45,978 nucleotides of DNA from Kaiparowitsia implicata GSE-PSE-MK54-09C. Its GTDB lineage: Bacteria > Cyanobacteriota > Cyanobacteriia > Elainellales > Elainellaceae. The notes beneath the pieces were generated by a model. The model made no database searches. It was not told the origin of the DNA and was given only the letters and a program-made list of their open reading frames with translations. Every line of letters starts with the position of its first letter. Within the stretch, counting starts at the first letter, position 1. The position numbers were made by a program, and so were the translations under genes. Of this stretch, positions 1 through 45,978 are shown piece after piece. The stretch spans positions 1-45,978 of the forward strand of contig JAHHHI010000008.1 in NCBI GenBank assembly GCA_019359435.1, given 5' to 3'.

Positions 1-69
1 CGGTGAAACGCACCTGCGGCGACAATAGTTGGTGGGTAGCTGCCTGCAAAAATAGCTCGATGCCAGGTC
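1..69 (+). rRNA. rrf: 5S ribosomal RNA, 3' part
   Basis: The first bases match the 3' half of cyanobacterial 5S rRNA: the loop segment GTGAAACGCACCTGCGGC, the conserved AAAATAGCTCGATGCCAGG, and the end near GCCAGGTC. The 5' half lies outside the window. A strong terminator follows within 10 bases. In cyanobacteria 5S is the last gene of the 16S-23S-5S operon, so the window probably begins at the end of such an operon. The exact 3' end is uncertain by a few bases. Confidence 0.9.
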
Positions 70-77
70 TCTATTCC

Positions 78-105
78 AAGCCCGTACCCTCAAAGGTGCG
101 GGCTT
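78..105 (+). terminator. rRNA operon terminator
   Basis: An 11-bp stem (AAGCCCGTACC with GGTGCGGGCTT, one G-U pair) closes a six-base loop and is followed by a weakly T-rich stretch. It sits directly behind the 5S rRNA end, as expected for the rRNA operon terminator. Confidence 0.85.
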
Positions 106-146
106 GTTGCTTCTAAACTTACTAAAACCTCTCTCTCAGAAGTGAG

Positions 147-1281
147 CTAATATCAATTCTCTAAACACGCGTTACACATAGAGCATCGACTATCCAATCC
201 CACTGGGTGAGCGATCGCACCAGCTGAGGGGAAAGGTCATGCACCCATAGGCTAATGGCGTGTTGCAGTTCACCCAAGTCGTCAAAGCGAGCCCAGGCGA
301 ACGCCCGTTTGAGCTCCCGCCACACGCGCTCGATTGGATTGAGCTCAGGACAATAGGGTGGCTGAAACATCCAGATGACGTGGTCGGGGATAGTTAGGCT
401 CTGAGCGGTGTGAGCGGGCACATTATCCACCTGAATCAGGTGTAAGTCATCGGGGAACTGGGCGGCAAAGCGGTGCAAAACCGCTTCAAAACATACACTG
501 TCAAGGTGAGAGCACTCCATCAGCCATGACGTGCCACTGAGGGGCTCCACCAGACCGTACAACCAACGATACACAAACTGCCACTGCACCGTACCGGTGG
601 GTTGTACCCCAAACCCCGTCACCTTACGATGCTGAACGGTCAACACTCGTGCCGACTCTCATCGCTGCACCAGTCGCGAATCCGACCCGCATCGCGCTGC
701 GGTAAGGCTGGCGTGGTCAGGTGGCGCAACTGCTGTCCAAGGTTTGCTGAAAGGACTCAACCGCCCCAGGAGTTTGCTTCTCAGACACCGGACGCGGCAC
801 TTTGAGCTGGGCTTTGAGACCATAGCGTACCGTTTTATGCACCGTTTTGTACGGCACCTGTTGGTCATACACAGCGGCTAACCACTGCTGCACCTCACCA
901 TAGCTCCGAAAGCCCTCTGGCTCTTGCAACTCTCGCTCCAATGCTGCCAGCACGTCGCCGGTAATCGCCCGGGGACGTCCGCACCTAGGCGCCACCTGCA
1001 CTAACGAGTCGAGGCCGCTGCGACGATAGTTGCTCAGCCAACGAGATACTGTCGTGCGGTGGTATCCACTCCTCTCAGCTAATGGACAGATCCCCGGGGC
1101 CTGTCCCGTCTTCAGCCACCACAACACCTAGACTTTACTGCGCTGTGAGGCCCGCTGCTGAGGAGCTAAAACTGCTTTCAGCTCCTCAGCTGTTTCGCTG
1201 ATATCGGTCTTTAGGACTCCTGACATGGGGATAGACTATAACGACTTTCTCTATAGCAAATCTTTAAAGAATTTGTATTAG
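147..1281 (-). mobile_element. IS630-type insertion sequence, inactive
   Basis: Imperfect terminal inverted repeats, matching at 16 of 19 positions, lie at 147-165 (CTAATATCAATTCTCTAAA) and, inverted, at 1263-1281. TA dinucleotides at both ends fit the TA target of the IS630/Tc1-mariner group. The element is about 1.1 kb and holds one broken transposase gene. It inserted just behind an rRNA operon terminator, a site where insertion is likely to do little harm. Confidence 0.75.
161..1226 (-). pseudogene. IS630-type transposase, broken by a stop and frameshifts
   Basis: Read on the minus strand from ATG at 1226, the gene encodes an N-terminal helix-turn-helix part (SGYHRTTVSRWL) and then the DDE endonuclease. 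The first Asp is in DWCSDESR, the second in VDNVPAH and the Glu in NPIERVW. Three lesions are visible. An in-frame TAG at 1128-1130 stands where CAG (Gln) is expected, in SKV-stop-VLWWLKTG. A frame change lies near 720-735, where the text moves from DSSCAT to LTTPALPQRDAGRIRDW. A second frame change lies near 645-655, just after the first catalytic Asp. All three frames are used, so no full protein can be made. Confidence 0.85.
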
Positions 1282-1559
1282 ACCCAACGCGCTTCGGCAG
1301 TGCTCAGTGCTTTGCCTCCTGATACGGGTTGTGCCCGGGCAGTGCGATCTCTGGAGGCAAACGTAAAATCTTGAAGACTCGTTGTGTTAGTAATTGAGCA
1401 GACATGCCTTTCGCATTGCGGCAGATGATCTGATCTAGCGATTGGAGTCTTCTTTCGACAGCTAAAAGTCCGCTTGAGGGCATCCAAAGTCATTACTGCT
1501 ATTACTCGCAAGCTCGCCCGCATTTTCTATCACCTGTGGAGTAGGAGTAGTCCTAACGA
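1282..1559. other. intergenic stretch without a recognised gene
   Basis: No convincing gene is seen between the IS630 copy and the next transposase fragment. A plus-strand reading near 1283-1372 (with AVLSALPPDTGCARAV) looks coding-like but has no start in view and ends at a stop near 1373. It may be gene debris cut by the insertions. Confidence 0.4.
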
Positions 1560-1948
1560 CGTACTACAGCGGCACGTGCAAGACCCATATGGTCAAGAAC
1601 CTAGTCATTCCTGAGCGTGGGGGCAAGGTGCGCTGCTTGAGTGAAACCTACAAAGGCAAGAAACATAACAAGGCGATTGCTGATAAGGAAGACTTGCAGT
1701 TTCCAGATGGCAGCACGGTATGGCAAGATAGAGGGTTTCAAGGCTTTGCCCCAGAGGGGATGAGCATTCAGCAACCGGAGAAGAAACCGCGCAACGGGTC
1801 TCTCACGCTGATTGAGAAGATCAACAATCAACGTATTTCCAGCCTTCGCGTCGAAGTGGAACACTACATTGGTGGCATCAAACGGTTGGACAATTTCCGC
1901 CTGATTCATCGAGCAAAGCAACGGAGGCCCCTGAAAGAAGCCGCTTAA
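1560..1948 (+). pseudogene. IS5-type (DDE_Tnp_4) transposase, C-terminal fragment
   Basis: The reading frame carries YYSGTCKTHMVKNLVI, DRGFQG and EVEHYIGGIKR. These are the second catalytic Asp block and the Glu block of IS5/DDE_Tnp_4 transposases. The family protein is usually 250 residues or more. The N-terminal half, including the first catalytic Asp, is absent, and the last residues (RAKQRRPLKEAA) depart from the family. An ORF can be opened at the ATG at 1589, but homology starts upstream of it, so this is a remnant. No terminal repeats were found. Confidence 0.75.
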
Positions 1949-2407
1949 GCCCAATCAACCACGAGTGAAGTTGACTTGTAGCCACTTCTCTCCTATTTTT
2001 GATAAAGTCTAATGAATCAACCCTGGTCTAACCTTAATCTGAGCCAGCAAGCTAGGTGCAAACAATTGTCCTGAACGTAACCATTCTAAAACCTTTAGAG
2101 ACGTGAGACTTAATTCCACATCAGTCTCCAATGCTGGGGAGCAGGAAGGTACAAAGAAACAAAAAGGTTGACTACCAGGGGTTTCAGCCTTATTCCTAGG
2201 TTTTTTTCTTAGGAGCGGCTGATCCAGTGCTGCGGACCGTGTTATACACGTCCAGAAACTTCAAGCTATTTTTGACTTGATCCTTCAATCTGTACCGGAG
2301 GAAGTTTCTAGAGAGTTTGGCAGACGCCTAAATCCGTGCTTCCCACAAGGTTTGCATCTATCAACAAAACGCTCACACCAAAAGGCTCAGACCTGACTTT
2401 CAAGCGT
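1949..2407. other. intergenic stretch, no gene seen
   Basis: About 460 bases lie between the transposase fragment and the thioredoxin stop codon. No ORF, tRNA or strong hairpin stands out. It probably holds decayed mobile-element sequence. Confidence 0.4.
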
Positions 2408-2743
2408 TTAAACAGACTGAGGCAAATGTTGAGACAGAAAATCCTGAATCTTAGGCTTGCCGATGACACCTTCGATCGTGTCTACTTGCTGTCCAGACTG
2501 AAATAGCACCAAAGCCGGTACGCCCTGCACATTGCACTGAGCGACTGCTTGTGGATTGGGATCAACTTCTATCTTGACGATCTTGAGGCGATCGCCGTAG
2601 TTAGAAGCAATTGTCTCCATTATGGGAGACATCAATCGACAGGGGCCGCACCAAGGAGCCCAAAAATAGATCAATACCGCCTCTGGAGTAGAGATAACTT
2701 CTGCGTCGAATTGAGGGTCTGAAATAACTGTAATGAGACTCAT
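2408..2743 (-). CDS. thioredoxin, x-type-like
   Basis: A 111-residue single-domain thioredoxin that reduces protein disulfides in the cytoplasm using the WCGPC active site (Cys32 and Cys35), with the cis-proline in GVPAL (Pro76). The start at 2743 is preferred over an upstream in-frame start at 2797 because AAGGAGA lies just ahead of it and the family begins there (MSLITVISD). The body (YFWAPWCGPCRLM, EVDPNPQAVAQC, GVPALVLF) resembles the Synechocystis Slr1139 type (TrxB, x-type) more than the m-type TrxA; that match is from memory. It reads away from the IS debris downstream and is followed by no clear terminator. Confidence 0.88.
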   Translation of the reverse strand: MSLITVISDPQFDAEVISTPEAVLIYFWAPWCGPCRLMSPIMETIASNYGDRLKIVKIEVDPNPQAVAQCNVQGVPALVLFQSGQQVDTIEGVIGKPKIQDFLSQHLPQSV

Positions 2744-2972
2744 AACTGCTGCTCTCCTTGCTGCTCTTTCCAGTCTCTCATCTATAGCGACAGCCATAGT
2801 AGGGAAGTTTAGAACATTTAGTAAAACCCTTATTTTACAAAGGATTTACCCTATTTCATACCGAATTAGCGTGCTTTTCGCAGTATGTAGGGTAGTGGTG
2901 TTGAGTAATTCCTTTGACGCAATTGCAGATTGCAATGGGATGACTTTGGCTATCGCTTGGGTTTCATACAAA

Positions 2973-3005
2973 AGTGAGCTGCTGTGCCTAGCACAGCAGC
3001 TCACT
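2973..3005 (-). terminator. perfect hairpin behind vipp1, probable terminator
   Basis: A perfect 15-bp inverted repeat (AGTGAGCTGCTGTGC) with a 3-base loop lies about 95 bases past the vipp1 stop on the minus strand. It is followed in that direction by TTTGTATG, a weak U tract. It could also be a processing or regulatory hairpin. Confidence 0.65.
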
Positions 3006-3099
3006 TCTATCTCAATCTGATGAGGTTTGACCTGGATAGGCAAGGAGCTATGTCTAGCGTAGCGATCCTGCCCAATCCATTGGTTACATTGACTCGATT

Positions 3100-3876
3100 C
3101 TACAGTTGGTCGAGCTGCGTTTTTAGCGCTTCTAGCTCATCATCGACTGAAGCATCTGTCGATGCAGCACCAGTGTCAGAGGATGCAGGCAGCGAGGTCT
3201 GCTCTGCTGTGGACAATCCACCCAGTAGTTGGGCTTTCATTGCTTCTAGCTCATCATCTACATCGGTGCCCGACTCAAGTGCAGCAAACTGACTTTCTAG
3301 ATCTGAGCCAGCTAGTTCTGCAGCAGCTTGAGAACGCGCTTCCATTTGCAGAATCTTCTCTTCCATCCGCTCAAACGCACCAGCAGCTGTACTGGTGCCC
3401 ATACGGCCCATTGTGTTTTGTAGCTGCTCGTTGGCCTTAGCTGCGCTGGCTCGCGCCCGCAGCATATCCTTCTTGGTCTTTGCTTCAGAAATTTTGCCTT
3501 CTAGCGCAATTAGGTTGCGCTTTAGAGTGTCAACAGTAGCGGATTGCTGATCGAGCTGGGTTTTCATGGCGTTGGAGGTATCCAACTGCACTTTCCTGCG
3601 GTTGAGAGCCTCTCGCGCTAGCGACTCATCCCCTTTTTGCAGCGCTAACTGCGCCCGTTGCTGCCAGTTATTAGACTCAGTTTGAGCCTGATTATATTGC
3701 TGCTGCATGCGCTTCTGGCTGGCGATCGCACTCGCAACGGCCTGTCTCAGCTGCACCAAGTCTTCCTGCATGTCAATTAAGGCTTGATCAAGAATCTTTT
3801 CTGGATCTTCAGCTGCACTCACTGCCGCATTGAGATTAGAACGAACTACCCGGCTAACTCGATCAAACAGTCCCAT
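3100..3876 (-). CDS. vipp1: Vipp1/IM30, PspA-family membrane-remodelling protein
   Basis: A 258-residue, almost wholly helical PspA/IM30 protein starting MGLFDRVSRVVRSNLNA, the amphipathic membrane-binding N-terminus. The long coiled coil spans about residues 25-215. Beyond the PspA core there is a low-complexity Ser/Ala linker and a final helix (VDDELEALKTQLDQL). That extra C-terminal helix separates Vipp1 from ordinary PspA. In cyanobacteria Vipp1 forms ESCRT-III-like rings and rods that maintain thylakoid membranes. GAGGAAAC precedes the ATG. The gene is transcribed alone or at the head of a short unit ending in the hairpin at 2973-3005. ftsH lies upstream in the same direction but behind its own terminator. 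Confidence 0.93.
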   Translation of the reverse strand: MGLFDRVSRVVRSNLNAAVSAAEDPEKILDQALIDMQEDLVQLRQAVASAIASQKRMQQQYNQAQTESNNWQQRAQLALQKGDESLAREALNRRKVQLDTSNAMKTQLDQQSATVDTLKRNLIALEGKISEAKTKKDMLRARASAAKANEQLQNTMGRMGTSTAAGAFERMEEKILQMEARSQAAAELAGSDLESQFAALESGTDVDDELEAMKAQLLGGLSTAEQTSLPASSDTGAASTDASVDDELEALKTQLDQL

Positions 3877-4546
3877 GACGTTTCCTCTTCAATGACAATG
3901 AGATGTGTGGTTGCTTATCTAAAACCAAACCATAGAGATGCCCTAGCGGCCCCCACGATAGGCGGCTTTGTATGGCAGTCTCTGTTAAATTTCTACTCTA
4001 TTCAGCACTATTCTACTCGGCAGCACTCAACCAACCAGAGCCTTACTGTGCATCCTACCGCAGGATAAGAAATGCACGGCAGTGTCTTACGAAGCATTAG
4101 CGCAAGATCTAAGGCCAAAGCACTGACAACGCCAAGTCTCACCTGCAAATCTCGGGTTTAAGCTTTGGCATGTAAAGTGCTCCTGATGCAGCATACCCAG
4201 AAATCAAGATATCCTCTGCTGAAATTCAGTAGAGATGCGGTGCACTGCCTCTGTTTTGCCCCCCATAAACCCCGTAACTCTAAGAAAACGACTGAGCACT
4301 TTGCTGGGTTTTGGGATATGCGGTTGAGAGCTGCAAGCATTAACGTCACTATAGCAATCGACCTTACTGTAAAGCCAGTTGTTCAGGGCTGGATTTGGTG
4401 CAGTCGAGCAATGGGGTCAAGTGGACATGACTCAATTTCCGTTGAATCCAACCGCTTCACCAAAAAAAGCGTGCCGAGGCACGCTTTTTTTGCTTAGATT
4501 TGGCTTACAGAAGAGCGGATCTTACATCCTCTCATGCAATTCAAAT
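3877..4546. other. intergenic region between ftsH and vipp1
   Basis: It holds the ftsH terminator (4462-4491) and the presumed vipp1 promoter. Small ORFs here show no family features and overlap on both strands, so they are treated as chance. No tRNA or repeat was seen. Confidence 0.5.
4462..4491 (-). terminator. intrinsic terminator behind ftsH
   Basis: A seven-A run, a GC-rich stem (GCGTGC with GCACGC), a CGAG loop and a seven-T run form a bidirectional rho-independent terminator. It lies 56 bases past the ftsH stop codon. No plus-strand gene feeds into it. Confidence 0.92.
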
Positions 4547-6433
4547 CTAGAGTTGGGGTACATACTGCTCTTTCTCTGGAACAGTTGTATATTCCGCTAC
4601 AATTTGCCGAAACTCATCTCCATCAATCGTTTCCTTCTCGATGAGAAGATCGACTAGCCGATCAATCACCACTCGGTTCTCGCGAATGATGCGACAGGTT
4701 TCTTCATAGCAGTGCTCCACGATCGAGCGCACCTGAGCGTCGATTCGAGCCGAGATTTCTTCGGAATACTCTGAACGAGTCGTCCAATCACGGCCAAGGA
4801 ATACTTCGCCCTGCTGACTCTCTAGCGAGATCGGGCCTAGGTCAGACATGCCAAATCGGGTTACCATTTGGCGCGCCATAGTGGTCACCTGCTGCAAGTC
4901 GTTGCCGGCCCCAGTCGTCACTTCAGAATCTCCAAAGATGACCTGCTCAGCGGCACGGCCTCCTAGAGCTCCCATGATGCGGGCAATCAGCTGTGACCGT
5001 GAAATCAAGCCTTGATCTTCTGATGGCGTGAACCAGGTTAAACCCTGAGCTTGACCCCGAGGGATCAACGTCACTTTGTTTACCGGATCGTGATGTTGTA
5101 GCACGGTGCCCACGATGGCGTGACCAATTTCGTGATACCCAATCAGACGCTTGCTCTTGCCGTCTACAAGTGGCGTTCCTTCCATGCCAGCCACCACCCG
5201 ATCGATGGCGTCATTGATCTCTAGCATGGTCATTTCGTCTTTGCGACGGCGGGCAGTGAGGATCGCGGCCTCGTTCAGCAGGTTGGCTAAATCTGCACCG
5301 GCAAACCCAGGCGTGCGTCGGGCGATCGCCTCTAGCGATACTTCCTTCGCCAGCTTCTTGTTACGGGCATGCACTTGCAGCACTTCCAATCGTCCCTTCA
5401 GATCGGGCGGATCAACCATCACTTGACGGTCGAAGCGACCCGGACGAAGGAGGGCAGAATCCAACACGTCGGGACGGTTCGTCGCGGCGATGATGATGAT
5501 GCCTGTATTGCCCTCAAACCCATCCATTTCAGTCAGCAACTGGTTCAGCGTTTGCTCACGTTCATCGTTGCCACCGCCAATGCCTGCGCCCCGCTGGCGA
5601 CCTACGGCATCAATCTCATCAATGAAGATGATGCAGGGTGCGTTTTCTTTTGCTTTCTTGAACAAATCTCGAACCCGAGAAGCACCAACCCCGACAAACA
5701 TTTCTACAAACTCAGACCCAGAGATGCTGAAGAACGGCACACCGGCCTCTCCGGCGATCGCCTTTGCTAGCAGCGTTTTACCGGTTCCTGGAGGCCCAAC
5801 AAGCAGCACCCCTTTGGGAATCTTGGCACCCACGGCTGTGAATTTTTCGGGCTTCTTCAGGAATGTAACCACTTCCTGAAGTTCCTCTTTGGCTTCCTCA
5901 ATCCCAGCAACGTCATCAAACATGACGCCTGTTTTCGCTTCCATCATAAATCGGGCGCGCGACTTGCCGAAATTCATGGCTTGCCCTGGCCCACCGGGAG
6001 CATTGCTAGAGCGACGGAACAGGAAGAACAACCCGCCAATGAGGAGCAGCGGGAACAGCAGATTGCCCAACCAACCCCAAATCGCACCATCGTTACGAGG
6101 AGGATGAATGTCTAGGCTGACGCCATCTGTGCGAAGTCGGGAGATGAGGTCGGGGGAATTGCCGGGTAGGTCGACCCGCAAGCGCTGAGCGCGATTGTCA
6201 AGTTCAGGATCAACGGCCTGAACAATGGCGGTGCGACCGTCATCGAACAAGTCCACACCGGTAACTCGTCCCGCATCGAGATACTCCAAAAAGCGCCCGT
6301 AGGTCATGCGGGTACTGGCTGTATTGTTTCCATAATCAGCGGGAGCGGTTGCAAAGGCGCTTTGCCACACAAAGAACCCGATGACCAGAATGGGTAGTGT
6401 CCAGAGTAGGACAACTCTCCAGGATAATTTCAT
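4547..6433 (-). CDS. ftsH: ATP-dependent zinc metalloprotease FtsH, FtsH2 type
   Basis: A 628-residue membrane-bound AAA protease. One N-terminal TM helix (about residues 6-25) and a second (about 117-139) flank a lumenal or periplasmic domain. Next come the AAA module with Walker A GPPGTGKT (213-220) and Walker B IIFIDEID (268-275), the second region of homology ([20 protein letters not shown]), and the peptidase with the HEIGH zinc site (434-438) and the third ligand in GNDLQQV. Length and the ends ([19 protein letters not shown]) match the cyanobacterial FtsH2 (Slr0228) type. That protease, usually paired with FtsH3, removes damaged D1 during photosystem II repair. It is followed by its own terminator. 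Confidence 0.95.
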
Positions 6434-6982
6434 AACAGTCGTTGCCTCTAAATGCAGCAGCAGCGAAAACTTAAACAGTAAAAAGAGCGTTGAATGTCGT
6501 CCAGATGGCTATGGGTCACGAAACGGCGCATAGCACTGATAGGTTAATTTTGGCATTCGCCAAGCTGACTAAACGCTTGTTGGGCCTCAATTACTAAACA
6601 CAATCACTAAATAGATGTTTAAAGTTTTCGAATTCTGAGAGTGATTCTTAACTAAATTTAACGTATTTTCAGGTGGCTGAACAATGAACCGGCTGGAATT
6701 GTGTTGAACCTCAGCCTATGTGAGGGGAAAGGGCACAGCCCCACAGGTTCTTAGGGCTCCAAATGGCGGTCACTGGTTCCAGGCGCATCCCCCGTCTTTC
6801 TTTGAATTCAGCTCAGGCCTTAAATACCGCTATCAACGCTTAAGATACGCTTCTTCGGTTTGAATCACAGGTCTGACAAGGCCAGGTAGAGGCTAAGGTC
6901 TGGTTCCCTGCCAGTGATTGGTTAGAGAGCTGAACCACTTAGACGGTATTCAGACGGCATGAAGCTCAACCCACGTTTATTT
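6434..6982. other. intergenic region upstream of ftsH
   Basis: About 550 bases lie between the gltX stop and the ftsH start. They must carry the ftsH promoter and leader. The part next to ftsH is AT-rich (6590-6670). No ORF, tRNA or clear inverted repeat was found. Confidence 0.4.
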
Positions 6983-8443
6983 TCAGACGTTGTTAGGGCG
7001 GGCGATCGCCACTGCTGCTTCTAAACGCGGATGATCTAGCTGTCGCTGGTGCAGCAGCAGCCAAGATTGCAATAGGTCAGGCCCCTGCAAATCGCCAGTT
7101 AGGGCCGCCCGCAGCGACTTCATCACTAGCCCTTTCTTAACACCCTGAGTTTTTACCGCATCTTGAATCAGCCCTTGGGCCGCCTCTGCCGTGAGATCAG
7201 CCGTCGGTTCTAGCGCTGTCAAGATATGGGTGAGCGCGGCGGCTACGGATGGCTGCTTCAGATGTTGGGCAGCAGATTCTGTAAAGCCTACATCCTCAAC
7301 AAATAGGTAGCGACATAGGGCGATCGCCTCATCCAACCGCGCCATGCCTTCGCCAACCAGTTGAGCGATCTGCTCTAGCCAAGGGCGATCGCCCACCGGG
7401 TCAAAGCTATAGCCTGCCTCCTTCCAATAGGGAATCAGCAAATCCGTCAATGTGGCAGGGTCTAACTGATGCAGATACTGACTATTGATCCAGTTCAGCT
7501 TATCCCAGTCAAACTTAGCCCCGGCCTTGTTCACGCGCTCAAAGCCAAAAACACGAGCCGCCTCATCTAGCGTAAACAACTCATTCATACCCTCTGGCGG
7601 TGACCAGCCCAGCAGCGTCATATAGTTGGCGATCGCGGCTGGCGTGTAGCCCATGTACTGAAAGTCTGAAATGGACGTGACCCCATCCCGTTTCGACAGT
7701 TTGGCTCCCTGCTGGTTCAAGATCAGCGGCGTGTGTCCAAACTGCGGCACATCAGCACCCAGCGCTTCATAGAGCAGAATTTGCTTTGGCGTGTTGCCAA
7801 TGTGGTCTTCGCCGCGAATGATATGGGTCATGCTCATATCAATGTCATCAACCACCACCACAAAGTTATAGAGTGGCGGACCAATATCCAACGGCTTGGC
7901 AGCGCGGGCAATTACCATATCGCCGCCTAGGTCACGCCCTTTCCAGGCTACTGACCCCCGCACTAAGTCGTTCCACTCGATCTCGCGAGCATCATCGATC
8001 TTGAAGCGAATGACGGCCTCGCGGCCTTCGGCTACAAACGCACTCACCTGCTCTGGCGTCAGGTGCCGATGCCCGTTGTCATAGCGGGGCGCTTCGTTGC
8101 GAGCCTTTTGCGAGGCGCGCATGGCATCTAGTTCCGCTGGCGACTCAAATGCGCGATAGGCCAGCCCCTGATCCAGCAGGGCTTGAATTTTTTGCTGGTA
8201 CAGATCCACCCGCTGGCTCTGGAAGTAGGGGCCTTCATCCCAGGTGAGCCCTAGCCACTTCAGGCCTTCCGTAATGTTCTGCGTATGCTCAGGGCGCGAT
8301 CGCTCTAAGTCGGTGTCTTCAATGCGCAGAACGAAGGTGCCCTGATGACGACGCGCAAACAGCCAGTTAAACACGGCAGTGCGTGCTGTGCCAATGTGCA
8401 GCGAACCCGTGGGGCTAGGAGCAATCCGTACGCGAACAGACAT
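6983..8443 (-). CDS. gltX: glutamyl-tRNA synthetase
   Basis: A 486-residue class I aminoacyl-tRNA synthetase that charges tRNA-Glu. In cyanobacteria Glu-tRNA also feeds tetrapyrrole synthesis and is the precursor of Gln-tRNA, because a non-discriminating enzyme is normal there. The signature [15 protein letters not shown] (HIGH motif at 16-19), the metal-free connective domain, and KLSKR (248-252) are present, followed by the all-helical anticodon-binding region. Length is normal and no lesion is seen. No strong Shine-Dalgarno precedes the ATG. It is a single gene, with ftsH about 550 bases downstream. Confidence 0.97.
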
Positions 8444-8556
8444 AGGGTATTTTGCAGGAAAAACAGTTGGAAATTGAGGAGAGAAACTATTCGTCTAGGC
8501 GTTTGTGTGATCCCTATTCTAAGGGTTAACGCGTGAGGGATGCTGCCGACTCGGCT

Positions 8557-8617
8557 TTGGGATAGCGCGTGCTGGAGTAAAGCGCGTTGGGATAGCGCGT
8601 GTTGGAATAGAGCGGCG
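8557..8617. repeat. 30-bp imperfect tandem duplication
   Basis: Two adjacent units begin TTGGGATAGCGCGTG and continue (C/T)TGGA(G/A)TA(A/G)AGCG. The first runs 8557-8586 and the second 8587-8617. The repeat lies about 115 bases ahead of the gltX start, so it may be in its promoter region. Confidence 0.7.
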
Positions 8618-8823
8618 CTAAATTGCTGGGATTCAGACCGATGCTCACGGTGACTACGCATGCCCCTCATGTGCGATGAGATAAGGCGCTGCGATCGCTT
8701 ATGCCAGTCGTGGCAGGCGCATGTCTTAGAATACTGACGTATTTAAGTCGGTTTTGGGAGGTAATTGTGGGTGCGATCGCCCAATCCGCAAACTTCGTTG
8801 CTGTTAGCCTCAGGCAAAACCAC

Positions 8824-8855
8824 AAAAAACGAGAGGCCGCTTAGCTGACCTCTCG
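8824..8855 (-). terminator. intrinsic terminator behind tRNA-Asp
   Basis: On the minus strand a CGAGAGG/CCTCTCG stem closes a 12-base loop and is followed by six T. It lies about 90 bases past the tRNA-Asp 3' end and points the same way. Confidence 0.8.
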
Positions 8856-8944
8856 TCTCACCTTTAACTCGTCTTATCTTTGTCAGAGCCTCAACCCCGG
8901 ACAGGTAAGAGAGGCTTGAATCTAAGGCTGTTAATTCAATAAAA

Positions 8945-9018
8945 CGGGACCGACGGGGCTCGAACCCGCAACTTCCGCCGTGACAGGGCGGTGCTCTAAC
9001 CAATTGAACTACGGTCCC
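8945..9018 (-). tRNA. trnD: tRNA-Asp (anticodon GTC)
   Basis: The minus strand reads GGGACCGTAGTTCAATTGGT at the 5' end. It has the anticodon loop CTGTCAC with GTC, the T arm GGGTTCGAGCCC, and a 7-bp acceptor stem GGGACCG/CGGTCCC with discriminator G. CCA is not encoded. All four arms pair. A terminator lies downstream at 8824-8855. Confidence 0.97.
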
Positions 9019-9182
9019 AAATGGCGCGATTTCTATACTGACGTATGGAAGAGCACTTTGTCAAACACTCCATCACTTTATTTTCAAAATTATTCAGGGT
9101 TTCTGCAAAAAATACCCTCTATGCATCTCGCTGTAAAAGTTTCACGATACTCAATTTCTGCTGCAATGAAGAAACGTGAGAA

Positions 9183-10550
9183 CTAACGGTGGGGGTTTGA
9201 GAGGTTGTGGGAATGTTGGGATTTGGGCGATCGCCCCGCCAACTGGGGCAGCCGACCGCTCAGACCCGTCATCAGCGTTAGCGCCAAAAATCGCATGGGG
9301 GGAATGCCGCGCATCAGCCACAGGCTGATGCGACGCGTTGCCACGAGGGGCACCCACCGAGTAGAAAACAATCGATCGAGAATATCCGTAAACCCGAGGA
9401 TGACCCAGTTTTCTAGCTTGCGCCAGCGCTCATAGCGGCGCAGCACTGCCACACTGCCGGGGTCTTCTTGGCGCTCGTGCGCGTGCAGAATCACTTCTGC
9501 CAGTGCCGCTGCATCTCGAATGCCGAGGTTAAGCCCTTGCCCGCCCACAGGATGGCAGCAGTGAGCCGCATCGCCCACCAGAGCCAGACGCGGCTGAATG
9601 TAGCGATCGCTCTGCATCAACCGTACAGGAAAGAGGGTGCGATCGCCCAACAGCTCTAACTCACCCAACTGTCCGTCATAGCGTCGATTTAGCTCTGCCA
9701 AAAACTCTGCTTCGGTTGCGGTGAGCCAATGCTGCGCTTCAGCATGGGGTGCGGTGAGCACAATCTGGCAGCGATTGTCGGGCAGCGGCAATGTGGCAAA
9801 GGGGCCACTCTCCCAAAAATGCTCGCGGGCGATGTTGCCGTGGCTGTGCTCAGGCCGAATCACCGCCGTCACACAGGATTGCCAATATTGCCAACCCTGG
9901 GTGCCAATGCCCGCAGCCTGCCGCAGGGGCGATCGCACCCCATCTGCTGCAATGAGTAGTCGCGTCGTGAGGGTGCGATCGCCCGTTTCGGTGCGCAGCG
10001 TCAGACGAGTGCAGTCTGGGGTTTGGGCTGATACCTCAGCAGGGTCTACCTTTAGCAGTTCTGCAGGGCTAAACCAGGTCACATTGTCGGCATCTTCTAG
10101 CATGGCTAGCAGCGCCCGCACCAGCACAGGATGCTCGGCCACATAGCCGAGCTCTGCCGTGCCCAAATCTTCGGGAGCCAGGTTGACTACGGCAGGGCAA
10201 TCGGCATCCGCCAGCCGAATCGTCGGAAACGTGGTGATTTGAGGCAAAATCTCATCCCATATCCCCAACCCCTGAAAAATGCGCCCCGTCAGCAGGGTAA
10301 TGGCGTAGGCGCGATGCTGATGCAAGCCTGCGATTTTAGGTCTGGCTTCAATTAACGCCACCCGCAGACCAGAATGCTTTAGCGCGCAGGCCAGGGTTAG
10401 CCCAACAATGCCACCCCCGGCGATCGCCACATCATAGAGTGCCAGATCATCTGAAGCGGGTCTGGCAAGGCGAGACGCTGCAATTGGAGCAGTCGGGCCA
10501 GTCGGAGAGCCCTCAGGCAGAATAGACGCGCGTTGTTGATCAAGAACCAT
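9183..10550 (-). CDS. UbiH/COQ6-type FAD-dependent hydroxylase
   Basis: A 455-residue flavoprotein monooxygenase. The FAD-binding Rossmann motif is YDVAIAGGGIVGLTLA near residues 39-54. The aromatic-hydroxylase GD motif is LVGDAAHCCHPVGGQGLN, about two thirds along. The UbiH/COQ6 group hydroxylates quinone rings. Cyanobacteria make plastoquinone and carry one or two such genes (Slr1300-like), whose exact substrate I cannot tell from sequence. The first 37 residues are Pro/Ala-rich and uncharacteristic, so translation may begin further in, and no good ribosome site precedes the ATG at 10550. It lies 81 bases behind the membrane-protein pair and is probably co-transcribed with it. Confidence 0.88.
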   Translation of the reverse strand: MVLDQQRASILPEGSPTGPTAPIAASRLARPASDDLALYDVAIAGGGIVGLTLACALKHSGLRVALIEARPKIAGLHQHRAYAITLLTGRIFQGLGIWDEILPQITTFPTIRLADADCPAVVNLAPEDLGTAELGYVAEHPVLVRALLAMLEDADNVTWFSPAELLKVDPAEVSAQTPDCTRLTLRTETGDRTLTTRLLIAADGVRSPLRQAAGIGTQGWQYWQSCVTAVIRPEHSHGNIAREHFWESGPFATLPLPDNRCQIVLTAPHAEAQHWLTATEAEFLAELNRRYDGQLGELELLGDRTLFPVRLMQSDRYIQPRLALVGDAAHCCHPVGGQGLNLGIRDAAALAEVILHAHERQEDPGSVAVLRRYERWRKLENWVILGFTDILDRLFSTRWVPLVATRRISLWLMRGIPPMRFLALTLMTGLSGRLPQLAGRSPKSQHSHNLSNPHR

Positions 10551-10631
10551 GCGGAAGCAGCGGAATGAGTCAGTGTACTTTCATTCTGGCGCGATCGCTC
10601 CACCCTCGCAACCACTGGGACGACTAGCCTG

Positions 10632-11075
10632 CTACGAATCAGCAATCTCTAATCCATAGAGTTGCCGCACTGAGGTGCGACATAGCACCACAAGCGTAAA
10701 GATACCCAGCGCCGTGCCTAGCGGCGTGCAGGGCAGCAGCAAGCAGCCCAGAACCAAACTAAACCAATAGCCCTTTCGCTGACGGATACAATCGCCCGAA
10801 ATCAGCAAAAGCAACGGCAAGCCAATCAGCAGCACCATGATGATGCCTACAATCAGCCCTACCGCCAAGACTGCTGATAGAGAGAAAACCTCAACCCAAT
10901 AGAAAATCTCGTAAACTCCCACAATATCGACCGTAAACACTGTAACCAGCAGCATGATGACTGCGGGAACAAGGCCACAAAAAAGCGTGAGCCCCGCCAG
11001 AACGTAGTGCAAAACCGCCAAAATTTGGAGCATTTCTCGGTCAGATATCGACTGAGAAGTCGACAAGTTGGCCAT
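10632..11075 (-). CDS. small integral membrane protein, copy 2 of a tandem pair
   Basis: A 147-residue protein with about four hydrophobic segments and short soluble ends. It shares LHYVLAG near the N-terminus and YWFSL plus a closing LxLVVLCxxSVRQLY block with the protein encoded just upstream. The two are tandem paralogues. CTGGAG precedes the ATG. No enzymatic motif is seen and I do not recognise a named family. Order on the minus strand: paralogue, 48-base gap, this gene, 81-base gap, UbiH-type hydroxylase. Confidence 0.8.
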   Translation of the reverse strand: MANLSTSQSISDREMLQILAVLHYVLAGLTLFCGLVPAVIMLLVTVFTVDIVGVYEIFYWVEVFSLSAVLAVGLIVGIIMVLLIGLPLLLLISGDCIRQRKGYWFSLVLGCLLLPCTPLGTALGIFTLVVLCRTSVRQLYGLEIADS

Positions 11076-11123
11076 GGTATAGACTCCAGAACCGATCCAT
11101 CAAGATGATCGATCAAGCTGAAT

Positions 11124-11492
11124 TTAGGACTTGACCGCAGCAGTCTTATAGAGCTGCCGCACCGACCCCTGACACAGCACCACCAATGAGAACAGCCCTA
11201 GTAGAGTGCCAAACAGCATATAAACCAACATCAGACATGACAACAGCAGGCTAAACCAGTAATCGCTGCGCCGACCCATGCGCTGAGCCGACATCACCAA
11301 TAGCACTGTAAACAGACTGGAAATTAGCAGGCCTGCAAGGCCTACCAGCATAAACACAATGCTGTGTAATCCAGATAGCACTAGTACCAGCATCAGAAGG
11401 GCGATCGCCACTGCAAAACCAGCTAGCACGTAATGCAGAAACGCCAACAACCCCAGCAGTTGTCGCCCTGATGCAAGTTGAGTATTCGACAC
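11124..11492 (-). CDS. small integral membrane protein, copy 1 of a tandem pair
   Basis: The preferred form starts at GTG 11492 (MSNTQLASGRQLLG, 122 residues). AAGAGG precedes that codon and the result aligns with the start of the neighbouring paralogue. An in-frame start at 11537 would add 15 residues (MGLIEQRG...). There are four predicted TM segments, and the C-terminus is GLFSLVVLCQGSVRQLY followed by a short tail. Conserved residues shared with the paralogue are concentrated in LHYVLAG, YWFSL and the last helix. Function unknown. Confidence 0.75.
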   Translation of the reverse strand: MSNTQLASGRQLLGLLAFLHYVLAGFAVAIALLMLVLVLSGLHSIVFMLVGLAGLLISSLFTVLLVMSAQRMGRRSDYWFSLLLSCLMLVYMLFGTLLGLFSLVVLCQGSVRQLYKTAAVKS

Positions 11493-11548
11493 AGCCAAAC
11501 CTCTTAAAATCACGCCGCGCTGCTCAATCAAACCCACTCTCTATCATT

Positions 11549-11576
11549 CCCATTCAGGCATGCCCATTCAGGCATG
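11549..11576. repeat. 14-bp perfect tandem repeat, two units
   Basis: CCCATTCAGGCATG occurs twice in direct succession, about 60 bases upstream of the membrane-protein pair. It could be a slippage product or a tandem regulator site. Nothing else supports a role. Confidence 0.55.
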
Positions 11577-11762
11577 GGATTGGGGATTAAATCTGAGTGA
11601 TGGCGGTTGGAAGGAGTATGAGCATTTCTCCGGGATAGCGATTACACCATTTCTCTTCACCTTTTTCTTTCCAAATTTCGCAAACACTTCAAATATTCTT
11701 CAGAAATTTACGAGTTTAATAGAACTTAGGAGTTAATTTATCAATAGATCTTTAAGCTGTCC

Positions 11763-11893
11763 CTAGGGCGTGTCATCAATTCCAACCAAACGCCTTATGC
11801 TATCAGCGTTACCACGCCCGACCCAAAAACCAGGCTAGGGGCTGTGACTGTTGATTTCTGGGATATCAGAGGCTAATTGATGACAGCCCCTAG
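11763..11893 (-). mobile_element. MITE family 1, copy A (131 bp)
   Basis: The copy is bounded by CTAG at 11763-11766 and 11890-11893. Its 19-bp terminal repeats are CTAGGGCGTGTCATCAATT at this end and CTAGGGGCTGTCATCAATT inverted at the other (17 of 19 match). It is oriented opposite to copies B, C and D. It has no ORF, so it would depend on a transposase encoded elsewhere. Confidence 0.88.
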
Positions 11894-12538
11894 TGTTTGC
11901 ACGCCAAGAGTTTCAGATCGGCTAGTCTATTTGGGCTAATATGCCCGCAGTTCTCTGCCACAGAGCTAGACACCTTGAGGAGCAAGCTCTGAAACTGTCA
12001 AGTTCAGACTTGGAACCCTGTGAATCAGTGCCAGATACTTCCGTGTCTAAGCTTGATCGCGTGCGTTGTCTCATGCTCCATTGCTTACACTTAATGCATT
12101 GCATTAGTAACCACAGCTAAACGGCCTTGTAACACCTGGGAGTGCCCCCTCCGGGGATATGCCTGGAGTTGTGTGTCGGGTTAATAAATTGGGATCTCGC
12201 ACTTGGGATACGACCTCCCAAGCCTTCTAAGAAAGTGTGTTCTCTCTGAATTGGCCTTTTTAATGATGTGTATAGACAAACCCACGCTCAATCCTCTTAG
12301 GCCCAAATGAGACAGCATCAAAAGAATTGAACGTGGGTTCGTTGTTAGATAGGGGTCTCAACTGAATGAAATGAGTAGACGGCTCATTTCAAGGTTTAAG
12401 ACAGCCTGTATTAGTTGAGTCTTAATGCTAGTTGACGCTTTTGATATGGCTGATTGGAGGAAAGACTTGGAGTGCAGTCTTTTGCTCCAATCTCTCCTCT
12501 AAATCAGCAATTTTTCAGTTTTTCATCCATCAGGAACT
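11894..12538. other. intergenic region upstream of the hybrid kinase gene
   Basis: About 645 bases hold no convincing ORF. A 20-bp imperfect inverted repeat lies at 12279-12339. A T-rich stretch and CAGGAAC just before the ATG at 12539 give the kinase ribosome site. Nothing else was recognised. Confidence 0.45.
12279..12339. repeat. imperfect inverted repeat, possible stem-loop
   Basis: AACCCACGCTCAATCCTCTT at the left pairs with AAAAGAATTGAACGTGGGTT at the right, matching at about 16 of 20 positions around a 20-base loop. It lies about 200 bases ahead of the kinase start and could be a leader structure or the ends of a tiny repeat. Confidence 0.5.
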
Positions 12539-14797
12539 ATGCAAAGCGCGTATTCTGCCACCGCGAACCAAACGATCTTGATTGTGGATGACGAGCCCGA
12601 TAACTTGCGGTTGTTGTCGGCAGTGTTGACAGAGCAGCGCTATGAGATTCGTCGTGCTCTTAATGGTGCAACTGGATTGAGGGCGGCCAATGCCGCTCCT
12701 CCTGATCTAATCTTGCTGGATGTGCGCCTGCCAGATATTGACGGGTACAACGTATGTCAGCAGCTGAAGCAATCTCCCCTCACCCGTGACATTCCGGTTA
12801 TTTTCTTAAGCGCACTCGATGACACGTCATGTAAGGTGAGGGCGTTTGAGGTAGGGGGTGTGGACTACATCACTAAGCCGTTTCACATGCAGGAGGTGCT
12901 GGCGCGGGTTGAGAACCAACTGACTATTCAGCGCCAGAAGGGGCAATTACGGCAGCAGATGGAGCGGGAGCGCGTGTTAGGGGCGATCGCCCAACGCATC
13001 CGTGAGTCCCTGAACCTCAACGAGATTTTGCACACCACCGCTGCTGAGATTCAGTCAATCTTGGCGGTTGAGCGGGTTATTATTGGTCGATTTCTACCCC
13101 AAGGGCAACTGAGCATCATAGCGGAAGCCGTGCAAGAGCCAGCCCAGTCATTGCTAGGCATCGCTTTGTCTGAAGAGCTGTTTAGTGAGGCGGAGTATGC
13201 CCTGTTTCGAGGGGGCAATATTCGCATTTTGGAGCCTGCTCGGACGCTTCACATCACGCCCATGCATGCCCATTTGTTGGAGACAACCGGCATTAAATCA
13301 AAGCTGGTGGCACCCATTTTGCAGCAAGACCACCTGTGGGGCATGATTAGCGCACACCAATGCAGCCAGCAGCGCGACTGGACGGAGCTTGATTTAAGGT
13401 TGCTGCGACAGTTGGCGACTCAGCTAGGCATTGCAACGCAGCAGGCTGAGCTCTATGAGCAGGTGCAGCAGCTCAATATAAATCTCGAAGTGCAGGTGCA
13501 AGAGCGAACCCAGCAGTTGCAAACGGCCTATGAACTGGAAGCGACCCTAACGCGCATTATCGAAAACGTGCGGGACAGTTTGGATGAGGGTCAGATTATG
13601 CAAACGGTCGTGCAGGAGTTGGCGATCGCCCTCAATCTACTCTCCTGCAATGCCTCTATCTACAACCTAGAGCAGCGCACGTCTACCATTTGTTTTGAGC
13701 ATACTACGCTGGCACATTCGGCGCAGGGACATGTATCGCAGATGGAAGCCTATCCCGAAATCTATGACCGCCTGTTGCAGCGGCAACCGATTCAGCTCTG
13801 CTCTTGTCGGCCCAATCCTCTGCGGGGCACGGTAGCCGTGCTGGCGCAGCCCATTTTTGATGAGCAGGGCATCCTGGGTGATCTCTGGTTGATTCAAGAC
13901 AAAGACTATATGTTTACCCCGCAAGATATGCGCCTAGTCGAGCAAGTGGCAAGCCAATGTGCGATCGCCCTGCGCCAGTCTCGCCTCTATTGCAAAGTTC
14001 AACAGCAGGTCGAGGAGCTAGCGCGCCTCAATCAACTCAAAGACGACTTTCTCAACACGGTGTCTCATGAGCTGCGTACCCCAATGGCAAACATCAAAAC
14101 CGCCGCTCAAATGCTAGAGACTCTGTTTGAGCGCCTCTCTGCACCCGAGTCAGACACCCATGCCATTCAGCAATATCTGCACATTATGGCCGAGGGGCAT
14201 CAGCAAGAGATAAAGCTGATCGACACCCTGCTCGATCTATCCCGATTGGATTCTGAAACCGACCCGCTTGCCCTGTGTACTATCGACCCCGCTGTATGGG
14301 TTCCCCATCTGACAGAGCCTTTTTTGGATCGCATTCACAGCCAGCAGCAAACACTGCACATCAACATCGCAGAGAATTTGCCGCCACTCACCACTGACTT
14401 GGCCTATCTAGAACGGATTGTCATTGAACTGCTGAACAATGCCTATAAGTACACGCCCCCAAACGAAACCATCACCCTATCCGTTCACCAGATAGAGGGT
14501 AAATCAGCCGCAGGGGTTTCCAGGGCGTCCAGGGCTGATTCCGACATTAACCCGGCCTATCTGGTGATTAGCATCACCAACACCGGGGTCGAGATTCCAA
14601 TAGAGGAGCAAGCGCGGATTTTCGATAAGTTTTACCGCCTTCCCCACCATGACCCTTGGCAGCATGGGGGCACAGGATTGGGATTGGCGCTGGTGGAAAA
14701 GCTGGCGCAGCGCATTCAGGCTGAAGTGGCGTTGGAGAGCGGCTCGGGGCAAACCACGTTTCGGGTTCGGCTGGCGATCGCCGCATCTGCCGAGTGA
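12539..14797 (+). CDS. hybrid response regulator - GAF - GAF - histidine kinase
   Basis: A 752-residue cytoplasmic two-component protein. The N-terminal receiver domain (about 12-130) has acidic VDDE and phospho-acceptor Asp61 (LLDVRLPDIDGY). Two GAF sensor domains follow (about 150-310 and 335-490), joined by coiled coil. The first has DRVIIGRF-like features but no clear bilin Cys. The kinase core has His510 in SHELRTPM, the N box ELLNNAYKYTP (630-640) and the G box GGTGLGLALVEKL. No membrane helix is predicted. The receiver-first order is common in cyanobacterial hybrid kinases and suggests control by a separate upstream kinase. No cognate regulator gene lies beside it. A damaged paralogue sits at 18752-19461. 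Confidence 0.93.
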   Translation: MQSAYSATANQTILIVDDEPDNLRLLSAVLTEQRYEIRRALNGATGLRAANAAPPDLILLDVRLPDIDGYNVCQQLKQSPLTRDIPVIFLSALDDTSCKVRAFEVGGVDYITKPFHMQEVLARVENQLTIQRQKGQLRQQMERERVLGAIAQRIRESLNLNEILHTTAAEIQSILAVERVIIGRFLPQGQLSIIAEAVQEPAQSLLGIALSEELFSEAEYALFRGGNIRILEPARTLHITPMHAHLLETTGIKSKLVAPILQQDHLWGMISAHQCSQQRDWTELDLRLLRQLATQLGIATQQAELYEQVQQLNINLEVQVQERTQQLQTAYELEATLTRIIENVRDSLDEGQIMQTVVQELAIALNLLSCNASIYNLEQRTSTICFEHTTLAHSAQGHVSQMEAYPEIYDRLLQRQPIQLCSCRPNPLRGTVAVLAQPIFDEQGILGDLWLIQDKDYMFTPQDMRLVEQVASQCAIALRQSRLYCKVQQQVEELARLNQLKDDFLNTVSHELRTPMANIKTAAQMLETLFERLSAPESDTHAIQQYLHIMAEGHQQEIKLIDTLLDLSRLDSETDPLALCTIDPAVWVPHLTEPFLDRIHSQQQTLHINIAENLPPLTTDLAYLERIVIELLNNAYKYTPPNETITLSVHQIEGKSAAGVSRASRADSDINPAYLVISITNTGVEIPIEEQARIFDKFYRLPHHDPWQHGGTGLGLALVEKLAQRIQAEVALESGSGQTTFRVRLAIAASAE

Positions 14798-14863
14798 GGG
14801 TAGAACCCGCTTCTCGCAATCAAGACTAATTAGGAACGGACTGGGGCGTGACTAGGGCGATCG

Positions 14864-15811
14864 CTACAGCGTTGCAAAGCGATCGCTCGCATCTAGCAGT
14901 GCCGTCCGAATCCCCGGCTCATTCATCGAGTGCCCTGCATCGGGGATCACCTGAAACTCGGCCTCGGGCCACGCCTGATGCAGCTCCCATGCGCTGACCA
15001 TCGGGCACACTACGTCATAGCGACCCTGCACAATCACACCCGGAATGGGGCGAATGCGATCAATCTGGCGGTAAATCAAATCCTCTGTTTCAAAAAAGCC
15101 CTTATTGACAAAATAGTGGCACTCAATGCGTGCAAAGGCATCGGCAAACCCCTCCCGACCATACTGCTCGGCCACATTGGCTTCGGGAATGAGGCGGCTG
15201 GTGCTGCCCTCCCAAATAGACCACGCGCGAGCAGCTGCACGACGCACCACCGGGTCATCGCTGGTCAGCCGTCGATAATACGCCGCTATCAAATCATGCC
15301 GCTCCTCAAGTGGAATCGGCTGCAAATACGCTTCCCATGCATCAGGGTAGAGGTAGCTGCACCCCTCCTGATAGAACCAGCGCAGCTCCTTCTGCCGCAG
15401 TGTAAAAATGCCCCGCAGAATCAGCCCTTTCACCCGCTCGGGGTGGGCTTCGGCATAGGTGAGCGCCAGGGTGCTGCCCCAACTCCCGCCAAACACAACC
15501 CATTGCTCAATGCCTAAGTGAGTGCGAATGGTCTCAATATCGTGAACCAGATCCCACGTTGTGTTGTCGCGTAGCTCGGCGTGGGGGGTGCTGCGGCCAC
15601 AGCCGCGCTGATCAAACAGCACGATTCGCCACTGCTGGGGGTCAAAAAATTGCCGATAAATGGGAATCGTGCCGCCGCCGGGGCCACCATGCAGAAACAC
15701 AACGGGCTTGCCGTGGGGATTGCCTACTTGCTCAACATAAAGCGTGTGCAGGTCAGATACAGGCAGATGCTCGGTCTGAAAGGGATCAATGGGTGGGTAA
15801 GGGTGGCGCAT
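14864..15811 (-). CDS. pip: proline iminopeptidase (alpha/beta hydrolase, S33)
   Basis: A 315-residue cytoplasmic peptidase that removes N-terminal proline. The oxyanion segment is HGGPGGG (41-47). The catalytic triad is Ser110 in GGSWGS, Asp266 in GRYDVVCP and His294 in DAGHSM. The start at 15811 (MRHPYPPIDPF) is chosen because the family begins there. An in-frame start at 15877 would run into the mobile repeat copy B and add 22 unrelated residues. A TATAAT box lies only about 7 bases ahead of the ATG, so the messenger may be leaderless or nearly so. MITE copy B ends about 50 bases upstream. Confidence 0.93.
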   Translation of the reverse strand: MRHPYPPIDPFQTEHLPVSDLHTLYVEQVGNPHGKPVVFLHGGPGGGTIPIYRQFFDPQQWRIVLFDQRGCGRSTPHAELRDNTTWDLVHDIETIRTHLGIEQWVVFGGSWGSTLALTYAEAHPERVKGLILRGIFTLRQKELRWFYQEGCSYLYPDAWEAYLQPIPLEERHDLIAAYYRRLTSDDPVVRRAAARAWSIWEGSTSRLIPEANVAEQYGREGFADAFARIECHYFVNKGFFETEDLIYRQIDRIRPIPGVIVQGRYDVVCPMVSAWELHQAWPEAEFQVIPDAGHSMNEPGIRTALLDASDRFATL

Positions 15812-15860
15812 GGAGGGAATTATACCAATTTGCGGAATTGGGTGATTTCCATGTCGTTGG

Positions 15861-15991
15861 CTAGGGGCTGTCATCAATTAGCCTCTGATATCCCAGCAAT
15901 CAACAGTCACAGCCCCTAGCCTGGTTTTTGGGTCGGGCGTGGCAACGCTCATAGCATCAGGCGTTTGGTTGGAATTGATGACACGCCCTAG
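15861..15991 (+). mobile_element. MITE family 1, copy B (131 bp)
   Basis: CTAG lies at both ends (15861-15864, 15988-15991), with the same 19-bp terminal repeats as copy A in the opposite orientation. The first 59 bp are themselves an inverted repeat from CTAGGGGCTGT to ACAGCCCCTAG. The right CTAG supplies the TAG stop codon of the minus-strand gene ending at 15988. Confidence 0.9.
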
Positions 15992-16272
15992 GACGAAGGC
16001 TGGGGCGGAAACACCTGGGTGGTTTGAGTGGTGCGATCGCACACAATCCACGCCGTTGCGCCATCCACCTGCTCGGCCTGCTCGGTAACGCGAAAGTAAA
16101 GCTTGCCGTCGCTGCGGGTGTTGACGGCAAAATCGGCTTTGTCTGCATACACCACCGAGTAGCCGCGAATTTGTAAGCAGTACTTTGCCCACCCCTTGAG
16201 GGTGTGCTTTTGCGGCTCATAGGGGATGGGCGGAGATTGAAAGAGAGACTGAATGGCGGCGATCGCTTGCAC
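15988..16272 (-). CDS. small protein of unknown function, 94 residues
   Basis: It follows accD by 24 bases on the same strand and is likely co-transcribed. It begins at a GTG (MQAIAAIQSLFQSPPIPY). The middle (GWAKYCLQIRGYSVVYADKADFAVNT) has alternating hydrophobic residues of a small alpha/beta or all-beta fold. No signal peptide or TM helix is present. I do not recognise the family. The stop codon TAG lies inside the terminal CTAG of MITE copy B. The native C-terminus may therefore have been longer, or the element may simply have targeted a CTAG that already held the stop. Confidence 0.65.
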   Translation of the reverse strand: MQAIAAIQSLFQSPPIPYEPQKHTLKGWAKYCLQIRGYSVVYADKADFAVNTRSDGKLYFRVTEQAEQVDGATAWIVCDRTTQTTQVFPPQPSS

Positions 16273-16296
16273 AGGACGATTAGAGGATGAAGGGAT

Positions 16297-17229
16297 TTAG
16301 TCTGCTGTCACGGTAGGAAGGGGAAAGGCATCGGGCACCTGCATTGCGGCTGTGTGGTGCTCTGCATGGCGAAGGGGCTGGTGCAGCTGAATCAACTGCG
16401 CCAGGGTTTTCTTAAGCTGAGTGCGGGGCACAATCACGTCCACAAACCCATGACTCAGCAGGTATTCTGACGTTTGAAAATCGTCGGGCAGCTTTTCCCG
16501 TAGCGTTTGCTCAACGACGCGGCGTCCGGCAAAGCCAATGGTGGCCTTGGGTTCAGCGATAATCACATCCCCCAGCATGGCAAAGCTAGCGGTGACGCCA
16601 CCGGTAGTGGGATGCGTCAGAATCGGCATGTATAGCAGGCCGGCCTCACGGTGTCGCTCTAACGCACCCGAGATTTTTGCCATCTGCATCAAGCTCAACA
16701 TGCCTTCTTGCATCCGCGCCCCGCCACTGGCACACACAATGATGACCGGACGGCGATCGCCCGTTCCCCGTTCAATCATGCGGGTTAGTTTTTCGCCCAC
16801 CACAGAGCCCATACTGCCGCCCATAAACCGAAAGTCCATGACGCCCAGCGCCACTGGCAGCCCCGCCAGTGCGCCAACCCCCGTCGCCACGGCATCTAGC
16901 AGCCCGGTTTTGGTTTGGGTATCACGGATGCGATCGGTATAGGACTTGCGATCGCGAAACTCAAGTGGATCTTGAGGATTTAGATGATCATCGAGCGATC
17001 GCCAGGTATTGGTATCGATCAACTGGCGGATGCGCTCATCGCTAAAGACTCGATTGTGAAACCCACACTCGGGGCACACCATCAGATTTGCACCGAGATC
17101 TTTGGTATAGGTCAACACGCCACATTCTGAGCATTTGCTCCATAGCCCATCTGCAATCTCGCGCTCGTGGCGCTCTTGGCTAATGGGTTCAGACTTACGG
17201 CGGTTTGCAAACCAATCAAACAGGGACAT
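16297..17229 (-). CDS. accD: acetyl-CoA carboxylase carboxyltransferase, beta subunit
   Basis: A 310-residue subunit that, with AccA, transfers the carboxyl group from biotin carrier protein to acetyl-CoA, the first step of fatty-acid synthesis. An N-terminal four-Cys zinc ribbon (Cys33, 36, 52, 55) is followed by the crotonase-fold carboxyltransferase core. That core has [28 protein letters not shown] and [17 protein letters not shown], all typical of AccD. The start at 17229 ([12 protein letters not shown]) fits the family, and a frame extension to 17283 adds 18 unrelated residues. The last 25 residues are variable. The gene is followed by the 94-residue unknown protein. Confidence 0.97.
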
Positions 17230-17355
17230 GGACACACTCGCAATGCTAATATATCGGGGACTTTGAACCGGGAGCGGCCGCACCCAATCACCCTACCTCA
17301 TTACCCTAACATCGGTGGCTGTTCTATCTTGGATAGGGTGGAATCAGGCGTGAGA

Positions 17356-17580
17356 TTAGGCCGGGTCTTGGGCTGCTTCATCATCTAGGGGGCTGAGCAG
17401 CAGCAGCGCCGTCCAGCGATCGCGCTGACGCACTTCTAACAATGCCGGTATCCCGCAGCCAAAGTGGGGCGCAACCCCCTGGTTGACGATGCGAGAAGGA
17501 ATATCATGAGCAGCTAGAATTTGCTGCATCATCTCAGCTTCCCAACGAACACTTGTCGTTTTTAGCGGTACCCAGGTCAC
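17356..17580 (-). CDS. DUF2007-type small protein
   Basis: A 74-residue soluble protein (MTWVPLKTTSVRWEAEMMQQILAAHDI). The layout fits PF09413, the DUF2007 or putative signal-transducing protein family: a short strand, an amphipathic helix carrying AEMMQQILAAHDIPSRIVNQG, then a closing strand with LEVRQRDRW. The role is unknown. It lies about 130 bases upstream of accD and may share its promoter region. The family call is from memory of the pattern. Confidence 0.65.
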   Translation of the reverse strand: MTWVPLKTTSVRWEAEMMQQILAAHDIPSRIVNQGVAPHFGCGIPALLEVRQRDRWTALLLLSPLDDEAAQDPA

Positions 17581-17703
17581 GCCAGTGTTTAGAGGTGATT
17601 CAGACTACGGTTTAATTCTATCAGAGCGGGGTGAGGAGATGGGGGATGAGGGTGCCGGGTGAAGATTGAGCCAGCGTCTGATCGCTCGTCCCAATCGTTC
17701 ACC

Positions 17704-17745
17704 CGGCGGTTAGTCCTGACCTGAATACCACGACTAACCCGCCGT
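17704..17745 (-). terminator. stem-loop behind the prepilin peptidase gene
   Basis: GGCGGTTAGTC pairs with GACTAACCCGCC (one bulge) around a 15-base loop, just past the stop codon of the peptidase gene on the minus strand. There is no U tract, so it may be an RNA 3'-end stabiliser rather than a true terminator. Confidence 0.5.
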
Positions 17746-17766
17746 TATCCCTTAAGTCGCCATCCT

Positions 17767-18591
17767 TTAAAAAGAAGGAAAGAATATCGAGCGATATCCG
17801 GCGAGCAGGGCATCGCCAAAGAAGAGGGTGAGGATAGCGGCCAGCGCCAAAAAGGGGCCGAAGGGAATCGGCTGTCGGCGGCTGATCAGTCGAAGGGCGA
17901 TCGCCCCGCCCCCCACGGCTGCCCCCAGCGCACAGGCCAGAAAACTCGCGAGCAGCAAGTGTTGCCAACCCAGCCAGGCCCCCAGCATGGCCGCCAGCTT
18001 GGCATCGCCGCCGCCCATGGCCGTTTGCCCCAGCGCTAAAGACCCCGCTAGTGAAACGAGGGTAAACAGCCAAATGCCCACACCCGCGCCCGCAATGCCG
18101 CTCATCAAGGCCGGCGCTAACCCGTCCAAAGTCGAGGGATTCTCCAAGCTGCCAACCACCCCTTGAAACACCAGACCGGCAACCAACCCAGATTGGGTGA
18201 GGCTATTGGGCAGCGTTAGCGTATCGAGGTCGATAAACGACAGCGCGATGAGCCAGCTCACAAACAGGCAGAACCCGATGATGGGAACCCACCCGCTAAA
18301 CCGCAGCGCCACGCCCACAAACAAAAGTCCAGTCGCGCCCTCAATCAAAGGGTAGCGAGGAGAAATCTGAACTTGGCAGTAGCGGCAGCGCCCTCGTAGC
18401 CACAGCCAGCCCAGCACCGGCACGTTGTCGTGGGGTTTGAGCTGAGTTTGGCAGGCCGGACAGTGGGACGGTGGATGTAGGAGCGATCGCCCCGCTGGGA
18501 TACGATAGATCACCACGTTCAGAAAGCTGCCGATGCAGGCTCCCATGATGAAAGCCCAGATGGCTTGTACGGCAGTTATCCATGTATCCAT
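17767..18591 (-). CDS. pilD: prepilin peptidase / N-methyltransferase (type IV pilin processing)
   Basis: A 274-residue polytopic membrane aspartyl protease that cuts the leader of type IV prepilins and methylates the new N-terminus. The N-terminal GSFLNVVIYR is diagnostic. The cytoplasmic zinc loop has two CxxC pairs (Cys44/47 and Cys69/72). The catalytic aspartates are in FIDLDTLTLPN (121-123) and GGGDAKL (196). About eight hydrophobic segments are present. It stands apart from other pilus genes here. MITE copy C lies about 20 bases upstream of the start, so its promoter must lie in or beyond that repeat. Confidence 0.95.
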   Translation of the reverse strand: MDTWITAVQAIWAFIMGACIGSFLNVVIYRIPAGRSLLHPPSHCPACQTQLKPHDNVPVLGWLWLRGRCRYCQVQISPRYPLIEGATGLLFVGVALRFSGWVPIIGFCLFVSWLIALSFIDLDTLTLPNSLTQSGLVAGLVFQGVVGSLENPSTLDGLAPALMSGIAGAGVGIWLFTLVSLAGSLALGQTAMGGGDAKLAAMLGAWLGWQHLLLASFLACALGAAVGGGAIALRLISRRQPIPFGPFLALAAILTLFFGDALLAGYRSIFFPSF

Positions 18592-18609
18592 AGGGGAGGT
18601 TCGCTGAAA

Positions 18610-18740
18610 CTAGGGGCTGTCATCAATTAATCGCGTATGGTCCAAGAATCAAAGGTTACAGCCCCTAGCCTGTTGTTTGGGGCGGGCGCGGCAGGGCTTG
18701 TCCCACAAGGGTTTTGGTTGTAATTGATGACGCGCCCTAG
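18610..18740 (+). mobile_element. MITE family 1, copy C (131 bp)
   Basis: CTAG ends at 18610-18613 and 18737-18740, with the same terminal repeats and internal plan as copies A, B and D. Its interior differs most from the others (for example GTCCCACAAGGG replaces the usual centre). It separates the prepilin peptidase start from the kinase pseudogene, with about 20 and 12 bases on either side. Confidence 0.88.
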
Positions 18741-18751
18741 GCCACATCAAG

Positions 18752-19461
18752 CTACATCAGGCTGCAGGTGGAGCGGGATCGTCAGGGTAAAGGTGGTGAG
18801 GTGCAGATCGCTGTGGAGACGATGGTGCCGCCGATCTGAGCGGTTAGCTTTTTCACCAGCGCTAGCCCTATCCCTGTCCCGCCGTGCTTCCAGGGGTCAT
18901 GGTTGGGAATGCGGTAAAACGTTTCGAAGATGCGATCGCACTCCACAGCTGGAATATGAGAGCCTGTGTTGCTGACGGTGACGGTGACGTGGTGGGGGGT
19001 AGCGGTGGCGGCGATCGCCACAGTTTCGTGAGCGGGGGTGTATTTGCAGGCATTGGTCAGCAGCTCTGTCAGAATTCGTTCTAAATACGATAAATCCGTG
19101 GTGCAAGCGGGGATGCTGAGAGGCACCGTCACCAGCAGGGTTTGCTGGCGGCTCTGCATGCGATCGACAAACGCATCGGCGATCGCTGGAATCCAGTCTT
19201 GCAGGTGCACCGCGCTGAGCATCAGCGGTTCCACTGCGGCATCAAGCCGCGACAGGGTGAGCATATCATCGATCAGATCAATGTCGCGCTGGCACTCGTC
19301 GCGCAAAATTCGCACATAGCGCTGAGCGTTTTGGCGCTTGGGCGCATCCTCTGGCAAGGAAGTAAGTTGCTCGTCAACGCCTGCACCACTGGTTGAAGGA
19401 GTTGGGTTTCATCCAAACTATCGTGCAATTGATGGGTGAGCGATGCCCGCCCTACCTCCAT
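18752..19461 (-). pseudogene. histidine kinase, decayed paralogue of the 12539 gene
   Basis: The main reading frame (19357 to 18782) keeps the part after the phospho-histidine (DIDLIDDMLTLSRLD), the N box (ELLTNACKYTP) and the G box (HGGTGIGLALVKKL). It parallels the kinase at 12539-14797 (DPWKHGGTG against DPWQHGGTG). Upstream, another frame carries LTHQLHDSLDETQLLQPVVQAL, matching the start of the second GAF region there. The two pieces join directly near 19370. The rest of the GAF domain and the H box are thus deleted and the frame is lost. A further frameshift near 18790-18810 cuts off the tail, which would read TLTIPLHLQPDVA in frame and stop at 18752. It cannot make an active kinase. 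Confidence 0.85.
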
Positions 19462-19709
19462 TGCCCAAATGTTGCCGTCCCCAACGTTGAGCCTGTAGAT
19501 TTGGTTTTAGAACTTAACTGATGCTAATGGTTGAAGTCATAGTGTTCCCACTATATTCCAAGCAATGCTCAAACTTAAAGTGTTTGCCCAGCCTGCCCAG
19601 AGGATTGCCTTGGGACAATGAGAGGGCTATTCATGGGTAAAGGCGGCTCAGCTTCGCGCTTAAGTTCGCTGGAGCCTCAGCAGACAATCTATAGGGCCTA
19701 GCACTAGGC

Positions 19710-20864
19710 TCAAGCCACGAGCGGCTGGCAGATTTCTGCCGCAAGCGCCTGTTCTAGCGCTTGAGTTTCTTGAATCGCGTGCATCATCACCGCTTGGGGA
19801 TCAAGCCCTTGCTGCATCAGCGCTAGCCAGCGTTGGGCTTCGTTCCCCTCGCGCAGAATTTTGTGAATGGGCTGTAAAAAACAGCCAAACCCAGCCTGTT
19901 TGACGGTCGGAGCCACCTCCTGCAGCAGGGCTTGAATCCAGTCGCGGGCACGGATGGGGCGACCGGTGGCCCAATGGCGCAGCTCGGCGTCTAGGCTGTG
20001 GTGAGCGGCGGCGGTTTCATTGGCATTGGCGATCGCCACTAAATCTTCTGCACGAGTGGCGGCGGGCAATTGGCTTTGTTCTAACGGATCAAGGCTGGGA
20101 TCTTGAATCACCTGAAGCATGCGCGCTTCTAACAGGGCGGCGATCGCCAGCAGCGCAATCGGGTCTGTCACCAGATCGCAAATTCGCATTTCTAGACGGT
20201 TCAAGGTATAGGGACGGCGATCGCCATTGGGCCGCACCGAACTCCACAGGTGCCGCACATTTTGCATCGTGCCCTGCTTAAGCTGCTCCGCCGTCCAATC
20301 AATATAGTGGGCATGGCTAGTAAACAGCGGCACCTGCGCCGGGGTTTTGGGAAACAGGCTCCATCGGGTGGAGTGGCTGCCCGTAGCCTGACCGTCTAGG
20401 AAAGGAGAAGCCGCACTCAGCGCCAGATACAGTGGGGCTTCCATCCGCACCAGCCGACAGGCGCGCATCAGCGTATCGGCATCAGCAATGCCAATATTAA
20501 TGTGGATGCTGGCGGTGACGACCGTCGTGCCGTAGGTCTGTTCAATGTAGGTGTGATAGGGGTTCTGCGGGTCAGAGCGGTAGAAGCGATCGCCCCCACC
20601 CAGCGCCAGCGTACTGCCGGGAATCAGCGTATAGCTGCCCAACTGCTGAAGGTACTGCCGCAGCAGCGTTCGAGGTCGCAACAGCTCACACAGCAACCGC
20701 TCATAGCGGTACAGCGGCGGTGTGGTGTATTCCACATTGCGCGTGTCAGGCTCGCGGACAAAGCCATCCAAATTCGCCACGATCTGGTCAGAAAACCCCA
20801 CAATGTCACCCTGGGGCGTGCCTGTGAATATCTCAACCTCAAACCCTTTCGACAGCATCCCCAT
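19710..20864 (-). CDS. gshA: glutamate-cysteine ligase, cyanobacterial type
   Basis: A 384-residue cytoplasmic enzyme that joins glutamate and cysteine, the first step of glutathione synthesis. The sequence starts MGMLSKGFEVEIFTGTPQGD and contains SIHINIGI, PLYLALSAASPF, NRLEMRICD and NETAAAHH. These match the cyanobacterial glutamate-cysteine ligase family (Slr0990-like, TIGR02048), which is distinct from the E. coli GshA. Length is normal and no lesion is seen. No gshB lies nearby. It is a single gene, with the broken kinase downstream. Confidence 0.93.
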   Translation of the reverse strand: MGMLSKGFEVEIFTGTPQGDIVGFSDQIVANLDGFVREPDTRNVEYTTPPLYRYERLLCELLRPRTLLRQYLQQLGSYTLIPGSTLALGGGDRFYRSDPQNPYHTYIEQTYGTTVVTASIHINIGIADADTLMRACRLVRMEAPLYLALSAASPFLDGQATGSHSTRWSLFPKTPAQVPLFTSHAHYIDWTAEQLKQGTMQNVRHLWSSVRPNGDRRPYTLNRLEMRICDLVTDPIALLAIAALLEARMLQVIQDPSLDPLEQSQLPAATRAEDLVAIANANETAAAHHSLDAELRHWATGRPIRARDWIQALLQEVAPTVKQAGFGCFLQPIHKILREGNEAQRWLALMQQGLDPQAVMMHAIQETQALEQALAAEICQPLVA

Positions 20865-21165
20865 AGTCTTCGATATCCTCTAGCCTGGATTAATCACACG
20901 ACCGACAGCATCCTAGCAAATTCCGCTATATCCCCTTAGTTTAAGCCATATAGCGGCATGCATCGCTTGCCCCGAGCGGGTTTCCAAACCTAATGCCGCG
21001 CCCGCCCAGTGCTGCCGCCACCCCGCTTGCGAGGAGACGGTTCGCGTAACTCGGCAACTTCTAACAGGTAGCTTCTAATCGCTTCTAACGCGGGATTTTT
21101 AGGATGCAGCTATGCTTGTCGCTGAATGTCGCTGGATGTAATGAGAACGCTGCGGTAGAAAGGCG
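20865..21165. other. intergenic region upstream of gshA
   Basis: About 300 bases. It must hold the gshA promoter. No ORF or clear RNA element was seen. Confidence 0.4.
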
Positions 21166-22029
21166 TTAGTTATCATCGCTCGCGGTTTCGGCTTGCTGAA
21201 GCGCTGCACGGCTATTCTGCGCATACTGAATCCGACGATCTTGAGCAGTGGGATAGCGACCATCACTCTCTGCGACCTGCGCCATTAAATCAGAGGCCCG
21301 TTGCCAACGCCCGGCGATTTCTAGCCATTCGGCAACGGTGACAGCAGTCTGACCCTCTTGCGCGGCCTGCTCTGCGAGGCGCACCGCTTGCACAAAGGGG
21401 TCGGGCTGGTTGGCGGGTGCCGGGGCGGGTGTTTCGGGAGATGGGGGCGACTGACCTAGCTGAGAAATTACATCCAGCCCTAACCAATTGCTCACCGCCC
21501 AACCCACCAACACCAGCAGCCCCGCCAGGCTAATGCCTCCCACCACAATGCCGCGCCAAAATGAGCGATTGTCTCGCTGGTTGGTGCGGGCAGATTTGGG
21601 CACATCGGCGAGGTCATCAAAGTGCGCCAGCTTGCGATCTTCCAGCATGCGCTTAATCGGGTTGGGCTGTGTCAGCTTGATCTCTTGCTGCCACAACAGT
21701 TCTTTATCAGGATTGCGCTTGATTTCATCAAGCCACAGCAGCTGCTGCTCTTTGACAATGCGGCTGTTGATGTTGACTCGGCGGATGTTGCGGGGGGCGA
21801 TCGCCTCTAACATTTGGCGAATGCGTTCTACCAAGGGCTCCTGCTCTAGCAGCTCGGCTCTAGCTGCTTCACAGAGCAGTTGCAGCACTCCGTCATCCAG
21901 CATGGCGCGCGTTCTCACGCCAGAATCTGCTAGCTGCTCATTCAAAATTTGAATGATGGCAGACACACTTCCCTGACGGGCTTGGCGAGAAATGTTGTTG
22001 ATGGTGGGATGAACCATAGCTGAGTTCAT
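21166..22029 (-). CDS. conserved cyanobacterial protein with one TM helix
   Basis: A 287-residue protein from ATG 22029 (MNSAMVHPTINNISRQARQG). A frame extension to 22095 looks non-native. Residues 1-130 form a soluble helical domain (SVSAIIQILNEQLADSGVRT, EAIAPRNIRRVNINSRIV) typical of a family that, from memory, is widespread in cyanobacteria but unnamed. One TM helix spans about 159-181. A Pro-rich linker (about 190-215) precedes a C-terminal helical part rich in Ala and Gln, with TPR-like spacing (VAEWLEIAGRWQRASDLMAQ). The topology suggests a cytoplasmic sensor or assembly domain joined to a lumenal or periplasmic part. Function unknown. Confidence 0.75.
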   Translation of the reverse strand: MNSAMVHPTINNISRQARQGSVSAIIQILNEQLADSGVRTRAMLDDGVLQLLCEAARAELLEQEPLVERIRQMLEAIAPRNIRRVNINSRIVKEQQLLWLDEIKRNPDKELLWQQEIKLTQPNPIKRMLEDRKLAHFDDLADVPKSARTNQRDNRSFWRGIVVGGISLAGLLVLVGWAVSNWLGLDVISQLGQSPPSPETPAPAPANQPDPFVQAVRLAEQAAQEGQTAVTVAEWLEIAGRWQRASDLMAQVAESDGRYPTAQDRRIQYAQNSRAALQQAETASDDN

Positions 22030-22523
22030 AATAGCGGTGGTAGTGACCCCAGAACACAAAACTGGGCAAGAACAATGTTCAATACAAGTTAACAATTTGA
22101 TGCAAGAGAGCCAACCGCACTCAGGCTCAGTCGCTTATCTCTCCCAACAGAAATGACGCAGAGTTTGCTGCACTTTGAAGCATCTGGCTGCGGCTGCACT
22201 GGCAAAATCCTGCGAGTCTGACGAGTTTAAGTGAGCGTTTCAGCCTAGAGGGGTTAGCATTGGTCACGATCTCGGCAAACGAGTCTAGACAATCTAGTTG
22301 ACTACTACGCAGGGTCGGCCCGTTACTCAGGGCACGTGTCCAGTTTTTAGTTGCTCAACCTCTAAACTACGGTTCAATGTGGACGTTTGAAACCACTATA
22401 AAGATATAGCTGGGGAATAATCCAGCAGATTCGTTTGAGGTCTGCGCCACACAACATTTGTCGTATCCATCCTTCAAGAGAGTGCAGGATTTCCTGATAA
22501 CCATTAACCATATCGCATCTCGG
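22030..22523. other. intergenic region, no gene seen
   Basis: About 490 bases lie between the TM-protein start and the histidine phosphatase stop. No ORF with coding features, tRNA or strong stem-loop was found. Confidence 0.4.
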
Positions 22524-23300
22524 TCAGAGTGTTACTTGCCGACTGTTCTGTATCGACTGCAACGATTTAGGATGGTTTTGCAAGTGCTGAGTATCGTTAA
22601 ATCGGCGGATTTGCCAGAGACTGCTGTTCCACTGAGCTGGAGGAGAGTCGTCCCAGCGATCGCGGTCAATCCACAGTTCAAAGCGGGCGGTATTGTCGGT
22701 GGGAAACTGCCAGGTGCGATCGCACCCCAAGAGTGAGGCAATCAGGTGTTGCAGAATCCAGCCATGGGTGACGATCAGAAGGCGATCGCCGTTCTGGTGC
22801 TGATTGAGTAATGTAGCGATGCAGCGTTGAGCGCGCGATCGCCCCTGTTCTAGGGTCTCTGCATTTGGAATGGGGATCCAATCGATTGAAGTTTCTAATT
22901 GTGCAGTGAGCGCTGGGTAGCGAGCTTTTGCTTCTACCCAAGTGAGGCCCTGCAACACGCCATTCTGATGTTCAGCTAAGTCGTCCATCAACGTAATTGG
23001 CAACGGCGATGGGGATACGGATGCACCTGGAATCGCTGATTGAGCGATTCCGCTATGGGCGGCCCTATCAAGAGCGCTACCCACGCGAGCCAAAATTTGT
23101 GCGGTTTGGACTGCGCGGAGTAGAGGACTGGCATAACAATGAGAGGGATACCATGATTCCTGCTCTAGTGTTTGGGCTAGCGTTTGAGCTTGCGATCGCC
23201 CCTGTTCTGACAAATCAAACTCGCCCCATCCCTGCATCCGCCGCTGCACATTTCCTACAGATTCTGCATGACGCACAAACAGAAATTTCAGCACATTCAT
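22524..23300 (-). CDS. histidine phosphatase family protein
   Basis: A 258-residue branch-1 histidine acid phosphatase (phosphoglycerate mutase-like). The catalytic RHAES has nucleophile His11. Other catalytic residues are Arg62 in ASPLLRA, the acid Glu110 in LAEHQNG and the second histidine His179 in VTHGW. The start at 23300 (MNVLKFLFVRHAE) is used because the family begins there. An upstream in-frame start at 23384 adds 28 residues with no homology. The substrate cannot be told from sequence: sugar phosphates, phosphoserine or alpha-ribazole phosphate are all possible. It is a single gene. Confidence 0.9.
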   Translation of the reverse strand: MNVLKFLFVRHAESVGNVQRRMQGWGEFDLSEQGRSQAQTLAQTLEQESWYPSHCYASPLLRAVQTAQILARVGSALDRAAHSGIAQSAIPGASVSPSPLPITLMDDLAEHQNGVLQGLTWVEAKARYPALTAQLETSIDWIPIPNAETLEQGRSRAQRCIATLLNQHQNGDRLLIVTHGWILQHLIASLLGCDRTWQFPTDNTARFELWIDRDRWDDSPPAQWNSSLWQIRRFNDTQHLQNHPKSLQSIQNSRQVTL

Positions 23301-23773
23301 CGCAGATATCTGCCACTCTCTACAAATTCTAACAGCGCAGTTTTTAGCAATCCATTCGCGTTGATTACCTATTAACGAAAACATAGTTCTTCAATAAAAC
23401 AAGCACACTATATGTGGATAGTTCTTTCGCTAATTAATCCAAGGTCAACACTAGAGCCACTGATGAATCCTTATAAGTTCCTTATGATTTGCCGTTAAGC
23501 CTTAGCCGTCGTCCATTGCCCTGATTTTCAAATGAATGGGACAAGGGTTTGCTCTTTAGTTGGCTACCCACAGCTAGACCTCCAAAAAACACAGAGACTT
23601 CGCCTCGGCTCAGGTTTATCAGGGGATTCCTTCTCTATTAAATCTCCATTGCGAGATGACCTTTTTCCCTTCATCACCGCAGGACAGCAAGATATCTTAA
23701 CAGTAAAATCGGAGCTGAACTCAAAATAAATTCTTAAAAGGTATTTTCATTTTTTGCAACTCGTAGCATAATT

Positions 23774-23801
23774 TTGACAAAGCCGTTAGCTTTGCTATTC
23801 T
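23774..23801 (+). promoter_or_regulatory. sigma70-type promoter for the SH3 protein gene
   Basis: TTGACA at 23774-23779, a 16-base spacer, and TATTCT at 23796-23801. Transcription would start near 23808, giving a leader of about 280 bases before the ATG at 24091. Confidence 0.6.
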
Positions 23802-23899
23802 TAGTGAATGTCAGTGTTGATTCGATGAATTACTTAGTAGTTTGAAGCGCAATCGTTGCAATCTGCTCCGTTATTCCTAAATATGCACTGAGCTAATCT

Positions 23900-24008
23900 C
23901 TAGGTTTCGAAATACTTCAAAACCTAGTAGGTCAGTACCACCGGGTTTGCGTTGTGGTGTTGGTTTAGGTACTTAATCTTCCTAATCTTCACCACTAAAG
24001 TAGTGCCA
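23900..24008 (+). promoter_or_regulatory. structured 5' leader, class unknown
   Basis: Three helices can be drawn. CTAGGTTT (23900-23907) pairs with AAACCTAG (23920-23927). AGTACC (23934-23939) pairs with GGTACT (23968-23973), and an inner ACCAC/GTGGT stem sits within it. CACTA pairs with TAGTG near 23990-24004. The series lies between the promoter and the SH3 gene. It does not match any riboswitch consensus I know. Confidence 0.45.
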
Positions 24009-24090
24009 TGTCTCTTACTGTCCGAATTTCACAGCATCAACTCTCAAAACAACTGTACAAAAAACTCCTACAAAGCGAGTGAGGAGCCCT

Positions 24091-25158
24091 ATGGAAACAC
24101 TAGCATTTACACATATTGCGGTTGACTACGAAGACCCCAATTCTGCCCCTAAACTGCAACTTAATCTGGAAATTCCCAGCTCTGCTTGGTTAGGGGTTTT
24201 GTCTACGGCGGCTGTAGTCGGCACGCTGACTACGGCCACGCCTGAGGCACAGGCTGTGGTTGGGTTTAACGATGTTTGCCCAGCGGTGGGTAGCGTTCAG
24301 AGTGCTCTCGTTAATCAAGGCTATGCAGTCAGCGTCGACGACGTCTTTGGGCCATCCACCGAAGCTGCAGTGATTAACTTCCAGAGAGCCGCGGGTTTGT
24401 TTGCAGACGGTGTCGTAGGGCCAGCAACTGCTGGCGCTATGAATTTGGCTGACCCAGCCGATACCCAAAGCCCCTATGCCATTGGCCAAGGATGCGGCGG
24501 CGGCGGCGGTGGCGGTGGCGGTGGCAATTATTTTGTCTCCACCAACGGAAGCGACCTGCTGGTTCGCTCGGGCCCCGGTGCTGGGTTTGCCGTGATCGAT
24601 TTCATCTCCAACGGTTCATCCCTCTCTGTTGTGGAATTTAGCGGCGGCTGGGCATTGCTATCTGGCGGCGGCTGGGTCTCTGGAGATTGGATCTCCGCTG
24701 GTGGCGGTGGCGGTGGCGGTGGCGTAGGTGGCGGCGGTGGCGGCGGCCCAGATTTCGCCACGGTTTCCACCAATGGCAGTGAGTTGGCGGTGCGCAGTGG
24801 CCCTGGTGTGGGCTTCCCGGCTATCGACTTTTTGCCCAATGGCACCACCGTAGGGATCACAGGTTCTCAAGCTGGCTGGTATAGCATTGCTGGCGGCGGC
24901 TGGATCTCGATGGACTGGACGGTTGAAGGTGGCTTTGGCGGTGGCGGCGGTGGCGGTGGTGCCATCGGTAATGCCTTAGTCAGCACAGGTGGTTCTCCTC
25001 TTAATGTCCGGTCTGGTCCGGGTGTGGGCTTCCCAATTACTGGGGATATTGCCTCTGGAGAGCGCATTGAAATCGTCGAAACGGCTGGCGGTTGGGGACG
25101 ATTGTCTCCCTTTACGTCCAACGGCGGCTGGGTATCACTGGACTGGGTGATTTTCTAG
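24091..25158 (+). CDS. secreted peptidoglycan-binding protein with three SH3 modules and poly-Gly linkers
   Basis: A 355-residue envelope protein. A hydrophobic segment (about 30-54, ending PEAQA) looks like a late signal sequence behind a 30-residue head. A PG_binding_1 domain follows (about 64-119, with VFGPSTEAAVINFQ and ADGVVGPAT). Three bacterial SH3 modules come next (146-202, 223-277, 295-354), each with VRSGPGxGF and a closing GGWxSxDW. They are joined by glycine runs (135-145, 204-219, 281-290). The start at 24091 is chosen over 24079 because GTGAGGAG precedes it. It probably sits in the cell wall as a structural or anchoring protein; no catalytic domain is seen. It has its own promoter and terminator. 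Confidence 0.85.
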   Translation: METLAFTHIAVDYEDPNSAPKLQLNLEIPSSAWLGVLSTAAVVGTLTTATPEAQAVVGFNDVCPAVGSVQSALVNQGYAVSVDDVFGPSTEAAVINFQRAAGLFADGVVGPATAGAMNLADPADTQSPYAIGQGCGGGGGGGGGGNYFVSTNGSDLLVRSGPGAGFAVIDFISNGSSLSVVEFSGGWALLSGGGWVSGDWISAGGGGGGGGVGGGGGGGPDFATVSTNGSELAVRSGPGVGFPAIDFLPNGTTVGITGSQAGWYSIAGGGWISMDWTVEGGFGGGGGGGGAIGNALVSTGGSPLNVRSGPGVGFPITGDIASGERIEIVETAGGWGRLSPFTSNGGWVSLDWVIF

Positions 25159-25301
25159 ACGCTGGCATTTCCCACAAGGGTAACCGGCTGGGTTAGGCCC
25201 GTTTGGTTTGATGGCTCATGCTATTGGCAGGTTCCATAAAACTAGACTGTGACGACGTCATTGGACTTACGTCACTCGGCTAACCTCAATAATGGTTCTT
25301 A

Positions 25302-25351
25302 AAAACTGCGCCAAGGGGTTGATGCTTGCATCAGCCCCTTGGCGCAGTTTT
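25302..25351 (+). terminator. strong intrinsic terminator behind the SH3 protein gene
   Basis: A 21-bp stem (ACTGCGCCAAGGGGTTGATGC on the left, one G-U pair) with a 2-base tip, flanked by A and T runs. It lies about 145 bases past the stop codon. The flanking runs make it usable in both directions. Confidence 0.88.
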
Positions 25352-25382
25352 GTCTCATTCTTCTGTTCTACTCTATAGATCT

Positions 25383-25477
25383 AACCTGAGTTTGGGATAA
25401 GCTCAAACCCTCAATGTGCCGTGCGCGATGCGCACAGCACATTGAGGGTTGTGTGCCCCACAACCCGAACTGACGTT
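25383..25477 (-). mobile_element. MITE family 2, short copy (95 bp)
   Basis: The ends read AACCTGAGTTTGGGATAAGC and, inverted, AACGTCAGTTCGGGTTGTGG, as in the copy at 44609-44730. The interior holds a 17-bp stem (CTCAATGTGCCGTGCGC, one mismatch). TAGATCTA lies at both junctions (25376-25383 and 25477-25484) as a likely target duplication, although that octamer is itself a palindrome. There is no ORF. It lacks the second large hairpin of the 44609 copy. Confidence 0.8.
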
Positions 25478-25706
25478 AGATCTAGCGCTTAAGGCGCTGT
25501 GCCAGTTGTTTGGATGGAGTGTTTGTGCTGCGTCTTTAAAGAGCCAGGACTGACGCATGACGTGTAGCGGCCGGAGAATGTTGGATAGTTGCGCAGTGCG
25601 ATCGCCGCTCATATCCGCGACACCATCCATAGCCTCAGCTTTGGTCTTGGGCCTCAGCACACGGTGAATCAATCCCAACAGCAATGCCTGCTGTCCGCAA
25701 AGCGCA

Positions 25707-28055
25707 CTACTCAACCCGCTGGAGCGCTGTCAGCTTAGGGTCCACAATTTTTTGCCCCAGCCCAGGAAACTTAATAGCCAGGCAGATTTTGTTGCCAGCG
25801 CCAAAAATATGGGTGATTTGACCGGCACCAAAACCCTTATGAACCACCTTGTCACCCACGGTCCAGTCGTCTGCGTGGGTGCCGGGCAGATCTGCGGCTT
25901 GACGCTTGTCTTTCGCTGAGTGGATGGATGTGGTCATACGCTTGGGAATCGCGGTAGCGGTATTACTCAGCAGCATATCGGCTGGCAATTCGCCCAGGAA
26001 CAGCGAGGGACTGGCGGGTTCGCGGTTGCCATAAAGACGGCGCTCACGGGCGTGAGTTAGGAACAGGCGCTCTTGAGCCCGGGTGATGCCTACGTAGCAG
26101 AGTCGGCGCTCTTCTTCGAGAGCCGCTGGATCTTCTAGCGAACGGTAGTTGGGAAATAGCCCCTGTTCCATCCCCACTAAAAAGACAACGGGAAACTCCA
26201 AACCTTTGGATGAATGGAGCGTCATCAGCGAGATGGCAGACTTGCCTTCTTCTAGGTTGTCGAGATCAGACGCAAGGGAGGCATTAGCAATGAAGGCTAG
26301 CAGGGATTTATCTTCATTCTCTTCCTCAAATTGCAGGGTGGCATTGTAGAGCTCCTGCACGTTGCCAATGCGGTCTAGGGCTTCGTCGGTGCCCTGATTT
26401 TTCAGATCGTTGACATAGTCAGAGTCATCCACCACGCCTTGTAGAATTTGGGATGCGGTGAGGGTTTCTACCTGCTCTTGCCATTTTTTCAACACCTGCG
26501 AAAACCCTATGACGTTCTTGGCCGATCGCCCTGCTAGGGTTTGCACTGATGTGTCATCTTGCAGAATCGTCCACAGGGGAACGCCGAGTTCTTGGGCGGC
26601 TTGCTTGAGCCGATCAACCGTGGCTTTGCCGATGCCCCGCCGAGGGGTATTAATAATGCGTTCAATGCTAAGGCTATCGTTGGGGTTGGCGATCGCCCTC
26701 AAATAGCCCAGCATGTCCTTAATTTCTTTGCGGTCATAAAACCGCAGCCCACCGACGATGGTGTAGGGCAGGCTAAACCGCATCAGCACTTCTTCAAAGG
26801 CGCGAGATTGGGCATTGGTGCGATAGAGAATCGCAAAGTTGCCCCAGTCTAGTTCAGGATGGTTGCTGCGGAGCTGCTGAATTTGCCCGATCACAAACTG
26901 TGCTTCTAGCGCCTCATCATCTGCGCGGAACACAAATAGCGACTCGCCCTCTCCCCGGGTGGGGCGCAGCACCTTATCGATGCGCTCGGTATTGTTTTCG
27001 ATCAGGTGGTTAGCCACTTGCAGGATGTTGGCGGTAGAGCGGTAGTTTTCCTCTAGCTTCACCATTGAGCGGGTATCGTCGTCGGGCAATCCATCGCCAA
27101 AGTCTTCCTGAAACCCCAGCAAAATGCGAAAATCCGCAGCCCGAAACGAGTAAATGGACTGATCCGCATCCCCCACTACAAACACCGAGCGATAGGCCCA
27201 GTCGTCAAACTCAGTGGCCGATTTGCCATTGGTCACCATCAGCCGAATCAAGTCATACTGCGTGCGGTTGGTGTCTTGATACTCATCCACGAGCACATGG
27301 CGAAAGCGCTTGTGCCAATAGGCCAGCACCTGCTCATTCTGCGTGAACAGCTTAACGGGCATCAAAATCAAATCGTCAAAATCAACGGCGTTGTTGCCTG
27401 ATAGCGCCTTTTGGTAGTCGGTATAGACATCCGCAATGATGCGCCCGCGATAGTTGGGTTGCTCTCGCTCGACATCGGCAGGGACAAACCCTTGGTTTTT
27501 GGCATTGCTAATGGCGTAGCGAATAGAGCGGGGATCAAACTTTTTGTCATCTAGATTCTTGGTCTGCACAATCTGCTTGACCAGGCTTTGGGCATCTGAT
27601 TCATCAAAAATTGAAAAGGATCGTGTCCATTGCCCACCTTGCGGATCGTGATATTTGTCGATGTCGAACCGCAAAATGCGGGCACAAAGGGCGTGGAAGG
27701 TGCCAATCCACAGTTCTTTAGTGATGGTTTTATAGATGTGCGATCGCAGCTTGGTTTGCTCTCGTGCGGCCAGAGCCTCTAGCGGCTTTCCATGTCTTGC
27801 TTGAGCTTCTTGCTCCGCAAACAGTTTCTCGATCCGCTCTTTCATCTCGCGAGCGGCTTTGTTGGTAAAGGTAACTGCCAGAATATTTTCGGGAGCAACT
27901 CGATGGTTCAAAATCAAGTTAGCAATGCGATAGGTGAGCGCCCGCGTCTTGCCTGACCCAGCTCCGGCTACGACGAGCAGTGGCCCACAGTAGTGCTCTA
28001 CTGCCTGGCGCTGGGCTGCATTTAATTGGCTCAAAAAATCAACAGTCTGGGTCAT
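25707..28055 (-). CDS. pcrA: UvrD/PcrA-type DNA helicase
   Basis: A 782-residue superfamily 1A 3'-5' helicase used in repair and replication-fork upkeep. The Q-motif region LNAAQRQAVEH, Walker A AGAGSGKT (30-37), TFTNKAAREMKERI (motif Ia), VDEYQDTN (motif II), GDADQSIYSFRAAD (motif III), VGGLRFYDRKEIKD (motif IV), LMTLHSSKGLEFPVVFLVG (motif V) and EEERRLCYVGITRAQ (motif VI) are all present. The C-terminus has the PcrA-type Tudor-like tail (DKVVHKGFGAGQITHIFGAG). PcrA is preferred over UvrD or Rep because of that tail. The length is usual and the gene looks intact. It is a single gene, with about 420 bases to the pump gene on its upstream side. Confidence 0.95.
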   Translation of the reverse strand: MTQTVDFLSQLNAAQRQAVEHYCGPLLVVAGAGSGKTRALTYRIANLILNHRVAPENILAVTFTNKAAREMKERIEKLFAEQEAQARHGKPLEALAAREQTKLRSHIYKTITKELWIGTFHALCARILRFDIDKYHDPQGGQWTRSFSIFDESDAQSLVKQIVQTKNLDDKKFDPRSIRYAISNAKNQGFVPADVEREQPNYRGRIIADVYTDYQKALSGNNAVDFDDLILMPVKLFTQNEQVLAYWHKRFRHVLVDEYQDTNRTQYDLIRLMVTNGKSATEFDDWAYRSVFVVGDADQSIYSFRAADFRILLGFQEDFGDGLPDDDTRSMVKLEENYRSTANILQVANHLIENNTERIDKVLRPTRGEGESLFVFRADDEALEAQFVIGQIQQLRSNHPELDWGNFAILYRTNAQSRAFEEVLMRFSLPYTIVGGLRFYDRKEIKDMLGYLRAIANPNDSLSIERIINTPRRGIGKATVDRLKQAAQELGVPLWTILQDDTSVQTLAGRSAKNVIGFSQVLKKWQEQVETLTASQILQGVVDDSDYVNDLKNQGTDEALDRIGNVQELYNATLQFEEENEDKSLLAFIANASLASDLDNLEEGKSAISLMTLHSSKGLEFPVVFLVGMEQGLFPNYRSLEDPAALEEERRLCYVGITRAQERLFLTHARERRLYGNREPASPSLFLGELPADMLLSNTATAIPKRMTTSIHSAKDKRQAADLPGTHADDWTVGDKVVHKGFGAGQITHIFGAGNKICLAIKFPGLGQKIVDPKLTALQRVE

Positions 28056-28477
28056 ACAGCCATCGCAACATCAATTGGAACAAGAATGCTTTTGAAACCC
28101 TGACTCTACGTGGATCTCACAAACATCCTAACAAGCATCAGTGCACCCCACGTCATGCGTCACGCTTAGAGCTTGCCGGAAGCCGCTTTTAGTCTAAAGC
28201 ACAGACTAAAATTTTGCTCCCACAGAAGCTCCAGCGCTGGACGCATGGAGTGATGCTGTGAGTGCTGTGCAACCCTCACGGCGTAGACCCTACAAGCTTT
28301 AATCAACCGTCAGTTCAGTAAGTCTCTAACTGTGATGCCTGCAACGCGAGTATCACGAGTTAGCCCACTCGACCAATGCTCCAAACCCGGTGCAGGAGGC
28401 CGCCTGCTAAACAATGCGACATCCTGACTGTGACATCCTGAGTGATAAAGTTGCCCTGGTTAGTTAGCCGCAGAGGT
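28056..28477. other. intergenic region between pump gene and helicase gene
   Basis: About 420 bases. A short palindrome (GCAGGAGGCCGCCTGC) lies near 28392. GACATCCTGACTG and GACATCCTGAGTG form a near-perfect direct repeat near 28420-28443. No gene is supported. The helicase promoter should lie at the left edge. Confidence 0.45.
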
Positions 28478-31400
28478 TCAGGCGCGGGGGCTGGGTAGAG
28501 GGGCTGGCACATCTGGTGTGGGCTGGACGCGCTTGCGGGTTTTTCCAGGAAAGCGCTGAGGCCAGCGCGGGTCGTGCAGCAGCGTGTAGAAGCAGGGGAT
28601 GATGAATAGGGTTAACCCCGTCGCCAACGACAGACCCGAGAAGACGACCACACCCAGCGGCTGCAAAAACTCTGAGCCTTCCCCAATGCCCAGCGCCAGA
28701 GGAAACATGCCCAAAACTGTAGTGATGGTGGTCATCAGAATGGGGCGCAGGCGTTCTGATGCTGCTTGCAGCACCGAACTCTGATGGTCTAGTCCGACCT
28801 CTTCACGGATTTGGTTGGCACGTTCCACCAAAATAATGGCGTTATTCACCACAATCCCAACGAGCAGCACCACGCCCACAATCACGGTTGCGCCAATGGC
28901 CGTTTGAGTGACAAACAGGCCCAGAATGCCTCCTGCTAGCGCCAGTGGCACCGTTAGCATAATTACCAGCGGGTCAATTAACGAGTTGTATTGCACTGCC
29001 ATCACCACAAACACTAAGAACGCGGCTAAGCCTCCTAGCAAAATGAGCGATCGCTGCAACTCTCGATTTGTTTCGGCACTGGCGCTGTCGATCACCGTCA
29101 CCCCATCCGGCAGATCGACGCTGTCCATAATGGCATCAAGTTCCTCTAAGGCTTCGCCAGTGGTCACTCCATCTGCAGGCGATCCGGCGATGATAAACAC
29201 CTGCCGTTGGTTGATACGCTGAATCTGCCCCGGAGCCTCGCCATCTTCGATAGTGGCGACATCGCCTAGCCGCACCAGTTGGTTGCCCTGAGTAAACATG
29301 GGCAATTGCCGCAGCTGTGATGGACGCTGGATTTCGCCTTCAGCCAGTTGCACCCGCACATCCACCAGGCGATCGCCCCGCTGAAGCTGCGTCGGCACTG
29401 AACCCGTAAGCGCCGTTTGCACAGTATTACCAATCTCTTGAGCTGTCAGCCCCACTTGGGCTGCACGTTCCCAATTCGGCAGAATTTGCAGCTCTGGCTG
29501 GGCCTCATCCGCATCAGGGCGGTATTGCGCCTGGGTAGCCTGCTCATCCAGCACCGACAACACTTCTCGGCCCGCTTGTTCCAGCACGCGCTGGTCTGAG
29601 CCTTGCAAAATCAGATCAATATCCCCTCCGCGCACCGGCGAGTTGCCGACAGAAATCCCTCGGACGCCCTCAGGCGAAACGCGCAGGCGCGTGCCCACGA
29701 GGTTTAACCGATCTAACTCGCGGCTCATGCGGTCAGAAAATGCAGCGACGTTAGTTCCCGGCTGCAACGTAATTGTGCTTGAGCCGCGCAGAGCGTTAAC
29801 AGACGTATTGCTGCCAAACAGTCCGCCGCCCGATGTGGTGAAGGAGTACTGCACCTCGGGCTGTTCTAGCAGTAGCTCATCTACCGCACTCATAACGGTG
29901 CGGTTTTCTACCAGAGTCGTGCCCGGTGGGAAGTTGGCGTTGAGCCGCGCCTGCCCGGTGTTGATCCGAGGCAAAATCTCTTGGGGCAGCGTGCCCACCA
30001 TGAGAAGGCTGCTGCCGCCCACTACCAAAAACGCAAGACCAATTACCCAAATGCGATGGCGCAGCACCCGCTGCAATACTTGCGAATATAAGCGGGTTAG
30101 CCCCTCAAGGCGCAGTCGAAATTGCCGTAGCGGCCAAAACTCACCTACGTTGCTAGACCATTTCACCATCAACAGCCGCGAGGTCAGTGAGGGCACCACG
30201 GTGACTGAGACCGCGAGTGATGCCGCTACCGCGAAACTAATGGTGAGAATCAGCTCGTTAAACAAGAGCGAGATGAAGCCACCAATCAACAAGAACGGCA
30301 TCACCGACACGAGGTTGGTGGTTGTAGAAGCGACCAGCGCAGATTCTAATTCTTGGCTACTACGCTCAGCCATGACTAGCATTTCTTCAGCAGGCACGGG
30401 AGAGTTATAGGCTGAATGCCCGTTGCCGCTATGCCCGTTACCGGGATGCCCATTGCCATTTGACTCATAGGCGAGATCGGCTTCAGTCTCCCCATTGCCA
30501 TTCGCGCGTCGTTGAGCGGCCCGTTCCGACGTGCTTTTAACAATGTTTTCTAGCATCACGATGGAGTTGTCTACCACGATGCCCACGCCCAGCGCTAGTC
30601 CGCCCAGGCTAAACACGTTGATGGATAAGCCAAACATTCCCATCAAAAGAATGGCTGTAAAGATCGCTAACGGGATGGCCGTGATGATGATTAGGGTTTG
30701 GCGCAGTGACCCGAGGAACAGGAGAACGGCGATCGCCGCTAGCCCTGCACCCGTCAGCCCTGCCATGGTCACGTTAGAGATTGAGTTTTGAATAAAGCGG
30801 GACTCATCCAGCGTAGATGTGAGCACCAGATCCTCTGGAAACAGTCCCGAGGCTTGAAGCTGATCCAGCCGGCGCTGGACTGCCTCCACAACGTCTACCG
30901 TGTTGGCGTCGGGCTGCTTCTGAATACTGACTTTGACTGCAGGTTGACCATTGAGGTTGACAAACACCTCCTGCTCCTGTGCCCCGTCAATAATGTCGGC
31001 AACGTCGCGCAAATAAATGCGCTGAGGGCCATTTTCGCCATCGACGTCAAAGGATAGGTTGCGGAGTTCGTCCGCTGAGCCAAATAATCCCACGGTGCGA
31101 GTGAGCGATTCGGCGTCGGCACTGCGAAGGCGCCCGCCCGAGACATCTTGGTTGCGATCGCGCAACTCATCCAGCACGGGCTGCAGCCCAACCCCCAGCG
31201 CTTGCAGGCGGGTCAGACTGACATTAACGCGCACCTCTTCATTGACGCCACCCGACACATCAACACTGGCAACACCTGGCACAATGGTCAGCTCTCGAGC
31301 CAAGTCTTCATCCGCGAAGGTTCGTAGATCCACCCCCCGCAGACCCGGCGACGTTAGCGCAAACTCATACACCGGCAGTTGAGAGGGATCAATCCGGAAC

Positions 31401-31810
31401 AGACGCGGGGGATCAATGCCGCTGGGCAACTGCCCCTGCGCCCGGTTGAGTGCCGCTGTCGCATCGCTTAAGGCCCGGTCGAGATTGCCGCCCGGGCGGA
31501 AATATAAATCAATGCTGACCTGGCCCTCCCGAGTTTGTGAAAACACCTGTTCTACACCGTCTGTCGCTGAGAGCGCTTCTTCTAGCGGGCGCGCAATCTC
31601 ATCTACGGCCACCTGCGGCGAGATGCCCGGTGTGTTGACGCGGACGCCAATGCGGGGATAGACAATAGAGGGCAGCAGATCAACAGGCAGGCGCGTGAGG
31701 AAAAAGAAGCCTAGCACAATCACCGTGAGCGTCAGCATGAGTGTGCCAATGTGACGCCGAATGGCGACAGAGCTAATGCTAGCGGGTGGACGATCGTGAG
31801 TCTGAGCCAT
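28478..31810 (-). CDS. RND efflux transporter, inner-membrane pump (AcrB/SwrC-like)
   Basis: A 1110-residue proton-driven exporter. The expected plan is present: TM1 near residues 20-42, two large periplasmic loops and two six-helix bundles. The TM4 signature GIVVDNSIVMLENI has Asp414 followed by Asn where AcrB has a second Asp. QYNSLIDPLVIMLTVPLALAGG and GIVVNNAIILVERAN mark the second half. The latter GxVxxN pattern fits the SwrC/HAE branch. The odd part is a cytoplasmic insertion between TM4 and TM5 (about 427-472), rich in Gly, Asn and His (NGNGHPGNGHSGNGHS). The partner membrane-fusion protein is upstream on the same strand, but a plus-strand gene lies between them. The substrate is unknown. 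Confidence 0.93.
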   Translation of the reverse strand: MAQTHDRPPASISSVAIRRHIGTLMLTLTVIVLGFFFLTRLPVDLLPSIVYPRIGVRVNTPGISPQVAVDEIARPLEEALSATDGVEQVFSQTREGQVSIDLYFRPGGNLDRALSDATAALNRAQGQLPSGIDPPRLFRIDPSQLPVYEFALTSPGLRGVDLRTFADEDLARELTIVPGVASVDVSGGVNEEVRVNVSLTRLQALGVGLQPVLDELRDRNQDVSGGRLRSADAESLTRTVGLFGSADELRNLSFDVDGENGPQRIYLRDVADIIDGAQEQEVFVNLNGQPAVKVSIQKQPDANTVDVVEAVQRRLDQLQASGLFPEDLVLTSTLDESRFIQNSISNVTMAGLTGAGLAAIAVLLFLGSLRQTLIIITAIPLAIFTAILLMGMFGLSINVFSLGGLALGVGIVVDNSIVMLENIVKSTSERAAQRRANGNGETEADLAYESNGNGHPGNGHSGNGHSAYNSPVPAEEMLVMAERSSQELESALVASTTTNLVSVMPFLLIGGFISLLFNELILTISFAVAASLAVSVTVVPSLTSRLLMVKWSSNVGEFWPLRQFRLRLEGLTRLYSQVLQRVLRHRIWVIGLAFLVVGGSSLLMVGTLPQEILPRINTGQARLNANFPPGTTLVENRTVMSAVDELLLEQPEVQYSFTTSGGGLFGSNTSVNALRGSSTITLQPGTNVAAFSDRMSRELDRLNLVGTRLRVSPEGVRGISVGNSPVRGGDIDLILQGSDQRVLEQAGREVLSVLDEQATQAQYRPDADEAQPELQILPNWERAAQVGLTAQEIGNTVQTALTGSVPTQLQRGDRLVDVRVQLAEGEIQRPSQLRQLPMFTQGNQLVRLGDVATIEDGEAPGQIQRINQRQVFIIAGSPADGVTTGEALEELDAIMDSVDLPDGVTVIDSASAETNRELQRSLILLGGLAAFLVFVVMAVQYNSLIDPLVIMLTVPLALAGGILGLFVTQTAIGATVIVGVVLLVGIVVNNAIILVERANQIREEVGLDHQSSVLQAASERLRPILMTTITTVLGMFPLALGIGEGSEFLQPLGVVVFSGLSLATGLTLFIIPCFYTLLHDPRWPQRFPGKTRKRVQPTPDVPAPLPSPRA

Positions 31811-31940
31811 GATAGAGGTCTCGTGGAAGTGCTGAACGATGGGCGCAGGAGGGATAAATTCTTACCCTTGAGGGTACTGCGATACGCGATCTAACTGATT
31901 AGGGTGGACTTTAGGAGTTTGAACCACCTGGAGGTCAGTG

Positions 31941-32438
31941 ATGAATCGACGGCGCGTTTTGATACAGGGATCGCTGTTTGGAATGGCGATGCTGGCCCGC
32001 TGGGGGCTAGGGGCTCGGCCTGCTGCGGCATTGTGTGTGAGCCCTTCTGCACCAGAGCTATTGGGCACTTGGGTGAATGTAGATGCGGCAACACGCGGCA
32101 TGCGTCGAATTCAGGTGGCCTATCTCTGTGATGATGTCCGACGTTGTGATGCAGAGACAGGGCAGTGTACAGAACCCCGCGTGGGATATTACATTCGCCC
32201 GTTTGGCGCCTGTTCCCCGACGGACTGCGACTGGGGCTTGCAGTCGGCTAACTTGGTTGGTGTGCGATCGCTCACCAGCACCATTGATCAAACCTTTGCA
32301 ACGCGAAGTGTGCGTGCAACGCTGCTCACACAGGGTAGCCGTGCAGGACAACTGCGAGTGCTATGGCGAACCACCTTTACCGATGGCAGCGGGCGGGAGA
32401 ACTATCACAGACTTGAGTACTTTACCAAGACCTCCTAA
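31941..32438 (+). CDS. Cys-rich exported protein with Tat-like signal
   Basis: A 165-residue protein. The N-terminus MNRRRVLIQGSLFGMAMLAR, a twin-arginine stretch before a hydrophobic core, and the AxA site (RPAAALC) predict export near residues 29-31. The mature part holds several cysteines (AYLCDDVRRC, GQC, GACSPTDCDWG) and a beta-rich body ending FTDGSGRENYHRLEYF. From memory, the patterns GTWVNVDAATRGMRRI and CSPTDCDWG recur in unnamed cyanobacterial and bacterial exported proteins. GGAGG at 31930-31934 favours this ATG over GTG 31938. It lies antiparallel between the two genes of an RND pump, which is unusual. Function unknown. Confidence 0.82.
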   Translation: MNRRRVLIQGSLFGMAMLARWGLGARPAAALCVSPSAPELLGTWVNVDAATRGMRRIQVAYLCDDVRRCDAETGQCTEPRVGYYIRPFGACSPTDCDWGLQSANLVGVRSLTSTIDQTFATRSVRATLLTQGSRAGQLRVLWRTTFTDGSGRENYHRLEYFTKTS

Positions 32439-32495
32439 GCGAGCGACAGTGAGAAAAGAGGGATTGGGAGTGACGGAGAGCAATGGGAACCGAAT

Positions 32496-33884
32496 CTAGG
32501 GCGATGATTCCGGTTCCTCAGACGATTGCGACAGGATGCTGAGGCGAACAGGCTGGCCATCCTCTAGCGGTTGGCCGCTGCGAACCACAATGCGATCGCC
32601 CGGATTAATCCCAGAGCGAATTTCGACCCGGTTATCGGCGCGATCGCCCAGCGTCACTGTTCGGGCGATCGCCCGAGCGTCCTCGCCCTCCCCTTCTACG
32701 ACAAACAGCACCTCGTCAGCCTCAAGTTCTCCCACCTCTAGCGCCTCATCCGGCACCACAATTTGGGGCTGCCCCATAGCAGCAAACTCTACCCGAGCCA
32801 GCAGCCCGCTTGAGATGCGACCTTCGAGATTCGGAATCACCACCTCGACGGGGATCAGCCGTGCGGTAGAGTCGGCAGCGGGAGAAATGCGCTCAATCAC
32901 GCCCTCAAAGGTGCGATCGGGAAAGGCATCCAGCCGCACGGTGGCAGATTGGCCGGGGCGGATGTTGCCCAGCTCCAATTCCGACACCTGCACGACGACT
33001 TTGATGCTACTAAAGTCGCCAATTTGATACACCTCTTCACCCGGCTGCGCTAGGTCGCCGGGCTGCTTAAAGCGCTGAATTACGGTGCCAGAGGCAGAGG
33101 CCTGAAGCTGCGAGTAGGCTCGGCGCTGCCCCACTTCTGCAAGGGTGGCCTGCTGAGCTGTAGCGCGGCCTCGTGCGGCTTCTACTGCTCGCTGGCGGGT
33201 GCGCACCCGCTCTTGGGCGGAACGCACGGCCTGTTCAGCGGTATTACGAGCCGTCTGAGCTTGCTCGGCCTGCTGCTCGGTTACTGCACCTTCTGCGGCT
33301 AAACTTTGCAGTCGCGCTGCATCGGCGATCGCCTGCTGCAATTCAAACCGCGCTTGGTCGACCTGCGCCTGCACATCACTGACTTCGGCCTCGGCTTGAG
33401 AGATTTCAGATTCGCGTGCGGCCAGTTCGGCTTGCGCTTGAGACAGCGATGAGGTGAGCAGGCGATCGTCGATTTGCCCTATCACTTGCCCTTGCTGCAC
33501 CCGATCGCCCACGTCTACGGATAAATTGAGCAGCCGTCCATCCGTTTGCGCCCGCAGCGACACAAGTTGGAGCGGCTGGGTCGAACCCGTGTAGGCAATT
33601 GTGGCCTCTAACGTATCTGTCTGGGCGATCGCCGTTTCGACTGCGATGGGGCGATCGCCGCCGCCGCGCTGCTCCCCGCCACCGCGCTGCTCCTGCGCTT
33701 GCCCTTGGGGAATCTGACAACCCGTGCCCGCCAGCGCGACTAGAACCACCGCCAGCACCGAGACCGAATGCCGCCACGGCAGCGCTGCGACTTTGGCCCA
33801 CGAGAGCCACTGACTCAACCCATCCCCAGCCTTTCGCGCCGATGACGCGGGCTTGCACGTTAATAAAGGTAATTCAGAATACAT
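32496..33884 (-). CDS. RND membrane-fusion (periplasmic adaptor) protein, HlyD/AcrA family
   Basis: A 462-residue adaptor linking the inner-membrane pump to an outer-membrane channel. The N-terminal TM/signal segment (about 40-56) ends AGTGC, so Cys56 may be lipidated, although the lipobox is not ideal. The lipoyl half-motifs (VSLRAQTDGRLL and QASASGTVIQRF) flank a long Ala/Gln/Glu coiled coil (about residues 140-250). Beta-barrel and membrane-proximal domains follow. The start at 33884 (MYSELPLL) is preferred. A frame extension to GTG 33953 is possible but begins three bases from MITE copy D. The pump gene lies downstream in the same direction beyond an antiparallel gene. Confidence 0.88.
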   Translation of the reverse strand: MYSELPLLTCKPASSARKAGDGLSQWLSWAKVAALPWRHSVSVLAVVLVALAGTGCQIPQGQAQEQRGGGEQRGGGDRPIAVETAIAQTDTLEATIAYTGSTQPLQLVSLRAQTDGRLLNLSVDVGDRVQQGQVIGQIDDRLLTSSLSQAQAELAARESEISQAEAEVSDVQAQVDQARFELQQAIADAARLQSLAAEGAVTEQQAEQAQTARNTAEQAVRSAQERVRTRQRAVEAARGRATAQQATLAEVGQRRAYSQLQASASGTVIQRFKQPGDLAQPGEEVYQIGDFSSIKVVVQVSELELGNIRPGQSATVRLDAFPDRTFEGVIERISPAADSTARLIPVEVVIPNLEGRISSGLLARVEFAAMGQPQIVVPDEALEVGELEADEVLFVVEGEGEDARAIARTVTLGDRADNRVEIRSGINPGDRIVVRSGQPLEDGQPVRLSILSQSSEEPESSP

Positions 33885-33955
33885 GAATGCCACAGTAGGA
33901 GAAACAGTTTGCTTAGCCGCTTGTTTAGAAATTGGGCTTAGAAATTGGGTCACAG

Positions 33956-34085
33956 CTAGGGGCTGTCATCAATTAGCCGCTAATGGCCCAGAAATCAACG
34001 GTCACAGCCCCTAGCCTGTTTTTGGATCGGGCGTGGCAACGCTCATGGCATAAGACTTTTGGTCGGAATTGATGACATGCCCTAG
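33956..34085 (+). mobile_element. MITE family 1, copy D (130 bp)
   Basis: CTAG ends at 33956-33959 and 34082-34085, with terminal repeats as in copies A-C and the same orientation as B and C. Its centre closely matches copies A and B (GCGTGGCAACGCTCATGGCA). It lies directly upstream of the membrane-fusion gene, between that gene and any native promoter. Confidence 0.9.
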
Positions 34086-34389
34086 GCGAACCGTGGCATA
34101 CGCAAGCCGGTAAAGCGAGAACACTCGTCTAACGTCACTGCCATACCCGTCACATTGGCACTAAACCTGAGAACCGATGTCAACCGAAGGAAGCCCAAGG
34201 AACAAAATCCCTTAACCCTTTAGTGACGCAATGGTGACTCTATCCAAAAGCAATAATTGTTAACTTTTCTTAACACCTTAAGAAATACCAAAGATTCGTC
34301 CTTAAGGTCAATTGACCTTGGGAATGACCTCCCCCATGAGAATGGTCATAGCGTGCGTGGATAAGGCTCGACCCATGCAGGAACGGCCA
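34086..34389. other. intergenic region between the WD40 gene and MITE copy D
   Basis: About 300 bases holding AT-rich sequence (34245-34300) and the 16-bp palindrome at 34304-34319. No gene is seen. It may hold the original promoter of the pump operon, now pushed back by the MITE. Confidence 0.45.
34304..34319. promoter_or_regulatory. 16-bp perfect palindrome, possible operator
   Basis: AAGGTCAATTGACCTT is a perfect palindrome in an AT-rich intergenic stretch. Symmetric sites of this type bind dimeric repressors such as TetR- or MarR-family proteins, which often control efflux pumps. No such regulator gene is in the window, so the role is a guess. Confidence 0.4.
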
Positions 34390-37300
34390 TTAGAAGCAAA
34401 GGGTGCGATCGCCCTGCTCTAACTCTGCATTGGTCGCAAGATAGTGTTGCAGCCAGTCACAGCCATACTCCATTAAATCCATGCTCAAAATGGTCTCAAT
34501 ATCCCAGAGCACCACTGTTTGATCTTCGCTGCCGGATGCAATGGTGTTGCCATCCGGCGAAAAGGCGACTGAGCGCACTCCTGAGTCATGAGCCTTTAGG
34601 GTTCTCAGCAACGCTCCGTCTCGACTCCAAACCTGAATCGTGTTGTTTAACCCACCCACGACAATCTTCGACCCATCGGCACTAAAGGCCACTCGCGACA
34701 GCCCCAACGCGCCGCCAGCCTGTTGCCACAGCAGCTCTCCATGGATGCTCCACAGCTTTAACATTCCGTCTCGCCCTGCAGACACTATCGCTTGGCTGTC
34801 GGGGCTAAAGGCCACACCCCACACCGCCGCATCATGCTTAAACAGCATTCGGGGTGTTGAAGCAAGCCTATGGTCAGATTCCCAGCCCCAGAGTTTGACG
34901 GTGCCATCCACGCTAGCCGTGGCGATGAGCTGACCATCTGGGCTATAGGCTAAATCCCACACGCGCGAGGTATGAGCCTTAATGGTCTGACGTGGCTCAA
35001 TCTGTCCGCTGGCCTGGCGCTGCCACAGCCGCAAGGTCAGGTCATCCCCAGCCGATGCAATAAACTCACCATTGGGGCTGTATTTCAACCCCAATACCAT
35101 CGCAGTATGGCCTGATAAGGTCTGCACAGGCTCGCTGTTTGTGGGATCAGTTAAATCAAACATATAGATTTGGCCGCTACTGTCAGCCGTTGCGATCGCC
35201 CGTCCGCTCGGGTCAAAATCTCCAGCAATCGCGCGACCACCTGGGATACGCAGCATTCGATCTAAGGTTCCATCTGAACGCCATAGGTATATCGCTGGGC
35301 CCGCCAGGGCTGCGACTCGTGGGCTAGTCTGAGACTGTGGTGGGGCATACATCACTTGCCACACCAAGTCCCCCAGATCCATTAGCGAGGTGTAAAGTCG
35401 GGTGTGCCGCCACAGCTTAACGGTGCCATCTTCGCTAGCAGAGGCGATTGTTTGCCCATCGGGGCTGATGGACAAGCCCCGAATGGTCGACTGATGCCCT
35501 GGAAGCACCGTAAGGGGGGTGCCGTCGCGTCGCCACAGCCGGACTGTGCGGTCGGCACCTGTGGAAATTAATGTCTCCCCATCCGGGCTGAAGCGCACTT
35601 GCAACACTTCGGCGGTATGGCCTGGAATGGTGCCGAGCAGCTCACCCGTCCGGCTCCAGAGCCGAATGCGGCTATCGGCGCTGGCAGTCGCTAAGGTTTG
35701 CCCATCTGGGCTAAAGGCCACACTCCACACCGCCGCCTCGCTAACCGGAATGGTGCGCAGAAACTGCCCCTCTGAAGTCCAAAGTCTAAGGGTGCCATCG
35801 ATACTAGCCGAGACCAATTGCGTGCCGTCGGGACTAAAGGCCGTTTGCCAGGGGGCGGCGGTGTGCCCTGTGAGCGTCTGCATTAATCGCCCATCGGGGT
35901 GCCACATCTTGATGGTGCGATCGCCACTCGACGATACAAGCGTGCCCTGAGGGCCAAACGTGACACCCCACACCGGGGCGGTGTGTCCTTCTAACTGGGC
36001 CAGTTGAGTGCCGTCTATGCTCCAAACGCGAACGATGCCATCGAGGCTAGCCGATGCAACGCGTTGGTTGTCTGCGCTAAAGGCTACCTCGTGCGCAGGC
36101 ACTTGGTTTGGCAGGGTGTGTACTAAGGTGCCATCAGTGCGCCACAGTCGCAGAGTGCGGTCGGTGCCGCCTGTGGCTATCCATTGCCCATCTGGGCTGT
36201 GGGCCACCGTGAGCACCCCGCCGCGATGGGCCGACAGGCGATTGATCTCTGTGGCGCCATACACGGCCTGCTCTAGCGCTGCATAGGTTTGAGCATTGAG
36301 GGTAGCGTGGGTCGTGGCTGACATGGAATGCAAGGCGCTAAACCGCTGGCGCGCTTGAATGGCTTGCATAAGCGCGTCTAGCCGCTGATTAGACGCAAAG
36401 TTGGCATTAGAGGCGGAGGCGATCGCCCGAATCTCATTCACAACCGATGTTCGATACGCCGATACAGCCTGTAGGCTAGTTCCCACGGCTACAGACAGCG
36501 CTAGGCCCAGCCCCGCCAGCATCCAGCGCTGGCGGCGGGCCGTGCGGCGTTCTACCTCTAAACGCACCTCCACCTCTTTGAGCCGCTCGGCTTCGAGTCG
36601 TTGCTGCACTTCGCGGCGATCGCACTCTTGACTAGCCGAGAGAAAGCGATAGTCCAACGGGCTCAACTGCTTACCCTCGGCCCAGATCAGCATTTCTTGC
36701 AAGGCGTTGCCCCGCAGCAGCCACGACTCATCGGCATACTGCGACATAATCCACCCCTGAGCCGCTTGGGAATAGGGGCGCAGATTGCCCATCTGGCGAG
36801 CCACCCAGTCAGGGTTAAAGATCGCGCGATAGATGGGATTTTTAATGTGGAGATAACCCTGCCGCCGCTCGACCAATCCGGTTAGCTGCAACTCAGTTTG
36901 AGCCGGTGACTCATCGATCGGAACGGCACTCATCAGCGGCTCGAATCGCTGGCGGCTGGCGGGCTGAGCAGAGGCCTCTCCCTGCAAGATCTGCTGGTAT
37001 AAGCCCAGCAGTTGGCTAGCGGTTTCAGGATGATGGAGGAGGCGATCGCGGATCGTGCGCAGGTGCTCGGGTTCATCCTGGGCTTCCCAATTCGCCACAA
37101 TCTTAGAGTTCACGATGGCATCCACCAGTTTGGGGGCACTCAGCCCACTTTCTCCCACGCCCATTGTTTGCACGACTAAGTGGCACAGCTTTTGGGTAAG
37201 AAACGGCTGCCCCCCTGTCCAATATAAAATTCGTTCTAGCGTGGCCTCGGGGTTGGGCACCACATCAATCAATCCCGAGAGCAGCGGCGTCGCATCATCT

Positions 37301-37932
37301 AACCGGAAGCCGTCGAGGGCGATCGCCCGGCCAATATTAAACGGCGTGCGGGTTTTGTCAGCAATCAAATCGCTAGGAGTGGTGACGCCCAATAGCGCAA
37401 AGGTAAGGCGGCGGTAGCGTTCGTCATCAGAGCGATGGTTGTAGCAACTGCGAATAAACGCAAAAAAATCATCCGTGGGGAACTTCAGCCCCAGCACGCC
37501 ATCGATTTCGTCGATAAAGACCACAATCGGGTCGGCGATTTGCTCTAGCAGCACCGTATCCACAAACTCGCTCAGCCGTTGGATCAAAGAGAGATGGGTG
37601 CGATCGCTCCACCACTGCCGCAGGTTTACCTCAAGGCCAAAGCGCTTTGCCAGAAACCCCACCATCCCGCCGTACCATTCTTCTGGCGTGATTTGCTGCG
37701 TCCCAATCGCCGTAATGTCGATCAGCCCACAGTGCACCCCCGCTGCCATCAAGTGTTGCGCCGCCTGCATCCGCAGACTCGACTTGCCCATCTGCCGAGA
37801 GTTAAACACATAGCAAAACTCCCCATTTTTCAGGGCATGCACGAGATCCGCATCGGCCTGACGACGCACATAGGTCGGCGCATCTGCGGGCAATGTGCCA
37901 CCGGCCTGATAAGGGGTCAAGACAGGTTCCAT
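34390..37932 (-). CDS. AAA-like ATPase with one TM helix and 14 WD40 repeats
   Basis: A 1180-residue protein. The N-terminal AAA-like (AAA_35) ATPase spans about 1-330, with P loop NSRQMGKSS (44-52), Walker [11 protein letters not shown] (136-145) and [13 protein letters not shown] winged-helix-like region (about 340-400) leads to a charged coiled coil (about 440-468). One TM helix follows (about 470-492, [20 protein letters not shown]). From about 565 to 1150 there are 14 WD40 repeats, enough for two seven-bladed propellers. Each has the (A/V)FSPDG...SASxDGTVxLW pattern; repeats 8 and 9 are the most degenerate. The tail (GCDWLQHYL...LEQGDRTLC) recurs in cyanobacterial WD40 regulators. It lies five bases behind the HTH-AAA gene. 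Likely a membrane-anchored signalling scaffold; target unknown. Confidence 0.9.
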
Positions 37933-37937
37933 GGGGG

Positions 37938-39296
37938 TTACGTCATGTCGCGGCTTTGCAGCAGCCCTGCCATTTGCGAGAAGTAATGTTGATGCAACGA
38001 GCCGTTAAAGGTGGCAATGCGTCCGTCAAATTTCAGTAGCCCCAGCCCATAGAGTTGAAAGGCATCTTCGGGATGCAGTTCTACCCCCTGAGGCTGCTCT
38101 GTTAGGGCCACAATAGCGTCGCCCAATTGGGGGTTTTCGTCTAAGCACCCCAACAGTTGACGCAGGTAGCTGCCCAAAACCCCGTCTGGGGCGATCGCCG
38201 TTCCTAACACATCCTGCAGAGACAGGTCATACGCACTGAGGTGATGCAGCACCAGCTGCACCAGATACGGATTGCCCCCCACCCACTCCACCAGTTGGTC
38301 AGCCTGCACTTGAGTCGGCGGCAGGTCATAGCGCAGCGCCAAATTCTGCACCTGCTCGCAATTGAAGGAGGGTAAATCGACCAAAATCCCCACGTTGAAC
38401 GGGGACTGATGCAGGCTCAACCGCAGCAGCACCTCGGTGGAGTGCAAGATCACCAAGCGCAGATTTTGCCACACGTGGCTAGCCGCAATGCCGTGACGCG
38501 CTTGCTCATACCAGGCGCGCAGCATGCCAAAAAAATCGGTAGCGATTTCGGGATGGTGGAACAGCACATCCACATCATCAATTGCCAGCAGCAGCGGGGC
38601 TTCTGACGCAGGCAATAGGTAGCTTTCAAAATAGTCGGCACAGCAATAGCTGCTGCCAAACGGCTGATTCCAATAGTCGTCTATCCGATTGGGCAGGCCC
38701 AAACTGCGAGAGGCTGATGCGCAAAACCACTGCAGAAACCCATCGAGCGTTTGTAGGACAGATCTATCTGCCATTCGCAAACTCAACACCGCTGTGCGCA
38801 GCCCCTGGTCTTCGGCTTGGCCCAGCATCCGCGCCATCAGCGAGGTCTTACCAAACTGCCGGGGCGCTTTAATGCGGATGAGCGCACCTGGATTCATGAT
38901 CTCGTTGAGGCAAATTTGCTCAATTGGGGGGCGATACACGTAAAGCAGCGAGTCTACGGGGATCTGCCCTCGCAACGGCACCTGCTGCATGCCCGTCGAA
39001 GGATGCAGGGGTTCCAAATCTTGGCCGATACAATCGTCGCTGCCTAGGGTTAGGTCAAAGGCTTCAAAGTAGGCTTCGAGGGTGGGCTGATCGACAGGCT
39101 TTTGCCGCCGTCGCACTTTGGTGACGGTTTTGGTGCTCAGGCTGGTGCGATCGCTCAATTGCTCCAACGTAAACGGCTTGCTCTCATTCTCTCGAATCGA
39201 AATTAGATGCTCAGCGGCCTGCAACCGCTGCCACCCCTGAGAACTCAGAATTACGCCGCGTTTTCGCTTCTGTATCTGCAATTTGCTTACCACCAC
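37938..39296 (-). CDS. HTH - AAA-like ATPase, partner of the WD40 protein
   Basis: A 452-residue protein. An N-terminal helix-turn-helix-like domain (about 10-85) has [19 protein letters not shown], then [21 protein letters not shown], then [11 protein letters not shown]-terminal AAA-like (AAA_35) ATPase has P loop APRQFGKTS (144-152), Walker [10 protein letters not shown] (235-243), and [11 protein letters not shown] as in the partner. The start is GTG 39296 with no clear ribosome site. Five bases separate its stop from the next ATG, so translation of the two is probably coupled. By analogy with STAND-like NTPases the HTH part could read a signal or DNA and the ATPase act as a switch. That role is inferred only. 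Confidence 0.85.
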
Positions 39297-39852
39297 TGCA
39301 TCGGGCTCAGATTTTTCAAGGTTGGGAGTGTGGGGACAAATACAGGACTAAGCGTAGGGAGCAAAGTCTTGTACTCTTGTCGAAACCATCGTCATTCCAG
39401 AGTGTCCTTTAACTGCCCCTCTCTAAATCAGCGGTTTTCGAGGCTTGCCTTAATGCACATCTGGATCATCTTACAAGATAGAATTCTTTGTCCATTAAGT
39501 TTTAGCCTACCCCACTAAGTTGCGATATCGGTTTGTTTGTGGACTCCTGTATCGTTCAACCTCCCTATTAATCAACTTATTGATTGGCTTAAGTGGGTCT
39601 CGCAACGCTGACATCGGCCTGGTTGCAGGATGTGCGCATGCATCTTAGCCATAACGGTCGTATAAATCAGAGCTTGGAACCAGAGCCCGCTGATACCTCC
39701 ACAACGCTGAATTAAAGCGATGACTGAGGATGAAATAGGTAGGTATTTGCGCGGCAATCTTAGAAGTATTAATGGGTACATCAAAGCCCCGCAGTGCGGG
39801 GCTTTGTGATGCGATGCGATGAGGTGAATGCCAGAGTTCAGTTGGGAGCGAA
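39297..39852. other. intergenic region upstream of the AAA operon
   Basis: About 555 bases. It holds the terminator at 39782-39806 and presumably the promoter of the HTH-AAA/WD40 operon. Small frames here have no coding features. Confidence 0.45.
39782..39806 (-). terminator. terminator hairpin behind the DUF1028 gene
   Basis: A perfect 11-bp stem (CAAAGCCCCGC with GCGGGGCTTTG) closes a 3-base loop. It lies 47 bases past the DUF1028 stop codon. The U tract on the minus strand is short (TTTGATG). Confidence 0.7.
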
Positions 39853-40656
39853 TCAGCGTGCTGTAGGGTGCGATCGCTCGTCTGCCAGCGGCACGATGCT
39901 GTTCACCGAGCCATTGATGGCCCCGTTCAGCGGGAGTGAGACGGCACCGTGAGACTGGCTTAGGCTGCTGAGCCATGCCGCTTCAACAGAGGCATGGCGC
40001 TGGTGCGGCATCGACTGCCGGAACGACTGATAGTAGTCTTTCTGGGATTCTGTATAGAGCTGCCGAAGCGCTTTAATCGGTTGGTCATGGTGATCGACCC
40101 GGAGATCAAGATGGGGATATTCATCCCGATGCATGACCCGCACTGCTGCCGACTGCCGCCCGCGCTTGTCGCCACCCGCTGCATCTCCAGCTTCGAGTGC
40201 GGTGAGCAGGCGATCGCCCAAGGCTAGCTCGTGATGAGAGATATAGATATCGGCCATAGCTACCAGCACACCTTCACCCGCCAGCATGTTGCCTGCTACC
40301 GACATGTTGAGAAACGTGAGATGCCCAGCCCAGCCCACACAGTCGGCCCCCGTCCAGGCGGCGGTTTGCCCATGGCTATCAACTAGATGAATTTGCCGCT
40401 GCTCGCGGTCAGGGTCGGGCTGCATCAGCCGCCGTAGCACTTCATCTAGGGGAATTTCACTGCGGCTGCCTGCGCATTGCTCTAGATAGCGCAGCCCCAC
40501 AAGGCCCAGCAGTGGGTTCGTTTGGCCCTGAGTGGCGATCGCCCCAATCCCAGCTTTGACATGGGGCACCAGCGCACCCACCGCCAGATGCTTGGTTGCC
40601 ACGGCTACCCCGGTCATGCCCGTCATCGGATCCCAAGCCACAATCGAGAATGTCAT
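39853..40656 (-). CDS. DUF1028 family protein (Ntn-hydrolase fold)
   Basis: A 267-residue cytoplasmic protein. The start (MTFSIVAWDPMTGMTGVAVATK) and the blocks GAIATQGQTNPLLG, HLVDSHGQTAAWTGADCVGWAGHL and SVAGNMLAG are diagnostic for DUF1028. Proteins of this family adopt an Ntn-hydrolase-like fold; substrate and role are not settled. GGGG lies four bases ahead of the ATG. The last 60 residues are longer and less conserved than the core, with a Ser/Asn-rich tail. Single gene with a terminator hairpin. Confidence 0.88.
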   Translation of the reverse strand: MTFSIVAWDPMTGMTGVAVATKHLAVGALVPHVKAGIGAIATQGQTNPLLGLVGLRYLEQCAGSRSEIPLDEVLRRLMQPDPDREQRQIHLVDSHGQTAAWTGADCVGWAGHLTFLNMSVAGNMLAGEGVLVAMADIYISHHELALGDRLLTALEAGDAAGGDKRGRQSAAVRVMHRDEYPHLDLRVDHHDQPIKALRQLYTESQKDYYQSFRQSMPHQRHASVEAAWLSSLSQSHGAVSLPLNGAINGSVNSIVPLADERSHPTAR

Positions 40657-41287
40657 GATCCCCTAACTTTTTTTGGTGTAATGTGTCGATCTGTTGCGTA
40701 TGTAACTGATTTAATCCTATCGGCAGGGGCGATCGCCAACTGTGATGGATTTGACGATTGCCCATCGATCGGGTACGCAATGAGTTAAGCCTCGAGTGCC
40801 GCAGTGCTCGTCTTCCCGTGTTTAAATTTGCCTGCTCACCGAGGCAAACTTGACGGGGCTATCCACTTTTATTCTAATTGCATACTGTATGCAGTGTTCC
40901 CGGTCGGCAGGGTTTAGATCAGTTAAAAGAGGTTCCGGGCTGCTCAGAACCTCTCGACTCTGGCTTGGGTAATAGAGACCTGAGAGGTCTGATCAGGGTA
41001 AAACCCTGATTGGAATTGCGTTCTGCCTTGAATGGGTGTCTCTCTGACGGAGGTGTTATGAGGGCGTTACGCTGTAGGGGATTGGCGGTGGATTGGTATT
41101 TGATGGGTGGAATGCAGGTCGTAACCGGAGCCAATCAACCCCAATCGACCCCGACTGAAACCCAGATCTAATAGAACTGGCGCGGTTAAGCAGGTTCATC
41201 GGGGTGCCACTTTTGTGCCACTCTATTTGTCTGAGCTTCTACGCCTGTTCTACGTCCTTTGTTAGTTGTTTTGAGGTTAATTGACCC
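40657..41287. other. intergenic region with several small hairpins
   Basis: About 630 bases. Inverted repeats include AGAGGTTC/GAACCTCT (about 40926-40952) and CAGGGT/ACCCTG (about 40996-41010). A minus-strand frame at 40919-41134 contains GFTLI but lacks any other pilin feature and is not called. No tRNA was found. Confidence 0.45.
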
Positions 41288-41770
41288 ATGACGGATCAGC
41301 ACCCCTATCTCTTGCGAGCGCAGCATATCGAGGCCGGTCTGCAACCTTTTTCCCATCCTTGGAATCCAAATTCCGAAATTTTAGGTGCGTATTTGGGGCG
41401 TGCCTTGGGTCTAAAACGCACGGGGGTCAATCTTGCCAAAATTCCGCCGGGGAAAGAGTCGTTTGTGTATCACGCTCACCATCGCGAGGAGGAATGGCTC
41501 TACATTCTCTCTGGCACGGGCATTGCAGAAGTGGATGGGCAGGAGTTTGAAGTACGAGCTGGAGACTTCATGGCATTTCCGACGCCGTCTGTCGCGCACC
41601 ACTTGCGCAATGGCGGCGAAGAGGACTTGGTCTATCTCATGGGGGGCGAGAATCTGGATGTCGAAATTGCAGATTTCCCCCATTTGCAGAAGCGCATGGT
41701 TCGCACGCAGGAAAGTATTGACATCTTTAATATTGCCGAGGCAAAACCGTTTGGCCCGTTGAAGGGCTGA
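41288..41770 (+). CDS. cupin-domain protein
   Basis: A 160-residue protein with one Cupin_2 barrel. Probable metal ligands are His62, His64, Glu68 or 69 and His104, in YHAHHREEEWLYILSG and PSVAHHLRN, separated by GTGIAEVDGQEFEVRAGDFMAFP. This is the typical small, metal-binding cupin of bacteria. The exact reaction (isomerase, dioxygenase or sugar binding) cannot be read from sequence. GAGG lies about a dozen bases upstream of the ATG. It is followed by a large inverted repeat and then tex. Confidence 0.88.
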   Translation: MTDQHPYLLRAQHIEAGLQPFSHPWNPNSEILGAYLGRALGLKRTGVNLAKIPPGKESFVYHAHHREEEWLYILSGTGIAEVDGQEFEVRAGDFMAFPTPSVAHHLRNGGEEDLVYLMGGENLDVEIADFPHLQKRMVRTQESIDIFNIAEAKPFGPLKG

Positions 41771-41820
41771 GCGATCGCCCATCCCCCGCTGATTGGGATG
41801 GGCAATGGTGGGCGATCGCT
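41770..41820. repeat. nested inverted repeats between cupin and tex genes
   Basis: AGCGATCGCCCA (41770-41781) pairs with TGGGCGATCGCT (41809-41820). Inside, GCCCATCCC (41777-41785) pairs with GGGATGGGC (41795-41803). The two stems overlap and so exclude each other, and both use HIP1 octamers. It may act as a terminator, although there is no U tract. Confidence 0.6.
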
Positions 41821-41863
41821 ATAGTGAGTAATGCATTGACTGATAGAAGACTCTAAATTATCT

Positions 41864-44227
41864 ATGCTCGACATTCCCAAGCTGCTGGCTCAAGAACTCT
41901 CGCTCAAGCCCGTTCAGGTAGCCAACGCGCTAGACCTGTTTGCGGAGGGAGCCACAGTGCCGTTTATTGCGCGGTATCGCAAAGAGCGCACCGGCGAACT
42001 CAACGAAACCCAACTGCGTCAGCTGAGCGATCGCCACACCTATCTCACCGAGCTAGAAGACCGTAAGCAGACTGTGGTGCGGGCGATCGCCGACCAAGGC
42101 AAGCTCACCGACACCCTGCAGCGCCAAATTGAGCAAACCCTGCTGAAGACTGAACTAGAAGACCTCTATTTGCCCTATCGCCCCAAGCGCCGCACCCGCG
42201 CCACCATTGCCCGCGAGCGGGGGCTAGAGCCCTTGGCCCAGTGGATCGAGTCGCTTAACCAACCGAATGCACCCCACGCCGATCTTGAAGCCGAAGCGGC
42301 CCGCTATCTGGATAATGAGAACGGCGTGAAGTCATCGCAGGATGCGCTGCAAGGGGCGTCAGATATTTTGGCGGAAGGCGTGGCCGATCGAGCAGCGGTG
42401 CGATCGCACCTGCGCCAGTTCTTGCTCAAATCCGGCTGCTTCACCTCCAGCATCAAAGCCAAGTTTCCCGAAGGCACCACTAAATATGAGATGTATCGGA
42501 ACTATACTGCCGGGGTGAACAGCATTCAACCCCACAACCTGCTGGCTCTGCTGCGGGGAGAGAACGACGGGGTGCTGTCGGTGGAGTTAGCCTTTGATGA
42601 GGCTGAGGTGCAGTCTTATCTAGAGGGAAACCTGCTGCGGGCAAAGGCCAAGCCCGTGCGGGCGTTTTACCAAGCCATGTTGCGGGATGCGTTTAACCGA
42701 CTAATGCGCGCCTCTCTCACGGGCGAGGTGATCGCCGAGAAAAAGCGGTGGGCCGATATCGAATCCATCACCACCTTTGAGTCCAATTTGCGGGAGCTGC
42801 TGCTGTCGCCTCCCGCTGGCATGAAGCCAACTCTAGCCATTGACCCGGGCTTTCGCACCGGCTGCAAAGTCGCCGTAATTGACCAAACGGGCCAGTTTTT
42901 GGAATATCAGGCCATTTTCCCTCATACGGGCGCAGGGCAGCGCCAAAAAGCGGCCCAAACCATGACTCACTTGATCCAAAAGTATGGCATTACTCTGATC
43001 GCCATTGGCAATGGCACCGCCAGCCGCGAAACCGATGCCTTTGTGGGCGAGGTGGTGCAGCCGCTTTCTCCCCCACTGGTCAAGGTGATGGTGAACGAAT
43101 CCGGTGCGTCGATTTATTCGGCGAGTGACGTGGCGATCGCCGAATTCCCTCATCTAGACATCACGGTTCGCGGCGCGATTAGCATTGGCCGTCGGCTGCA
43201 AGACCCCCTGGCGGAATTGGTCAAAATCGATCCCAAGTCCATTGGGGTGGGTCAATATCAGCACGATGTCGATCAAAAACTGCTGAAGAAAAAGCTGGAT
43301 GAAACGGTAGAGAGCTGCGTCAACTATGTCGGTGTGGACTTGAACACTGCGTCGAAGGAGCTGTTGAGCTACGTGTCGGGAATCTCGGCCAGCGTCGCCA
43401 ACAATATCGTGCAGTATCGCAATCAAAATGGGGCCTTTGGCGATCGCCGCGAATTAAAGAAAGTGGCGAAGCTAGGCCCCAAAGCCTTTGAGCAAGCCGC
43501 TGGGTTTTTGCGAATTCGCAATGGCCAAAATCCACTCGATAACACCGCCGTTCATCCCGAAAGCTATAAAGTTGTGGAGGCGATCGCCCACGATCTGCAC
43601 ATTCCCCTACATCAAATACATCAGACCAACCCGGATAGTGAGACAGCAGACCTGCCACTCACATCCATCGATCTCAAGCGCATTGACCTAGCGCGTTACG
43701 TTACCGACACGATCGGCGAACCCACCCTACGCGACATCCTGGCCGAGTTAGAAAAACCCGGACGCGACCCCCGCGCCCAGTTTGCCTACGCCACCTTCCG
43801 GGATGACATTCAAGACATGCGCGATCTAGAGATTGGCCTGATACTAGAAGGCGTCGTAACCAACGTGGCGAACTTTGGGGCCTTTGTGGATATTGGCGTG
43901 CATCAAGACGGGCTGGTGCATGTGTCGCAACTGGCCGATCGCTTTGTCAAAGACCCTACATACATTGTGAAAGTGGGGCAAATTGTAACAGTACGCGTGC
44001 TGGAGGTGAACGAGTCGCTCAAGCGCATCAGTCTCTCCATGCGCTCAGACTCCGCAGACAAACCCGCCCCAAATGCAGCTTCATCGACCTCCCAACCCAA
44101 TCCTTCATCCGGCACACCCTCTAGCACCCCAGCTAAACCCCAACGGTCTGCTAAGCGTGACAGGCCTGCTATCGCCGCCCCCAGCCTTGAAGATCTCAAA
44201 GCTCGATTCAATCGCGGCAAGCAATAA
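41864..44227 (+). CDS. tex: Tex family RNA-binding transcription accessory protein
   Basis: A 787-residue cytoplasmic nucleic-acid-binding protein. Order of domains: N-terminal helical region with FAEGATVPFIARYRKERTG; a YqgF/RNase H-like fold beginning TLAIDPGFRTGCKVAVI (about 322); helix-hairpin-helix motifs (about 480-570, LLSYVSGISASVANNIVQYR); and an S1 domain (about 660-728, GVVTNVANFGAFVDIG). A Pro/Ser-rich tail closes with LEDLKARFNRGKQ. Tex proteins act in transcription and RNA handling and are broadly conserved. Length is normal. No ribosome site is evident before the ATG. Confidence 0.95.
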   Translation: MLDIPKLLAQELSLKPVQVANALDLFAEGATVPFIARYRKERTGELNETQLRQLSDRHTYLTELEDRKQTVVRAIADQGKLTDTLQRQIEQTLLKTELEDLYLPYRPKRRTRATIARERGLEPLAQWIESLNQPNAPHADLEAEAARYLDNENGVKSSQDALQGASDILAEGVADRAAVRSHLRQFLLKSGCFTSSIKAKFPEGTTKYEMYRNYTAGVNSIQPHNLLALLRGENDGVLSVELAFDEAEVQSYLEGNLLRAKAKPVRAFYQAMLRDAFNRLMRASLTGEVIAEKKRWADIESITTFESNLRELLLSPPAGMKPTLAIDPGFRTGCKVAVIDQTGQFLEYQAIFPHTGAGQRQKAAQTMTHLIQKYGITLIAIGNGTASRETDAFVGEVVQPLSPPLVKVMVNESGASIYSASDVAIAEFPHLDITVRGAISIGRRLQDPLAELVKIDPKSIGVGQYQHDVDQKLLKKKLDETVESCVNYVGVDLNTASKELLSYVSGISASVANNIVQYRNQNGAFGDRRELKKVAKLGPKAFEQAAGFLRIRNGQNPLDNTAVHPESYKVVEAIAHDLHIPLHQIHQTNPDSETADLPLTSIDLKRIDLARYVTDTIGEPTLRDILAELEKPGRDPRAQFAYATFRDDIQDMRDLEIGLILEGVVTNVANFGAFVDIGVHQDGLVHVSQLADRFVKDPTYIVKVGQIVTVRVLEVNESLKRISLSMRSDSADKPAPNAASSTSQPNPSSGTPSSTPAKPQRSAKRDRPAIAAPSLEDLKARFNRGKQ

Positions 44228-44266
44228 AGCCATGTCGATAGGCAGTCAGGGTATAAACCCTTGCAG

Positions 44267-44355
44267 AACGTGAGTTCGGGTTAGAAGGGTTTTTGGGGCA
44301 CCACGAAACGCGCAGCACCCTTAAAACTAATGTGCCACGTGCATTGCGCGCGGCC
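44267..44355 (+). mobile_element. degenerate family 2 end, probable left end of the IS4-like element
   Basis: AACGTGAGTTCGGGTTAGAA continues into GGGTTTTTGGGGCA, as in the MITE at 44609-44730, and a later ATGTGCCACGTGC matches its second hairpin. The hairpins themselves are decayed. It lies 80-170 bases upstream of an IS4-like transposase start, so it may be that element's terminal region or an older MITE copy. Confidence 0.6.
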
Positions 44356-44434
44356 TTAACGGGTGACAGGGGAAGTCAAAGTCATGCGGCACAGGGTTTT
44401 GAGACAATAGAGGGGACAAAAAAAGGGAACCTCA

Positions 44435-44928
44435 ATGCAGCTCCCCCAAACCAATATGTTTCCCGCGTTCTACCAAACTACCCTTCGTGCCCATCTCAGT
44501 GAAACCCAGTATTTGACTTTGGCGCTGTTGGTGCTATTGCTACAGGCTCATCGTCAAGTCACACTCTCGGCGTTAGCCAGTGTCTTTCACCAGCCGATTC
44601 AGTATCAAACGTCAGTTCGGGTTAAGAGGGTTTTGGGGCATCGCGCGACGCGCGATGCCCCAAAACCCTTAATGTGCCGTGCGCGTCGCGCACGGCACAT
44701 TAAGGGTTTGAGCTTATCCCGAACTCAGGTTATCAAAGTTGACAGCGCAACGTGCAGCGTTTTTTAGCCTTGCCATATCTCACCCTGAAGCTGCTGTGGT
44801 TTCTACTGCTCAAATACTGGATTCGACAAGTGCAAACCGGACGGGGGTTGAATCGTCACCAACTGCGGCTTAGCCACCTTCCGCGCCATAGTGAAGCAGG
44901 TCGGTTGGCGTTTGCCATAGGATGCTGA
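44435..44928 (+). pseudogene. IS4-like transposase, interrupted and truncated
   Basis: The first 58 codons (44435-44608) read MQLPQTNMFPAFYQTTLRAH, then QYLTLALLVLLLQAHRQVTL and SVFHQPIQYQ, the start of a cyanobacterial IS4-type transposase. A family 2 MITE follows at 44609-44730. Skipping it and one TATCAA copy, the same frame goes on from 44737 (NVQRFLALPYLTLKLLWF, LLLKYWIRQVQTGRGLN) to a stop at 44926-44928. One TGA at 44740-44742 stands where CGA (Arg) is expected. The catalytic DDE region is not present after that, so the gene was also truncated. AAGGGAACC precedes the ATG. Confidence 0.82.
44609..44730 (+). mobile_element. MITE family 2, full copy (122 bp) inside a transposase gene
   Basis: The ends are ACGTCAGTTCGGGTTAAGAG and, inverted, ACCTGAGTTCGGGATAAGC. 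TATCAA flanks both sides (44603-44608, 44731-44736) as a target duplication. Two near-perfect hairpins fill the interior: a stem of about 19 bp on AGGGTTTTGGGGCATCGCG and one of 16 bp on TTAATGTGCCGTGCGC. No ORF of its own. Its ends match the region ahead of the interrupted transposase (44267), so it is probably mobilised by that element family. Confidence 0.88.
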
Positions 44929-44996
44929 GAATTTGAATGGACGCTTTCGCTGTATGACCTACGGTGCAACCTGCTCCATCGCCCCGTCAAGATCGA

Positions 44997-45025
44997 TTTT
45001 GGATCAGGAAATAACTGATCCAAAA
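44997..45025. repeat. perfect 11-bp inverted repeat
   Basis: TTTTGGATCAG, a 7-base loop and CTGATCCAAAA. It lies between the IS4-like remnant and the double-glycine peptide gene. It could terminate read-through from the IS side, since it ends in AAAA/TTTT on both strands. Confidence 0.6.
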
Positions 45026-45121
45026 CTGATCCAGTGCTGATCTTTCGTCGCTGGGTGAATTCGGCCACACTTCAGGAGTACGCAACGTACACCGTTTCTT
45101 CAACACACCAAGAGACAACCC

Positions 45122-45256
45122 ATGAACCAGCAAATTCAGGCCCAACCTGCGACGAATAAACGATCCCAGCCCTCGGCCACCGAGAATTACCCCGAACTCA
45201 GCGATGCTGAGCTAGACGTGATCTGCGGCGGCAACCTTATAGGAAGAAAGCGGTAG
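45122..45256 (+). CDS. double-glycine leader peptide, bacteriocin/RiPP precursor-like
   Basis: A 44-residue peptide: a polar head (MNQQIQAQPATNKRSQPS), then ELSDAELDVICGG, then a short basic end NLIGRKR. LSxxELxxxxGG is the double-glycine leader motif recognised by peptidase-containing ABC exporters (C39 type). Such leaders precede bacteriocins, microcins and many peptide natural products. AAGAGA lies about eight bases ahead of the ATG. The seven-residue core after GG is very short, so the gene may be truncated or the peptide may act in signalling. No exporter or modifying enzyme is in the window, though the next genes downstream are not visible. Confidence 0.6.
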   Translation: MNQQIQAQPATNKRSQPSATENYPELSDAELDVICGGNLIGRKR

Positions 45257-45978
45257 TCAAGGGGAATCCGGCCACGATCACTAGGGTGCAAACGCCCTGG
45301 CTCGTCGCAAAAGTCTGCTTTAGCAGACTGAGGAACTTGCCTACTAATCCTTCTCAGAGGATTGCTGCTATGAGCCTGGGATTTCCAGTCCTTCTAGTTC
45401 CAGAGCAAGCGGCCAATCTAAGAGATCACCCCCTTAAATCCGCTCCACCTTGACAAGGGTGGGAAAAGGCAGACCCACCGGGGTATTAAGCGACAGCCCA
45501 ACGGGCTTGACCTAACGCTTAGTGATCCCAAACCTATGAGAACAATGAACCATTCCAGAGAGATTCGCTATTCGAGCAGCCCTTAGTCACCAGCGCTGGA
45601 GCGCATTTTGTTACAGCAGCAGTGGTTTGCCCTCCCATCCACGGCTTGGTGTGCTACGCCTCCACCAATCGCGTCACGCAGGCCCCACCGCCGCATTTAG
45701 TTGACTCTTAGGGCGCTAGCTCGGTTGCCCGCTTCCCCGTCGGCTACTAATTTTCCCCCTGGGCTGAACTAACGGTCGCAGAGCTCGCCGACTTAGAGCA
45801 GCGGAGGCAGAGCAATGTGCTCATGCAACGGTTCAACCCGTTTCTAGACAATAGAGCTGTTGGGGAATAACTGAAAGAACTACCCTCGCTGGCAGTGGTT
45901 CTGTTTTGGTGCTGGTCTCAAGCGGCCATCAGGTAGAAGTTCCATAATCCAGCGGCGGTGAGCATCAGGTGGTCATCG
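45257..45978. other. right end of window, no intact gene seen
   Basis: Two stem-loops occur: GTCTGCTTTAGCAGAC near 45311-45326 and CTGAGG/CCTTCTCAG near 45328-45357. Plus-strand pieces look like decayed coding sequence, for example a frame from about 45771 to a stop near 45870 with LTVAELADLEQRRQSN and MQRFNPFLDNRAVGE. No family was recognised. Confidence 0.4.

Follow-up and report, generated by a model that had tools for sequence, protein, structure and literature searches.

A very short double-glycine leader precursor gene in Kaiparowitsia implicata, the probable relic of a putative lipopeptide cluster

Results

The precursor gene and its surroundings

The window, i.e., the whole stretch of DNA that was analysed, is contig C8 in full (45,978 bases) from an assembly of 6.72 Mb in 109 contigs. 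The features discussed here lie at its right-hand end and at the start of contig C43:

44986-45121, + strand: upstream stretch in which CTGATC(C/T) boxes recur, a possible promoter or regulatory region
45122-45256, + strand: GG-leader precursor gene with an ATG start and 44 codons, frame intact
45122-45232, + strand: leader part of 37 residues, ending ELSDAELDVICGG, aligned to eight other precursors
45233-45253, + strand: core peptide NLIGRKR, the identical seven residues being found in genome G037
45257-45410, + strand: dispersed intergenic repeat with short hairpins, present at three other places in the genome (L003, L004, L005)
45545-45856, + strand: 5' part of a GNAT acyltransferase pseudogene, start codon kept, with stops and frameshifts
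45857-45978, - strand: end of an insertion sequence (IS), with a terminal repeat at 45857-45870 and the end of a transposase-like frame
L038:1-120 (contig C43): other end of the IS, with the remaining GNAT pseudogene at about 121-340

The original prediction, a double-glycine (GG) leader in a 44-residue frame with the tail NLIGRKR, was borne out by its fit to the consensus, by surrogate sequences and by a homologue in G037. The encoded precursor of 44 residues reads MNQQIQAQPATNKRSQPSATENYPELSDAELDVICGG followed by the seven-residue tail NLIGRKR after GG, and the leader end ELSDAELDVICGG matches the GG consensus ELX3E(I/L)X2(I/V)XG(G/A), as quoted in the available text of PMC3140520. A strict motif pattern, composed with the window sequence already known, had a single match across all six frames of the window and no match in any of 200 first-order Markov surrogates; a looser pattern, which does not match the site at 45122-45256, was absent from the window and averaged 0.075 per surrogate. 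The ribosome site described as plausible is present but weaker than stated, with AAGAGA in the window vs. AAGGAG in G037 (judged by eye). No NCBIfam or Pfam family matched the window peptide over its cut-off, and the model of CTB family bacteriocins (NF038167) reached 14 bits against a cut-off of 32, with only the leader covered. The observation is confirmed: positions 45122-45256 encode a true GG-leader precursor, predicted from its sequence to be cleaved and exported as a very short peptide.

Upstream of the gene, positions 44930-45121 share 152 of 181 aligned bases with the region upstream of the G037 homologue. The CTGATC(C/T) pattern is also found on contig C65, upstream of a precursor relic (L007:3040-3200) and of a DUF4347 gene (L007:5835-6020), and TGATC boxes are kept among the four copies. 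Taken alone, the box pair in the window is not above chance (2 seen, 0.85 expected). Possibly the CTGATC(C/T) region serves as regulatory sequence common to these genes. In G037, a DUF4347 gene likewise comes after the exporter. The C65 relic is a degenerate second copy of the precursor and its upstream region (L007:3196-3315), in which ACG replaces ATG and two TAG stops occur; it is the older copy. The repeat at 45257-45410 is probably not part of the peptide system. It was considered as an RNA element and rejected on account of its other copies in the genome, its unrelated neighbour genes (those beside two copies were examined) and its unremarkable fold (z -1.8). Rfam gave four matches over 44200-45978, all far under gathering scores. 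To the left, an apparent transposase remnant (44435-44767) is split by a long imperfect inverted repeat at about 44605-44735, as seen by eye.

An intact homologue and the decay of the cluster in this genome

Genome G037, which belongs to another family of the same class, carries an intact full-length homologue of the precursor (79% identity, E 3.7e-14) whose tail after CGG is GNLIGRKR, i.e., the window tail plus one glycine. Because this intact homologue has the same tail, the seven residues in the window are not a truncation, and the suggestion of a truncated bacteriocin is not upheld. Between the two precursor genes there are 7 synonymous changes over 28.3 sites (pS 0.25) and 9 non-synonymous changes over 97.7 sites (pN 0.09), the counts being small. 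Indels within the frame are of 6 and 3 bases only, and those outside the frame include 1, 4, 8, 11 and 16 bases. The core and its stop codon are the same at 22 of 23 aligned bases; measured against the 79% of the GNAT remnant this has a binomial chance of 0.03, so that the conservation is only a hint.

The GNAT pseudogene downstream differs from its G037 counterpart by a 351-base gap, premature stops and further gaps of 1, 1, 4 and 8 bases. Compared with the G037 GNAT, the remnants are 61% and 51% identical on C8 and 53% and 77% identical on C43, with stops in three of the four. The 14-bp terminal repeat of the IS, CTGTTGGGGAATAA, starts at 45857, in agreement with the predicted setting among IS debris, and an inverted copy occupies bases 107-120 of C43; GNAT similarity picks up directly after the IS repeat on C43. 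Short minus-strand frames at either contig end are transposase-like and presumably resemble IS5-type transposase. The join of C8 to C43 is based on the IS ends and the order of the GNAT parts, not on reads.

Beyond the GNAT remnant, C43 holds a 923-aa frame (405-3176) that shares 79% identity with the RTX-like protein of G037 over its 249 C-terminal residues. The presence of this RTX-like region downstream in both genomes supports synteny with loss of the exporter: between the GNAT remnant and the RTX-like frame on C43 there is neither an exporter nor a DUF4347 gene. No C39-peptidase ABC exporter lies beside the precursor on C8 or on the C43 continuation, and the latter has no LanM among its ORFs of at least 80 aa, so that the proposed rightward check for these enzymes gave neither. 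The gene had been suggested as the first of a cluster lying beyond the window. In relatives the precursor does belong to a cluster with a C39 exporter, but here no intact cluster follows, C43 carrying the broken rest of the GNAT gene and then the RTX-like gene. An exporter is present in the genome in so far as four Peptidase_C39 hits exceed the cut-off, but the top match to the G037 exporter in the whole genome is only 33% identical (all 124 candidates scored); the exporter profile at 1e-190 had no match in this genome (2 of 150 candidates scored). On contig C109, three frames resembling CTB-like GG precursors by eye (L092:2280-3150) lie about 3 kb from a C39 exporter (L092:6292-9069). Gene order, homology, decay and the absence of the cognate exporter from the assembly were computed. 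The window gene is very probably a relic: of a three-gene cluster that has broken down, it alone has stayed intact.

Intact three-gene clusters in relatives

The genes that follow the G037 precursor on the same strand encode a 324-aa GNAT, a 722-aa exporter in which Peptidase_C39, ABC membrane and ATPase domains are recognised, a DUF4347 protein and an FG-GAP/RTX-like protein of 968 aa. The order precursor, GNAT (307 aa) and exporter (715 aa) recurs on one strand in G117; G599 has the same three genes on one strand (GNAT 318 aa, exporter 721 aa), with an opposite-strand ORF between GNAT and exporter. G230 has a pair of precursors together with a GNAT and an exporter (716 aa) in divergent orientation, and G562 a pair of precursors and an exporter, with no GNAT on its 7.6-kb contig. 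Homologous leaders, which the original prediction had proposed to look for, thus occur in G037, G117, G230, G599 and G562, adjoined in each by a C39-peptidase ABC exporter. No LanM or radical SAM was seen by eye beside the precursor in the stretches listed of G037, G117, G230 and G599.

Eight of nine aligned precursors share the leader end Y-x-E-L-(S/N)-D-x-(E/Q)-L-(E/D)-x-(V/I)-C-G-G; the ninth, a Microcoleus plasmid copy, ends in SGG. Their cores span 7 to 34 residues and are dissimilar except for the pair from G000 and G037. The degenerate C65 copy was excluded from the alignments, as was G508 (E 6.7e-4), whose longer precursor of 129 aa is NHLP-like by eye. Profile searches with the precursor matched 4 of 388 genomes of the class (G000, G037, G117, G230) and 5 of 340 in the order of G117 (G117, G230, G508, G562, G599); precursor searches also matched 2 of 27 genomes in the family of G562 and 1 of 4 in the order of G037. 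These genome samples overlap and repeat genomes already found. Among 60 relatives searched at E up to 1, 14 matched, all but G000 and G037 weakly (E at least 0.12). Scans of genome contigs gave 118 pattern matches with the precursor alignment and 9 matches with the GNAT, among which no relatives were confirmed.

Five exporters of the relatives are 58-64% identical to that of G037. When the class was searched with the exporter profile, G230, G117 and G037 each scored above 1350 bits and the next match 991, a gap that is partly built in because these three helped to make the profile. The exporter family is broad, with matches at 1e-190 in 103 of 388 class genomes. On plasmids it was found in 507 of 72,556 records at 1e-60, every one below 60% identity, and in phages in 4 of 50,697 records (26.7-29.2%). 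The GNAT matched 10 of the 72,556 plasmid records, of which Microcoleus vaginatus PCC 9802 (CP146623.1) was examined; plasmid matches to the cluster proteins include Microcoleus, Nostoc and Calothrix. CP146623.1 carries an unannotated cluster (L088:547-6846, labels by eye) with a short GG precursor of core KGGRGGRGTTLPVAIVVVPLK, one radical-SAM-like and one epimerase-like gene, an exporter, and a GNAT that is split over two frames in the deposited sequence.

In all eight distinct cores the last lysine stands within five residues of the C-terminus, with 0-4 residues after it (the G000 and G037 cores counted once, in the 8-residue form). When residues were shuffled within cores in 50,000 trials, the pattern was reproduced in a fraction of 3.2e-4 and the summed distance in one of 8e-5; these figures apply to a pattern spotted before testing, i.e., post hoc, in precursors that are related. 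The window core contains lysine, itself a common residue, and the Microcoleus core also begins with one.

The GNAT family and its genomic context

In the G037 GNAT, the Pfam model Acetyltransf_1 covers residues 36-123, and a second GNAT match, below threshold, spans 225-276; a nine-sequence profile matched solved GNAT structures for the N-terminal half only. A search for the family at 1e-25 found 14 of 388 class genomes. ORFs were listed around the GNAT in 14 regions (13 genomes) besides G037, and seven of these regions hold RiPP-like genes beside it, according to labels from reading translations. Short GG precursors occur in G117 and G230 and several Nif11-like precursors in G104; by eye, a LanM-like protein lies beside the GNAT in G338, G344 and G189 C44, and G338 also has an NHLP-like precursor and G344 a Nif11-like one. 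The neighbour in G142 is a Nif11-like frame that lacks GG. GNAT homology spans the full length in G104, G338, G142, G344 and G189 C44.

By eye, the other seven regions (G252, G189 C25, G212, G241, G384, G143, G219) show no RiPP gene near the GNAT among ORFs of at least 70 aa, a lower limit at which short precursors would be missed. All seven matched less well than the top GNAT in each of the RiPP-linked regions, and in four of the seven the GNAT is fused behind other sequence. The fused GNATs (L069:7182-9077, L070:7738-9810, L071:3747-5810, L072:7213-9342) have no RiPP precursor of at least 70 aa seen nearby; in three of them the sequence ahead of the GNAT is perhaps TIGR03032-like, judging by eye and by plasmid annotations.

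Discussion

The closest described systems are the selidamides, side-chain acylated RiPPs whose GG cleavage is ascribed to the PhaT transporter in the available text of PMC9505594. According to the accessible part of the nostolysamide preprint (PMC13060382), NpuN is a tandem GNAT with a P-loop in its N-terminal half that acylates Lys1, not Lys24, of the 25-residue core of a Nif11-leader peptide; it also takes acetyl-CoA in vitro and was judged unlikely to be a self-resistance enzyme. Related GNATs are described there as neighbours of NHLP or Nif11 precursors and, mostly, of an ABC transporter; a lanthionine synthetase is not always present. The system described here resembles the selidamides (nostolysamide, npuA/M/N/T; phaeornamide; kamptornamide) in its occurrence in cyanobacteria, in a lysine in the core, in a GNAT that is probably two-halved, in a GG-leader RiPP precursor and in the adjoining C39-peptidase ABC exporter. 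The likeness of the GNAT to NpuN and PhaN rests on descriptions, not on direct sequence comparison. The GNAT gene is intact beside the precursor in G037, G117, G230 and G599; the window has it as a pseudogene only, and the exporter is absent there as well.

Unlike in selidamides, the leaders measure 28-37 residues and show no Nif11 or NHLP match, the cores go down to 7-9 residues, and no LanM was seen in the minimal clusters. Among the nine precursors, no Pfam or NCBIfam model of a Nif11/nitrile-hydratase-like leader matched at E up to 0.01; NF038167 matched three (best E 6.4e-4), TIGR03893 one and Pfam ComC one (best E 0.0014). The leader is accordingly weakly similar to that of CTB family bacteriocins (NF038167), although the window peptide stays under the curated cut-off. 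Cyanobacterial GG-precursor bacteriocin clusters of groups I-VII (Wang et al. 2011, PMC3140520) share the GG consensus and a short-type C39 ABC exporter; in the text available, none of these groups is defined by a GNAT, unlike the present system, and the terms acetyltransferase, acyltransferase and GNAT are absent from the main text. A short leader of neither Nif11 nor NHLP type combined with a GNAT but no LanM is not described in the available text of PMC13060382, PMC9505594, PMC12703449 and PMC3140520.

These comparisons suggest a system of precursor, tandem GNAT acyltransferase and C39-peptidase ABC exporter, of which the window would hold a broken copy. On this reading, the intact relatives would produce a precursor whose leader has about 28-37 residues; the GNAT would take a fatty acyl group from acyl-CoA or acyl-ACP and attach it to the side chain of a core lysine, most likely that near the C-terminus, and the exporter, through its C39 domain, would cleave behind GG and release a small lipopeptide. 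In the branch of the window gene the product would be of 7-8 residues and strongly basic; the calculated [M+H]+ of NLIGRKR is 856.55, or 1094.78 when it carries C16:0. Given the RiPP genes in the neighbourhood and the likeness to NpuN, a lysine-bound lipid is what we would most readily assume for the intact relatives. The choice of Lys1 over Lys24 by NpuN argues against a C-terminal site if the analogy is taken literally. Also weighing against the lipopeptide reading are the seven GNAT regions in which no RiPP gene was seen by eye among ORFs of at least 70 aa, the lack of a GNAT on the 7.6-kb contig of G562 and the breadth of the exporter family. By comparison with the selidamides, the intact relatives likely make lipidated peptides; their leader cleavage, acylation, export and biological role are inferred. 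By the same analogy, the window gene would belong, as a dead copy, to a minimal lipopeptide system of selidamide-like kind whose short leaders are of neither Nif11 nor NHLP type. No such product is to be expected in the present genome, given that an IS interrupts the GNAT pseudogene and that the assembly yielded no cognate exporter.

The same relic cluster could be read with the GNAT as a self-immunity or detoxifying acetyltransferase, or one of plain acetylation, and with an unlipidated short bacteriocin or signal as the product. In its favour, the best solved-structure matches of the GNAT profile are small acetyltransferases (e.g., NAA60, YpeA), models of RimI and aminoglycoside acetyltransferases match, albeit under their cut-offs, and NpuN itself accepts acetyl-CoA in vitro. 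However, full-length members of the family adjoin LanM-like and Nif11-like genes, the context of selidamide enzymes, and the judgement in the available text of PMC13060382 that NpuN is unlikely to serve self-resistance bears on this point too; we regard the acetyltransferase reading as unlikely. Somewhat less likely still is that the precursor remains expressed and leaves the cell as an orphan peptide through another C39 exporter of the genome. Its intact frame with pN below pS against G037 would fit, as would the four Peptidase_C39 hits, one of them near the three GG-precursor-like frames seen by eye, but the top exporter identity of 33% does not, nor do a ribosome site weaker than that of G037, a C65 copy without start and with two stops, and the decay of the neighbouring GNAT; moreover, a frame of 44 codons easily stays intact if decay is recent. 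A leader that is merely a chance frame in IS debris was ruled out by the homologues and can practically be dismissed: the ORF is short and sits at a contig end among repeats, yet its homologues keep motif, position and neighbours, and no surrogate produced the motif.

We therefore favour, with moderate confidence, the reading of the window gene as the intact precursor of a broken three-gene lipopeptide system. More tentatively, and as a possibility on which we would not insist, the intact relatives may represent a minimal ribosomal lipopeptide system of three genes, in which a precursor with a short CGG-type leader is served by a tandem GNAT and a C39 exporter. Its peptides would have 7-34 residues and an acyl group on a lysine close to the C-terminus; at 7-8 residues, the cationic (G)NLIGRKR would be the smallest of them, and the window would hold a dead copy of that branch.

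The window itself has a modest part in this: its decayed locus shows how such clusters vanish, with the precursor frame outlasting the enzymes. If the reading of the relatives is true, a lipopeptide would arise from a gene of less than 140 bases, one modifying enzyme and one exporter, without need for the ring-forming enzymes of the selidamides as described in the available literature. Such clusters would offer a small test system for how a GNAT chooses its lysine and for the minimum length of a RiPP core.
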